Shown: positions 1 to 41,196 of the stretch, piece after piece
Position numbering within the stretch: the stretch's first letter is position 1
Layout: every line of letters begins with the position of its first letter
Assembly: GCA_005240075.1 (NCBI GenBank)
Contig: SBBF01000030.1
Location: forward strand, 1-41,196
DNA from: Nitrospira sp.
Lineage (GTDB): Bacteria > UBA10199 > SBBF01
Length of the DNA: 41,196 nucleotides
Reading direction: 5' to 3'
The notes under the pieces: generated by a model
What the model was told of the DNA's origin: nothing
Databases searched by the model: none
Seen by the model: the letters and a program-made list of their open reading frames with translations, nothing else
Translations under genes and position numbers: made by a program

Positions 1-2
1 GA

Positions 3-356
3 GGGGCGGGGGGGCAGAAAGTCAACAAAACCGATTCAGCTGTCCGGATGACCCATTTACCCTCTGGGATTGTGGTTCAATGCCAGAACGAGCGTTCCCA
101 GCACCAGAACCGGGCGATGGCCTTGAAGATGCTCAAAGCCCGCCTTTACGAAATTGAAATGGAAAAAAAGAGGAAAGAGCAGGAAAAAATCAAAGCTTCA
201 AAAAAAGAGATCGCCTGGGGATCGCAAATCCGGTCATATGTCTTGCAACCCTATCAGATGGTGAAGGATCACCGAACAAATCTCGAAACATCCCAGACTC
301 AAAAGGTGCTTGATGGAGATTTGGAAGAGTTAATACGGCAGTATTTGTTGCTCTAA
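3..356 (+). CDS. prfB: Peptide chain release factor 2, C-terminal part (5' truncated)
   Basis: Release factor 2 recognises UGA and UAA stop codons and triggers peptidyl-tRNA hydrolysis on the ribosome. The frame is open from the window edge and begins [10 protein letters not shown], which contains the universal GGQ catalytic motif (codons at 9-17). It continues with the well-conserved release-factor tail, including [18 protein letters not shown] and [13 protein letters not shown]. The W-G-S-Q-I-R-S-Y-V stretch is more typical of RF2 than RF1. Most of the protein, including the tripeptide anticodon loop and any programmed frameshift site, lies outside the window. An ATG at 48 is internal and not the start. 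The gene converges on the next one: its TAA (354-356) overlaps the neighbour's stop codon on the other strand. Confidence 0.95.
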
Positions 357-1264
357 CTCCACGGTTGAAGCGAGGCCTCTGCTTGCTTTAAGAGTTCCTG
401 TTCGTTTTTGGTTTTTTTCTTGGAGAATTCAGCCAGCCCCCAGCGGAGAGAAATGGGGATTTCGGTTGATTCCAGATGAAATTTGTTCTCCCCGATTTCG
501 GAATTCAAGCGGGTAATCGCTGTTTTGGCCTGATGGGCTGTTGTGTGGGGGAGAAGAGCCGCGAAACGGTTTTCAGCGAGCCTGGCCCACACATCACTCT
601 CGCGTACCAGGGATTTAAGAAGAAGGGAGAGTTTTTCATAAACGGGTCTCAAAGGCTTTCTCCTGATTTTTTTGATGACTTGAGCGGACGTTCCCACATC
701 CAGAACAAGGCATGACAGATTCAAATCATGTCGGCTGGCCCGTTTTAACTCACGAGACATGATGGAGCGAAAGTAGGGGCTGGAATAAAAAAAAGTGTCT
801 TCATCAACCAGCGATTTGCTTTTCAGTTTTTTGTTTTCCTCCTCCAACAGGGTGAGTTTTTGTTTGATTGATTTCTTTTTGTCGATTTCAACCATGACGG
901 TGGACATGACGGAAGGCAATTCCTCTTCCCACTTTTGATCCATGATTTGGTAATAATCAGCCCCATGCTTAATGCAGGCAATAGCGGTTCTTTCCAACCC
1001 CGGCCGATTCAGAACGATTAAAGGAACTTCTTTTTTTAGTCTTCTGATTTCAAAGACCGATTCCAGAGGGGAGTGATTGAGAGAGGAACAATCAATCAAA
1101 ATCAGATCGTACGATCTGACGGACAGTTCCTTTAAAGCCAAATCCACGGAGGGGAGTTGATCAATAAAGACAAGCCCCCAGTCGGGATGAGACCTAAGCG
1201 TTTTTTTCACGAGGGAGGTTGTTAGAGGGTTGTTGGTGATCAAAAGAGTTTTTTCAGCGAGCAT
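353..1264 (-). CDS. Degenerate receiver plus degenerate GGDEF signalling protein
   Basis: This 303-residue cytoplasmic protein has a response-regulator receiver fold at about residues 5-125, a short coiled-coil linker (128-152) and a diguanylate-cyclase-like domain (155-298). The receiver keeps the phosphoacceptor-position aspartate D58 (LILIDCSS). The usual acidic pair near the N terminus reads N-N (11-12), and the conserved lysine after strand 5 is not obvious. In the second domain the GGDEF signature position reads A-E-N-R-F (230-234, within [13 protein letters not shown]), so cyclase activity is very unlikely. I infer a protein-protein or ligand-sensing role rather than c-di-GMP synthesis. 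It follows the acidic exported protein gene on the same strand after 72 bases and may share its transcript. The start is an ATG at 1264. Confidence 0.75.
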
Positions 1265-1336
1265 GAAGAATACATGAACAGATCCGTTAAAAAAATCAAA
1301 TAAAAAAGTTTTAAAAGTTTAGGCAAAGCGTATGGT

Positions 1337-2281
1337 TTAAGGCTCGAGGGGAGAAATGGTCAGATTCCCCTCACCAGAGAGGAAGATAGTATAGTTGATT
1401 TCTGTGTCATCGATGGTGGTTGAGGGGACCGACAGTTCGATCGTTGTTTCCTCGGCCAGGTCAAATTCTTCCAACACCAGGGCCGAAAGAGCCGGTTCGA
1501 TCATTTTTAAAACCTGCATGTTGTAATTTTCCGGTGCCCCCTGGGTGTTGAGGATAGCTCCTCCCACGTCAGTGCAGTAAGAAAACCAATCTTCCATCAT
1601 ATTCTCCCCGAATTCTATTTTCATCACGAGCGAGGGGGGAGGGGCTTCTTCCCCCTCTTCTGAAGGGGGTTCCTGACGGAGACGGGTCGTTAGATTGACA
1701 GACGACTCAGGAAGGACAATTTCCAGCCGGCAGTCAAAAAACTCGTTGTGGGCGATCGATCCCCAGGTTTGGGTTTCAATCGTTGCGGTCAACTTCTGGC
1801 TCTCTTTTTTCTTTTCGATGGTGACAGGGGCTTCAAACTCGGTTGTATACTGGATTTCCAGTGAGGGGGAAGGATCTTCCGGGTGAAGGAACTGAACCAG
1901 AGAGGCAAACTCAAATCTGATTTCATGTGTTTTTCCCTCTTCATCCTCTTTTATTTCCTCTTCCCCCTCATCTTCCTCCTCCCCGAACAGCTCTTCCTCA
2001 TCCTCCTCTTTCTCTTCATAGGCCTCTTCCAGAGTTCCCGTAAAAGGAAGTTCCGGATTTTTGACAAACTCATCCGGATCGATTACAGGGGTTTGCGTCG
2101 CCCCCTCCACGGGCAAAGCCCGCGGAGCCTCCCCCTCAGCGCTCGCTGTCGCGAGCTGGTTAGGTTGATTTTCCTCAGTTTCAGAATCGGGGGGGGGGAG
2201 TTCCTGGGCACCGATTTGGGGCACAGACATAAGCAGGATGAAGAGGCTGGCAAAAAGAAAGATGATGAAGGGTCGATTCAT
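1337..2281 (-). CDS. Exported protein with a strongly acidic segment, unknown function
   Basis: I do not recognise a family. The chosen ATG at 2281 gives a clean signal peptide: a basic M-N-R-P start, a long hydrophobic core and a likely cleavage after IGAQ. This yields a protein of 314 residues. The frame stays open to an ATG at 2344, but that would place 21 polar residues before the signal peptide. After cleavage comes a proline- and glutamate-rich stretch, then a run at about residues 85-116 made mostly of Glu and Asp. The remaining 200 residues look like beta-rich globular sequence with a C-terminal SVPSTTIDD segment. The location is probably periplasmic or outer-membrane associated, and the acidic tract could bind cations or a basic partner. 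A structured repeat (2374-2455) lies immediately upstream in the same orientation. Confidence 0.6.
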   Translation of the reverse strand: MNRPFIIFLFASLFILLMSVPQIGAQELPPPDSETEENQPNQLATASAEGEAPRALPVEGATQTPVIDPDEFVKNPELPFTGTLEEAYEEKEEDEEELFGEEEDEGEEEIKEDEEGKTHEIRFEFASLVQFLHPEDPSPSLEIQYTTEFEAPVTIEKKKESQKLTATIETQTWGSIAHNEFFDCRLEIVLPESSVNLTTRLRQEPPSEEGEEAPPPSLVMKIEFGENMMEDWFSYCTDVGGAILNTQGAPENYNMQVLKMIEPALSALVLEEFDLAEETTIELSVPSTTIDDTEINYTIFLSGEGNLTISPLEP

Positions 2282-2373
2282 GAATCTCTTATTATTATAA
2301 TTTATTCCCTCAAAAAAAGCAAAATTTATCATTGATTTAGTCATCCTTTTGGTTCATAAAAGTTGTTTTTTAT

Positions 2374-2455
2374 AGACCTTCCGGTCTCTCCGCCCAAGGC
2401 GGAGAGCCCATGAAGGGAGCCTCCAAACTCAGAACTAGCCAAGCTAGATTCTTCG
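2374..2455 (-). repeat. Two-hairpin intergenic repeat, copy 1 of 3
   Basis: It contains two strong stem-loops. CTCTCCGCC at 2386-2394 pairs with GGCGGAGAG at 2398-2406 around a 3-base loop. AGAACTAGC at 2431-2439 pairs with GCTAG-A-TTCT at 2443-2452 with one bulged base. The sequence between and around the stems (GACCTTCCGG, CATGAAGGG, CTCAGAACT, TTCTTCGA) is shared with 23752-23822 and, more weakly, with 40329-40394, while the stem sequences differ compensatorily. Read on the minus strand, it lies upstream of the acidic exported protein gene. It fills almost the whole gap to xerC. Confidence 0.8.
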
Positions 2456-2474
2456 ATTGGGGGCGTCCTTTTTT

Positions 2475-3386
2475 ATGGCACTTGATTCTCACATTGAGGT
2501 TTTTTGCCAGTTTTTGTTGCATGAAAAAAATGCCTCTCCCCACACCATCAAGAACTATCAGGGGGATCTCTCTGAATTCCATCATTACTTGAAACAGAAT
2601 CAGCCCGATCTCCTGGTGGGGGGAAAGCTCGATTTGGTTCGGTTAAGCCCGCTTGTTTTGCGAAGTTACATGACTCTTTTGTTTCAAAAACTCTCCCCAG
2701 CCAGCGTGGCGCGTAAACTTTCCAGTTTGAGGAGTTTTTTCGCCTATTGGCAAAAAAAGGGAAAAATAGCGCAAAATCCGGCGGCTGTTCTTCATTCTCC
2801 CAAGTTGCCCAAACGACTCCCCCGATTTTTGAATGTGGAGGAAATTTTCGCTCTGTTGGATTTTCCCGTTGACGATAATTTCAACAGCAGGCGGGACAAG
2901 GCAATCCTGGAACTCTTTTATTCGTGCGGCTTGCGCGTGAGTGAATTGGTGAGTCTGGATCTCAAAAATCTAGATCTTGAAAACAGACTGGTTCGGGTAA
3001 TCGGAAAGGGGAACAAGGAGCGAATTGTTCCGATAGGAAAGAAGGCGGTGGAAAAGATCAGCTCTTATCTCGATATTCGGGCAGACCGGATTAAAGAAAC
3101 TGAGTCAATCCAACCTCTTTTTTTGAACAATCGGAGGGAGAGGCTGAACGTCAGGAGTGTGCAACGGTTGGTGGACAAGGCGATTACTCAGTCGGGCTTG
3201 CCGAAAAAAATTTCACCGCACGTTCTTCGTCATACGTTTGCGACGCATTTGCTGAATTCAGGGGCTGATCTTCGTTCGATTCAGGAACTTCTGGGGCATG
3301 CGAGTCTTTCAACAACCCAGCGGTATACACATATGAATGTGGACAGACTCATAGAGGTCTACGAGAAGGCGCATCCGAAGGCATGA
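2475..3386 (+). CDS. xerC: Tyrosine recombinase XerC
   Basis: XerC, with its partner XerD, resolves chromosome dimers at dif during cell division. The protein has 303 residues, the usual length. The N-terminal core-binding SAM-like domain spans about 5-95 (SPHTIKNYQGDL is typical). The catalytic domain spans 110-300 and has the full set of active-site residues: R154 (GLRVSEL), K178 (GKGNKER), H249 and R252 (HVLRHTFATHLL), H275 (LLGHASLSTTQ) and nucleophile Y284 (TQRYTHM). I chose the ATG at 2475 because the upstream in-frame starts fall in the repeat. Its position directly before hslV-hslU matches the codV-codW-codX type arrangement known in other bacteria and favours XerC over XerD. A 102 bp repeat separates it from hslV. 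Confidence 0.92.
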   Translation: MALDSHIEVFCQFLLHEKNASPHTIKNYQGDLSEFHHYLKQNQPDLLVGGKLDLVRLSPLVLRSYMTLLFQKLSPASVARKLSSLRSFFAYWQKKGKIAQNPAAVLHSPKLPKRLPRFLNVEEIFALLDFPVDDNFNSRRDKAILELFYSCGLRVSELVSLDLKNLDLENRLVRVIGKGNKERIVPIGKKAVEKISSYLDIRADRIKETESIQPLFLNNRRERLNVRSVQRLVDKAITQSGLPKKISPHVLRHTFATHLLNSGADLRSIQELLGHASLSTTQRYTHMNVDRLIEVYEKAHPKA

Positions 3387-3390
3387 TCAT

Positions 3391-3492
3391 GTAGGGGCGA
3401 TCCCGCCCCGCGGGGGCCTTGTGATCGCCCGCATCGTAGAGGCGAGGTCTCCTTGCCCGATATAAAAGGGCGAACATAAAGTTCGCCCCTAC
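3391..3492. repeat. Palindromic element with 10 bp terminal inverted repeats, copy 1
   Basis: The element starts with GTAGGGGCGA (3391-3400) and ends with its exact reverse complement TCGCCCCTAC (3483-3492). Internal palindromes are GGGCGATC...GATCGCCC and GGGCGAAC...GTTCGCCC. Its reverse complement matches the element at 8406-8478, with the same two arms and an extra middle palindrome. It has no coding capacity and resembles a MITE or REP-type miniature element. It lies within the xerC-hslV gap and ends 17 bases before the hslV start codon. Confidence 0.85.
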
Positions 3493-3509
3493 CGGAGGGG
3501 GATTTGGTT

Positions 3510-4043
3510 ATGATTATTAGATCAACGACAATTCTCGCAGTCAAAAAAGATGGCAAAGTGGCTCTGGCCGGCGACGGGCAGGTCAGTTTGAACCAGACGG
3601 TCATGAAGGCGCATGCCAACAAAATCCGGACGCTCAATGAAGGGAAGGTGGCGGCCGGTTTCGCCGGTTCAACGGCGGACGCCCTGACGCTGTTCGAAAA
3701 ATTTGAGGGGAAAATGAAGGAGTTCAGTGGCAACATCACACGAGCCGCGGTGGAGTTGGCCAAAGAATGGAGAACCGATAAAGTGTTACGAAGACTGGAG
3801 GCCTTGTTGATTGTGAGTGACAAGGATCATCTCTTTACCCTGTCGGGAAACGGGGATGTGATTGAACCGGATGACGGCATTGCCGCCATCGGCTCCGGGG
3901 GGACTTACGCCCTGGCGGCCGCGCGGGCCTTAATCAAAAACACCCCCCTGTCCGCCAAACAAATAGTAGAAGAGGCGATGAAGATTGCGGCCGATATTTG
4001 TGTGTATACGAATGAGAATACAACGATTGTTGAATTGGATTGA
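3510..4043 (+). CDS. hslV: ATP-dependent protease subunit HslV
   Basis: HslV is the N-terminal-threonine peptidase of the HslVU (ClpQY) protease. It forms a double hexameric ring that degrades proteins unfolded by HslU. The product has 177 residues, the normal length. After a five-residue leader (MIIRS), TTILAV places the catalytic threonine at position 6 of the precursor, so the leader should be removed to free it. Conserved segments [31 protein letters not shown] and [16 protein letters not shown] follow. The ATG at 3510 is preceded by a strong GGAGGGGG ribosome site, which favours it over a TTG at 3504. hslU begins 4 bases after the stop, so the subunits are co-expressed. Confidence 0.95.
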
Positions 4044-4047
4044 TTCT

Positions 4048-5430
4048 ATGGATAATGGCATAAAAAACTTTACTCCCCGAGAAATTGTTTCCGAACTGGA
4101 TAAATACATTATCGGTCAAGCGGACGCGAAAAGAGCGGTGGCGGTGGCTTTGCGGAACCGATGGCGCCGTCTTCAGGTGCCAGATAATCTTAAGGATGAG
4201 ATTGCTCCCAAAAATATTATTATGATCGGCCCGACCGGCGTCGGCAAAACGGAAATTGCCCGGCGCTTGTCGAAACTTGCCAATGCTCCTTTCATCAAAG
4301 TGGAGGCCTCGAAATTCACGGAAGTCGGTTATGTGGGGAAAGATGTGGAATCGATGGTCCGGGAATTGGTTGACATTTCTGTTGCCATGATTCGGGAAGA
4401 GGAGACCTCCCGCGTGCAGGTCAAAGCGGAGGAGATGGCGGAGGAGAGACTGTTGGATCTTCTGGTTCCCCGTCAGCCCCGAAAGCCCAAATATCCGGTT
4501 GGCATGGCCGAACCTCAAGTGGAGCCGGAATCGACCGATGTGACTCGCGAGAAGTTGAGACAAATGTTAAGGGAAGGAAAGTTGAATGACCGGGCGGTTG
4601 ATATCGAACCGGCCGCTCCCAAAGGATTTGGCATGCCAATGATCGAGGTGGTTTCGGCCGGTTCCTCCATGGAGGATATTTCAAAAAATATCCGGGAGAT
4701 GTTTTCCAATTTTATGCCGCGTGGCAGAAAGAGAAAAAGGGTCAAAATTCGGGAGGCTTATGAGCTCCTCAAAACGGAAGAAGCGCAGAAATTGATTGAT
4801 ATGGATGAGGTGATAAAAAAGGCGATCATCCGCGTGGAGCAAAATGGAATTATTTTTATTGATGAAATTGACAAAATCGCCTCGCGAGAAAGGGGAGGGC
4901 ATGGCCCGGACGTCTCGCGCGAGGGGGTTCAGCGGGATATTTTGCCTATTGTGGAAGGATGTAGCGTCAGCACCAAATATGGAATGGTCAAGACCGACCA
5001 TGTTCTTTTTATAGCGGCGGGGGCTTTTCATGTGAGCAAACCCTCCGACCTGATTCCGGAATTGCAGGGACGTTTTCCGATCCGGGTGGAACTGAATTCG
5101 CTCACCAAGGACGATTTTTTGAGGATTATTACAGAACCGGCCAACTCGCTTTTGAAGCAGTATACGGCTCTTTTAAAAACCGAAAAGATTGATTTGATAT
5201 TCAAGAAAGGGGCGTTGGAGGCGATTGCCGGCTACGCGGCGCTGGCCAATGAACAGATGGAAAACATCGGTGCCCGGAGATTGCATACGATTATGGAAAG
5301 AATTTTGGACGAAATATCTTTTTGTGCCCCCGAGCGGTCGGGACAGGAATTTTTGATTGATGCCGACTATGTAAAAAAGAGTTTAGAGAGTGTCATCAAG
5401 AACCAGGATTTGAGCCGATATATTTTGTAA
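4048..5430 (+). CDS. hslU: HslU, ATPase subunit of the HslVU protease
   Basis: HslU is the AAA+ unfoldase that binds, unfolds and feeds substrates into HslV. The product is 460 residues long. The N-terminal domain opens [18 protein letters not shown], a typical HslU start. The Walker A motif GPTGVGKT is at residues 61-68 and Walker B IIFIDEID has its D-E pair at 272-273. The intermediate (I) domain between them is charged and variable, as in the family. The sensor and C-terminal region include [12 protein letters not shown] and [18 protein letters not shown], and the protein ends in SRYIL, a family-typical tail that docks into HslV. The ATG at 4048 was chosen because translation from further upstream would overlap hslV. 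argB starts 3 bases after the stop. Confidence 0.95.
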
Positions 5431-5433
5431 TGT

Positions 5434-6321
5434 ATGGAAAGTTTAATTCAAAAAGCAAAAATTTTAATGGAAGCGCTCCCCTATATCCAGCGTTTTCGGG
5501 GGAAACGAATTGTCATTAAATATGGCGGGCATGCCATGGAGGATGAGGAGCTGAAGAAAAGTTTCACGCGGGATGTGACCCTGCTCAAGATGATTGGACT
5601 CCATCCGATTATTGTTCATGGAGGGGGGCCACAAATCGAAAAGGTTTTATCCCAGATGGGGATTGAGTCGCGCTACCATCAGGGGGTTCGAATCACTGAT
5701 TCCAACACGATGGATGTTGTGGAAATGGTTTTGGTTGGGAAAGTCAACAAAGACATTGTGGGGTGGATCAATCACAATGGGGGGAGAGCGATTGGCCTTT
5801 CGGGAAAAGACGGTTCTCTCATTCAAGCGGTTAAAATGGATCCGCAAAAAGTCAAGGTGACCAAAAGAACCTCGGAAATTATCGATATGGGACTGGTGGG
5901 GGTTGTCAAGAAAATCAACCCCGATCTTTTGATCAAAATGGAGGAGAGTCTTTTTATTCCGGTGATTGCTCCGGTTGGGGTGGCTGATAATGGTGAATCG
6001 TTGAACATCAATGCCGATTATGTAGCGTCAGCTTTCGCTTCCGCGATGTCTGCCGAAAAACTTATTTTGATGACTGATGTGGAGGGGGTGAAGGATGAAA
6101 AAAACAATTTATTGTTAAACCTCAGCGTTTCACAAGCGGAAGGATTGATCAAATCGGGGGTGGCCCATGGGGGGATGATCCCCAAGCTCAAGTGCGCTCT
6201 TCATGCCCTGGATGGAGGGGTGGGGACAGTTCATATTATCGATGGCCGAGTGGAGCATGCCCTCCTTCTTGAAATTTTCACGGATAGAGGGGTCGGCACT
6301 CTCGTTTGCAAAAACGGATGA
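5434..6321 (+). CDS. argB: Acetylglutamate kinase
   Basis: ArgB phosphorylates N-acetylglutamate with ATP, the second step of arginine synthesis. The product has 295 residues and the amino-acid kinase fold. [10 protein letters not shown] holds the phosphate-binding lysine and glycines near the N terminus, [10 protein letters not shown] follows, and [12 protein letters not shown] and the C-terminal [11 protein letters not shown] are family signatures. The N-terminal helix before the kinase core (residues 1-23) resembles the segment that in arginine-sensitive ArgB proteins mediates hexamer formation and feedback inhibition, so regulation by arginine is likely. The gene starts 3 bases after hslU and is followed without a real gap by argD. 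Confidence 0.95.
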
Positions 6322-6328
6322 TTCTTTT

Positions 6329-7513
6329 GTGAAATCCCAATATCTTCTTCCAACCTATGCCCGTCTTCCGATCACGTTGACCCGTGGAAAAGGGATGTAT
6401 GTCTGGGACAGCGAGGGAAACAAGTATCTCGATTTTTTTTCGGGGCTGGCGGTCGATAATCTGGGGCATTGTCCCCTTGTCGTGACCAAAGCGCTCCAGG
6501 ATCAGACGAAAAAACTTTTGCATGTCTCCAATGTTTTTGGAATAGCTGAACAGGGGGAACTGGCCGAGAAATTGGTCAAGTTGTCGGGGTTGCACCAGGT
6601 TTTCTTTTGCAATTCAGGAGCGGAAGCGGTGGAAGCCTGCCTCAAATTCGCCCGGTATCACAGTCTGAAGGTCAGGGAAAGTCATTGCTTTGAAATATTG
6701 GTTGCTGAAAATTCGTTTCATGGAAGAACTTACGGAGCTTTGTCCGCCACGATGCAAAAAAAATATCAGGCCGGTTTTGGCCCCCTTCTTCCCGGTTTTA
6801 AATCGGTTCCGTTTGGTGATCTGGAGGCGATGGTCAAGGGAGTCACGGATCAAACCTGTGCGATTTTGGTCGAGCCGATTCAGGGGGAGGGGGGGGTTCG
6901 TATTCCTTCCTCTGGCTATCTCCCTGGATTAAGACGACTCTGTGACGAGAAAAAAATTCTCCTGATTCTGGATGAAGTGCAGACCGGAATGGGGCGAACA
7001 GGAAGCCTCTTTGCCCACCAGCGTTATGGAATCAAACCTGACCTCATGGCGTTGTCCAAAGCGTTGGGCTCCGGTTTTCCGATCGGGGCCTGTTTGGCCA
7101 GTCAAGCTGTGTCGGAATCAGTCGAGCCGGGAATTCATGCCTCCACTTTTGGAGGAAACCCGCTCGCCTGCCGCGCGGCGCTTGCAACTCTGGGAATCAT
7201 TTCAAAAAAGACTTTTATTGACAGGGTGGCCACTGCCGGTTCTTTTTTTCTTGAGGGGCTAAAAAAAATTCAGAAGAAGCATTCCTTGATCGGGGAGGCG
7301 AGAGGGATGGGATTCATGCTCGCCTGTGAGCTGAAAGAGCCGGTGGGAAATGAGATCGTTGGTCGTTGTCTTGAGAGAGGATTGTTGATTAATGCTATCC
7401 AGGGAAAAGTTTTGAGGTTTGTCCCCCCTTTGATTATCAAGAAGCGGGAAATTATAAAGGGGTTGGATATTTTGGCGGGCGTTTTGGAAGAAAGGGACAA
7501 GGAAAGAAGATGA
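6329..7513 (+). CDS. argD: Acetylornithine aminotransferase
   Basis: ArgD is a PLP enzyme that converts N-acetylglutamate semialdehyde to N-acetylornithine, and often also acts in lysine synthesis. Conserved features are YARLPITLTRGKG at the N terminus, FCNSGAEAVEACLKFAR for PLP phosphate binding, ILDEVQTGMGRTG with the cofactor-contacting aspartate, and LSKALGSGFPIGA with the Schiff-base lysine. A GTG at 6329 gives 394 residues, the family's usual length, and falls 7 bases after the argB stop. The frame is open further upstream, but an earlier start would overlap argB by tens of bases and add non-homologous sequence. The ribosome site is weak, so translation may be coupled to argB. The stop overlaps argF by 4 bases. 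Confidence 0.93.
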   Translation: MKSQYLLPTYARLPITLTRGKGMYVWDSEGNKYLDFFSGLAVDNLGHCPLVVTKALQDQTKKLLHVSNVFGIAEQGELAEKLVKLSGLHQVFFCNSGAEAVEACLKFARYHSLKVRESHCFEILVAENSFHGRTYGALSATMQKKYQAGFGPLLPGFKSVPFGDLEAMVKGVTDQTCAILVEPIQGEGGVRIPSSGYLPGLRRLCDEKKILLILDEVQTGMGRTGSLFAHQRYGIKPDLMALSKALGSGFPIGACLASQAVSESVEPGIHASTFGGNPLACRAALATLGIISKKTFIDRVATAGSFFLEGLKKIQKKHSLIGEARGMGFMLACELKEPVGNEIVGRCLERGLLINAIQGKVLRFVPPLIIKKREIIKGLDILAGVLEERDKERR

Positions 7514-8409
7514 TAAAAAGGGATTGTCTCAAATTGTCTGATTTTGACGCAAAGGAAATCAATCGCCTGATGGCGCGTGCTCTTTTTTTCAAGAAAAACA
7601 AGAGGCGGGTTCCTCCCAAACTTAAAGGGAAAATTCTGGGGTTGATTTTTGAAAAATCGTCCACCCGAACAAGGGTTTCTTTTGAAGCGGCGATGACCCG
7701 ACTGGGGGGGAGTTCTGTTTATCTGGACAAAAATGCGAGCCAGTTGGGACGGGGGGAAACCTATGCCGATACTGCCCGTGTTTTAAGCCGTTATCTGGAC
7801 GGGCTGGTTCTGCGCGCCTATGCCCAGCATGATTTGGAGGAGATGGCCAGCCATTCCCGGGTGCCGGTCATCAATGGGTTGACCGATCTGTATCATCCCT
7901 GTCAACTGCTGGCTGATTTGATGACGTTGATGGAACACAAAAAGAATCTCAAAAACATCAAGGTGGCTTACGTGGGAGATGGAAATAACATGGCCAATTC
8001 CTGGCTGGAGGCTTCCCTTCTTTTGGGATTTGAATTGAGAATCGCCTGTCCGGCCGGTTTTTTGCCTTCTCCTGATTTGCTTCAACAGGCGCGTCGCTCC
8101 CCCCGAATTACGGTTTCCCACGATCCGGTAGAAATGGTCAAAGGGGTCGATGCAATCAATACCGATACCTGGTTTTCCATGGGGCAGGAAGTAACGAAGG
8201 AAAAAAAGGAGGCTTTCAACGGTTTTCAGGTTAATCAGAAACTCCTTTCTCATGCCCATAGGGAGGCAGTCGTGCTTCATTGTCTGCCGGCCCATCGGGG
8301 GGAGGAAATTACCGATGACGTGATGGATGGAAAACAGTCGGTGATTTTCGATCAGGCAGAAAATCGGTTGTATGTTCAGATGGCGTTGCTCGAAAAATTA
8401 TTAACGTAA
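7510..8409 (+). CDS. argF: Ornithine carbamoyltransferase
   Basis: This enzyme transfers a carbamoyl group from carbamoyl phosphate to ornithine to give citrulline. The product has 299 residues. Signature motifs are SSTRTRVSFEAAMTRLGG (carbamoyl-phosphate binding), YHPCQLLADLMT, AYVGDGNNMANSW, and the ornithine-binding VVLHCLPAHRGEEI near the C terminus. The ATG at 7510 overlaps the argD stop as ATGA. The stop codon TAA lies inside the left terminal repeat of the element at 8406-8478, so the element directly abuts the coding sequence. Confidence 0.95.
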   Translation: MIKRDCLKLSDFDAKEINRLMARALFFKKNKRRVPPKLKGKILGLIFEKSSTRTRVSFEAAMTRLGGSSVYLDKNASQLGRGETYADTARVLSRYLDGLVLRAYAQHDLEEMASHSRVPVINGLTDLYHPCQLLADLMTLMEHKKNLKNIKVAYVGDGNNMANSWLEASLLLGFELRIACPAGFLPSPDLLQQARRSPRITVSHDPVEMVKGVDAINTDTWFSMGQEVTKEKKEAFNGFQVNQKLLSHAHREAVVLHCLPAHRGEEITDDVMDGKQSVIFDQAENRLYVQMALLEKLLT

Positions 8410-8478
8410 GGGCGAATCTTGTATTCGCCCCTCAACGAGGGCGATCACAGAGCCCCCGTGGGGCGAGATCGCCCCTAC
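8406..8478. repeat. Palindromic element with terminal inverted repeats, copy 2
   Basis: The element runs from GTAAGGGCGA (8406-8415) to TCGCCCCTAC (8469-8478), a 9 of 10 inverted match. It holds two stem-loops: GGGCGAAT...ATTCGCCC at the left and GGGCGATC...GATCGCCC at the right, the latter with an internal CCCCCGTGGGG. The right half matches the reverse complement of the left half of 3391-3492 closely. It separates argF from argG and ends 9 bases before the argG start. The argG frame is open through part of it, but that segment is not homologous to ArgG proteins. Confidence 0.82.
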
Positions 8479-8487
8479 ATTGAAATT

Positions 8488-9690
8488 ATGAAACCCAAAA
8501 TCAAAAAAATTGTTCTTGCTTATTCCGGGGGCCTTGACACCTCGGTCATTTTAAAATGGCTGATTGAGACATATCAGTGCGAGGTGGTCTGTTTTTCTGC
8601 CGATCTGGGGCAGGGGGAAGAGCTGACCCATCTGGATGAAAAAGCCAAAAAAACAGGGGCCTCCAAGATTTATATCGAGGATTTAAAAGAGGAGTTTGCC
8701 CAAAATTATGTATTCCCCATGCTCCGGGCCAATGCGGTGTATGAGGGATCTTATCTTTTGGGGACCTCCATTGCGCGCCCGCTGATTGCCAAAAAACAGA
8801 TTGAAATTGCGGAAAAAGAAAAATGCGACGCGGTCTCCCATGGTGCCACCGGCAAGGGGAACGATCAGGTCCGGTTTGAACTGACCTACTATGCCTTGAA
8901 GCCTGATATTCAGATCATCGCTCCCTGGCGGGAGTGGAACCTCAATTCGCGTCAGTCTCTGATTGATTATGCCCAAAAGCATAGGATTCCGGTTCCGGTC
9001 ACCAAATCGAAGCCGTACAGTTCCGACAGAAATCTTCTCCATATCAGTTTTGAGGGGGGAATTCTCGAGGATCCCGGGAAGGCCCCTCCCGAGGACATGT
9101 TCGTTTTGTCGGTCTCTCCCGAAAAAGCTCCTGACAAACCGACCGAAGTGGAAATTGAATATGAAAAAGGAAATCCGGTCGCTATTAATAGTATAAAAAT
9201 GAAGCCGGGAGCGTTGCTCACTTGTTTGAATGAACTTGGCGGCAAGAACGGAATTGGAAGGGTGGACCTGGTAGAAAACCGTTTTGTTGGCATGAAGAGC
9301 CGGGGGGTTTACGAAACTCCCGGTGGGACCATTCTTCATGCGGCCCATCGGGCGCTGGAGTCGATCACGATGGATCGGGAGGTGTTGCACCTTCGGGATT
9401 CGCTGATTCCCAAATATGCCGAACTGGTTTATTACGGATTCTGGTTTGCACCGGAGAGAGAATGGCTCCAGGGCTTGATGGACGAGGCTCAAAAAGGGGT
9501 GACGGGGACGGTTCGGTTGAAACTCTACAAGGGAAACGTGATTGTGTTGGGAAGAAAGGCTCCTCAAAGCCTGTTTAACCCTGACATGGCGACTTTTGAA
9601 AAAGAGTCGATTTATCGACAGGCCGATGCGGAAGGGTTCATCAAGTTAAACGCCCTTCGCTTAAGAATTCGAAAAATGATGGGGGGATGA
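8488..9690 (+). CDS. argG: Argininosuccinate synthase
   Basis: ArgG condenses citrulline and aspartate with ATP to form argininosuccinate. The product has 400 residues, the normal length. The N-terminal [17 protein letters not shown] is the ATP-pyrophosphatase P-loop signature. [14 protein letters not shown] and [21 protein letters not shown] are type 1 ArgG signatures. The ATG at 8488 starts the family-conserved [15 protein letters not shown]. No Shine-Dalgarno sequence is visible before it, because the upstream bases belong to the repeat. argH is not found next to it in this window. The stop codon overlaps the next ATG (ATGA at 9687). Confidence 0.95.
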
Positions 9691-11030
9691 GAGTGTTTTA
9701 TCGATTGTTGATCTTGATTTTTGCTTTAACATTTTTTTTTGAGGAGGCTGCCGTACAGGCTAACCCGGTCTACCGTTTAAGTTTTCCCCAATGTGTGCGA
9801 ATGGCTCTGGAGAACAACAATCAAATACTGGCCACCGAACATGACATCGATTTATCGCAGGCCAAGAGAAGAGAAGCAAGTCCCCGGAGTATTCCCATAA
9901 TCAAATACGAGCACAAGGTGGCTCCGGTCCCCCGCGATATCGATAACCTGGCGGACAGTTTTTTTTCGGGCGATATCAGCGTCATGAACAATTTCAAAAT
10001 GGAAGTGGGATCGGTCTTGACCACCTTTGGAAAAATCAAAACAGCCCAGGAACTGGCCGACATTGGTATTCATGCCTCCTGGTTTACCCGAGACAAAACA
10101 ACGAATGAAACGATCTTTAAAATTTACCAAATCTACAATGGCATTATTCTAGCCCGAGAGCTTTTGGATCTGGGGGCCAAAGCCAAAGATACACTGCATG
10201 GAAAAATTGAAGAGATGAAAAAAGAAAAAGTGGTGGATCAGATCGGCATTTTAAAGTTGAAACTTGTGTTGTTTGAGATAGAGCGCAAAGTGGAGGAGGC
10301 CAAAAAGAAGGAGGCTTTGGCGATTGCGGCACTCAAGCTCCTGTTGGGGTTGGAGGACGATGTTGATCTGAATATCCGTTCTTTCGATTTGATTCCTGTT
10401 GCCTATGAGCTTCGTCCATTGAAAGAGTATATCGAATTGGCGCGCGTCAACCGACCGGAGTACCAGTTGCTCAATGCCGGTATTCAGGCCAAAGAAAAAA
10501 AAATCAGGCTGGAGGAGCTTAATTATGTCCCCAATCTCGGGGTGGGGGGATTTGTCGATGTGGCACGGGCCCCCGGTATTACGGGAGAGGAGGATGAGGA
10601 CAATTTCACCAATCCGTTCAATTTTACCAAAGCGGGAGTCGGTTTCCAGCTCAAAGGGGAGTTTGATTATGTCAAGACTTCTTCCAAGGTCAAACAGGCT
10701 GAAGCCGATCTGTTGAAGACTGTCTATGACAAGCGGGCGGCCATCCGCGGATTGGAGCTTGAAATCCAGCAGTCGTATCTTGAAATCGAATCGTCCCGCA
10801 GTTTAATGATGAAAGCCGGGGAGGAAAAAAAGGCGGCCCGCCAGATGGTTTTTTTGACCAAAAGCAACATCGAAATCGGCCTGGGGGAAAAAAAGGATTA
10901 TTACGATGCCCTGCAGTCCTATCTGATTTTTCAGGGACGAGAACTTGAATCGATTTACAACTACAATGTGGCTGTTTTTGATTTGAAAAAGAAGACCGGC
11001 ATTTTGGGCCGGGAATATGGAAAGGAATAG
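9687..11030 (+). CDS. TolC-family outer membrane channel protein
   Basis: The 447-residue product opens with a signal peptide ([18 protein letters not shown], cleavage near AVQA). It then shows the long alpha-helical, coiled-coil pattern of outer membrane efflux proteins, with two related halves. The first has [22 protein letters not shown] and the second [17 protein letters not shown], each beginning a repeat. Such proteins form trimeric channels through the outer membrane for efflux pumps or type I secretion. No inner-membrane pump or adaptor is adjacent. Instead it overlaps argG by 4 bases and is followed after 3 bases by an MlaC-like lipoprotein, so a role in envelope or lipid traffic is possible. 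Family assignment is secure; substrate is unknown. Confidence 0.85.
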
Positions 11031-11033
11031 AAG

Positions 11034-11726
11034 ATGAAAAAAATAATTTGTGGTTTCCTGGCGGTCGGGCTTTTTGCGGGAGGATGTGGGGAAAGAAAAG
11101 TTTCGGCTCCCCCGCAGACCCAAATCCCCCCTCCCACGGAAACTGTTGCCGAACAGCCGATTCCTGCCAGCTCTTTGGGGCCTCTCGATTCCATCAAGGA
11201 GCTGGATCGCAAGGTGGAGGCGTACAAAACCGGGCCCCATGTGACGCCGGAGGATCTGGAGGCGAACAAAAAATTGAAACAACAGATTATCAGAGGGACG
11301 TTTGACATCTACGAGCTCTGCAAGCTGGCGCTGGATGTTCATTGGAATGAAATTTCGGCCGATCAGCAATCTTCTTTTTCCAGTTTGATGACGAGCCTCC
11401 TTGAAAAGAAGGCCATTTTATCCAAGGAGCAGGTCAAGGGATCAGCCAAGCCCTACCGGGTTGTTTACAAGGAAGAGAAGTTTTTAAATTCTGAAAAAAG
11501 CCAGGCAATGGTCGCCACCAAACTTTTTGTTCCGTCCGAAAAAATTGATTTAAACATCAACTATAAACTCCTTTTATCCCCGCGGGGATGGCAAATCTTT
11601 GATGTCATTGTGGATGAAGCCTCGCTGGTTGAAAACTACAAATTCCAGTTTGACACCATTATCCGAAAATACAGTTTTCAGGAACTGGTGGCCCGGATGG
11701 AAAAGAAATTGAAGGAGATGGATTGA
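11034..11726 (+). CDS. MlaC/Ttg2D-family phospholipid-binding lipoprotein
   Basis: The 230-residue product has a signal peptide ending in a lipobox-like F-A-G-G-C with the lipidated cysteine at residue 18, then a proline-rich linker (to about 50). The C-terminal domain (about 85-228) carries MlaC family signals: LALDVHWNEISADQQSSFSS, a central PYRVVYKEEK strand, GWQIFDVIVDEASLVENYK and FDTIIRKYSFQELV. MlaC proteins shuttle phospholipids between inner- and outer-membrane Mla complexes. Most are soluble, so a lipid-anchored version is a variation. The usual mlaE, mlaF and mlaD genes are not present here. It sits between a TolC-like gene and a phosphatase-superfamily gene. Confidence 0.78.
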   Translation: MKKIICGFLAVGLFAGGCGERKVSAPPQTQIPPPTETVAEQPIPASSLGPLDSIKELDRKVEAYKTGPHVTPEDLEANKKLKQQIIRGTFDIYELCKLALDVHWNEISADQQSSFSSLMTSLLEKKAILSKEQVKGSAKPYRVVYKEEKFLNSEKSQAMVATKLFVPSEKIDLNINYKLLLSPRGWQIFDVIVDEASLVENYKFQFDTIIRKYSFQELVARMEKKLKEMD

Positions 11727-13141
11727 CATTCAAACGTTGTATTCTGTTTTTGGCTGATGGCGCCCGTCCGGATGTTCTTTGTCAGGAGTTAAACAGGGGT
11801 AATCTTCCGAACTTGGCCCGGTATCTGGTCGAAGGGGGAACCTTTGAGACTATTCTGACCGCTTTTCCTTCAACCACCGGGCCTGCTTATCTTCCTTATC
11901 TCACCGGCTGTTATCCGGGAACCTGTAATGTTCCCGGTATCCGCTGGTTTGACCGTGCTCATTACGCGCGTCACGGTTGGTCTTTCAAGAGTTTCCGGAG
12001 TTATGTCGGATTGGAAACCACTCTGTTCAACAGGGATATAAAGGAAGAAATCCAAACGGCTTTTTCCATTTATAAAAATCCGGTTAATATTCTCAACAAT
12101 ATCTTCCGCGGTATTCCTGCCGGCAACAACAAGACGCAACACAGTCGAATCTGGTATATCTATTATGCCCATTTAACCGATCATTGGTCTTTTGTCGACT
12201 CAGCTGTCACGAAAAAAATAATTAATTCACTCGATCAAGATCCTGATTTTATTTTTGCTGTCTTCCCTTCGATTGATGAATACTCACATCGGTCGAGTGT
12301 TTTTAATCCCCGTGTTATTCAGGCCTATCGGGACATTGATGGTCATATTGGCGAAGTGATTGCCGCACTTAAAAAAAAGGGATGGTTGGAAGAGACTTTG
12401 CTGGTAGTCGTCAGCGATCATGGTTTATCGGATACCCACACCCATTTTGATGTGGGGCCTTATCTGGAAGAGAAGGGGATGAAGACTTTTTTTTACACCC
12501 AGATTTTCAAACGGAATTTCAAGGGGGCGACGATGGTTTCAGGCAATGGCATGTGTCATGTTTATTTAAAGCATCCGGACGGATGGCAGAGGCCCTGTTA
12601 TTATGAGGATTTGACTGAAAATGGTTTTTTACTGGAGGAATTCAGAAACCGCCCTGAAATTGGTCTGGTCGCCTGCAGAGGGGTCGATGGATCGATTCAT
12701 CTTCTCACTTCTCGCGGACAGGGAAAGTTCAAGGTCAATAACGGAAAAATCGACTACCAATTTGATCGTTATGATCCATTAAATTTATGTTTAAAAACAT
12801 ATAGTTTAATAATGACAATTGAAGAGTCACTGGATATTACTTTGAATTCTCATTTTCCGGATGTTTTTGTCCAATTAGATCAGATTTTTTCATCTCCCCG
12901 GTCCGGCGATATCATTTTATCGGCGAACCCCGGTTATGATTTGCGAAAAAGATATGAACATCCCGAACACAAAGCCTCCCACGGCTCCCTTTGCCCCGAA
13001 CATATGAAAACCCCTTTTTTAATGAGTACCAGGATGATCCGCAAACCGAAACGTTCCGTGGATATTTTCCCGACGATTCTTGAACTGACAGGAAAGAAAA
13101 TTCCCCCCTCAATTGACGGAAGATCACTGTTTATTTTGTAA
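11723..13141 (+). CDS. Alkaline phosphatase superfamily protein (type I phosphodiesterase-like)
   Basis: The 472-residue product belongs to the phosphodiesterase/nucleotide pyrophosphatase group of metal-dependent hydrolases. Visible metal and catalytic positions are D12 (FLADGARPDVL), the nucleophile-region threonine near residue 52 (AFPSTTGPAYLPYLTG), a D and H pair in SIDEYSHRS, D-H in VVSDHGLSDTHTHFD, and a late histidine in HKASHGSLCPEH. No signal peptide is evident, so it may act in the cytoplasm or at the inner face of the membrane. The start is a TTG at 11723 that overlaps the previous stop (TTGA), with an AAGGAG ribosome site just upstream. The substrate is unknown; a phospholipid head group or nucleotide is plausible given the neighbours. 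The gene converges on dnaK. Confidence 0.8.
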   Translation: MTFKRCILFLADGARPDVLCQELNRGNLPNLARYLVEGGTFETILTAFPSTTGPAYLPYLTGCYPGTCNVPGIRWFDRAHYARHGWSFKSFRSYVGLETTLFNRDIKEEIQTAFSIYKNPVNILNNIFRGIPAGNNKTQHSRIWYIYYAHLTDHWSFVDSAVTKKIINSLDQDPDFIFAVFPSIDEYSHRSSVFNPRVIQAYRDIDGHIGEVIAALKKKGWLEETLLVVVSDHGLSDTHTHFDVGPYLEEKGMKTFFYTQIFKRNFKGATMVSGNGMCHVYLKHPDGWQRPCYYEDLTENGFLLEEFRNRPEIGLVACRGVDGSIHLLTSRGQGKFKVNNGKIDYQFDRYDPLNLCLKTYSLIMTIEESLDITLNSHFPDVFVQLDQIFSSPRSGDIILSANPGYDLRKRYEHPEHKASHGSLCPEHMKTPFLMSTRMIRKPKRSVDIFPTILELTGKKIPPSIDGRSLFIL

Positions 13142-13215
13142 TGAGCGAGAATCGGGCTTTGCCCGTTCGAGCGAATACCCAGGGGGTTTGGGGGAGGCCA
13201 GCGGCCAGTCCCCCA
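13142..13215 (+). repeat. Structured repeat between convergent genes, related to the 18685 and 38973 copies
   Basis: The element fills precisely the 74 bases between the phosphodiesterase stop and the dnaK stop. It contains CGGGC-TTT-GCCCG (compare CTGGC-TTT-GCCAG in the other copies), then a GGGGGTTTGGGGG block, then a stem GGCC-AGC-GGCC, enclosed by GGGGGA and TCCCCC on the minus strand. Order and spacing resemble the 18685-18784 element. It may also act as a transcription barrier for the two convergent genes, although there is no U-run. Confidence 0.6.
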
Positions 13216-15132
13216 TTATTTAGACTCCTCAAATTCCGCATCGACCACATTATCATCTTTTTTGGTTTTTTCGTCTGACGCGCCCTGTGGTGGTTCTCCG
13301 GCTCCTTCAGTTGCCGATTGTGTGCTGGCTTTGTACATTGCCTCGCCAATTTTAAACGCCGCCTGTTGGAGTTCTTCCATTGACGATTTAATTTTATCTG
13401 GTTTTTCATCGGCGATCGCTTTTTTGGTCGCCTCTAACGCTTCTTCCACTTTTTTCACGTCTTCAGAAGCCAGCTTGGATCCATGCTCTTTGAGGTTTTT
13501 TTCAACTTCATGAACCAGTGCATCAGCCCGGTTCTTGACTTCCACCTCTTCCCGTTTCTTTTTGTCCTCCGATTCATGTTCCTTGGCTGATTTGATCATC
13601 TCGTTGATTTCATCCTTGCTGAGACCGGAAGAAGAGGTGATGGTGATGTGTTGCTCTTTATTGGTCGCTTTATCCTTGGCAGTGACATGGACAATGCCGT
13701 TGGCATCGATGTCGAAAGTGACTTCAATCTGGGGAATGCCGCGCGGAGCGGGGGGGATGCCGTCCAGATGAAAGCGTCCCAGCGTCCGGTTGTCTCTCGC
13801 CATTTCCCGTTCCCCCTGAAGGACATGGATTTCCACGCTGGTTTGGCTGTCAGCTGCCGTAGAAAAAATCTGCGATTTACGGGTAGGAATGGTTGTGTTT
13901 CGCTCGATCAAGCGGGTCATCACTCCCCCCAATGTTTCAATTCCCAGAGAAAGAGGGGTCACATCCAGAAGAAGCATGTCTTTTACTTCCCCCTTTAACA
14001 CTCCCCCTTGGACTCCGGCGCCGGCTGCCACCACTTCATCGGGATTGACCCCCATGTGGGGCTCCTTGCCGAAAAATTTTGTGACTTCGTCCCGAATCCT
14101 CGGCATTCGGGTTTGCCCTCCCACCAGAACCACTTCGTCAATATCCGCCGCTTTCTTTCCCGAATCCTGCAAACATTTGCGGACCGGTTCAAAGGACCTC
14201 AAAATAAGGTCTTCACAAATTGATTCCAGTTTGGCGCGGGTTAATTTGAGAGTTAAATGTTTGGGGCCCGACGCGTCAGCGGTCAGGAAGGGAAGATTGA
14301 TTTCAGTTTCAAGCGCGGAGGAAAGCTCGATCTTGGCTTTTTCGGCCCCCTCTTTCAGCCTTTGCAAAACCATTTTATCTTTGGAGACATCGATCCCCTG
14401 ATCTTTTTTAAATTCAGCGATTAAATAATCAATTAAACGTTGATCGATATTATCTCCTCCTAAATGGGTATCACCGTTGGTCGCAATCACTTCCACCACA
14501 TTTTCCCCCACCTCCAAGACGGAGATGTCAAAGGTGCCTCCTCCAAAATCGTAGACGGCAATCACTTCATCCTTTTTCTTATCCAGCCCATAGGCGAGCG
14601 AAGCGGCGGTCGGCTCATTGACGATTCTTAACACATTAAGTCCGGCAATAACGCCCGCATCCTTGGTGGCCTGGCGTTGGGCATCGTTGAAGTAAGCGGG
14701 GACGGTAATAACGGCATCGGTGACTGTTTCTCCCAGATAATCTTCAGCCGCCTTTTTAAGTTTCATTAGAATTTTTGCTGAAATTTCAGGAGGGGCGTAT
14801 TCTTTATCCCCCGCCTTGACCGCCACATCGTCGTTGGATCTTTTGATGACCTTGTAGGGAACCAGCTTCATTTCTTCAGAAACTTCTTCATACCGCCGTC
14901 CCATAAAGCGCTTGATGGAATAGACTGTATTTTCAGGATTGGTAATCGCCTGGCGCTTGGCTGCCTGTCCTACCAGCACTTCGCCATCTTTTGTAAAGGC
15001 GACCACGGACGGCGTTGTTCGGGCCCCCTCCTGGTTGGGAATGACTTTGGGTTCCCCCCCCTCCATGACGGCGACGCATGAATTGGTTGTTCCCAAATCG
15101 ATTCCAATGACTTTTTGACTTTTTGATGGCAT
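13216..15132 (-). CDS. dnaK: Molecular chaperone DnaK (Hsp70)
   Basis: DnaK is the ATP-driven Hsp70 chaperone that, with DnaJ and GrpE, binds exposed hydrophobic segments in the cytoplasm. The product has 638 residues. [19 protein letters not shown] is the N-terminal phosphate-binding signature, [15 protein letters not shown] and [15 protein letters not shown] follow, and [16 protein letters not shown] is the third Hsp70 signature. The substrate domain begins after about residue 385 ([17 protein letters not shown]), and the lid ends in a charged tail, NVVDAEFEE. The ATG at 15132 has an AAGGAG site 8 bases upstream, which decides it over an in-frame start 15 bases earlier. dnaJ and grpE are not adjacent. 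Confidence 0.97.
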
Positions 15133-15151
15133 AAAAATCTCCTTCAAACTT

Positions 15152-15179
15152 AAGTTAGCCGCTGTTTACTCGTTGTCAA
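15152..15179 (-). promoter_or_regulatory. Candidate sigma-70 type promoter for dnaK
   Basis: On the minus strand a perfect TTGACA (15174-15179) is followed after 16 bases by TAACTT (15152-15157), then about 20 bases to the dnaK start. The -10 is imperfect. No CIRCE operator is visible. No heat-shock sigma factor pattern was tested beyond inspection. Confidence 0.5.
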
Positions 15180-15187
15180 GGGCTGTT

Positions 15188-15205
15188 GCAAACTATTTTG
15201 TTTGC
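15188..15205. promoter_or_regulatory. Inverted repeat upstream of the dnaK promoter
   Basis: GCAAAC and GTTTGC flank a 6-base AT spacer (TATTTT), giving an 18-base operator-like dyad. It ends 8 bases upstream of the candidate -35 box and could bind a regulator of dnaK or of the divergent gspC. No known operator is matched. Confidence 0.35.
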
Positions 15206-15285
15206 GTAATCTTTTATTTTTTGTTACGTTGGCAGTGATTTACGATTTCCCATTCGTTCCTGTGCCGTTTTTTTCTTAATGACCA

Positions 15286-16236
15286 TTGGGCATTTCACTC
15301 AAAAAGTATATGTGGCTGGTCAGTCTGGTGGCGGTCATTTTTTGCGCCTACTTTCTGGCCAGCATGACAGCGGGACTTGTATCGCTCAAACTTCAGGGAG
15401 AAGATGTTTCTCTCCTGATTTCCCCCCCAACGACTGAAAAAGGGGAAGAAGGGGCGTTGGCTCCGGCAGAAGATCCGGAAGCGTTAAAACCGGTCATTGA
15501 ACGAAATGTGTTTAATTCAAAGGCCATTTTATCGACAGGGGAGCCGGAAGAGGAAGAAGAAACAACGGAGGTTTTAACAGGGGAAGCGGTTCCCACCTCT
15601 TTGTCGATTAAACTCCTCTCCACTTTTTCTGTGGGAGGAGGGATGGATCAGCGTTCGACTTGTGTCATATCGGGAGGACAGGCAAAGGAGGATGTCTATA
15701 CAGTCAATGACACCAAACAATTTGCGCCCGAAACCAAAGTGTTGAAGATTTTGTACGATCGGGTTGAGTTCTCAAACAAGGGGCGCCTTGAATATGTTCT
15801 CCTGGAAGATTTTGCAAAGCGGACCGCTTCTCATGACCGGGGAAAAAGCAAAGAAGAAAAAACCAGGAAGAATGAGAAGGAAGAACCAGCCGAGGAGGTA
15901 AAAATTGAGGAAACAGGGGAAGGAAAGTTTGTTATCGATCGGGCTGAAATCGAGGCGGCGATGGCCAATATGGACAAGCTCTACACCCAGGTCAGGGCGG
16001 TCCCTCATTTCAAAGAGGGAAATCCCGATGGGCTCAAGCTTCTTTCGGTTCGTTCCGGAAGTATTTTCTCCAAGTTGGGATTGAAGCGGGGGGATATTTT
16101 GAAAAAAATCAATGGCAATGAACTCGATATCAAAAAGGGGCTAGAACTTTTCAATCAACTCAAAACCGAAAGTACATTTGTGATCGAAGTGGAACGGAAA
16201 GGGACTGTGTTCAATATGGAGTATGAAATAAAATGA
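15286..16236 (+). CDS. gspC: Type II secretion system protein GspC
   Basis: GspC is a bitopic inner-membrane protein that links the inner-membrane platform to the outer-membrane secretin. The product has a short N terminus, one membrane segment (about residues 10-30, MWLVSLVAVIFCAYFLA), and an acidic linker. The periplasmic HR domain begins VIERNVFNSK (compare the family's RNLF motif). A charged linker (about 185-225) precedes a C-terminal PDZ-like domain (about 235-315: LKLLSVRSGSIFSKLGLKRGD). The start is uncertain: a TTG at 15286 supplies two lysines before the membrane helix, and an ATG at 15310 is the alternative. Neither has a good ribosome site. It overlaps gspD by 4 bases. Confidence 0.85.
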   Translation: MGISLKKYMWLVSLVAVIFCAYFLASMTAGLVSLKLQGEDVSLLISPPTTEKGEEGALAPAEDPEALKPVIERNVFNSKAILSTGEPEEEEETTEVLTGEAVPTSLSIKLLSTFSVGGGMDQRSTCVISGGQAKEDVYTVNDTKQFAPETKVLKILYDRVEFSNKGRLEYVLLEDFAKRTASHDRGKSKEEKTRKNEKEEPAEEVKIEETGEGKFVIDRAEIEAAMANMDKLYTQVRAVPHFKEGNPDGLKLLSVRSGSIFSKLGLKRGDILKKINGNELDIKKGLELFNQLKTESTFVIEVERKGTVFNMEYEIK

Positions 16237-18611
16237 CCAAAACCCTCATGATGATTGGCTGCCTTGCGGGAACTGTTGTTGCGGCTGTTGTCTGGGCGGA
16301 AGGGGAAGAAGAAACGGCGGCTCCCGTTGAAAGCGTTGCGGCTATTGATCCGGCCGCCATAGAGAAATATGGCCCTCTGGGGGATCCGCCGGACAAGATT
16401 CAGGAGCCGACGGGGGAGGAAACCGGACCGGAGGAAGAAAAAACAATCCCCACGACTCCTGTGTTGACGGATGAAACAACCGGGGAAGAATTAATCTACC
16501 TGAACGCCACCGATACCGATATTACCGAAATCATCAAACAGATTTCCAAAGCAACCGGGACCAATTTTTTGCTTGATGATTCTCTGAAGGGGAAAATCAC
16601 CATCATCTCCGAGAAACCGATGACCAAAGACATGGCCTATCAGGCTTTTCTCTCCGCCCTGGAGGTGATGGGCTACACGACGGTGGCGACTCCTGCCGGC
16701 TTGATCAAAGTTATTCCCACCAAAGAGGCGATCAACAAGCCGCTCGATATTTTCAAGGATGAAACACCGATGACCGACCGTTTCATCACCCGGATTGTTC
16801 AGGTAAAAAATATTTCGGCCAATGAAATTTCTTCGGTTGTCAAGACGCTCGTTTCCAAGGATGGCAATCTTTTTGCTTATCCGGCCACCAATTCCCTGAT
16901 TATCACCGATACCGGCTCGAATATTGACCGCATTTTGAAAATCATCCGGGAATTGGATCAGGAAGGGCCACAAGAAGTGATTGAGATTATTCCGATCCAG
17001 TACGCCGATGCGAAGGACATTACGGAGAAAATCACCCAGCTGTTTGAACAGGAATCAAGTGGTTCTTCCAAGGTGACTGCCACCAGAAGCCGGCGGGGGG
17101 CCAAGGGGGGAGGGGAGGCGGAACTTCAGGAACTCCCTTCGATTTCGAAAGTCATCACGGATGAACGAACCAATTCCATTATTATTTTGGGAACCAAAAG
17201 GGCTATCATTAAAGTCAAGGCGTTGATTTCGCGTCTGGACACCTCGGTTTCAGAAGCCGAAGGGGCCATTCATGTTTATTATTTGAAACATGCCGATGCT
17301 AAGGAACTGGCCGACGTTTTGGGCTCGCTTGTTTCCGATAGTTCAAAGTCCAAAAAAACAACGATCAAAAAAGATGATTCGGGAGCTTCCACCGCTGAAT
17401 CGAAGGGGGAGAAGAGCTCTTCATCAGGAGCGGTAGAACTGGAAGGAGGAGTCAAGGTAACGGCGGATGAGGCAACGAATTCACTCATCATTACTGCTTC
17501 GCCAAAAGATTTTAAAACATTGGTAGAGATGGTGATCGCCAAGCTTGATATTCCACGACGCCAGGTCTATCTGGAGGCGATTGTGATGGAATTGTCTGTT
17601 AATAAAAACAGGCAGACCGGTTTTTCAGGAAATTTTGGAACGATTTTCCAACTTTTTGGAAGCGACATGAGCGGTTTTGGGACGGTGCTTCCGCTGGCCA
17701 CCAGCACGATATCGAGTATTGCCGGAGCGGCCGGAGGATTGGCGGGGGGAGTTATTTCAGAAAACACAATTGATTTTACGTTAAGCGATGGATCATCCGT
17801 TTCTGTTCCGGCGGTCAGTGCTATTATTCAAGCGTTGCAAACGGACACCGATGTGAATGTTTTGTCGACTCCCAGTATTTTAACGCTCGATAATGAAGAG
17901 GCGCAAATTCAGGTGGGGGAAGAGGTTCCCACCCCTTCCGGGACAACGGTTTCTTCGGGGGGGGTTACCAGTTTTAATGTGACGCGGGAGGATACCGGTA
18001 TTATTCTCAAGATCACGCCACAAATTTCAGAGAGTGATACGGTCAAGCTTGAAATTTCGCAGGAAATTACCAATGTGGTTGCAACCGATGAGAACCTGGG
18101 GCCGACCCTGACCAAACGTTCGGTTGAAACGGTTGTGGTGGCTCACGATAAACAAACTGTTGTCATCGGGGGGCTCATTGACGACCGTCTGTCGATGACA
18201 ACCAACAAAGTTCCTTTGATTGGTGATGTTCCGATTTTGGGACAGCTTTTTAAAAACAAGACTACTCTCAAGGAAAAAACAAATATCATTGTTTTCATCA
18301 CCCCCTACATTATTCGTGAAAAAGCGGATTACCTCTCCATTCTCAAAAGAAAAATTGAAGAGAGAAATGTTTTTATCGAACACAACTATGGTCCTCATCA
18401 ACGAAAATTGATTCGTGAATCGATTGCCAATCATGCCCACCAACTTCTGGACTACAAGGGAACCTTTCCGACAGCCGGAACGATGGTTCCCAATCCAGCG
18501 GAAACCGTGACTCAAGAGACAGTCTCCCCAACCTCTTCAGAACCAGCACAAAGCACAACTGAAACCAAGTCTTCAACAAAGACGCGGGTTAAATACCGGC
18601 AAAAAAACTAG
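16233..18611 (+). CDS. gspD: Type II secretion system secretin GspD
   Basis: GspD forms the outer-membrane channel of the type II secretion system. The 792-residue product has a signal peptide (cleavage near VVWAEG) and an N0 domain (about 85-160: EELIYLNATDTDITEIIKQI). Several N1/N2-type repeats follow, two interrupted by serine- and glycine-rich inserts near residues 270-290 and 365-400. The secretin domain (about 430-690) includes QVYLEAIVMELSV, VLSTPSILTLDNEEA, QVGEEVPTPSG and the signature VPLIGDVPILGQLFK. A serine- and threonine-rich tail of about 90 residues follows. Only gspC and gspD are present; the ATPase, platform and pseudopilin genes must lie elsewhere. The ATGA overlap with gspC implies coupled translation. 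Confidence 0.95.
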   Translation: MTKTLMMIGCLAGTVVAAVVWAEGEEETAAPVESVAAIDPAAIEKYGPLGDPPDKIQEPTGEETGPEEEKTIPTTPVLTDETTGEELIYLNATDTDITEIIKQISKATGTNFLLDDSLKGKITIISEKPMTKDMAYQAFLSALEVMGYTTVATPAGLIKVIPTKEAINKPLDIFKDETPMTDRFITRIVQVKNISANEISSVVKTLVSKDGNLFAYPATNSLIITDTGSNIDRILKIIRELDQEGPQEVIEIIPIQYADAKDITEKITQLFEQESSGSSKVTATRSRRGAKGGGEAELQELPSISKVITDERTNSIIILGTKRAIIKVKALISRLDTSVSEAEGAIHVYYLKHADAKELADVLGSLVSDSSKSKKTTIKKDDSGASTAESKGEKSSSSGAVELEGGVKVTADEATNSLIITASPKDFKTLVEMVIAKLDIPRRQVYLEAIVMELSVNKNRQTGFSGNFGTIFQLFGSDMSGFGTVLPLATSTISSIAGAAGGLAGGVISENTIDFTLSDGSSVSVPAVSAIIQALQTDTDVNVLSTPSILTLDNEEAQIQVGEEVPTPSGTTVSSGGVTSFNVTREDTGIILKITPQISESDTVKLEISQEITNVVATDENLGPTLTKRSVETVVVAHDKQTVVIGGLIDDRLSMTTNKVPLIGDVPILGQLFKNKTTLKEKTNIIVFITPYIIREKADYLSILKRKIEERNVFIEHNYGPHQRKLIRESIANHAHQLLDYKGTFPTAGTMVPNPAETVTQETVSPTSSEPAQSTTETKSSTKTRVKYRQKN

Positions 18612-18620
18612 TTCCCCCAC

Positions 18621-18649
18621 TTGACGTCTGGTCAGAAAACTGGTACTTT
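18621..18649 (+). promoter_or_regulatory. Candidate promoter for the IHF/HU gene
   Basis: TTGACG (18621-18626) and TACTTT (18644-18649) are separated by exactly 17 bases. The predicted transcript would start near 18656 and would include the whole structured repeat at 18685-18784 in its leader. This is a pattern match only. Confidence 0.5.
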
Positions 18650-18684
18650 GTTAGTAATTTTAGTTACTTATGAAGAAAAAAGCG

Positions 18685-18784
18685 GAGCATCTGGCTTTGC
18701 CAGTGCGAAGCGCGGGGCTTGGGGCCATCTGAGGCCCGAAACAAAATAATGCGAATAGCATCAAACGGGCCGAAGGGGCCCCAA
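18685..18784 (+). repeat. Structured leader repeat, copy upstream of the IHF/HU gene
   Basis: This 100 bp element is about 94% identical to 38973-39071, with five substitutions and one missing base. It shows three stem-loops: CTGGC-TTT-GCCAG, GGGCC-ATCTGA-GGCCC (18722-18726 with 18733-18737), and GGGCC-GAAGG-GGCCC (18767-18771 with 18777-18781). The last loop, GAAGG, resembles a ribosome binding site. Because all arms are GGGCC or GGCCC, alternative pairings between hairpins are possible. The element ends 5 bases before the ATG at 18790. Confidence 0.88.
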
Positions 18785-18789
18785 ATATT

Positions 18790-19104
18790 ATGAATAAATC
18801 TGATTTAATCGATATCCTGGCGGCAAAGTTGAACCAGCCTCGGAAGAAAGCGGAAGAGGTAATTAATCTTATTTTTGATTCGATGACCGAAACGTTAGCG
18901 ACGGGGGGGAGGATTGAAATTCGCGGATTTGGCAGTTTTTTCCCCAAAGAATATGGGGCTTACGTTGGGCGGAATCCCCGCACCGGTGAAGCGATTCAGG
19001 TAAAACCCAAAAGACTCCCTTTTTTCAAAGTGGGCAAGGAGTTGAAAGAACGCGTTGATGGAGAAAAGGGAGCGGGCAGTGGACAACAGACCGAACCTGT
19101 CTGA
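18790..19104 (+). CDS. IHF/HU family DNA-binding protein
   Basis: This small nucleoid-associated protein bends DNA as a dimer. The 104-residue product has the family's helical dimerisation part (MNKSDLIDILAAKLNQP) and the beta-arm region RIEIRGFGSFFPKEYGAYVGRNPRTGE, which ends in KVGKELKERV. IEIRGFGSF and GRNPRTGE are closer to the IHF-beta subfamily than to HU, but the call between them is not secure. A short hydrophilic tail (about 10 residues) extends beyond the usual end. The only ribosome-site-like sequence is the GAAGG in the loop of the upstream repeat, 13 bases before the ATG. The 3' end overlaps the dprA start. Confidence 0.9.
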   Translation: MNKSDLIDILAAKLNQPRKKAEEVINLIFDSMTETLATGGRIEIRGFGSFFPKEYGAYVGRNPRTGEAIQVKPKRLPFFKVGKELKERVDGEKGAGSGQQTEPV

Positions 19105-20173
19105 AAAGATTTATTCCCTTGTCTTGAATCAGGCAAAAAATTTGGGGCCTGTCAGTTTTGTCCGGCTGATTCATCATTTTGGAAGTGCGCAGAAAGTTTT
19201 TGAAGCAAAACCTGCCGAATTGGAGAACATTCCTGGAGTTTCCCAGCAGATTATCAAAAATTTAGATTGGGCTGCTTGTCTCTCCAAGGCTGAAGGGGAA
19301 ATCAGGGAGCTTGAAAAGCAGTCCATTCAGGTTCTTCTGTTTAACGAGACGGGCTATCCCGAAAGACTCCGGCAGATTCATGCTTTTCCCCCTCTCTTGT
19401 ACATTCAGGGGAATCTTGAGAGTTTTGATGACCGGGATTGGTTGGCGGTTGTCGGTTCTCGTCATCCAACAGAGTATGGGATGGTGTCCTGCCGACGATT
19501 GACCTCTGAACTGGTGCAACAGGGGATTGGAATTGTCAGCGGTTTTGCCCTGGGGATTGATATTGCCGCCCAGCTGACTGCCGTGGAACAGGGGGGAAAA
19601 ACAATCGGGGTTTTGGGAAGCGGGCTCAAGCATGCGGGGCCTTCTGCAAACAAACGCTACCTGGAAAAAATTCTTGAAAAAGGGGCTCTGATTTCCGAGT
19701 TTCCTTATTCTATGGAAGCAAGGCCTGAATATTTTCCGAGACGAAACAGGATTATCAGCGGCCTCAGTCGCGGCGTTCTAGTTGTGGAGGCGGGAGAGAA
19801 AAGTGGATCTTTGATTACGGCGGCTTATGCTGTCGATCAAAACCGCGATCTTTTCTCGGTTCCGGGACCTGTCTCTTCTCCCTTGTCGGTGGGGTGTCAT
19901 GTGCTGATTCAACAGGGGGCCAAACTGGTTGGCAAAGGAGAGGATATTTTATCCGAATGGCGCTATCCAGCCAGAAACAGAGTTGAGATTTTCCCCTTTG
20001 CTGATTCTGACGAAGAGGTTCTTTACAAAAAATGTCTGGAGGGTCCTAGGACTCCTGACCAGCTTGTCGAAGAAACCGGACTTTCAGTTTCGCGTGTGAC
20101 GATGTTTCTCACCAAATTGGAATTGATGGGAAAAATACAGAGCCTGTCCGGAAGAAAATTTCAAAGTTTATGA
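19079..20173 (+). CDS. dprA: DNA-processing protein DprA
   Basis: DprA binds incoming single-stranded DNA during natural transformation and loads RecA onto it; it is also widespread in non-competent species. The product has about 364 residues. A helix-hairpin-helix-like N terminus (about 15-75, with LENIPGVSQQIIKNL) precedes a Rossmann-like core with VVGSRHPTEYGMVSC, IVSGFALGIDIAAQ, GVLGSGL, FPRRNRIISGLS and EKSGSLITAAYAVDQ. A C-terminal winged-helix domain (PDQLVEETGLSVSRV) follows. I chose a GTG at 19079 because AAGGGAG lies 6 bases upstream; an ATG at 19058 would enlarge the overlap with the IHF/HU gene to 47 bases. The stop overlaps the next ATG. Confidence 0.92.
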   Translation: MDNRPNLSEKIYSLVLNQAKNLGPVSFVRLIHHFGSAQKVFEAKPAELENIPGVSQQIIKNLDWAACLSKAEGEIRELEKQSIQVLLFNETGYPERLRQIHAFPPLLYIQGNLESFDDRDWLAVVGSRHPTEYGMVSCRRLTSELVQQGIGIVSGFALGIDIAAQLTAVEQGGKTIGVLGSGLKHAGPSANKRYLEKILEKGALISEFPYSMEARPEYFPRRNRIISGLSRGVLVVEAGEKSGSLITAAYAVDQNRDLFSVPGPVSSPLSVGCHVLIQQGAKLVGKGEDILSEWRYPARNRVEIFPFADSDEEVLYKKCLEGPRTPDQLVEETGLSVSRVTMFLTKLELMGKIQSLSGRKFQSL

Positions 20174-21693
20174 AAATCGGAAAGGTCTATTTGATCGGTA
20201 GTGGGCCAGGGGATCCCGGTTTGATGACGGTGAGAGGAGCTCAGCTTTTATCCAAAGCGGATGTGGTTCTTTATGATCATCTGGCCAACGAAGTTCTTCT
20301 CCATTATGCCCCTTCCCGTTGTCAGAAGATATTTGTTGGAAAAAAGGGGGGAACAGTCCGGCTATCTCAGGAAGAAATTGAGAAGAGGATGATCCGTGAG
20401 GCTCAAAAAGGAAAGACGATCGTCCGATTGAAGGGCGGGGATCCCTTTATTTTTGGACGAGGAGGGGAGGAAGCTTATGAGTTGTCGAAGGGAGGCATTT
20501 CTTTTGAGGTGGTTCCGGGCGTCACCTCGGCCGGCAGTGTGCCCGCTTATGCCGGGATTCCCTTGACTCACAGGGATTTTACGGCCGATCTGGCGATCAT
20601 TACAGGACACGAATCTCCCGGTTCTCTTTCTCAGGTTCATTGGAATGCCGTGGCTCAAATGGGAACGGTTGTTATTCTGATGGGGCTGGCCAACTTGAGA
20701 GAAAATGTTCGTCGTTTAATCGAACATGGCAAATCGCCCCAAACCCCTTCGGCGGCTATTTCCTGGGGGACCCTTCCCCAACAAAAAACGGTTAGTGGAA
20801 CTTTGGAAGAGTTGCCTGATCTTGTTGAACAAGCCAAGTTGGAAGCCCCTGTCGTTGTGATTATTGGATCGGTTGTGAATCTGAGAGATCAACTGAACTG
20901 GTTCGAGAAGAAACCTCTTTTTGGAAAAAAAGTTTTAATCACCCGTTCTTCTCTTCAGGTGGACCCTTTCAGAGTGGAACTGGAGTTGGCAGGGGCTTCG
21001 GTTGTTGAGATTCCGACGATTTCCATTCTCCCTCCTGTGAGATTTGCTCCCCTCGATCGAGCCATCCGGAAAATCCAAAACTATGACTGGATTATTTTTA
21101 CAAGTGTCAATGCCGTTAGTTTTTTTTGGCAGCGTTTTGAAAAAATTCACCGGGATGTTCGTGCACTAAGTCCGATCAGAATCGCGGCGATTGGTTTGTC
21201 CACAGCCGGGGAACTTAAAAAACATGGTTTGTCAGCTGATCTGATTCCCCGCCGTTATCAGGCTTCCTCCCTCATTGCCGCACTGAGGCGCGAAAAAATA
21301 AAAAGAGTTTTGCTCCCCCAGGGAAACCTTACGGATCAAACTCTCTTTCAGGCCTTGATTAAAATGGGGGCCAAACCCCATTGTGTGGAAGCTTACCGAA
21401 CGGTGGTCCCGAAAAAATCGGCGGTTTCTCTCAAAAAAAATTTTTCTCAAAGCAAACCGGACTGGGTTACTTTTTTAAGTTCATCAGCCGTGGAAAATTT
21501 TGTTTCGCTGGTGGGGGGAAAGAATGTTTCGAACTATCTTCAAGGGGTTCGGGTTGCCTGTATCGGATCTGTTACAAAAAGAACCGCCCAAAACTTAAAC
21601 CTCAAAGTGGATGTTGTGCCGGCTCAGGCGACGTTGGTCGGATTGGTGAAATCTATGTCAGATATTTCTCAGGCGTTGCCAAAATCTCCTTAA
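20170..21693 (+). CDS. cobA-hemD: Uroporphyrinogen-III C-methyltransferase / uroporphyrinogen-III synthase fusion
   Basis: This 507-residue bifunctional protein sits at the branch between haem and sirohaem/cobalamin synthesis. Residues 1-240 are the SAM-dependent C2/C7 methyltransferase (VYLIGSGPGDPGLMTVRGA, VVLYDHLAN, RLKGGDPFIFGRGGEE, VVPGVTSAGSVPAYAGIPLTHR). Residues 255-500 are HemD, which cyclises and inverts ring D (GKKVLITRSS, IFTSVNAVSFFW, VTFLSSSAVENF, VACIGSVT). This domain order is common in Gram-positive and deltaproteobacterial genomes. Other haem genes are not in the window. The ATG overlaps the dprA stop. The last 41 bases overlap the convergent acyltransferase gene. Confidence 0.95.
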   Translation: MKIGKVYLIGSGPGDPGLMTVRGAQLLSKADVVLYDHLANEVLLHYAPSRCQKIFVGKKGGTVRLSQEEIEKRMIREAQKGKTIVRLKGGDPFIFGRGGEEAYELSKGGISFEVVPGVTSAGSVPAYAGIPLTHRDFTADLAIITGHESPGSLSQVHWNAVAQMGTVVILMGLANLRENVRRLIEHGKSPQTPSAAISWGTLPQQKTVSGTLEELPDLVEQAKLEAPVVVIIGSVVNLRDQLNWFEKKPLFGKKVLITRSSLQVDPFRVELELAGASVVEIPTISILPPVRFAPLDRAIRKIQNYDWIIFTSVNAVSFFWQRFEKIHRDVRALSPIRIAAIGLSTAGELKKHGLSADLIPRRYQASSLIAALRREKIKRVLLPQGNLTDQTLFQALIKMGAKPHCVEAYRTVVPKKSAVSLKKNFSQSKPDWVTFLSSSAVENFVSLVGGKNVSNYLQGVRVACIGSVTKRTAQNLNLKVDVVPAQATLVGLVKSMSDISQALPKSP

Positions 21694-22483
21694 AGAAATG
21701 AAACATCCGGGCGCCAGTGACTCCATCCATAAAACGGTGGTCAAACGTGACGTTGATATCGAGCACCGGCCGGGCAGCGACCCCTCCCTCAACCACCCAC
21801 GGTTTTTTTTCCACCCCCCCCACGCAGAGAATCAAAGGAACCCGGCTGACAGGGACCAACGGCGCAAAACCGGGGGGGACTTTAAGCGACCCCACACTGG
21901 TGATCATCACCGATCCAAAGGGATCAGCCGGAAGCCCCCATTTTGGCAGATTGACTCCCAGATCATGAACCAGAAAGGAAATAAAACGCAGGATGATCGG
22001 CAACAACCAGGTGGGGGCCCAGCGAAGGAGTTGATGACTCTGTTTGAATTGCGGATCCTTTCCCCCTCTGATTTTTTGGCTCTTTTCGACCAATTCTTTC
22101 GCTATTTGACAAATAGTTTTGGACTCACAATTTTCAATTTTGGCGCCGGACAGATCAGGCTTGTCAAGTTCGGATGATTCGAGAAGGGCCACCTGAAAGA
22201 AAATATCGACGCTTTTTCTCAAATAAATTTGTCCCCACCGGATGATGCCATTGATGTCGGGATATTTTTGAAGGATGGTGGCGACCGCTTTGGCGATCAA
22301 ATGCGTTAGGGTAATTTTGACAGGACTTTCTTTGTTGATTTGATCCAGAAAATGGAGAAGGGGAGTGGCTTCAACTGAAATCGATCCATAAACGCTTGAA
22401 TCATTGGGAGCCTTCCAGGTGGCGATCGAAAGACGCCTCCAACTGGCCGGATTTTTCAGCCGGGTGAATTTTGTGGAGAACAT
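21653..22483 (-). CDS. Stand-alone 2-oxoacid dehydrogenase acyltransferase catalytic domain
   Basis: The 276-residue product is the chloramphenicol-acetyltransferase-like catalytic domain of E2 enzymes, with VEATPLLHFLDQIN, KITLTHLIAKAVATIL, GSVMITSVGSL and the active-site motif NVTFDHRFMDG near the C terminus (H...DG). It lacks the lipoyl and E1/E3-binding domains found in dehydrogenase E2 subunits, so it probably acts as a free acyltransferase on an unknown acceptor. The ATG at 22483 starts MFSTKFTRLKNPASWRRL, which fits the beginning of such stand-alone proteins; a TTG at 22561 is possible but adds non-homologous sequence. It ends inside cobA-hemD on the opposite strand (41 base overlap). 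Confidence 0.82.
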   Translation of the reverse strand: MFSTKFTRLKNPASWRRLSIATWKAPNDSSVYGSISVEATPLLHFLDQINKESPVKITLTHLIAKAVATILQKYPDINGIIRWGQIYLRKSVDIFFQVALLESSELDKPDLSGAKIENCESKTICQIAKELVEKSQKIRGGKDPQFKQSHQLLRWAPTWLLPIILRFISFLVHDLGVNLPKWGLPADPFGSVMITSVGSLKVPPGFAPLVPVSRVPLILCVGGVEKKPWVVEGGVAARPVLDINVTFDHRFMDGVTGARMFHFFKEILATPEKYLT

Positions 22484-22671
22484 AATGAGGAATGAATCCT
22501 GGTTCTTTTTCGTGGATGTCTCTTCATGTAACGAAGGAAAAGGAGTGTCAAGAAGAATCAAAATGGTGTGTCACCGTGCTTTTAGAAATTGACACCCACG
22601 GCTCCATTCCTTGACCCCCCTCTTTGGGGATTCATTCTCTTGGCAAGTAAAACTGAGGCATGACCAAGGAT

Positions 22672-23733
22672 TTATTCGCAGTTTCTGAGTGGAAGAGTGA
22701 TCGGAGTCCCGTTGTAGGTGAAATTGGCTGAGTCGCACTCCAGCGTTTCAGCCGCGGTGAATTCGATCTGGCCTGTTCCCACCGTTTCGCCGGTGTTATT
22801 ATCAGTCACGGTTACCTCGATAGTGCCGCTAATCGGGTTGCATTCGCACCCCAGTTCTCCGGTCGGATTCCAGACAACATGATTAAAAGTATGAGTGGCT
22901 GTTTGACCGAGCAGATTGCGTTGGGTATAAATTGTGCCGCTTTCAATGGTTCTTGTATAATCTCCCTCCACATCCTGGAAACCGACGGTGAGCGTTTCTG
23001 TTTCCTCCGTATTAGGATCATCCGTAAAGATGTCAAAATCAAAAATCGTGACGTCGGAAGAATTCGTCCCAACGTGCGAGGCGCTGATTTGAACCGCTCC
23101 GGTTACGTTTTGAACCGTTTCTCCGGTGTCATTTTCTTCAGTGGTATAATCTGAAAATTCGGCTCGTCTAAAGGCGGTAATCGTGGCCGTTCGCTCGTCA
23201 TAGGTTCGTTCAATGCTCGCTGTCGGTTCTGTCGGGTTATCGGGATCGGTCGAATGAACAAAAATCGCGCCGAACCCTTCTCCCTGTCCCTGAACCATGC
23301 TCCAGAATCTCTCTTCGTTGGAATCTTCAAGGCAGGAGCTGTCCCCCATGTTGGTGACTTCAAAATGACGGGTGCCGGTTAAGGTGATTTCCCCATCCTC
23401 CGTGGTGCAGTTATTCATCACCCAATCAACTGAGAGGGTATGATCGGTATCATTGCAATCAATGGAGAGTTCCACATTATCTCCTTCCAGAAAACATCCT
23501 CTGGCCCCCGCAATGTTTTTGACGAGGGCTGACGGACTCCCTGCTGAAACGGTCGAGGCGAGCGTTTGAGAGACCTCATTCACCCCCGCTGAAGCGGCCT
23601 CCGAGGGGTTTCCCGATGTTTCCACATCGCTGTCTCCATCAGAATCATCATGAGAAGATGACAAGGCGGCGCATCCAACGGATAACGCCATAAAACCCAT
23701 GACAATCAAATAAAACACTTTATTTTTAAACAT
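22672..23733 (-). CDS. Putative lipoprotein, unknown function
   Basis: I do not recognise a family. The 353-residue product starts MFKNKVFYLIVMGFMALSVG with a lipobox L-S-V-G-C (cysteine 21), then a short serine- and aspartate-rich linker. The rest looks like an all-beta domain rich in Thr, Glu and Asn with a few cysteines: CFLEGDNVELSIDCNDTD, NNCTTEDGE and GCECNPISG. It could be disulfide-bonded and exposed at the cell surface or in the periplasm. The ATG at 23733 has an AAAGGAG site 7 bases upstream, which decides the start; the frame stays open further upstream only because it runs through the repeat at 23752-23822. The promoter candidate at 23834-23862 would drive it. Confidence 0.7.
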   Translation of the reverse strand: MFKNKVFYLIVMGFMALSVGCAALSSSHDDSDGDSDVETSGNPSEAASAGVNEVSQTLASTVSAGSPSALVKNIAGARGCFLEGDNVELSIDCNDTDHTLSVDWVMNNCTTEDGEITLTGTRHFEVTNMGDSSCLEDSNEERFWSMVQGQGEGFGAIFVHSTDPDNPTEPTASIERTYDERTATITAFRRAEFSDYTTEENDTGETVQNVTGAVQISASHVGTNSSDVTIFDFDIFTDDPNTEETETLTVGFQDVEGDYTRTIESGTIYTQRNLLGQTATHTFNHVVWNPTGELGCECNPISGTIEVTVTDNNTGETVGTGQIEFTAAETLECDSANFTYNGTPITLPLRNCE

Positions 23734-23751
23734 GTTAGTCTCCTTTAAAAT

Positions 23752-23822
23752 ACCTTCCGGTTCGCCTTTGGCAAACCATGAAGGGGACCCCAAGCTCAGA
23801 ACTGGCAAAGCCAGTTCTTCGA
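23752..23822 (-). repeat. Two-hairpin intergenic repeat, copy 2 of 3, in a gene leader
   Basis: AGAACTGGC-AAA-GCCAGTTCT is a perfect 9 bp stem-loop at 23798-23818. GGTTCGCC-TTT-GGCAAACC at 23759-23777 has one mismatch. Flanking words ACCTTCCGG, CCATGAAGGG, CTCAGAACT and TTCTTCGA are shared with 2374-2455, whereas the stems differ in sequence but stay paired. Read on the minus strand it lies between the candidate promoter and the start codon of the lipoprotein gene. Confidence 0.85.
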
Positions 23823-23833
23823 CATCTGGTGCC

Positions 23834-23862
23834 ATATTAACCCAATTTCTAGAAAACGACAA
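23834..23862 (-). promoter_or_regulatory. Candidate promoter for the lipoprotein gene
   Basis: On the minus strand TTGTCG (23857-23862) and TAATAT (23834-23839) are 17 bases apart. The boxes lie just after the S41 peptidase stop codon, and a transcript from here would contain the repeat at 23752-23822 in its leader. Confidence 0.45.
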
Positions 23863-23869
23863 ACACGGA

Positions 23870-26674
23870 TTATTGGGTCTGACTGAGGTAAGATTTTTTG
23901 GGGGTCCCCACAACGAGCATGTTCTGTTGAGTCACCATCTCGCGGTTGTCGCGGGCCTCGATGGTAATCACATTGGCCCCTTCCTTGAGGGGAACGGCGG
24001 CCTCAAACAAAAATTTGTGGGAGGAGGAGCTGTCTGATGGTGCGGGGATCGATTTATAGTAAGTTTTTTCCCCGCTGGCAAAAATCATCACGTCGGAGAT
24101 TTTATGATCATCCAGAACAAACCCGCTTAAACTCATGGAAAGCCGATCGAGGCTGATGGAGGTCGAGACAATTTCAATCAAGGGAGGGGCCTGGAGCTGG
24201 CTCGCGGGGGGATCAAAAATGGCGGCATTCTCCGACCGAAGAGGGAAAACCAGGGTATCGCTCATCACGGTGCGGGTAGCCCGGTCCAGAATGGTCAGTT
24301 TTAATTTCATTTTTTCTTTGGGAAAATCGGGAGAAATCTTGAAAACCAGTTTGGCTTCTTTTTCTCCCTGGCCCGGAATCATCCCGACCACCGATCTCCC
24401 CTCTTTAAGAAAAATTCCCTCTCCCTCCTCATTTTTAATATTGGCCACCGTTTCTTCGGCGCTGTGAAGGTTTTGATTTTTGATTGTCAGATCGAGAACA
24501 ACTGTTTCCCCTTTTTCAGGAATATGATTACCATTCCCCGTGGAACCTAGAGTGCCATCATCCCTCACTTTAAAACTGTAGGCAAAAGAGGGTTTCGGTT
24601 TTTCAGTCATTCGAAGGAAGACTGGATAGGGTTGAAGCAGTTGCTGATGGGAGGAAAAAAACCGGATAGTGGCCTGTTCCTCAAAACTGAGTGTTTCCTT
24701 CGGAATCTTGATCGGGATCTCCGCAGTTTTAGAACCACCGCCGGGAATTTTTCCAAAAACAAATTCCCGCTCCTTGAGGAGGGGATGCTCCGATTCCACA
24801 ACGCCAATCAAACGAACGACCGGATCAGGCCCTTTGTTGTAAGCGGTTACCTGCCAGACCACTTCTTCCCCGGCGGGAAATTCTGTTAACGGTTCAGGAC
24901 TCGATTTTTTGACTATTTCCGATGTATACGAAAGGTTGGTCAATCCCCCCTGTGAGAGGGTTTCTTCCCAATGAATCCCCTTTTGGACCAACGCAGTCGT
25001 AATCAGATTGTCCTGGGTTTTGGTTTCTTCTTTCAAGAAAGGGAGGGCCGCCTCCAGCATTTTCTGTTTGGCGCCTGTCTCGCTTTTGGAAAGAAATTGA
25101 ACGGCCAGTTTCAGGGCCAAATCATTGGTTTCGTCTATGGGGGTTGTGAGCTCGCTTTCCCGTTCCTCTTCCTCCTTCTTTTTTTCCTTCTCCAGAAAAG
25201 GGAGGGTAAAGAAAGGTTTGGTCTCTCCAATCACCCGGGCGCTTTCAAGATGTTCATCGAAACTTTTTTCGCCAAACGGCTCGTCTTCCCGGAGATCAAA
25301 AAAATCTTGATCAACATGAACCGGAAGGAGCTGAATGTCGGGCGTGATTCCCACCGCCTGAATCGAAATGCGGCCGGGGGTCAAGTATTCCGCGACGGTC
25401 AATTTTAAGGACGATCCATCTTTCTGGGGGAACAACTGCTGAACGGAGCCTTTGCCGAAGGTTCTGGTTCCCATGACCACAGCCCGTTTGTTTCCTTTTA
25501 GCGCTCCCGCCACAATTTCGGAGGCGGAAGCCGATCCCCCGTTGACCAGCACAACCACAGGGGCCGTTATTTCATTCCCCTGCAGACGCGCTTTGGAAAC
25601 TTCTTCGCCGGTGGCGCGCCCCGACGTGGCCACAATATCTCCGGTTGTCAGAAAGGCGTCGGCTATTTCAATCGACTGGTCCAAAAGGCCCCCCGGGTTA
25701 TTTCTCATATCAAGGATCAGGCCGTCTACTTTTCCCTTCGCCTGTTCATACAGCTGATCAAGGTTTTTCAAGAAATCGGCAAAGGTATCTTCCTGAAAGC
25801 CGATCAACCGGACGATTCCAATTTTTTTTCCCTCCTTGACGACCAGTTTGGATTTGACGCTTTGAATCACGATTTTTTTCCGGATCAGCGTGATCTCAAA
25901 AGGCTCCTGGTTTTTTCGCTGGATGATCAAGGTGACTTTGGTATTGATTTTTCCCCGCAGTTTGTCGACCGCGTCCTGAAGGGGAAGGTTGGTTGTCGAC
26001 AAATCATCAATTTGCAGAATTTTGTCTTCCGCCTTGATCCCGGCCTTCATGGCGGGGGTGCCGTCCAGGGGGGCGATGACGGTCAGCTCCTCATCTTTCA
26101 TTCCAATCACAATCCCCAGACCTCCGTATTCTCCTTCAGTTTGTGTTTTGAATTCTTCGTACGCTTTGGGAGGGAGAAGGTTGGAATGAGGATCTAGTTT
26201 TTCCAGCATGCCGTTGATAAAAGCATATTCCCTTTCCTCCGGCTTTGTTTCGGAAGATGTTTGTCGGGCCAATTTTCCCTTTTCGCGGAGATGACTTTCA
26301 ACAAACGCAAAAACTTGGGAGACCGGTTCCAGAATATCGGAGAGTTTGTTAATCGGGCCGATTTCAATTTTTTGGGATTGATCGCCGACTGATACCAGCA
26401 GTTCACGCGGATTCGATTCGGGGAATTGCACCAGCAGTTCCGGCACCAGTTTGGCCAGAAAAATGAACCCTTCCCTCATCATCCGTTCCGGATGGATTCG
26501 CTGCGAATCGTAATAGTAATTCTGGATATAAGAGGCGGCTCTGGCGATTCGCTGGATTCCAGACTGATCATTGGTTGTTGCGGAGGTCAATCCAAAAAAA
26601 AGAACAAACAAAACGAGGCGATGAACTGTATGCCCTTTTGATACGTTTTTTAATTTGAAGACCATTCGATTCAT
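23870..26674 (-). CDS. S41 family C-terminal processing peptidase with a long C-terminal extension
   Basis: The 934-residue product has a signal peptide (hydrophobic core at about 18-32) and an N-terminal helical domain. A PDZ domain spans about 180-265 (GEYGGLGIVIGMKDEELTVI, then AGIKAEDKILQID). The S41 protease core spans about 280-450. The predicted catalytic pair is S383 in NGGSASASEIVAGAL and K408 in TRTFGKGSVQQ, spaced 25 residues apart as in the family. Typical CtpA proteases stop after about 430-550 residues. Here a further 480 residues carry beta-sandwich-like repeats (GPDPVVRLIGVVESEHPL, and KGETVVLDLTIKNQNLHS resembling CARDB-type domains) and a final ANVITIEARDNREMV-like segment. 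It probably acts in the periplasm or at the surface. An ATG at 26665 is a second possible start. Confidence 0.88.
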   Translation of the reverse strand: MNRMVFKLKNVSKGHTVHRLVLFVLFFGLTSATTNDQSGIQRIARAASYIQNYYYDSQRIHPERMMREGFIFLAKLVPELLVQFPESNPRELLVSVGDQSQKIEIGPINKLSDILEPVSQVFAFVESHLREKGKLARQTSSETKPEEREYAFINGMLEKLDPHSNLLPPKAYEEFKTQTEGEYGGLGIVIGMKDEELTVIAPLDGTPAMKAGIKAEDKILQIDDLSTTNLPLQDAVDKLRGKINTKVTLIIQRKNQEPFEITLIRKKIVIQSVKSKLVVKEGKKIGIVRLIGFQEDTFADFLKNLDQLYEQAKGKVDGLILDMRNNPGGLLDQSIEIADAFLTTGDIVATSGRATGEEVSKARLQGNEITAPVVVLVNGGSASASEIVAGALKGNKRAVVMGTRTFGKGSVQQLFPQKDGSSLKLTVAEYLTPGRISIQAVGITPDIQLLPVHVDQDFFDLREDEPFGEKSFDEHLESARVIGETKPFFTLPFLEKEKKKEEEERESELTTPIDETNDLALKLAVQFLSKSETGAKQKMLEAALPFLKEETKTQDNLITTALVQKGIHWEETLSQGGLTNLSYTSEIVKKSSPEPLTEFPAGEEVVWQVTAYNKGPDPVVRLIGVVESEHPLLKEREFVFGKIPGGGSKTAEIPIKIPKETLSFEEQATIRFFSSHQQLLQPYPVFLRMTEKPKPSFAYSFKVRDDGTLGSTGNGNHIPEKGETVVLDLTIKNQNLHSAEETVANIKNEEGEGIFLKEGRSVVGMIPGQGEKEAKLVFKISPDFPKEKMKLKLTILDRATRTVMSDTLVFPLRSENAAIFDPPASQLQAPPLIEIVSTSISLDRLSMSLSGFVLDDHKISDVMIFASGEKTYYKSIPAPSDSSSSHKFLFEAAVPLKEGANVITIEARDNREMVTQQNMLVVGTPKKSYLSQTQ

Positions 26675-26767
26675 TGACGAATCAGCCCCGTTGGGTTACT
26701 CTTTATTGAGTTGTTTGGTTTTTTTTAAGGCTTATTGACGCATTTAATTACTATAACAAGGGGAAAT

Positions 26768-27310
26768 ATGAAAATCAAAACGAAACTCTTCTCTCTTTTT
26801 ATCTTTTTTACTATTCTCTTTTCAAGCCCTTTCGCAGGGGCCTTGTCAGTCAAGACTTTAACCTTGAAGCAGATGGTGGAATTGGCCGACCGGATTGTCC
26901 GTCTTACGGTGACTGATATTCGCCTGGGTGAGGAAGGGGGGAGAACGGTCAGATATATAACGGGTGATGTGGATGAATGGATCAAAGGAAGCGGTTCTGA
27001 CACTCTCGTTTTTTCGCAGTTGCCTGATACGGGCGAATCGGCGGGGGATATTCAGGTGTCATCCAAAATGGGGCTCCCCTCTTATGAGGTGGGCAAAACT
27101 TATCTTTTGATGTTGGCTGGCGACTCCGAAAATACAGGACTCACCGCTCCGATCGGAATTTGGCAGGGACATATGGTGCTAGAAAAACAAAACGGAAAAT
27201 GGGTTGTCCCTTCGATGAAGACGCGCCCCTCTCTGATCAAGGCTCTTGGCAAATCAACCAACAGCTATGACGACCTGAAATCGGCCATTAAAACCATCCT
27301 GGAGGAGTAA
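26768..27310 (+). CDS. Small exported protein preceding the matrixins
   Basis: The 180-residue product has a signal peptide (MKIKTKLFSLFIFFTILF, cleavage near FAGA). The mature part resembles a widespread uncharacterised exported family: MVELADRIVRLTVTDIR, a central D-V-D-E-W-I-K-G segment, YEVGKTYLLML and GIWQGHMVLEKQNG. I cannot assign a function. The ATG at 26768 has AAGGGG a few bases upstream and begins the signal peptide. Only 2 bases separate its stop from the first metalloprotease, so the three genes probably form one operon and the small protein may be an accessory factor or inhibitor. Confidence 0.65.
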   Translation: MKIKTKLFSLFIFFTILFSSPFAGALSVKTLTLKQMVELADRIVRLTVTDIRLGEEGGRTVRYITGDVDEWIKGSGSDTLVFSQLPDTGESAGDIQVSSKMGLPSYEVGKTYLLMLAGDSENTGLTAPIGIWQGHMVLEKQNGKWVVPSMKTRPSLIKALGKSTNSYDDLKSAIKTILEE

Positions 27311-27312
27311 TC

Positions 27313-28668
27313 ATGAAAAAATTTTTGTTGCTTTTAGCCCTCGCCGGAGGGCTCTTTTTTTCCCAAAATATTTTTGCCGGAGGCCCTTTTGTGGTGAATG
27401 AAGAGGGGGTTGCCTCCACATGGGATAATTCATCAGCTGTGGCCCTTCATCCGGAAGGGGGAACCTGTGCTGGTTTTTCAAATAGCCAGATGGACGACAA
27501 AATCGAGGAAAATGTAGCGCACTGGTCAGGCATTGCAGGCATTGAACTTGATTTTGCCCTGGTAGACGGTTCCATTGCCGAGGATGTGACTGCCAGCAAT
27601 TACGAGGACTATTATGTCGATTCCTCGGATGATCCGGGCCTTAATGACTCGTTAAACCCTGTGATTTTTGATGATGATGCCGGCATTGTGGCTGATCTTT
27701 TTGGAGCGGCTAACCGGTTTGTCGTTTTGGGTTTTGCCGGTCCGGACGGATTTGCAGACGAAACCTTAGAGAAGATTGTGGATGGCCAGGCTTTTTTTAA
27801 CTGCCTTTGTCTGGACGGCAATCCCAACGACGCTTGCATGGGGGGGATTGTTTTTACCGAGGATGACCTTGATTTTACGATGACGCATGAAATCGGGCAC
27901 ATGCTCGGATTTGACCACACGCAGGTCAATCAGGCGCTAGCCGAAGGGACCAATTGCGATCTGGATCTGTTGGGAGATTGCGCCGATATCCCGACGATGT
28001 ATCCCCAATCAATCGATCCAGGGGACCAGATCACTCCTCACCGGGATGACGAAGTGATTGCTTTGACTCTCTACGGCAATTCAACTTGGGAGAATACTCT
28101 CTGTACGGTGACCGGCTCATTGACAGATGTGAATGGGGATCCGCTTCGATGTGCTGATGTCCAGGCTGAAACGGGCGATACAACGGATACCATTGCGGTG
28201 GTGTCGGGCGCTTTTGCACCGGCTTCGGATGACGATGGAGATGGTTATACCGATGGAGAAGGAGAGTGTTTGTCCGATTGTGGTGATTTTACTTTAAGGG
28301 GGCTGGATCCCGATCTTGACTATACGATTACCGTCAAGTCGATTGATTCCAGTTGGACCGGTGGCTCCAGCATTTCCCCCTGCGGGACCGGGCAATTGTC
28401 CGGTATTAAAGAAGAAGAGATTTCAACCGTCACGACCTGTACTGCTGGCGGCACCGTGGCTCTGGGAACCGTTCAAACCGCTTCTACGGGAGGGATTAAA
28501 GAGGGGGATGGGGGTGATGGTGACGACGACGGTGATACAACTGAATCTGTCCGCATTGGATGCACTCTTTCTCTCACTGAACAGGTTGACATCCCTCTTT
28601 CTTGTTATTTGATGACTTTAATTCTTTTCGGGCTTTTCCTTGTCAAAAGGGTTGGTGAAGGTGTATAA
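27313..28668 (+). CDS. Matrixin-like zinc metalloprotease, first of a tandem pair
   Basis: The 451-residue exported protein starts with a signal peptide cut near NIFA-GGPF. The zinc site is a canonical metzincin motif, HEIGHMLGFDH (H192, E193, H196, H202), with a likely Met-turn in DIPTMYPQ about 30 residues later. Acidic tracts such as YYVDSSDDPGLNDSLNPV and a [12 protein letters not shown] element resemble calcium-binding repeats. After the protease comes a carboxypeptidase-regulatory-like beta domain (about 255-340), then a low-complexity glycine and aspartate stretch. A C-terminal hydrophobic helix with a K-R tail may anchor it, as in surface-sorting signals. No pro-domain cysteine switch is evident. 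It is 40-50% similar by eye to the next gene. Confidence 0.82.
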   Translation: MKKFLLLLALAGGLFFSQNIFAGGPFVVNEEGVASTWDNSSAVALHPEGGTCAGFSNSQMDDKIEENVAHWSGIAGIELDFALVDGSIAEDVTASNYEDYYVDSSDDPGLNDSLNPVIFDDDAGIVADLFGAANRFVVLGFAGPDGFADETLEKIVDGQAFFNCLCLDGNPNDACMGGIVFTEDDLDFTMTHEIGHMLGFDHTQVNQALAEGTNCDLDLLGDCADIPTMYPQSIDPGDQITPHRDDEVIALTLYGNSTWENTLCTVTGSLTDVNGDPLRCADVQAETGDTTDTIAVVSGAFAPASDDDGDGYTDGEGECLSDCGDFTLRGLDPDLDYTITVKSIDSSWTGGSSISPCGTGQLSGIKEEEISTVTTCTAGGTVALGTVQTASTGGIKEGDGGDGDDDGDTTESVRIGCTLSLTEQVDIPLSCYLMTLILFGLFLVKRVGEGV

Positions 28669-28693
28669 TTCCCCTGATAAGGGGGGTAAGTAT

Positions 28694-30124
28694 TTGAAGA
28701 TTCTCTTCTTTTTTTTGCTCATCTTTTTTCCCTGTTTGGCCTTTGCCGGGGGGCCTTTTTACGTGACCACGGAAGGGGCGCCGGTTGTCTGGGACACCAG
28801 TAATGCGGTTTCTCTCCATCCTGAAAGCGGTTTGTGCGCCGATTTTTCCAATGGAGACATGCTGGAAAAAATAACGGAAAATGTGGCCTATTGGGAAATC
28901 ATTGACGGGATTGAGTTGGATTTCGATATTGAAGAGGGAAACATTGGAGAAGATATCGACAGTTCAAATTACACCGATTACCTGGTTGACTCCAGCGATG
29001 ACAAGGGGATTGACGACGGTTTGAATCCGGTGATGTTTGATGACGACGGCGAAATAATTGTGGCCGTTTTTGGAGATGGAAACCAGTTTTCAGTCCTTGG
29101 ATTTGCCGGTCCGGACGGTTTTAGCGACGATGAAACCGAATATACCGATGGTCAGGCGCTCTTTAATTGTCTCTGCCTTGCGGGAAACGAAAACAATGGC
29201 GACTGTGAAGATCTCGGCGTTGTCTTCAGCGAAGATGATCTTAATTTTACCATGACGCACGAAATTGGGCATATGGTTGGCTTTGACCACACGCAGGTCA
29301 ATCAGGCGATGGCTGATACAATTTCTTGTGATACGACTGCTGCCGGAGACTGCGATGACATTCCGGTCATGTATCCTGTTTCGGTGGATGCGGCCGATCA
29401 GATCACGCCAACGGTTGATGACATCGTCATTGCCCTGACTCTTTACGGTCAGGATGGATGGGAGGATGAATTTTGCATTGTGTCGGGCGCTTTAACCGAT
29501 GCCGATGGAAACGAATTGCGATGTGCCGATGTTCAGGCGGTTACCGATGACACGGCCGATACGATTGCCGTGGTTTCGGGAGCCTTTGCGCCGGCTGAAG
29601 ACACCGATGGAGATGGCTACACCGATGGAGATGGGGAATGTTTGTCAGATTGCGGCTCGTTTACCCTTTATGGCCTCGATCCGGACAAGAGTTATACCAT
29701 CACCGTCAAGCCGGTTGATTCCCAATGGACCGGTGGTTCTGGTATTGGTCCCTGTTCGTCACAAAATGAAGATATTGTTGAAGAGGACATTGCGACTCTG
29801 GAAGGGTGCACTGCCGGTGCTGTGGAGGAACTGGGGACGATCCAAACAGAATCAACCTCCTCCGATACCTCCAATCAAAGTGATGATTCGGGCGACAGTT
29901 CTTCTGATTCCGGGAGCAGTGAGGATACCTGCGGAGTCGATCAGGACTTTACCACTTGCGATCCGCTGATCAGTTGCAGTTTATCGAATAAACCGGCTTC
30001 GGCTCTTCATTTTTTGTTGATTATTCTGTTGCCTGGTTTCCTCCTGTTGTGTAGATCCTTTTCATGCTTGCCTCCCATCTCTTCATGCCGACTCTCCGGG
30101 ATTCTCCCGCCGATGCGGAAGTAG
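28694..30124 (+). CDS. Matrixin-like zinc metalloprotease, second of a tandem pair
   Basis: This 476-residue paralogue of the preceding gene has the same order of parts. A signal peptide is cut near LAFA-GGPF. The zinc motif [11 protein letters not shown] has H189, E190, H193 and H199, followed by a Met-turn in [23 protein letters not shown] segment, a regulatory-like domain, a serine- and aspartate-rich linker (about 395-425) and a C-terminal hydrophobic helix follow. The start is decided by the signal peptide and a strong AAGGGGGG site (28679-28686): a TTG at 28694 begins [13 protein letters not shown]. Earlier in-frame starts would put charged residues before it. It lies 25 bases after its twin, and its last 61 bases overlap proS. 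Confidence 0.8.
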
Positions 30125-31329
30125 TCAGTCACAAACTCCTGTTGCGTGGCGGATTTATTCGCAAACTTTCCAGCGGGATTTACCACTATCTTCCTCTCGG
30201 ATTACGGGTCATCAAAAAAATTGAAGCGATTATCCGGGAGGAAATGAATGCGGTGGGGGCGCAGGAACTTCTCATGCCATTTGTTCTCCCGCAGGAACTC
30301 TGGAAAGAGACGGGGCGCTGGGATGTTTATGGCAAAGAGCTTCTCCGGTTTAAAGACCGCCATGACCATGATTATTGTCTGGGGCCGACGCATGAGGAAA
30401 TCATCACTGATATTGTCCGCAAAGAGGTTCGTTCCTATCGCCAGCTCCCTTTGAGCCTCTATCAGATTCAGACCAAATTCAGGGATGAAATCAGGCCACG
30501 ATTTGGACTGATGCGGGGGAGGGAATTTATCATGAAGGATTGTTATTCGTTCGACAAGACGGAAGAGGAGGCCAAAAAGAATTACGGACGTTATTATGAA
30601 GCCTACAAAAAAATTTTTACCCGTTTTGGATTAAAATTTCGGGCGGTAGAAGCGGGAACGGGAGCTATTGGAGGAAGCCTCTCACACGAATTTCAGGTGC
30701 TGGCTGATTCGGGGGAGGATGAAATTGTTTCGTGCTGTCAGTGCGACTATGCTGCCAATATTGAAAAAGCGGAATCAAGGAATGGGGAAACCTGCAACCG
30801 TTGTTGCCAGGGAACGATGGAGTTGTTTCGGGGAATTGAGGTGGGGCAGGTTTTCTATCTCGGTACAAAATATTCAAAGGCTCTCAAGGCTCACTATCTG
30901 GATGAAAAGGGGGAGGTCCAACTGATGGTGATGGGATGTTACGGGATTGGAATCGGCCGGACGATGGCAGCGACTGTCGAGCAGGGTTTTGATCATCAGG
31001 GCATCATCTGGCCGGCGCCGCTGGCTCCTTTTCGGTTTGTTCTGGTTTCCCTCTCGACCGATTCAAAAATAATGGAAGCCTGCCAAAAAATTGATAAAGA
31101 ACTTTCAAAAAACTATCCTGATGATGTTTTGTGGGATGATCGGGATGAAAGAGCGGGGGTCAAACTGAATGACGCCGATTTGATCGGCATCCCTGTTCAG
31201 ATTGTTGTCGGCCCGCGCGGTTTGGAAAAAGGGGAAGTTGAAATCAAGAACCGGAAGAGCGGGAAAAAAGAAAATATCAAAATGGATCAACTCATTCATG
31301 TCATTAAATCCTCTGATTATCGCGCTTGA
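30064..31329 (+). CDS. proS: Prolyl-tRNA synthetase lacking the editing insertion
   Basis: ProRS charges tRNA-Pro with proline. The 421-residue product has the class II core: [70 protein letters not shown], and the C-terminal anticodon-binding domain from about residue 325. Bacterial-type enzymes normally carry a roughly 180-residue INS editing domain after [10 protein letters not shown]. Here that position passes directly into a short cysteine-rich link ([11 protein letters not shown]) and then [20 protein letters not shown], so the INS is deleted cleanly. Mischarged Ala-tRNA-Pro would then need editing in trans. The ATG at 30064 fits the family start and overlaps the metalloprotease gene by 61 bases. 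It overlaps pyrF by 32. Confidence 0.95.
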
Positions 31330-31996
31330 TTTTTCTTCAACTATCAAGGCGCTCGATGTCGTGCGTCATCTCAAGGTAACGGGAGTCGCTTTTAAAATTG
31401 GTTTTGAACTTTTTTGTTTGGCCGGTCCCCGGATTGTCGACAAAATTCTGGGACACGATGTGCGGGTGTTTCTGGATCTCAAATTTCACGATATCCCTCA
31501 AACGGTGGGGCGCGCGGCAGAGGTGGCCACGCGCATGGGGGTCTGGATGTTTAATGTTCATGCCAGTGGCGGGGCTGACATGATGAAAAGAGCCAAAGGG
31601 GATTCTCTTGACTGTGCCTCGCGGTTGAACATCACGCCGCCCCTTGTGGTAGCGGTGACGGTTCTGACCAGTCTCGATGATTTGTCGCCGTTCAACATTT
31701 CCCGTTCAGTTGCCGATCAGACCGTTTGCTTGTCAAAAATGGCCAAGAAGGCTGGTTTGGATGGGGTAGTCGCTTCGGGGCAGGAGGCTAAAATGATCCG
31801 AAAAAGTTGCGGGGCCCCCTTTAAAATTGTCACCCCCGGCATCCGGTTTTCTTCCGATTCTCCTGATGATCAAAAGAGGGTTGTCACTCCCAAGGAGGCG
31901 CTTAAAAACGGGAGTCATTATCTGGTCATGGGGCGCACCGTTCTTCAATCAAAAAATCCGCTGGAATCAATCCAAAAAATAGTGAAGGGGATGTGA
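31298..31996 (+). CDS. pyrF: Orotidine 5'-phosphate decarboxylase
   Basis: PyrF decarboxylates OMP to UMP, the last step of pyrimidine synthesis. The 232-residue product has the TIM-barrel signatures [32 protein letters not shown] (with the catalytic D-K-D array) and [11 protein letters not shown], ending [16 protein letters not shown]. The ATG at 31298 lies inside the 3' end of proS, giving a 32 base overlap; the family-typical start [12 protein letters not shown] supports it. A strong terminator follows 40 bases after the stop. Confidence 0.95.
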
Positions 31997-32035
31997 GGTC
32001 TGCATTCCCCGGTTTTTTTTATTTGCCCCTTTTTT

Positions 32036-32058
32036 GGGGGGGTCTCCCCCCCATTTTT
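32036..32058 (+). terminator. Rho-independent terminator after pyrF
   Basis: Seven G (32036-32042), a TCT loop and seven C (32046-32052) form a strong hairpin, followed by ATTTTTG. It closes the operon that runs from 26768 through pyrF. Confidence 0.75.
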
Positions 32059-32161
32059 GATGGTTAATTTCAGGACTATTTTTTTGTAATAATAAAATAA
32101 TTTCAATTACTTATAGTATTTTGTGTCCCCTGGTTCATTTTTTGCATAAGACTATTATATC

Positions 32162-32446
32162 ATGAACAGATTTGGCACATTGGGAGGGCATTCAGAAATG
32201 GTGGAGTTAGAAGCTCAAATGACTCAATCGGCTTTTGCGCATGAATATGCCCTGATGTCTTTGAACGATTATATTCCCTACAGCCAGAAACAGGTGATTA
32301 TCCAGGAAATCGAATTTCAGCGTGATGCTTATTTTTCTGCAAGGGAAAGACTCCTTAAAAAAAATCCGGAAAGATTATTTGTTCTAGAAGAAGAGCTTCG
32401 TTTTCAGAAAGAAATGATCCTTCGTCATCAGTCCACCCTTCACTAA
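32162..32446 (+). CDS. Small helical protein, unknown function
   Basis: The 94-residue product is not one I recognise. It has no signal peptide or membrane segment and looks all-helical, with a heptad-like C-terminal half (ERLFVLEEELRFQKEMILRH) that could form a coiled coil. The codon pattern and the clean ATG favour a real gene, but no Shine-Dalgarno sequence is visible. TATTAT lies only 3 bases before the ATG and is too close to serve as a -10 box. It stands alone between the pyrF terminator and two tRNA genes on the opposite strand. Confidence 0.5.
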   Translation: MNRFGTLGGHSEMVELEAQMTQSAFAHEYALMSLNDYIPYSQKQVIIQEIEFQRDAYFSARERLLKKNPERLFVLEEELRFQKEMILRHQSTLH

Positions 32447-32478
32447 TCATAATTTTTTACAACTGGTTGATTGAAATG

Positions 32479-32550
32479 CGCCCCTGGGGTGAATCGAACA
32501 CCCGCATTCGCCTTCGGAGGGCGACGCTCTATCCACTGAGCTACAGGGGC
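32479..32550 (-). tRNA. tRNA-Arg (anticodon CCG)
   Basis: The acceptor stem GCCCCTG pairs with CAGGGGC. The D arm is GCTC...GAGC, the anticodon stem TCGCC/GGCGA encloses CTCCGAA (anticodon CCG), and the T arm is GGGTG-TTCGATT-CACCC. The discriminator base is G. CCA is not encoded. It is separated by one base from the upstream tRNA-Val. Confidence 0.95.
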
Positions 32551-32551
32551 A

Positions 32552-32623
32552 TGGGCGCGACAGGGATTGAACCTGTGACTTCTACCGTGTGAAGATAGCA
32601 CTCTACCGCTGAGTTACGCGCCC
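32552..32623 (-). tRNA. tRNA-Val (anticodon CAC)
   Basis: The acceptor stem GGGCGCG pairs with CGCGCCC. The anticodon stem CTATC/GGTAG encloses TTCACAC (anticodon CAC), and the T arm is ACAGG-TTCAATC-CCTGT. The discriminator base is A, and CCA is not encoded. It is probably co-transcribed with tRNA-Arg, which follows after a single base. Confidence 0.95.
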
Positions 32624-32666
32624 TGGGCAGAACAATTTTACTACATCAGACAGTCCGATCATTTCA

Positions 32667-32672
32667 ATTATA
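32667..32672 (-). promoter_or_regulatory. Perfect -10 hexamer upstream of the tRNA-Val/Arg pair
   Basis: TATAAT lies 44 bases upstream of the tRNA-Val 5' end. No good -35 box is present at the usual spacing, so this is only a candidate. The tRNAs could instead be read from the upstream genes on the same strand. Confidence 0.3.
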
Positions 32673-32688
32673 AAACAAAGTTCCTTCT

Positions 32689-33267
32689 TCAATACGAAAT
32701 TATCAAGAATTGATCGGCCAGAAGCGAGATGAAAAAAGGGACGCTCAAATTGTCCCAATCTTTAAAGGGGAGAGATTCCAGAAAAGCTCCAAACAGGCAG
32801 ACGACTATCGCCTTGGAAGGAGGGAGAAATAAAAGAGTGAAGGGAACAGCCGCGATGAAAAAGGCAAGCGACCCAACGTAGGTTTTTCTGGATAAAAAGG
32901 GGATTTTCGTCTTGCCCCATTTTTTTCCGCAGAGAGCCGCTACGGTGTCGCAAAAACCGGCCTGGTAGATTCCCACGAGGCTTGCCTCCCATGTGAAAAA
33001 AGTGATGGCCATCAAAATGCCGGTGGCCAGCAGGAGGGGAGCCTTGGCAAATTCCGTTTTTTCGTCATCGCGCTGCATCCTTAAAATCAGTTTGTGGGCG
33101 AAAAAATATTTTCTCCTGACCTTTTTCCATTCGGAGAAAGCATAAAAAACGATAAAAAAGACAAGTAACAACTGGGCCGAAAGAAGATGATATTTTGCGA
33201 TCACCGGCACCAACAGGCTCATCAGGTGGATTGTTTTTCGCGAGGTCTCAAAAGTAGTTGTGTTCAA
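32689..33267 (-). CDS. Polyprenol/diacylglycerol kinase family membrane protein
   Basis: The 192-residue product has five to six membrane segments. Its C-terminal half carries the family motif region GFCDTVAALCGKKWGKTKIP, then RKTYVGSLAFF and LESLPFKDWDNLSVPF. This pattern is shared by dolichol kinase, phytol kinase and yeast Dgk1-type CTP-dependent lipid kinases, which resemble CDP-diacylglycerol synthases. It probably phosphorylates a lipid alcohol such as diacylglycerol or undecaprenol at the inner membrane. The exact substrate is unknown. It overlaps the preceding membrane protein gene by 4 bases, suggesting a two-gene unit, and the two tRNAs lie just downstream. Confidence 0.72.
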   Translation of the reverse strand: MNTTTFETSRKTIHLMSLLVPVIAKYHLLSAQLLLVFFIVFYAFSEWKKVRRKYFFAHKLILRMQRDDEKTEFAKAPLLLATGILMAITFFTWEASLVGIYQAGFCDTVAALCGKKWGKTKIPFLSRKTYVGSLAFFIAAVPFTLLFLPPSKAIVVCLFGAFLESLPFKDWDNLSVPFFISLLADQFLIISY

Positions 33268-34058
33268 ATCCGGTTCTCCTGTATTTCTTGGTGGCTTTCA
33301 AAAAAATCGACCGGTTGTTTGGGTCCAAACAGCTTCTTTTTTTCAAATCTTTCCTTCACTTCCTCCCGGTGTTTTTTGCCGACAACCAGCTTTAAGGGAA
33401 CAAGCAAAATATAATAAACGGGAGTTAACAGAAGAAAAAGAAAAAACCATTGCAGATAGCGGGTCAACAAAAGAGCCACCATGGAACCGATCGATTCCTC
33501 AAACAAACCGGCAAAAAAAGCTTCCAGAACCGGTGGAACCGCGATCCCCACCAGGGAGGCCACAAAGAGGCGGATGATCAAAAATCCCCCATGGGTTAAT
33601 TTGCGGCACAACTCGAAAATAAGTACGGTGACTGTAAAGCCCGCGGCTATTTGCGAAGCGGTCGAGGCAAAAACCGGAAAGTCAATTCCAAAAAGGGTAT
33701 TGTAGGTAGCATCCCATATCGCTTCCTCCGGAGGGACAGGGAGAAAAGGAATTCCCTGGAGTAGGAGCCATACAAAGCATACTGTCATTCCGCCGGCCAG
33801 CGACAAAAAAATCCCCTCTCTTTTTCCAAAAAGTTCACCAATCCAGAGAAGACATAAAAGAGACCAGACCAAGAAAAAGATTCTCAAGGGGATGAGGCCG
33901 ATCTTCAAGGGAAACGATTGATTTTCGACGACGAGGGTGATGATGGCCGCGTCGGTTAAGGACACGTTTCTCCCCTGCAGGATGACTGACATCAGGACCC
34001 CTGTTAAAAAAAGGGAACTGAGCATTAATAAAATAAACTCGACCCGTTTATTCATCAT
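33264..34058 (-). CDS. Integral membrane protein, possibly VUT/queuosine-precursor-transporter-like
   Basis: The 264-residue product has about six membrane segments. The order of features recalls the VUT family (YhhQ), vitamin or queuosine precursor transporters. Segments include a G-E-L-F-G-K-R-E-G motif after the third helix, an F-A-S-T-A-S-Q-I-A-A-G stretch, and a charged LCRKLTHGGFLIIRLFVASL loop. The similarity is weak and the substrate cannot be told. The C terminus is hydrophilic (KKHREEVKERFEKKKLFG). The start is an ATG at 34058; a second ATG follows immediately. It is followed by the lipid kinase gene with a 4 base overlap and preceded by the cysteine-peptidase-like gene. Confidence 0.5.
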   Translation of the reverse strand: MMNKRVEFILLMLSSLFLTGVLMSVILQGRNVSLTDAAIITLVVENQSFPLKIGLIPLRIFFLVWSLLCLLWIGELFGKREGIFLSLAGGMTVCFVWLLLQGIPFLPVPPEEAIWDATYNTLFGIDFPVFASTASQIAAGFTVTVLIFELCRKLTHGGFLIIRLFVASLVGIAVPPVLEAFFAGLFEESIGSMVALLLTRYLQWFFLFLLLTPVYYILLVPLKLVVGKKHREEVKERFEKKKLFGPKQPVDFFESHQEIQENRI

Positions 34059-34085
34059 TTTACATTTTGCACTTTGAATCTTACG

Positions 34086-34826
34086 CTACTTTGGTTCGTA
34101 CCCTCCCCATTGCCTCCAGGGATGAGAGTCCTGGCTGACCCTGATCCAAAAAGGTTTGCCCGCTGTTCGCCAGGGATCGATCAAAATGCCTTTTTCGAAG
34201 CTGGTATTTTTGGGGGCCAATACCGCCACGTTGTGTTCCAGAATATTTCCTGGGTGGGCTTCGGCCCAGTAGCTTGTATAATGGGGATGTTCCCAGCTGT
34301 CGATAAGGGTCAGCAGATCTTCAGCCCAATGCTTGCAAGCCCCCCGTTTTTTGAACCCCACATCGATCAACAAATTATGGATGATGGGAAAAGTTCCGAT
34401 TTTGTACCGCTGTTGCAGTTCCCCAATCCCCTTAATCAAGCCGGCAGACAGAATGCCTGCCTCTTTTTTTAATTCTTGTGATTCGTCATCAGAGATTTCG
34501 GGATAAATCTCCCGATAATTGTCGATGAGATCATGATAGAGTCGATAAACCTTGTCCCAGTATTCCTTTTTTTCTTTGAGTTGAGCATATGCGCTCTTGA
34601 GTTTTCGTTGATGACGGTGCAAGCCCTGTATCCTTGTTTTTTGTCCCTCCTCGAACAAAAGAACAAGGGAGGGGTTAAGATTTTTTTTCAGAGATTCAAA
34701 CTGATCAACCGCCTCCTGATATTCTTTTTCCACATTAACCGGAGTATCCACGGCAAACGCTCCCTTTTCTCCGATCAGAAAACGCGCCATCATGATAACA
34801 ATCAAGATTTTAAAGCTCATTGACAT
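34086..34826 (-). CDS. Exported protein with a coiled coil and a transglutaminase/papain-like C-terminal domain
   Basis: The 246-residue product starts with a signal-peptide-like segment (FKILIVIMMARFLIG, cleavage near AFA). A helical, lysine- and glutamate-rich coiled-coil region (about 30-140) follows. The C-terminal domain (about 145-240) shows a possible catalytic triad: C164 in RGACKHWAEDLL, H198 in NILEHNVAVLAP and D217 in KGILIDPWR. The order and spacing fit transglutaminase-like or related cysteine hydrolases. I infer a periplasmic hydrolase or a ligand-binding relative; no known family was recognised. The ATG at 34826 follows GGAGG by 9 bases; an earlier ATG at 34853 is less likely. 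It is divergent from the MMPL transporter, with only 30 bases between the starts. Confidence 0.6.
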   Translation of the reverse strand: MSMSFKILIVIMMARFLIGEKGAFAVDTPVNVEKEYQEAVDQFESLKKNLNPSLVLLFEEGQKTRIQGLHRHQRKLKSAYAQLKEKKEYWDKVYRLYHDLIDNYREIYPEISDDESQELKKEAGILSAGLIKGIGELQQRYKIGTFPIIHNLLIDVGFKKRGACKHWAEDLLTLIDSWEHPHYTSYWAEAHPGNILEHNVAVLAPKNTSFEKGILIDPWRTAGKPFWIRVSQDSHPWRQWGGYEPK

Positions 34827-34856
34827 CACTCTCACCCTCCGGTAGCCCTTCAAACA

Positions 34857-37145
34857 ATGGTCGGATTTCTTGTCCGGAAAAGCCTTCAGTTCCGCTGGAT
34901 CTTGTCGGCTGTTATTTTAGCGCTCTGGATTTTGTCAGCAATCCCTTTTTTCAAATTTTTTGGGGTGTCCGATAATTCCCTACCGGTCTGGTTTGAGGAC
35001 AATGATCCCGCATATCTTCTTTATCAGAAATACATCCAGACTTTTGGCAACGACCGGTTTGTGATTATCGGTTTTGAATTCGGCGATGCCTTTTCGCCTG
35101 ACGCGCTTCGCCTTGTTTTTAATGTTACCGAGGATTTGAGACAAATCCCCGATGTGGAGAGGGTGACAAGCTTGACCCATGCCGAGCTAATCGAGTCGGT
35201 GGGGGACGAAATCCGGATTGCGCCGCTGATTGAGGAGATTCCAAACAATCCGGAGATGAGCGAAGCATTAAGGCGCAAGGCGCTCTCTGAACCTGATTTT
35301 GTCGGAAATCTGGTCACAAAAGACAGCCGGGTGGCCACGCTGATAGCTCACGTGAATACTCCGAATTCGACTGAAGCCAGCGCCCGGCTCAAGCAGGAAA
35401 TAATCTCTGTCATCGCGCGACACAATTCTTTGGATATTCCTTATCATCTCAGCGGATCACCCATCACTGACGAGGCTTTTGACCGGTTGGTGGTCCGGGA
35501 CCAGAAAATTTTCATGCCAGCCATTGTGGTTGTTGTGGTGATGCTCATTCTTCTTTTTTTCCGAAGTGCTCTTTTGGCGCTGATTCCCACCCTTCTTCAG
35601 GTGATTGTCCTGTTTTGGGTTTTGGCTGTCTATTTGATGATGGGTTTCAAGATGAACGTGACGGCCGGTATGGTGGTTCCCATCATGATTGCGGTTTGCA
35701 TTGCCGATTCGGTTCATATGATGCTGGAATACTACCGGGAGCGGAGCCACGGACAGGACAAGAAATCAGCTCTGGTCGCTTCGGCCAGCCATCTCTGGCG
35801 CCCCTGTTTTTTCACCGCGGCTACCACACTGGCGGGATTCATCTCTTTCCAGAGCAGTTCCATTCCTCCTATTAACCACCTGGGAACGTTGACTGCGATC
35901 GGAGTTGCCATTGCCTTTGTTTTGACGATCTTTTTTGTTCCGGTTATTCTTTCCTTCCTGCCTGAACCGAAACGGGAAGTGGCTCTTCATATCGATCGAA
36001 ATTTAATCCAGCGTTTTTTAAAATTCACATCACACCTTAACGAACATTACACCCCTCTTGTCTTGCTTGTCTTTGCCGTCTTATCCGGCTTGTCGCTGAT
36101 TGGCATGTCCCGATTGACCATCGAAACCAATTTTACAGAATATTTTCCCAAAAAAGAAAAAGTCAGGCAGGATATCAATTTTTTCAACAAACATTTATCC
36201 GGAGTGGTTTCCTATGAAGTGGTTTTGGAGGGAAATCAAAATCCCCAACCTCTCGCCAAAATGCCGGAGGTACTAAAAGCGGTCGATCTTTTTCAGCAAA
36301 CCACCCTTCAAAATCCGGCGACCCGACAGCCGGTTTCGGTTGTCAATTATGTCAAGCGGTTAAACCAGGCTTTTCATGAGGGGGACTCTTCATTTTATGA
36401 GATTCCGGACACCCGGGAGGCAATCGCCCAGCTTCTTCTCCTGGCAGACAGTTCCGGTGATCACGAAATTGACCAGTACAAAACTTCGGATGATCAACAA
36501 ATTCGGATTGCTTTCAAGACGGTTCTCTTGTCGAGCGAAAAACTGGGAGCCTATCTGGACGAAGTACGCCAACTTGCTCAAAAAATTTTCTCACCCCTTG
36601 GTGTGAAGGCCAATCTTACCGGCTATGGCCCCTTGTGGGTTTGGCTGGATAACAATATCTTGAAAAGCCAGATCTTGAGTTTTTTGATTGCCTTCATTGT
36701 TGTGAGCCTGATGATGATGATGGTGTTAAAGAGCGTCAAGGTGGGGATAATCAGCATGGTTCCCAATGTTTTGCCGATTATGATCACCATGGGGTTGATG
36801 GGTTTTGTCGGAATCAACCTCAATGTTTCCACCGTGATGATTGCCGCAGTTACCGTAGGGATTACCGTTGACGATACGATTCATTATCTGACCCGTTTTC
36901 AGGCAATCCTCAAAAGAGAAAAAGATTATTTGACCGCGATGAGGCTTACGAATGAGACGATCGGCACAGCGATTATTTTTACATCGTGCATTTTGATCGG
37001 CGGGTTTGGAATCATGTGCCTCGGTTCTTTTGTTCCTTCCATCACGTTTGGTGGGATGGCCGCTTTGACTCTTTTTCTTTCCATTTTTTGTGAGGTATTT
37101 TTGACTCCGATTCTGGTGATGAAATTGAAGCCGTTTAAAATCTGA
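34857..37145 (+). CDS. RND superfamily (MMPL-type) transporter
   Basis: The 762-residue inner-membrane protein has two similar halves, each with a large periplasmic loop after the first helix and a cluster of five membrane helices, twelve in total. Motifs at the equivalent position in each half are VCIADSVHMMLEYYRERS and VGITVDDTIHYLTRFQ, where the acidic residues probably carry proton flux. Such single-component RND proteins export lipids, hopanoids or other hydrophobic compounds. No membrane-fusion or outer-membrane partner is adjacent. The start is an ATG at 34857, divergent from the cysteine-hydrolase-like gene. Confidence 0.88.
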   Translation: MVGFLVRKSLQFRWILSAVILALWILSAIPFFKFFGVSDNSLPVWFEDNDPAYLLYQKYIQTFGNDRFVIIGFEFGDAFSPDALRLVFNVTEDLRQIPDVERVTSLTHAELIESVGDEIRIAPLIEEIPNNPEMSEALRRKALSEPDFVGNLVTKDSRVATLIAHVNTPNSTEASARLKQEIISVIARHNSLDIPYHLSGSPITDEAFDRLVVRDQKIFMPAIVVVVVMLILLFFRSALLALIPTLLQVIVLFWVLAVYLMMGFKMNVTAGMVVPIMIAVCIADSVHMMLEYYRERSHGQDKKSALVASASHLWRPCFFTAATTLAGFISFQSSSIPPINHLGTLTAIGVAIAFVLTIFFVPVILSFLPEPKREVALHIDRNLIQRFLKFTSHLNEHYTPLVLLVFAVLSGLSLIGMSRLTIETNFTEYFPKKEKVRQDINFFNKHLSGVVSYEVVLEGNQNPQPLAKMPEVLKAVDLFQQTTLQNPATRQPVSVVNYVKRLNQAFHEGDSSFYEIPDTREAIAQLLLLADSSGDHEIDQYKTSDDQQIRIAFKTVLLSSEKLGAYLDEVRQLAQKIFSPLGVKANLTGYGPLWVWLDNNILKSQILSFLIAFIVVSLMMMMVLKSVKVGIISMVPNVLPIMITMGLMGFVGINLNVSTVMIAAVTVGITVDDTIHYLTRFQAILKREKDYLTAMRLTNETIGTAIIFTSCILIGGFGIMCLGSFVPSITFGGMAALTLFLSIFCEVFLTPILVMKLKPFKI

Positions 37146-37194
37146 TTCAACTTGCTTGCATTAAATCTCTTTTTTATGTCTTAATAACTATTTC

Positions 37195-38970
37195 ATGGCC
37201 AAAGCCCTTCAAGAAATCACATCGGCAAGTTCTGCCGAGTATTTTTCCAAAAATCTCCAGCAGGTCGGATTTTCGTCTTACACCAAGGCGCTTTTGACCA
37301 CCATCAAGGAGGCGGTCGACAATGCCCTGGATGCCTGTGAAGAAGCCGGTATTTTACCGGAAGTTTCGGTGGTCGTGGAACGCTTGGGAGAAGCGGCTGC
37401 GAAGGGGGCTGACAAGATTCGGGTCAAAGTCGAGGACAATGGCCCCGGTTTGAGCGTTGACGATGTGGTGAAAGTTTTTGGCGAATATCTGGCCAGCTCC
37501 AAATTTGGACGGGGGCGTTGCACCCGGGGCCAGCAGGGGATCGGCATCTCCGCCGTGACGACCTGGGCGCAGCTGACCAACGCGCGGGGAGTTGTTGTCA
37601 TCACCAAAACTGCCAAAATGCGTCAGGCGGTCCAATGTCTGGTAGAAGTTGATATCAAGCACAACAAAGGGGTTTTAAAAGATAAAAAAACGGTTGAGTG
37701 GGACCGCCCCAATGGATTGTCATGCGAATTTGTGATTGATGCCCGGATTCAACTGCAGGGGGAAGGAGGGGTGCTGGTCTATTTGAACGGCACTTCCCTG
37801 GTGAATCCGCATCTGACTCTCCGGTATAAAATTCTGGATCAGGAGTGGGTTGAAATGACCCGCGTGAGCGAAGAACTTCCCTTAATTCCTCCGGCAACGG
37901 AGCCTCATCCCCATACCATGAAGTTGGGAGAGTTTATGGCGCACTCTCATTTGTTTGGCCGGGTGAAGGTGGGAGCCTGGTTGAAGAAAGGTTTTTCCAG
38001 AATTTCCGATGGAGTTTTGAATGAGCTGGCTCCTCATGGAGTTAAAAAAAATATTTTGGAAAAAAGTGTGGATGCGGCCACGGAGGACGATTTCAAAAAT
38101 GTTTTTTCAGCTCTTCAAAAAGTAAAATTGATGGCTCCCTCCACCAAAAGTGTTTTGGCAATTGGCGAGGAGAGTCTGGCCAAAAGTATTCAGCGGGTGG
38201 GGGCGGTTGATTTTTTTTCGGTCGTTTCGCGCAAGCCGACCATCTGTGATTTCAAGCCGGTCCTTGTGGAAACAGCGGTGGCCCGTCTTTCAGATCGGGG
38301 TGAAAAAGGGGAGGAAGAAACGGTCTCCCTGCTTCGTTTCGCCAATCGGGTGCCTTTGCAGTTTGACAAGGCGGCCTGTGCCATGACCAAAGCGGTCCAG
38401 TCGGTCAACTGGCGCACTTACGGGTTAAACCAGCCGAAGGAGAGCCTCCCCAACGGTCCCTATATTATTGCCATCAGTGTTGTTTCCCCCTTTATCAAAT
38501 TCAAAAATGCCTCCAAAGAAACGGTCGATGCCAGCGACGAACTGGTGGAGGAAATTCGCCGCGCCATGATTCAGGCAGGGCAGAGGCTTTCCAAGCACAT
38601 TCGTCGTGAAGAAAAGGAAGCCGATCTGGAAATGAAGCGGCGGCATATCGAACAGTTTGGGCCGATATTGGTCGATGGCTGTTGCCGGATTGTCAAAGCA
38701 GGCAAGGGGAGGAGGGAGAAGGCTCTGGAGGGACTGGCCAAACTTTTGGGGAGGGAGGCTCATCTGGCGGAAAAAGAATTAAAAGAGGCGGTGGAACATT
38801 CGGAAAAAGCACTGGCGGAGCTGCAGGAAAAAACCGGCATCTTGCCCAGCTCGGAAGATACAGAGGTAGGGGCGACCCGGCGGGTCACCCGTAGAATAAT
38901 GGAACCAGAACAGTTAAGTCTGACCGGCATGGAACAACCTAAAAAGGCCGCTAAAAAGAAAAAAAGGTAA
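37195..38970 (+). CDS. top6B: DNA topoisomerase VI subunit B
   Basis: Subunit B supplies the GHKL ATPase that drives the type IIB topoisomerase, which relaxes and decatenates DNA by double-strand passage. The 591-residue product has the N-terminal strap (ITSASSAEYFSKNLQQVGF), the N box EAVDNALDACEEAG (39-52), the G1 box VEDNGPGL (79-86) and the G2 lid CTRGQQGIGIS (109-119). An H2TH and transducer region follow (LLRFANRVPLQFDKAACAM). A lysine-rich tail (KKAAKKKKR) ends the protein. Before it, residues EVGATRRVTRRI are encoded by a palindromic segment (38866-38893) matching the intergenic GTAGGGGCGA repeat. Subunit A follows after a 106 base spacer. This enzyme is typical of archaea and plants and sporadic in bacteria. 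Confidence 0.95.
   Translation: MAKALQEITSASSAEYFSKNLQQVGFSSYTKALLTTIKEAVDNALDACEEAGILPEVSVVVERLGEAAAKGADKIRVKVEDNGPGLSVDDVVKVFGEYLASSKFGRGRCTRGQQGIGISAVTTWAQLTNARGVVVITKTAKMRQAVQCLVEVDIKHNKGVLKDKKTVEWDRPNGLSCEFVIDARIQLQGEGGVLVYLNGTSLVNPHLTLRYKILDQEWVEMTRVSEELPLIPPATEPHPHTMKLGEFMAHSHLFGRVKVGAWLKKGFSRISDGVLNELAPHGVKKNILEKSVDAATEDDFKNVFSALQKVKLMAPSTKSVLAIGEESLAKSIQRVGAVDFFSVVSRKPTICDFKPVLVETAVARLSDRGEKGEEETVSLLRFANRVPLQFDKAACAMTKAVQSVNWRTYGLNQPKESLPNGPYIIAISVVSPFIKFKNASKETVDASDELVEEIRRAMIQAGQRLSKHIRREEKEADLEMKRRHIEQFGPILVDGCCRIVKAGKGRREKALEGLAKLLGREAHLAEKELKEAVEHSEKALAELQEKTGILPSSEDTEVGATRRVTRRIMEPEQLSLTGMEQPKKAAKKKKR
38866..38893. repeat. Fragment of the GTAGGGGCGA-type palindrome inside top6B
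   Basis: GTAGGGGCGA (38866-38875) is identical to the terminal repeat at 3391-3400. It continues as GGGCGACCCG-GC-GGGTCACCC, a near-perfect palindrome. It is read in frame as part of the hydrophilic tail of subunit B. Confidence 0.55.
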
Positions 38971-38972
38971 AC

Positions 38973-39071
38973 GAGCATCTGGCTTTGCCAGTGCGAGTGC
39001 GGGGTTTGGGGCCATCTGAGGCCCGAAATAAAATATTGCGAATAGCAACAAACGGGCCGAAGGGGCCCCAA
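38973..39071 (+). repeat. Structured leader repeat, copy upstream of top6A
   Basis: This 99 bp element is about 94% identical to 18685-18784. All three hairpins are retained, including GGGCC-GAAGG-GGCCC (39054-39058 with 39064-39068), with the Shine-Dalgarno-like GAAGG in the loop. It starts 2 bases after the top6B stop and ends 5 bases before the top6A ATG, the same distance as in the other copy. Confidence 0.88.
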
Positions 39072-39076
39072 TTACT

Positions 39077-40219
39077 ATGACAAAAAGAATCGACATCAAA
39101 AATTTATCCGTTGATATGTGCGAACGTCTCTTGCGTGATTTGGAGAGGGCTAAGCGTCCGGTATTGGAAGCCACCAAATGCACGCTGGATAATTCTCTCT
39201 ATAATCCGAAGGTGGGCTATTTGACCCCCGGCGACAAAAAAGTCCAGACGGAATTGAACGTCAGTTCCGTCCAGAAAATGTCGCGGGCTATCTTTATTCT
39301 GGAAATTCTTTTGAGGAATCTGGATGTGGGGGCGACCAACACCAAGCGTGAAATTTACTATATTGCCAAGGGTGAAATCAAACATAACGCGGCATTAAAG
39401 CCCCTTGATTTTGCCGACCAGAACGAATCAGACGAAATCATCGATTTTATCTGTGAAATGCTGGAGTGCTACCGCGAAGATGTGAATTGTTTTGCCAACG
39501 ACCGCGGCGGCCAGACCTACAGCCAGCAATTGGTTGTTCATGAAACGATGCCCGATGGAACCAAAGCGATCATCGATCTTTCCAGACTGGGGACCGCCCC
39601 GTTTCAACCCAAAAACCGGCCGCAGGATTTAAAACTCAGAGCCAAAAAGAAGATTGATTTTTGCGTGATTGTAGAGTCAGAAGGCACCGCCAATACCTTG
39701 GTCAACAGCGGTTTTACCAAACGACACAGTTGCATTCTGTTGGGGGCACAAGGGGTTCCCTCGAATGCTGTTCGGGGGTGGACCAAACTGATTCAGGACC
39801 AGTTGGATGTTCCCTGTTATTTTTTTGGAGATCTGGACGCTTACACCATGCAGAATATTTTCCGCACGTTGAAGGCAGGCTCCGCTGGAAGCCTGATTCG
39901 CAACTCTGATTTCAGCGCTCCGGAAGTCCGTTTCTTAGGAGTGCTTCCCGAGGATATCAAAAAATATGATTTGCCTGATTACGCGGTCAAGGAAAACGAC
40001 GCCTCCGAATCGCGCGCGCTCAAAAAAGCGCGCGATGCGTTAAACAACGATCCATTCTTCAAAGACAAGCGCAACAAAGGGGTAGCCGATATTTTAAAGT
40101 GGTTGATCGTGCACAAACGTCGTTGCGAGCAACAGGCTTATTTTAGTGTAAACCCCCGCGATCCCCTCATGCCGGAAAAAATCATCCTCGATAAAATCAA
40201 AAACAAAAATTTTGTTTAA
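39077..40219 (+). CDS. top6A: DNA topoisomerase VI subunit A (Spo11-like)
   Basis: Subunit A cleaves both DNA strands through a tyrosine-phosphate bond. The 380-residue product has a winged-helix 5Y-CAP domain with the catalytic tyrosine Y95 in TKREIYYIAKG. A TOPRIM domain follows, with the metal-binding glutamate E200 in VIVESEGTAN and the D-x-D pair D252 and D254 in FFGDLDAYTMQN. Length and order match archaeal Top6A and Spo11. The only candidate ribosome site is the GAAGG in the upstream repeat loop, so its expression may depend on that element. It is probably co-transcribed with top6B. No promoter is visible in between. Confidence 0.95.
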   Translation: MTKRIDIKNLSVDMCERLLRDLERAKRPVLEATKCTLDNSLYNPKVGYLTPGDKKVQTELNVSSVQKMSRAIFILEILLRNLDVGATNTKREIYYIAKGEIKHNAALKPLDFADQNESDEIIDFICEMLECYREDVNCFANDRGGQTYSQQLVVHETMPDGTKAIIDLSRLGTAPFQPKNRPQDLKLRAKKKIDFCVIVESEGTANTLVNSGFTKRHSCILLGAQGVPSNAVRGWTKLIQDQLDVPCYFFGDLDAYTMQNIFRTLKAGSAGSLIRNSDFSAPEVRFLGVLPEDIKKYDLPDYAVKENDASESRALKKARDALNNDPFFKDKRNKGVADILKWLIVHKRRCEQQAYFSVNPRDPLMPEKIILDKIKNKNFV

Positions 40220-40328
40220 AGTTCCTTTTAGACGCTTTTGGGCGACAACCTTAAGTAATGGGTTTTAATGAAGGCATGGAAATTAGGATTTGCTTGAAGT
40301 TCTGATTTCTTTCTGTTTATTTATATGG

Positions 40329-40394
40329 CTTCCCGCTCGTTTTGCTTGCGATGAAGGGGGCCTGCGATCTTAGAACTGGGAGGCCCGGCTTCTT
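40329..40394 (-). repeat. Two-hairpin intergenic repeat, divergent copy 3 of 3
   Basis: Shared words with the other two copies are CTTCCCG, GATGAAGGGGG, CTTAGAACT and GGCTTCTTC in the same order and at similar spacing. The stems are changed and weaker (GGG-AGG-CCC and CGC...GCG). It lies between top6A and tRNA-Ser with no gene start downstream in its own orientation. Confidence 0.6.
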
Positions 40395-40467
40395 CCCTTG
40401 TGGGCAACCGGATGCAGAAAGGGCTTGTTTCATCGTTCAGCGAAGCGGGACGGGAAGCTATACAAAT

Positions 40468-40557
40468 GGAGAGGTGGCCGAGAGGCTGAAGGCGGCGGTT
40501 TGCTAAACCGTTATAGGGTCAAAAGCTCTATCGGGGGTTCGAATCCCCCCCTCTCCG
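40468..40557 (+). tRNA. tRNA-Ser (anticodon GCU)
   Basis: The 90-base gene has acceptor stem GGAGAGG/CCTCTCC, anticodon stem GCGGT/ACCGT with loop TTGCTAA (anticodon GCT), a long variable arm as in class II tRNAs, and T arm GGGGG-TTCGAAT-CCCCC. The discriminator is G, and CCA is not encoded. It marks the edge of a segment that looks different in base composition. Confidence 0.96.
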
Positions 40558-40727
40558 CATATGAAAAACGCCCAGGCCGAGGACACTTGGCGGGCTGGGC
40601 GGGTGGGCACTTGCCGGTAATTGTCTAACTTCCACACTGTTGCGAGGAGACGGTGAATGGCAATATATCCTAATTTGGGATTATCCTGAAATAAGATTAT
40701 ACGCTTACTGGCATTAAGGAACACCAT

Positions 40728-40985
40728 TTGAAAAGCATTTACACTGAACAGTATCAGAAGTTCCTCAAGCTGCTTATCGAGGCTCGCGAAAAAGCCGGTC
40801 TAACGCAGGAGGAGTTAGCAAGTCGTCTTGGGAAGCCACAATCATTTGTATCGAAATTTGAGCGTGGGGACAGGCGCTTAGATATTATCGAATGCTTAAT
40901 GATTTTGGAGGAGCTAGACGTGGCGCCACAAACACTTCTGCGAAAAATTAAATCACTTAAATCGTCTAAAAAGGGACGCAACTGA
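40728..40985 (+). CDS. XRE-family helix-turn-helix regulator
   Basis: The 85-residue product is a single Cro/C1-type DNA-binding domain: KAGLTQEELASRLGKPQSFV is the helix-turn-helix, followed by SKFERGDRRLDIIECLMILE. The start is a TTG at 40728 with AAGGA 8 bases upstream. Small XRE proteins of this size are controllers of restriction-modification or toxin-antitoxin units. The stop overlaps the ATG of the next small ORF (TGATG). Codon use is less biased toward G or C at the third position than in the core genes, and it follows tRNA-Ser, a common integration site. These are hints, not proof, of an acquired segment. Confidence 0.8.
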   Translation: MKSIYTEQYQKFLKLLIEAREKAGLTQEELASRLGKPQSFVSKFERGDRRLDIIECLMILEELDVAPQTLLRKIKSLKSSKKGRN

Positions 40986-41164
40986 TGATGAATACTCATG
41001 ACATCATACAGGTTGCGGGCAAACATCTCTCGGATTTGCATGGGCACATCTTTGATCTTCTCTCAATAACTAAGCCAATATCACCCGAGGCCGCACTTAA
41101 CCCGACTTTCTCACTTCGACCTGCCGATAATTTTTTTTCGGGCGCAAGTCTTGGTAATTCTTGA
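40985..41164 (+). CDS. Short ORF overlapping the XRE gene, possibly a truncated product
   Basis: The ORF has 59 codons, starts ATG ATG at 40985 inside the XRE stop (TGATG), and ends at TGA 41162-41164. The sequence begins MMNTHDIIQVAGKHLSDLHG and is hydrophilic and probably helical. I do not recognise it. The overlap suggests translational coupling, so it may be the start of a toxin, nuclease or other partner that has been cut short, for example near the run of eight T at 41130-41137. The remaining 32 bases to the window end contain nothing recognisable. Confidence 0.4.
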   Translation: MMNTHDIIQVAGKHLSDLHGHIFDLLSITKPISPEAALNPTFSLRPADNFFSGASLGNS

Positions 41165-41196
41165 GTCGGGGCTACCAGATAGCGTGTAGTGAAGAC

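Follow-up and report, generated by a model that had tools for sequence, protein, structure and literature searches.

A sequence of about 100 nt with a marked capacity to fold stands twice in the 41,196-nt contig analysed here (the window), each time just in front of a gene. Does it regulate translation of that gene, or did it simply land there? An earlier note, made from the sequence alone, had described a portable, structured leader that might be a translational switch, with a mobile repeat as the alternative. The two copies are about 94% alike (94 identities in 99 columns and one gap) and were also found as repeats, and each ends 5 nt before an ATG, at 18790 for an HU gene (PF00216) and at 39077 for topoisomerase VI subunit A; all of this is as first described. 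Both copies fold far more stably than shuffled sequences (z of -4.2 for copy 1 and -4.1 for copy 2). The features concerned are the following.

18681 to 18784, + strand: copy 1 of the repeat, matching positions 1-104 of covariance model R1 (E 2.8e-25), directly upstream of an HU/IHF-like gene.
18681 to 18713, + strand: hairpin 1 of copy 1, with a CUGGC-UUU-GCCAG top and a variable lower stem that covaries between copies (covariation and fold).
18719 to 18738, + strand: 5' arm of the long hairpin, UUGGGGCC-A-UCU-GA-GGCCCG (fold and covariation).
18750 to 18760, + strand: small apical hairpin, UGC-GAAUA-GCA, whose GARUA loop is conserved (alignment and covariation).
18766 to 18784, + strand: 3' arm of the long hairpin, CGGGCC-GA-AGG-GGCCCC-AA, holding the paired 'GAAGG' (fold, covariation and strand tests).
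18785 to 18789, + strand: A/U-rich spacer before the start codon at copy 1; with the preceding AA it makes the 7-nt consensus.
18790 to 19104, + strand: gene for an HU/IHF-family DNA-binding protein, abutted by copy 1 (PF00216, E 2e-29).
38970 to 39071, + strand: copy 2 of the repeat (R1, E 4.3e-24), which takes up the intergenic space from the stop codon of topoisomerase VI B to the start codon of topoisomerase VI A.
39072 to 39076, + strand: A/U-rich spacer of copy 2.
39077 to 40219, + strand: gene for topoisomerase VI subunit A, abutted by copy 2 (PF21180 and PF04406).

A candidate promoter had been proposed at 18621-18649; none was detected by a sigma-70 consensus scan, which is weak evidence. 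Rfam gave no match in the window at the gathering threshold, nor over the element at E ≤ 5, and on neighbouring loci it matched tRNA and rRNA only. The window also holds a weak relative of R1 at 13144-13215 (E 0.026), antisense and with its 3' end abutting the dnaK stop codon. Further features of the window are inverted copies of a hairpin repeat, TGTAGGGGCGA...TCGCCCCTACA, at 3389-3430 and 8439-8480 (similar hairpins stand before start codons in the relative G002), and an 84% identical direct repeat (27848-27944 and 29220-29316) inside two neighbouring ORFs, which encode a HEIGHMLGFDH-like metalloprotease motif and look like a gene duplication.

The window copies belong to a sizeable family. 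About 44 copies occur in the window's own genome (G000; 1.96 Mb, 117 contigs), where a BLAST search returned 43 matches. Searching with R1, a covariance model built from 22 copies, gave 134 matches at E ≤ 0.1, some 43 of them below 1e-9, far beyond chance. At E ≤ 1e-6, two further genera of this bacterial family had 55 and 16 copies, one other family of the order had a single copy, several families of the class had a few and most of its families had none. Contigs matching a loose pattern of the element carry NCBI titles of Deltaproteobacteria MAGs from groundwater; one Cedecea neteri contig (L231) also matched, probably by chance. Phages and plasmids contained no match to the element, and viral contigs none to the loose pattern. 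No paper describing the element was found in a literature search that left most subscription journals outside its reach. A second repeat family in the window's genome (L080-L090) shares hairpin 1 (GAAGAATCTGGCTTTGCCAGTTCTGA, then CCTTCATGG...GGAAGGTAT). Several start codons follow it at 14 to 24 nt, and a native-looking AAGGAG stands in the intervening stretch; two of its copies (L088 and L090) end 3 nt before an ATG.

On the switch reading, an RNA kept in front of the genes of a regulon would control their initiation, with hairpins 2 and 3 of a three-hairpin structure re-pairing so as to hide or show a ribosome site. Minimum-free-energy folding and covariation do not give three hairpins. They give a variable 5' hairpin (hairpin 1) and a single long hairpin that carries a small apical one, and the long hairpin pairs the very arms that had been drawn as hairpins 2 and 3. 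In the covariation alignment of 75 full-length copies (A2), 86% of cells were paired in this fold. Both sides of a pair had changed in 329 cells, compared with at most 75 in controls with slid partners, the safer comparison, and 89 in shuffles, which overstate significance because the structure was partly derived from the same sequences and many copies are related. Compensatory changes in the arms, for which the earlier note had suggested looking, thus exist. The separate hairpins (GGGCC-AUCUGA-GGCCC and GGGCC-GAAGG-GGCCC) had 6 double-change cells, no excess over their slid versions, in a test limited by the near invariance of the arms. The two-hairpin drawing therefore gains little or no covariation, which counts against re-pairing as a switch and against a regulatory leader. 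The telling evidence is that the UCUGA/GAAGG segment changes in concert (UUGUU/AACAG, UAGAA/UUCUG, UCGAA/GACGG and others), as this pairing is possible only in the long hairpin.

Not every copy has the long hairpin: in about nine copies of the relative G001 a foreign hairpin replaces its 5' arm. Different hairpins also sit within copies, several of which share the same spots: TCCAGCACTCAAAGGCTTTTGAGTGCTGGA in G000 (L015, L018, L020, L022, L025 and L027) and CCTGCCCGCCGGATTGGCAGGCGGG at a bulged A in G001 (L130-L143). An almost invariant U.G wobble (72 of 75 copies), tandem GA/GA mismatches (51 and 33 of 75) and, at well-paired positions, 35 G.U against 16 A.C indicate that the sense strand is the constrained one; this fold could also act as single-stranded DNA.

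GAAGG had been taken for a ribosome-site-like sequence displayed in a loop. It is instead a paired strand of the long hairpin, and in many copies that still abut an ATG it has been replaced compensatorily by AACAG, UUCUG, UUGCAG and others. As it is not conserved where other letters keep the pairing and the ATG is still abutted, it is not a Shine-Dalgarno sequence in general, which again speaks against a leader that exposes or masks a ribosome site. No conserved ribosome-site sequence was found within or before the element. The idea of an upstream ORF that stops at the start codon was rejected; such a frame is open in copies 1 and 2 and, by eye, out of frame in others.

Placement relative to start codons was counted downstream of the element's 3' end, and thus measures copies lying in the gene's sense direction. 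Among 108 distinct copies in G000, G001 and G002, a start codon followed 3 to 12 nt after the last C of GGGGCCCC in 89, and an ATG lay at 6 to 8 nt in 75, the commonest spacing being 7. The element is thus portable, structured and at a near-constant distance from start codons over many copies, as the check proposed in the earlier note required. In most family copies the spacer after CCCC follows the 7-nt consensus AA[A/G]T[A/C/T][T/A]A, and is therefore probably itself part of the element. The downstream genes were named by eye from their N-termini, except for HU and topVIA, which had Pfam matches. In G000 they include HU, topVIA, thrS, lysC, rplJ, dxr, ahcY, infA, nuoB, lepA, gatC, glpK, gltA, greA, nrdR, mraZ and truB, and in G001 rplC, rpmB, dnaK, glmS, ilvD, ilvN and ruvC. 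The theme of DNA topology suggested by the window copies dissolves in this list of unrelated housekeeping genes, which have no common function, as the genes of a regulon would.

Not all copies adjoin start codons: certain ones, the majority of them from other families of the class, border on tRNA ends or terminator-like hairpins instead, a further point against a regulatory leader, and one copy outside the family lies in a 16S-23S spacer. A minority of copies away from start codons still have an ATG at the border. ATG as the sole target motif was rejected, because start codons are too few among non-coding ATGs to explain the distribution: the window holds 32 ATG starts and about 96 other non-coding ATGs, the latter an overestimate because quick gene calls miss genes. 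Most copies nevertheless stand at start codons, and accounting for this takes either some means of targeting or selection for function: the element may be guided to such sites, copies that land elsewhere may be lost, or those next to a start codon may be of use.

Three observations support mobility, the alternative that the earlier note had allowed for: copies at lineage-specific positions, orthologous sites that are empty, and duplications in the flanks. Orthologous genes were occupied both in G000 and in G001 or G002 at about six of some 40 to 55 positions, where roughly one would be expected by chance on our estimate. With so few shared positions, the majority of copies are specific to their lineage; the shared ones may mark hot spots or be a small number of old copies that were conserved (nrdR and mraZ). 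This scant conservation between genera is likewise at odds with a regulatory leader. The copy L155 of G001 reads CCGGAAAAATA[element]GTATAATGTC, whereas the orthologous site in G002 reads CCGGAAAAATAAATGTC; L104, L126 and L122 likewise have empty orthologous sites, and the insertion is clean and abuts the start codon. Two copies are flanked by near-perfect duplicates of the 3' end of the upstream gene, as direct repeats of 49 bp at L023 (score 44) and of 45 bp at L012 (score 40; a fliP-fliQ-type junction, named by eye), the null maximum being 12.5; at these two copies the border ATG does not start a long gene. Flanking-repeat scores of the other copies were at or near the null, and duplications of 1 to 2 bp lie below resolution. 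Terminal inverted repeats were absent, the ends AAGCGA... and ...CCCCAARTATA not being inverted copies of each other.

Taken together, the first description of the locus was largely right as an observation, and its reading as a translational switch is not supported, although it may hold for individual genes. The feature is probably a copy of a non-autonomous mobile palindromic repeat of about 105 nt, which has multiplied by sense insertion before the start codons of unrelated genes. It is regarded here as a new family of mobile palindromic repeats, unusual in its tight placement at start codons. Across a bacterial family, the repeat would insert just 5' of start codons and in the gene's own orientation, and would become the last part of an mRNA leader or filler between two operon genes. 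The insert would bring its own A/U-rich spacer, about 7 nt before the AUG. Its sense strand is predicted to fold as hairpin 1 and the long hairpin, kept by compensatory change; this fold may be required either for the element to move, be it as single-stranded DNA or as RNA, or for a compactness that leaves the AUG usable. Genes carrying the insert would presumably initiate without Shine-Dalgarno pairing. A further step, which we put forward tentatively and think has perhaps one chance in several of being right, is that the element represents a mobile class that targets the translation-initiation site: it would be guided to start codons and would swap the ribosome-binding region for a folded RNA that allows initiation at the AUG without a Shine-Dalgarno sequence.

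Next in standing is the translational regulatory leader, to which the position at start codons, the conserved sense-strand fold and the case of nrdR, preceded by the element in both G000 and G001 and by a short relative in G037 (another family), lend some plausibility. Copies before nrdR and mraZ in two genera could mean a conserved function at some genes. Set against the replaced GAAGG, the fold, the mixed genes and the shifting positions described above, the leader is unlikely. In several genomes of the class, the region that separates the start codon of nrdR from the gene before it holds different palindromic repeats (L232-L261).

Less probable still is a self-folding insert that landed between a Shine-Dalgarno sequence and its AUG, the compact fold bridging the two. 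In individual left flanks the insert is indeed closely preceded by a good Shine-Dalgarno motif (for example, L092, L100 and L128), but left flanks overall were not enriched for Shine-Dalgarno-like tetramers (24 of 108, against 24% in shuffles), and several empty G002 sites have no such motif. As a general rule such an insertion was rejected, given the absent enrichment in left flanks.

Mobilisation as a REP-like palindrome, by a RAYT (Y1) transposase, is doubtful to the same degree. The element is palindromic and Y1 transposases occur in 35 of 40 relatives, but at six Y1 loci of the class the repeats were of other kinds, or none resembled this element. Of the genomes with most copies, G000 and G001 have only short or partial Y1 matches (that of G000 at a contig edge) and G002 has none. 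Neither a GTAG nor a CGTC tag is conserved beside the hairpin, the closest motif being GARUAG in the apical loop (R = A or G). The search for a mobilising enzyme covered Y1 transposases, and none was associated with the element. An origin from integron attC sites seemed unlikely, as copies are scattered beside core genes rather than in cassette arrays and no GTTRRRY core was noticed.

Small repeats are ordinarily found in a wide variety of intergenic settings. Here a folded unit of 105 nt stands at near-constant spacing before the start codons of dozens of genes, of which many are presumably essential, and no ribosome-binding sequence can be recognised any longer at those starts. Two questions follow: by what means a mobile element locates start codons, and how ribosomes can initiate right behind a very stable hairpin. 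Both are approachable with dozens of copies, three genera and several empty sites.

Repeats of the ERIC and Correia type are similar in size (100 to 150 bp). These MITE-like elements are non-coding, mostly intergenic and of high copy number, and their transcripts form stem-loops and can affect host transcripts (PMC10969869). In contrast, the present element lacks terminal inverted repeats, and no short target duplication was seen down to the resolution reached; it is sense-oriented and flush at start codons, with flanking duplications of 45 to 49 bp in two copies. Rickettsia palindromic elements are families of palindromic mobile repeats of about 150 bp that have spread through unrelated metabolic genes (PMC10969869), but many lie in-frame inside coding regions, whereas the present repeat lies directly before the start codon. 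REP/BIME sequences with RAYT (PMC3733652) are dispersed extragenic palindromes like the present element, which by comparison is longer, lies upstream of starts, and has no conserved GTAG tag and no RAYT found in association.

The closest description found is that of the TAACTGA heptamer repeats of marine Beggiatoaceae, which likewise stand immediately in front of unrelated genes' start codons and to a large extent take the place of Shine-Dalgarno sequences (PMC4679880). Tandem repeats of CATAACTCATAACCCATAACT directly upstream of several genes' start codons at ortholog loci of G005 (L188, L208, L218 and L227) resemble that case. TAACTGA repeats are, however, unstructured tandem 7-mers, whereas the present element is a covarying two-hairpin unit of about 105 nt with demonstrable empty sites.
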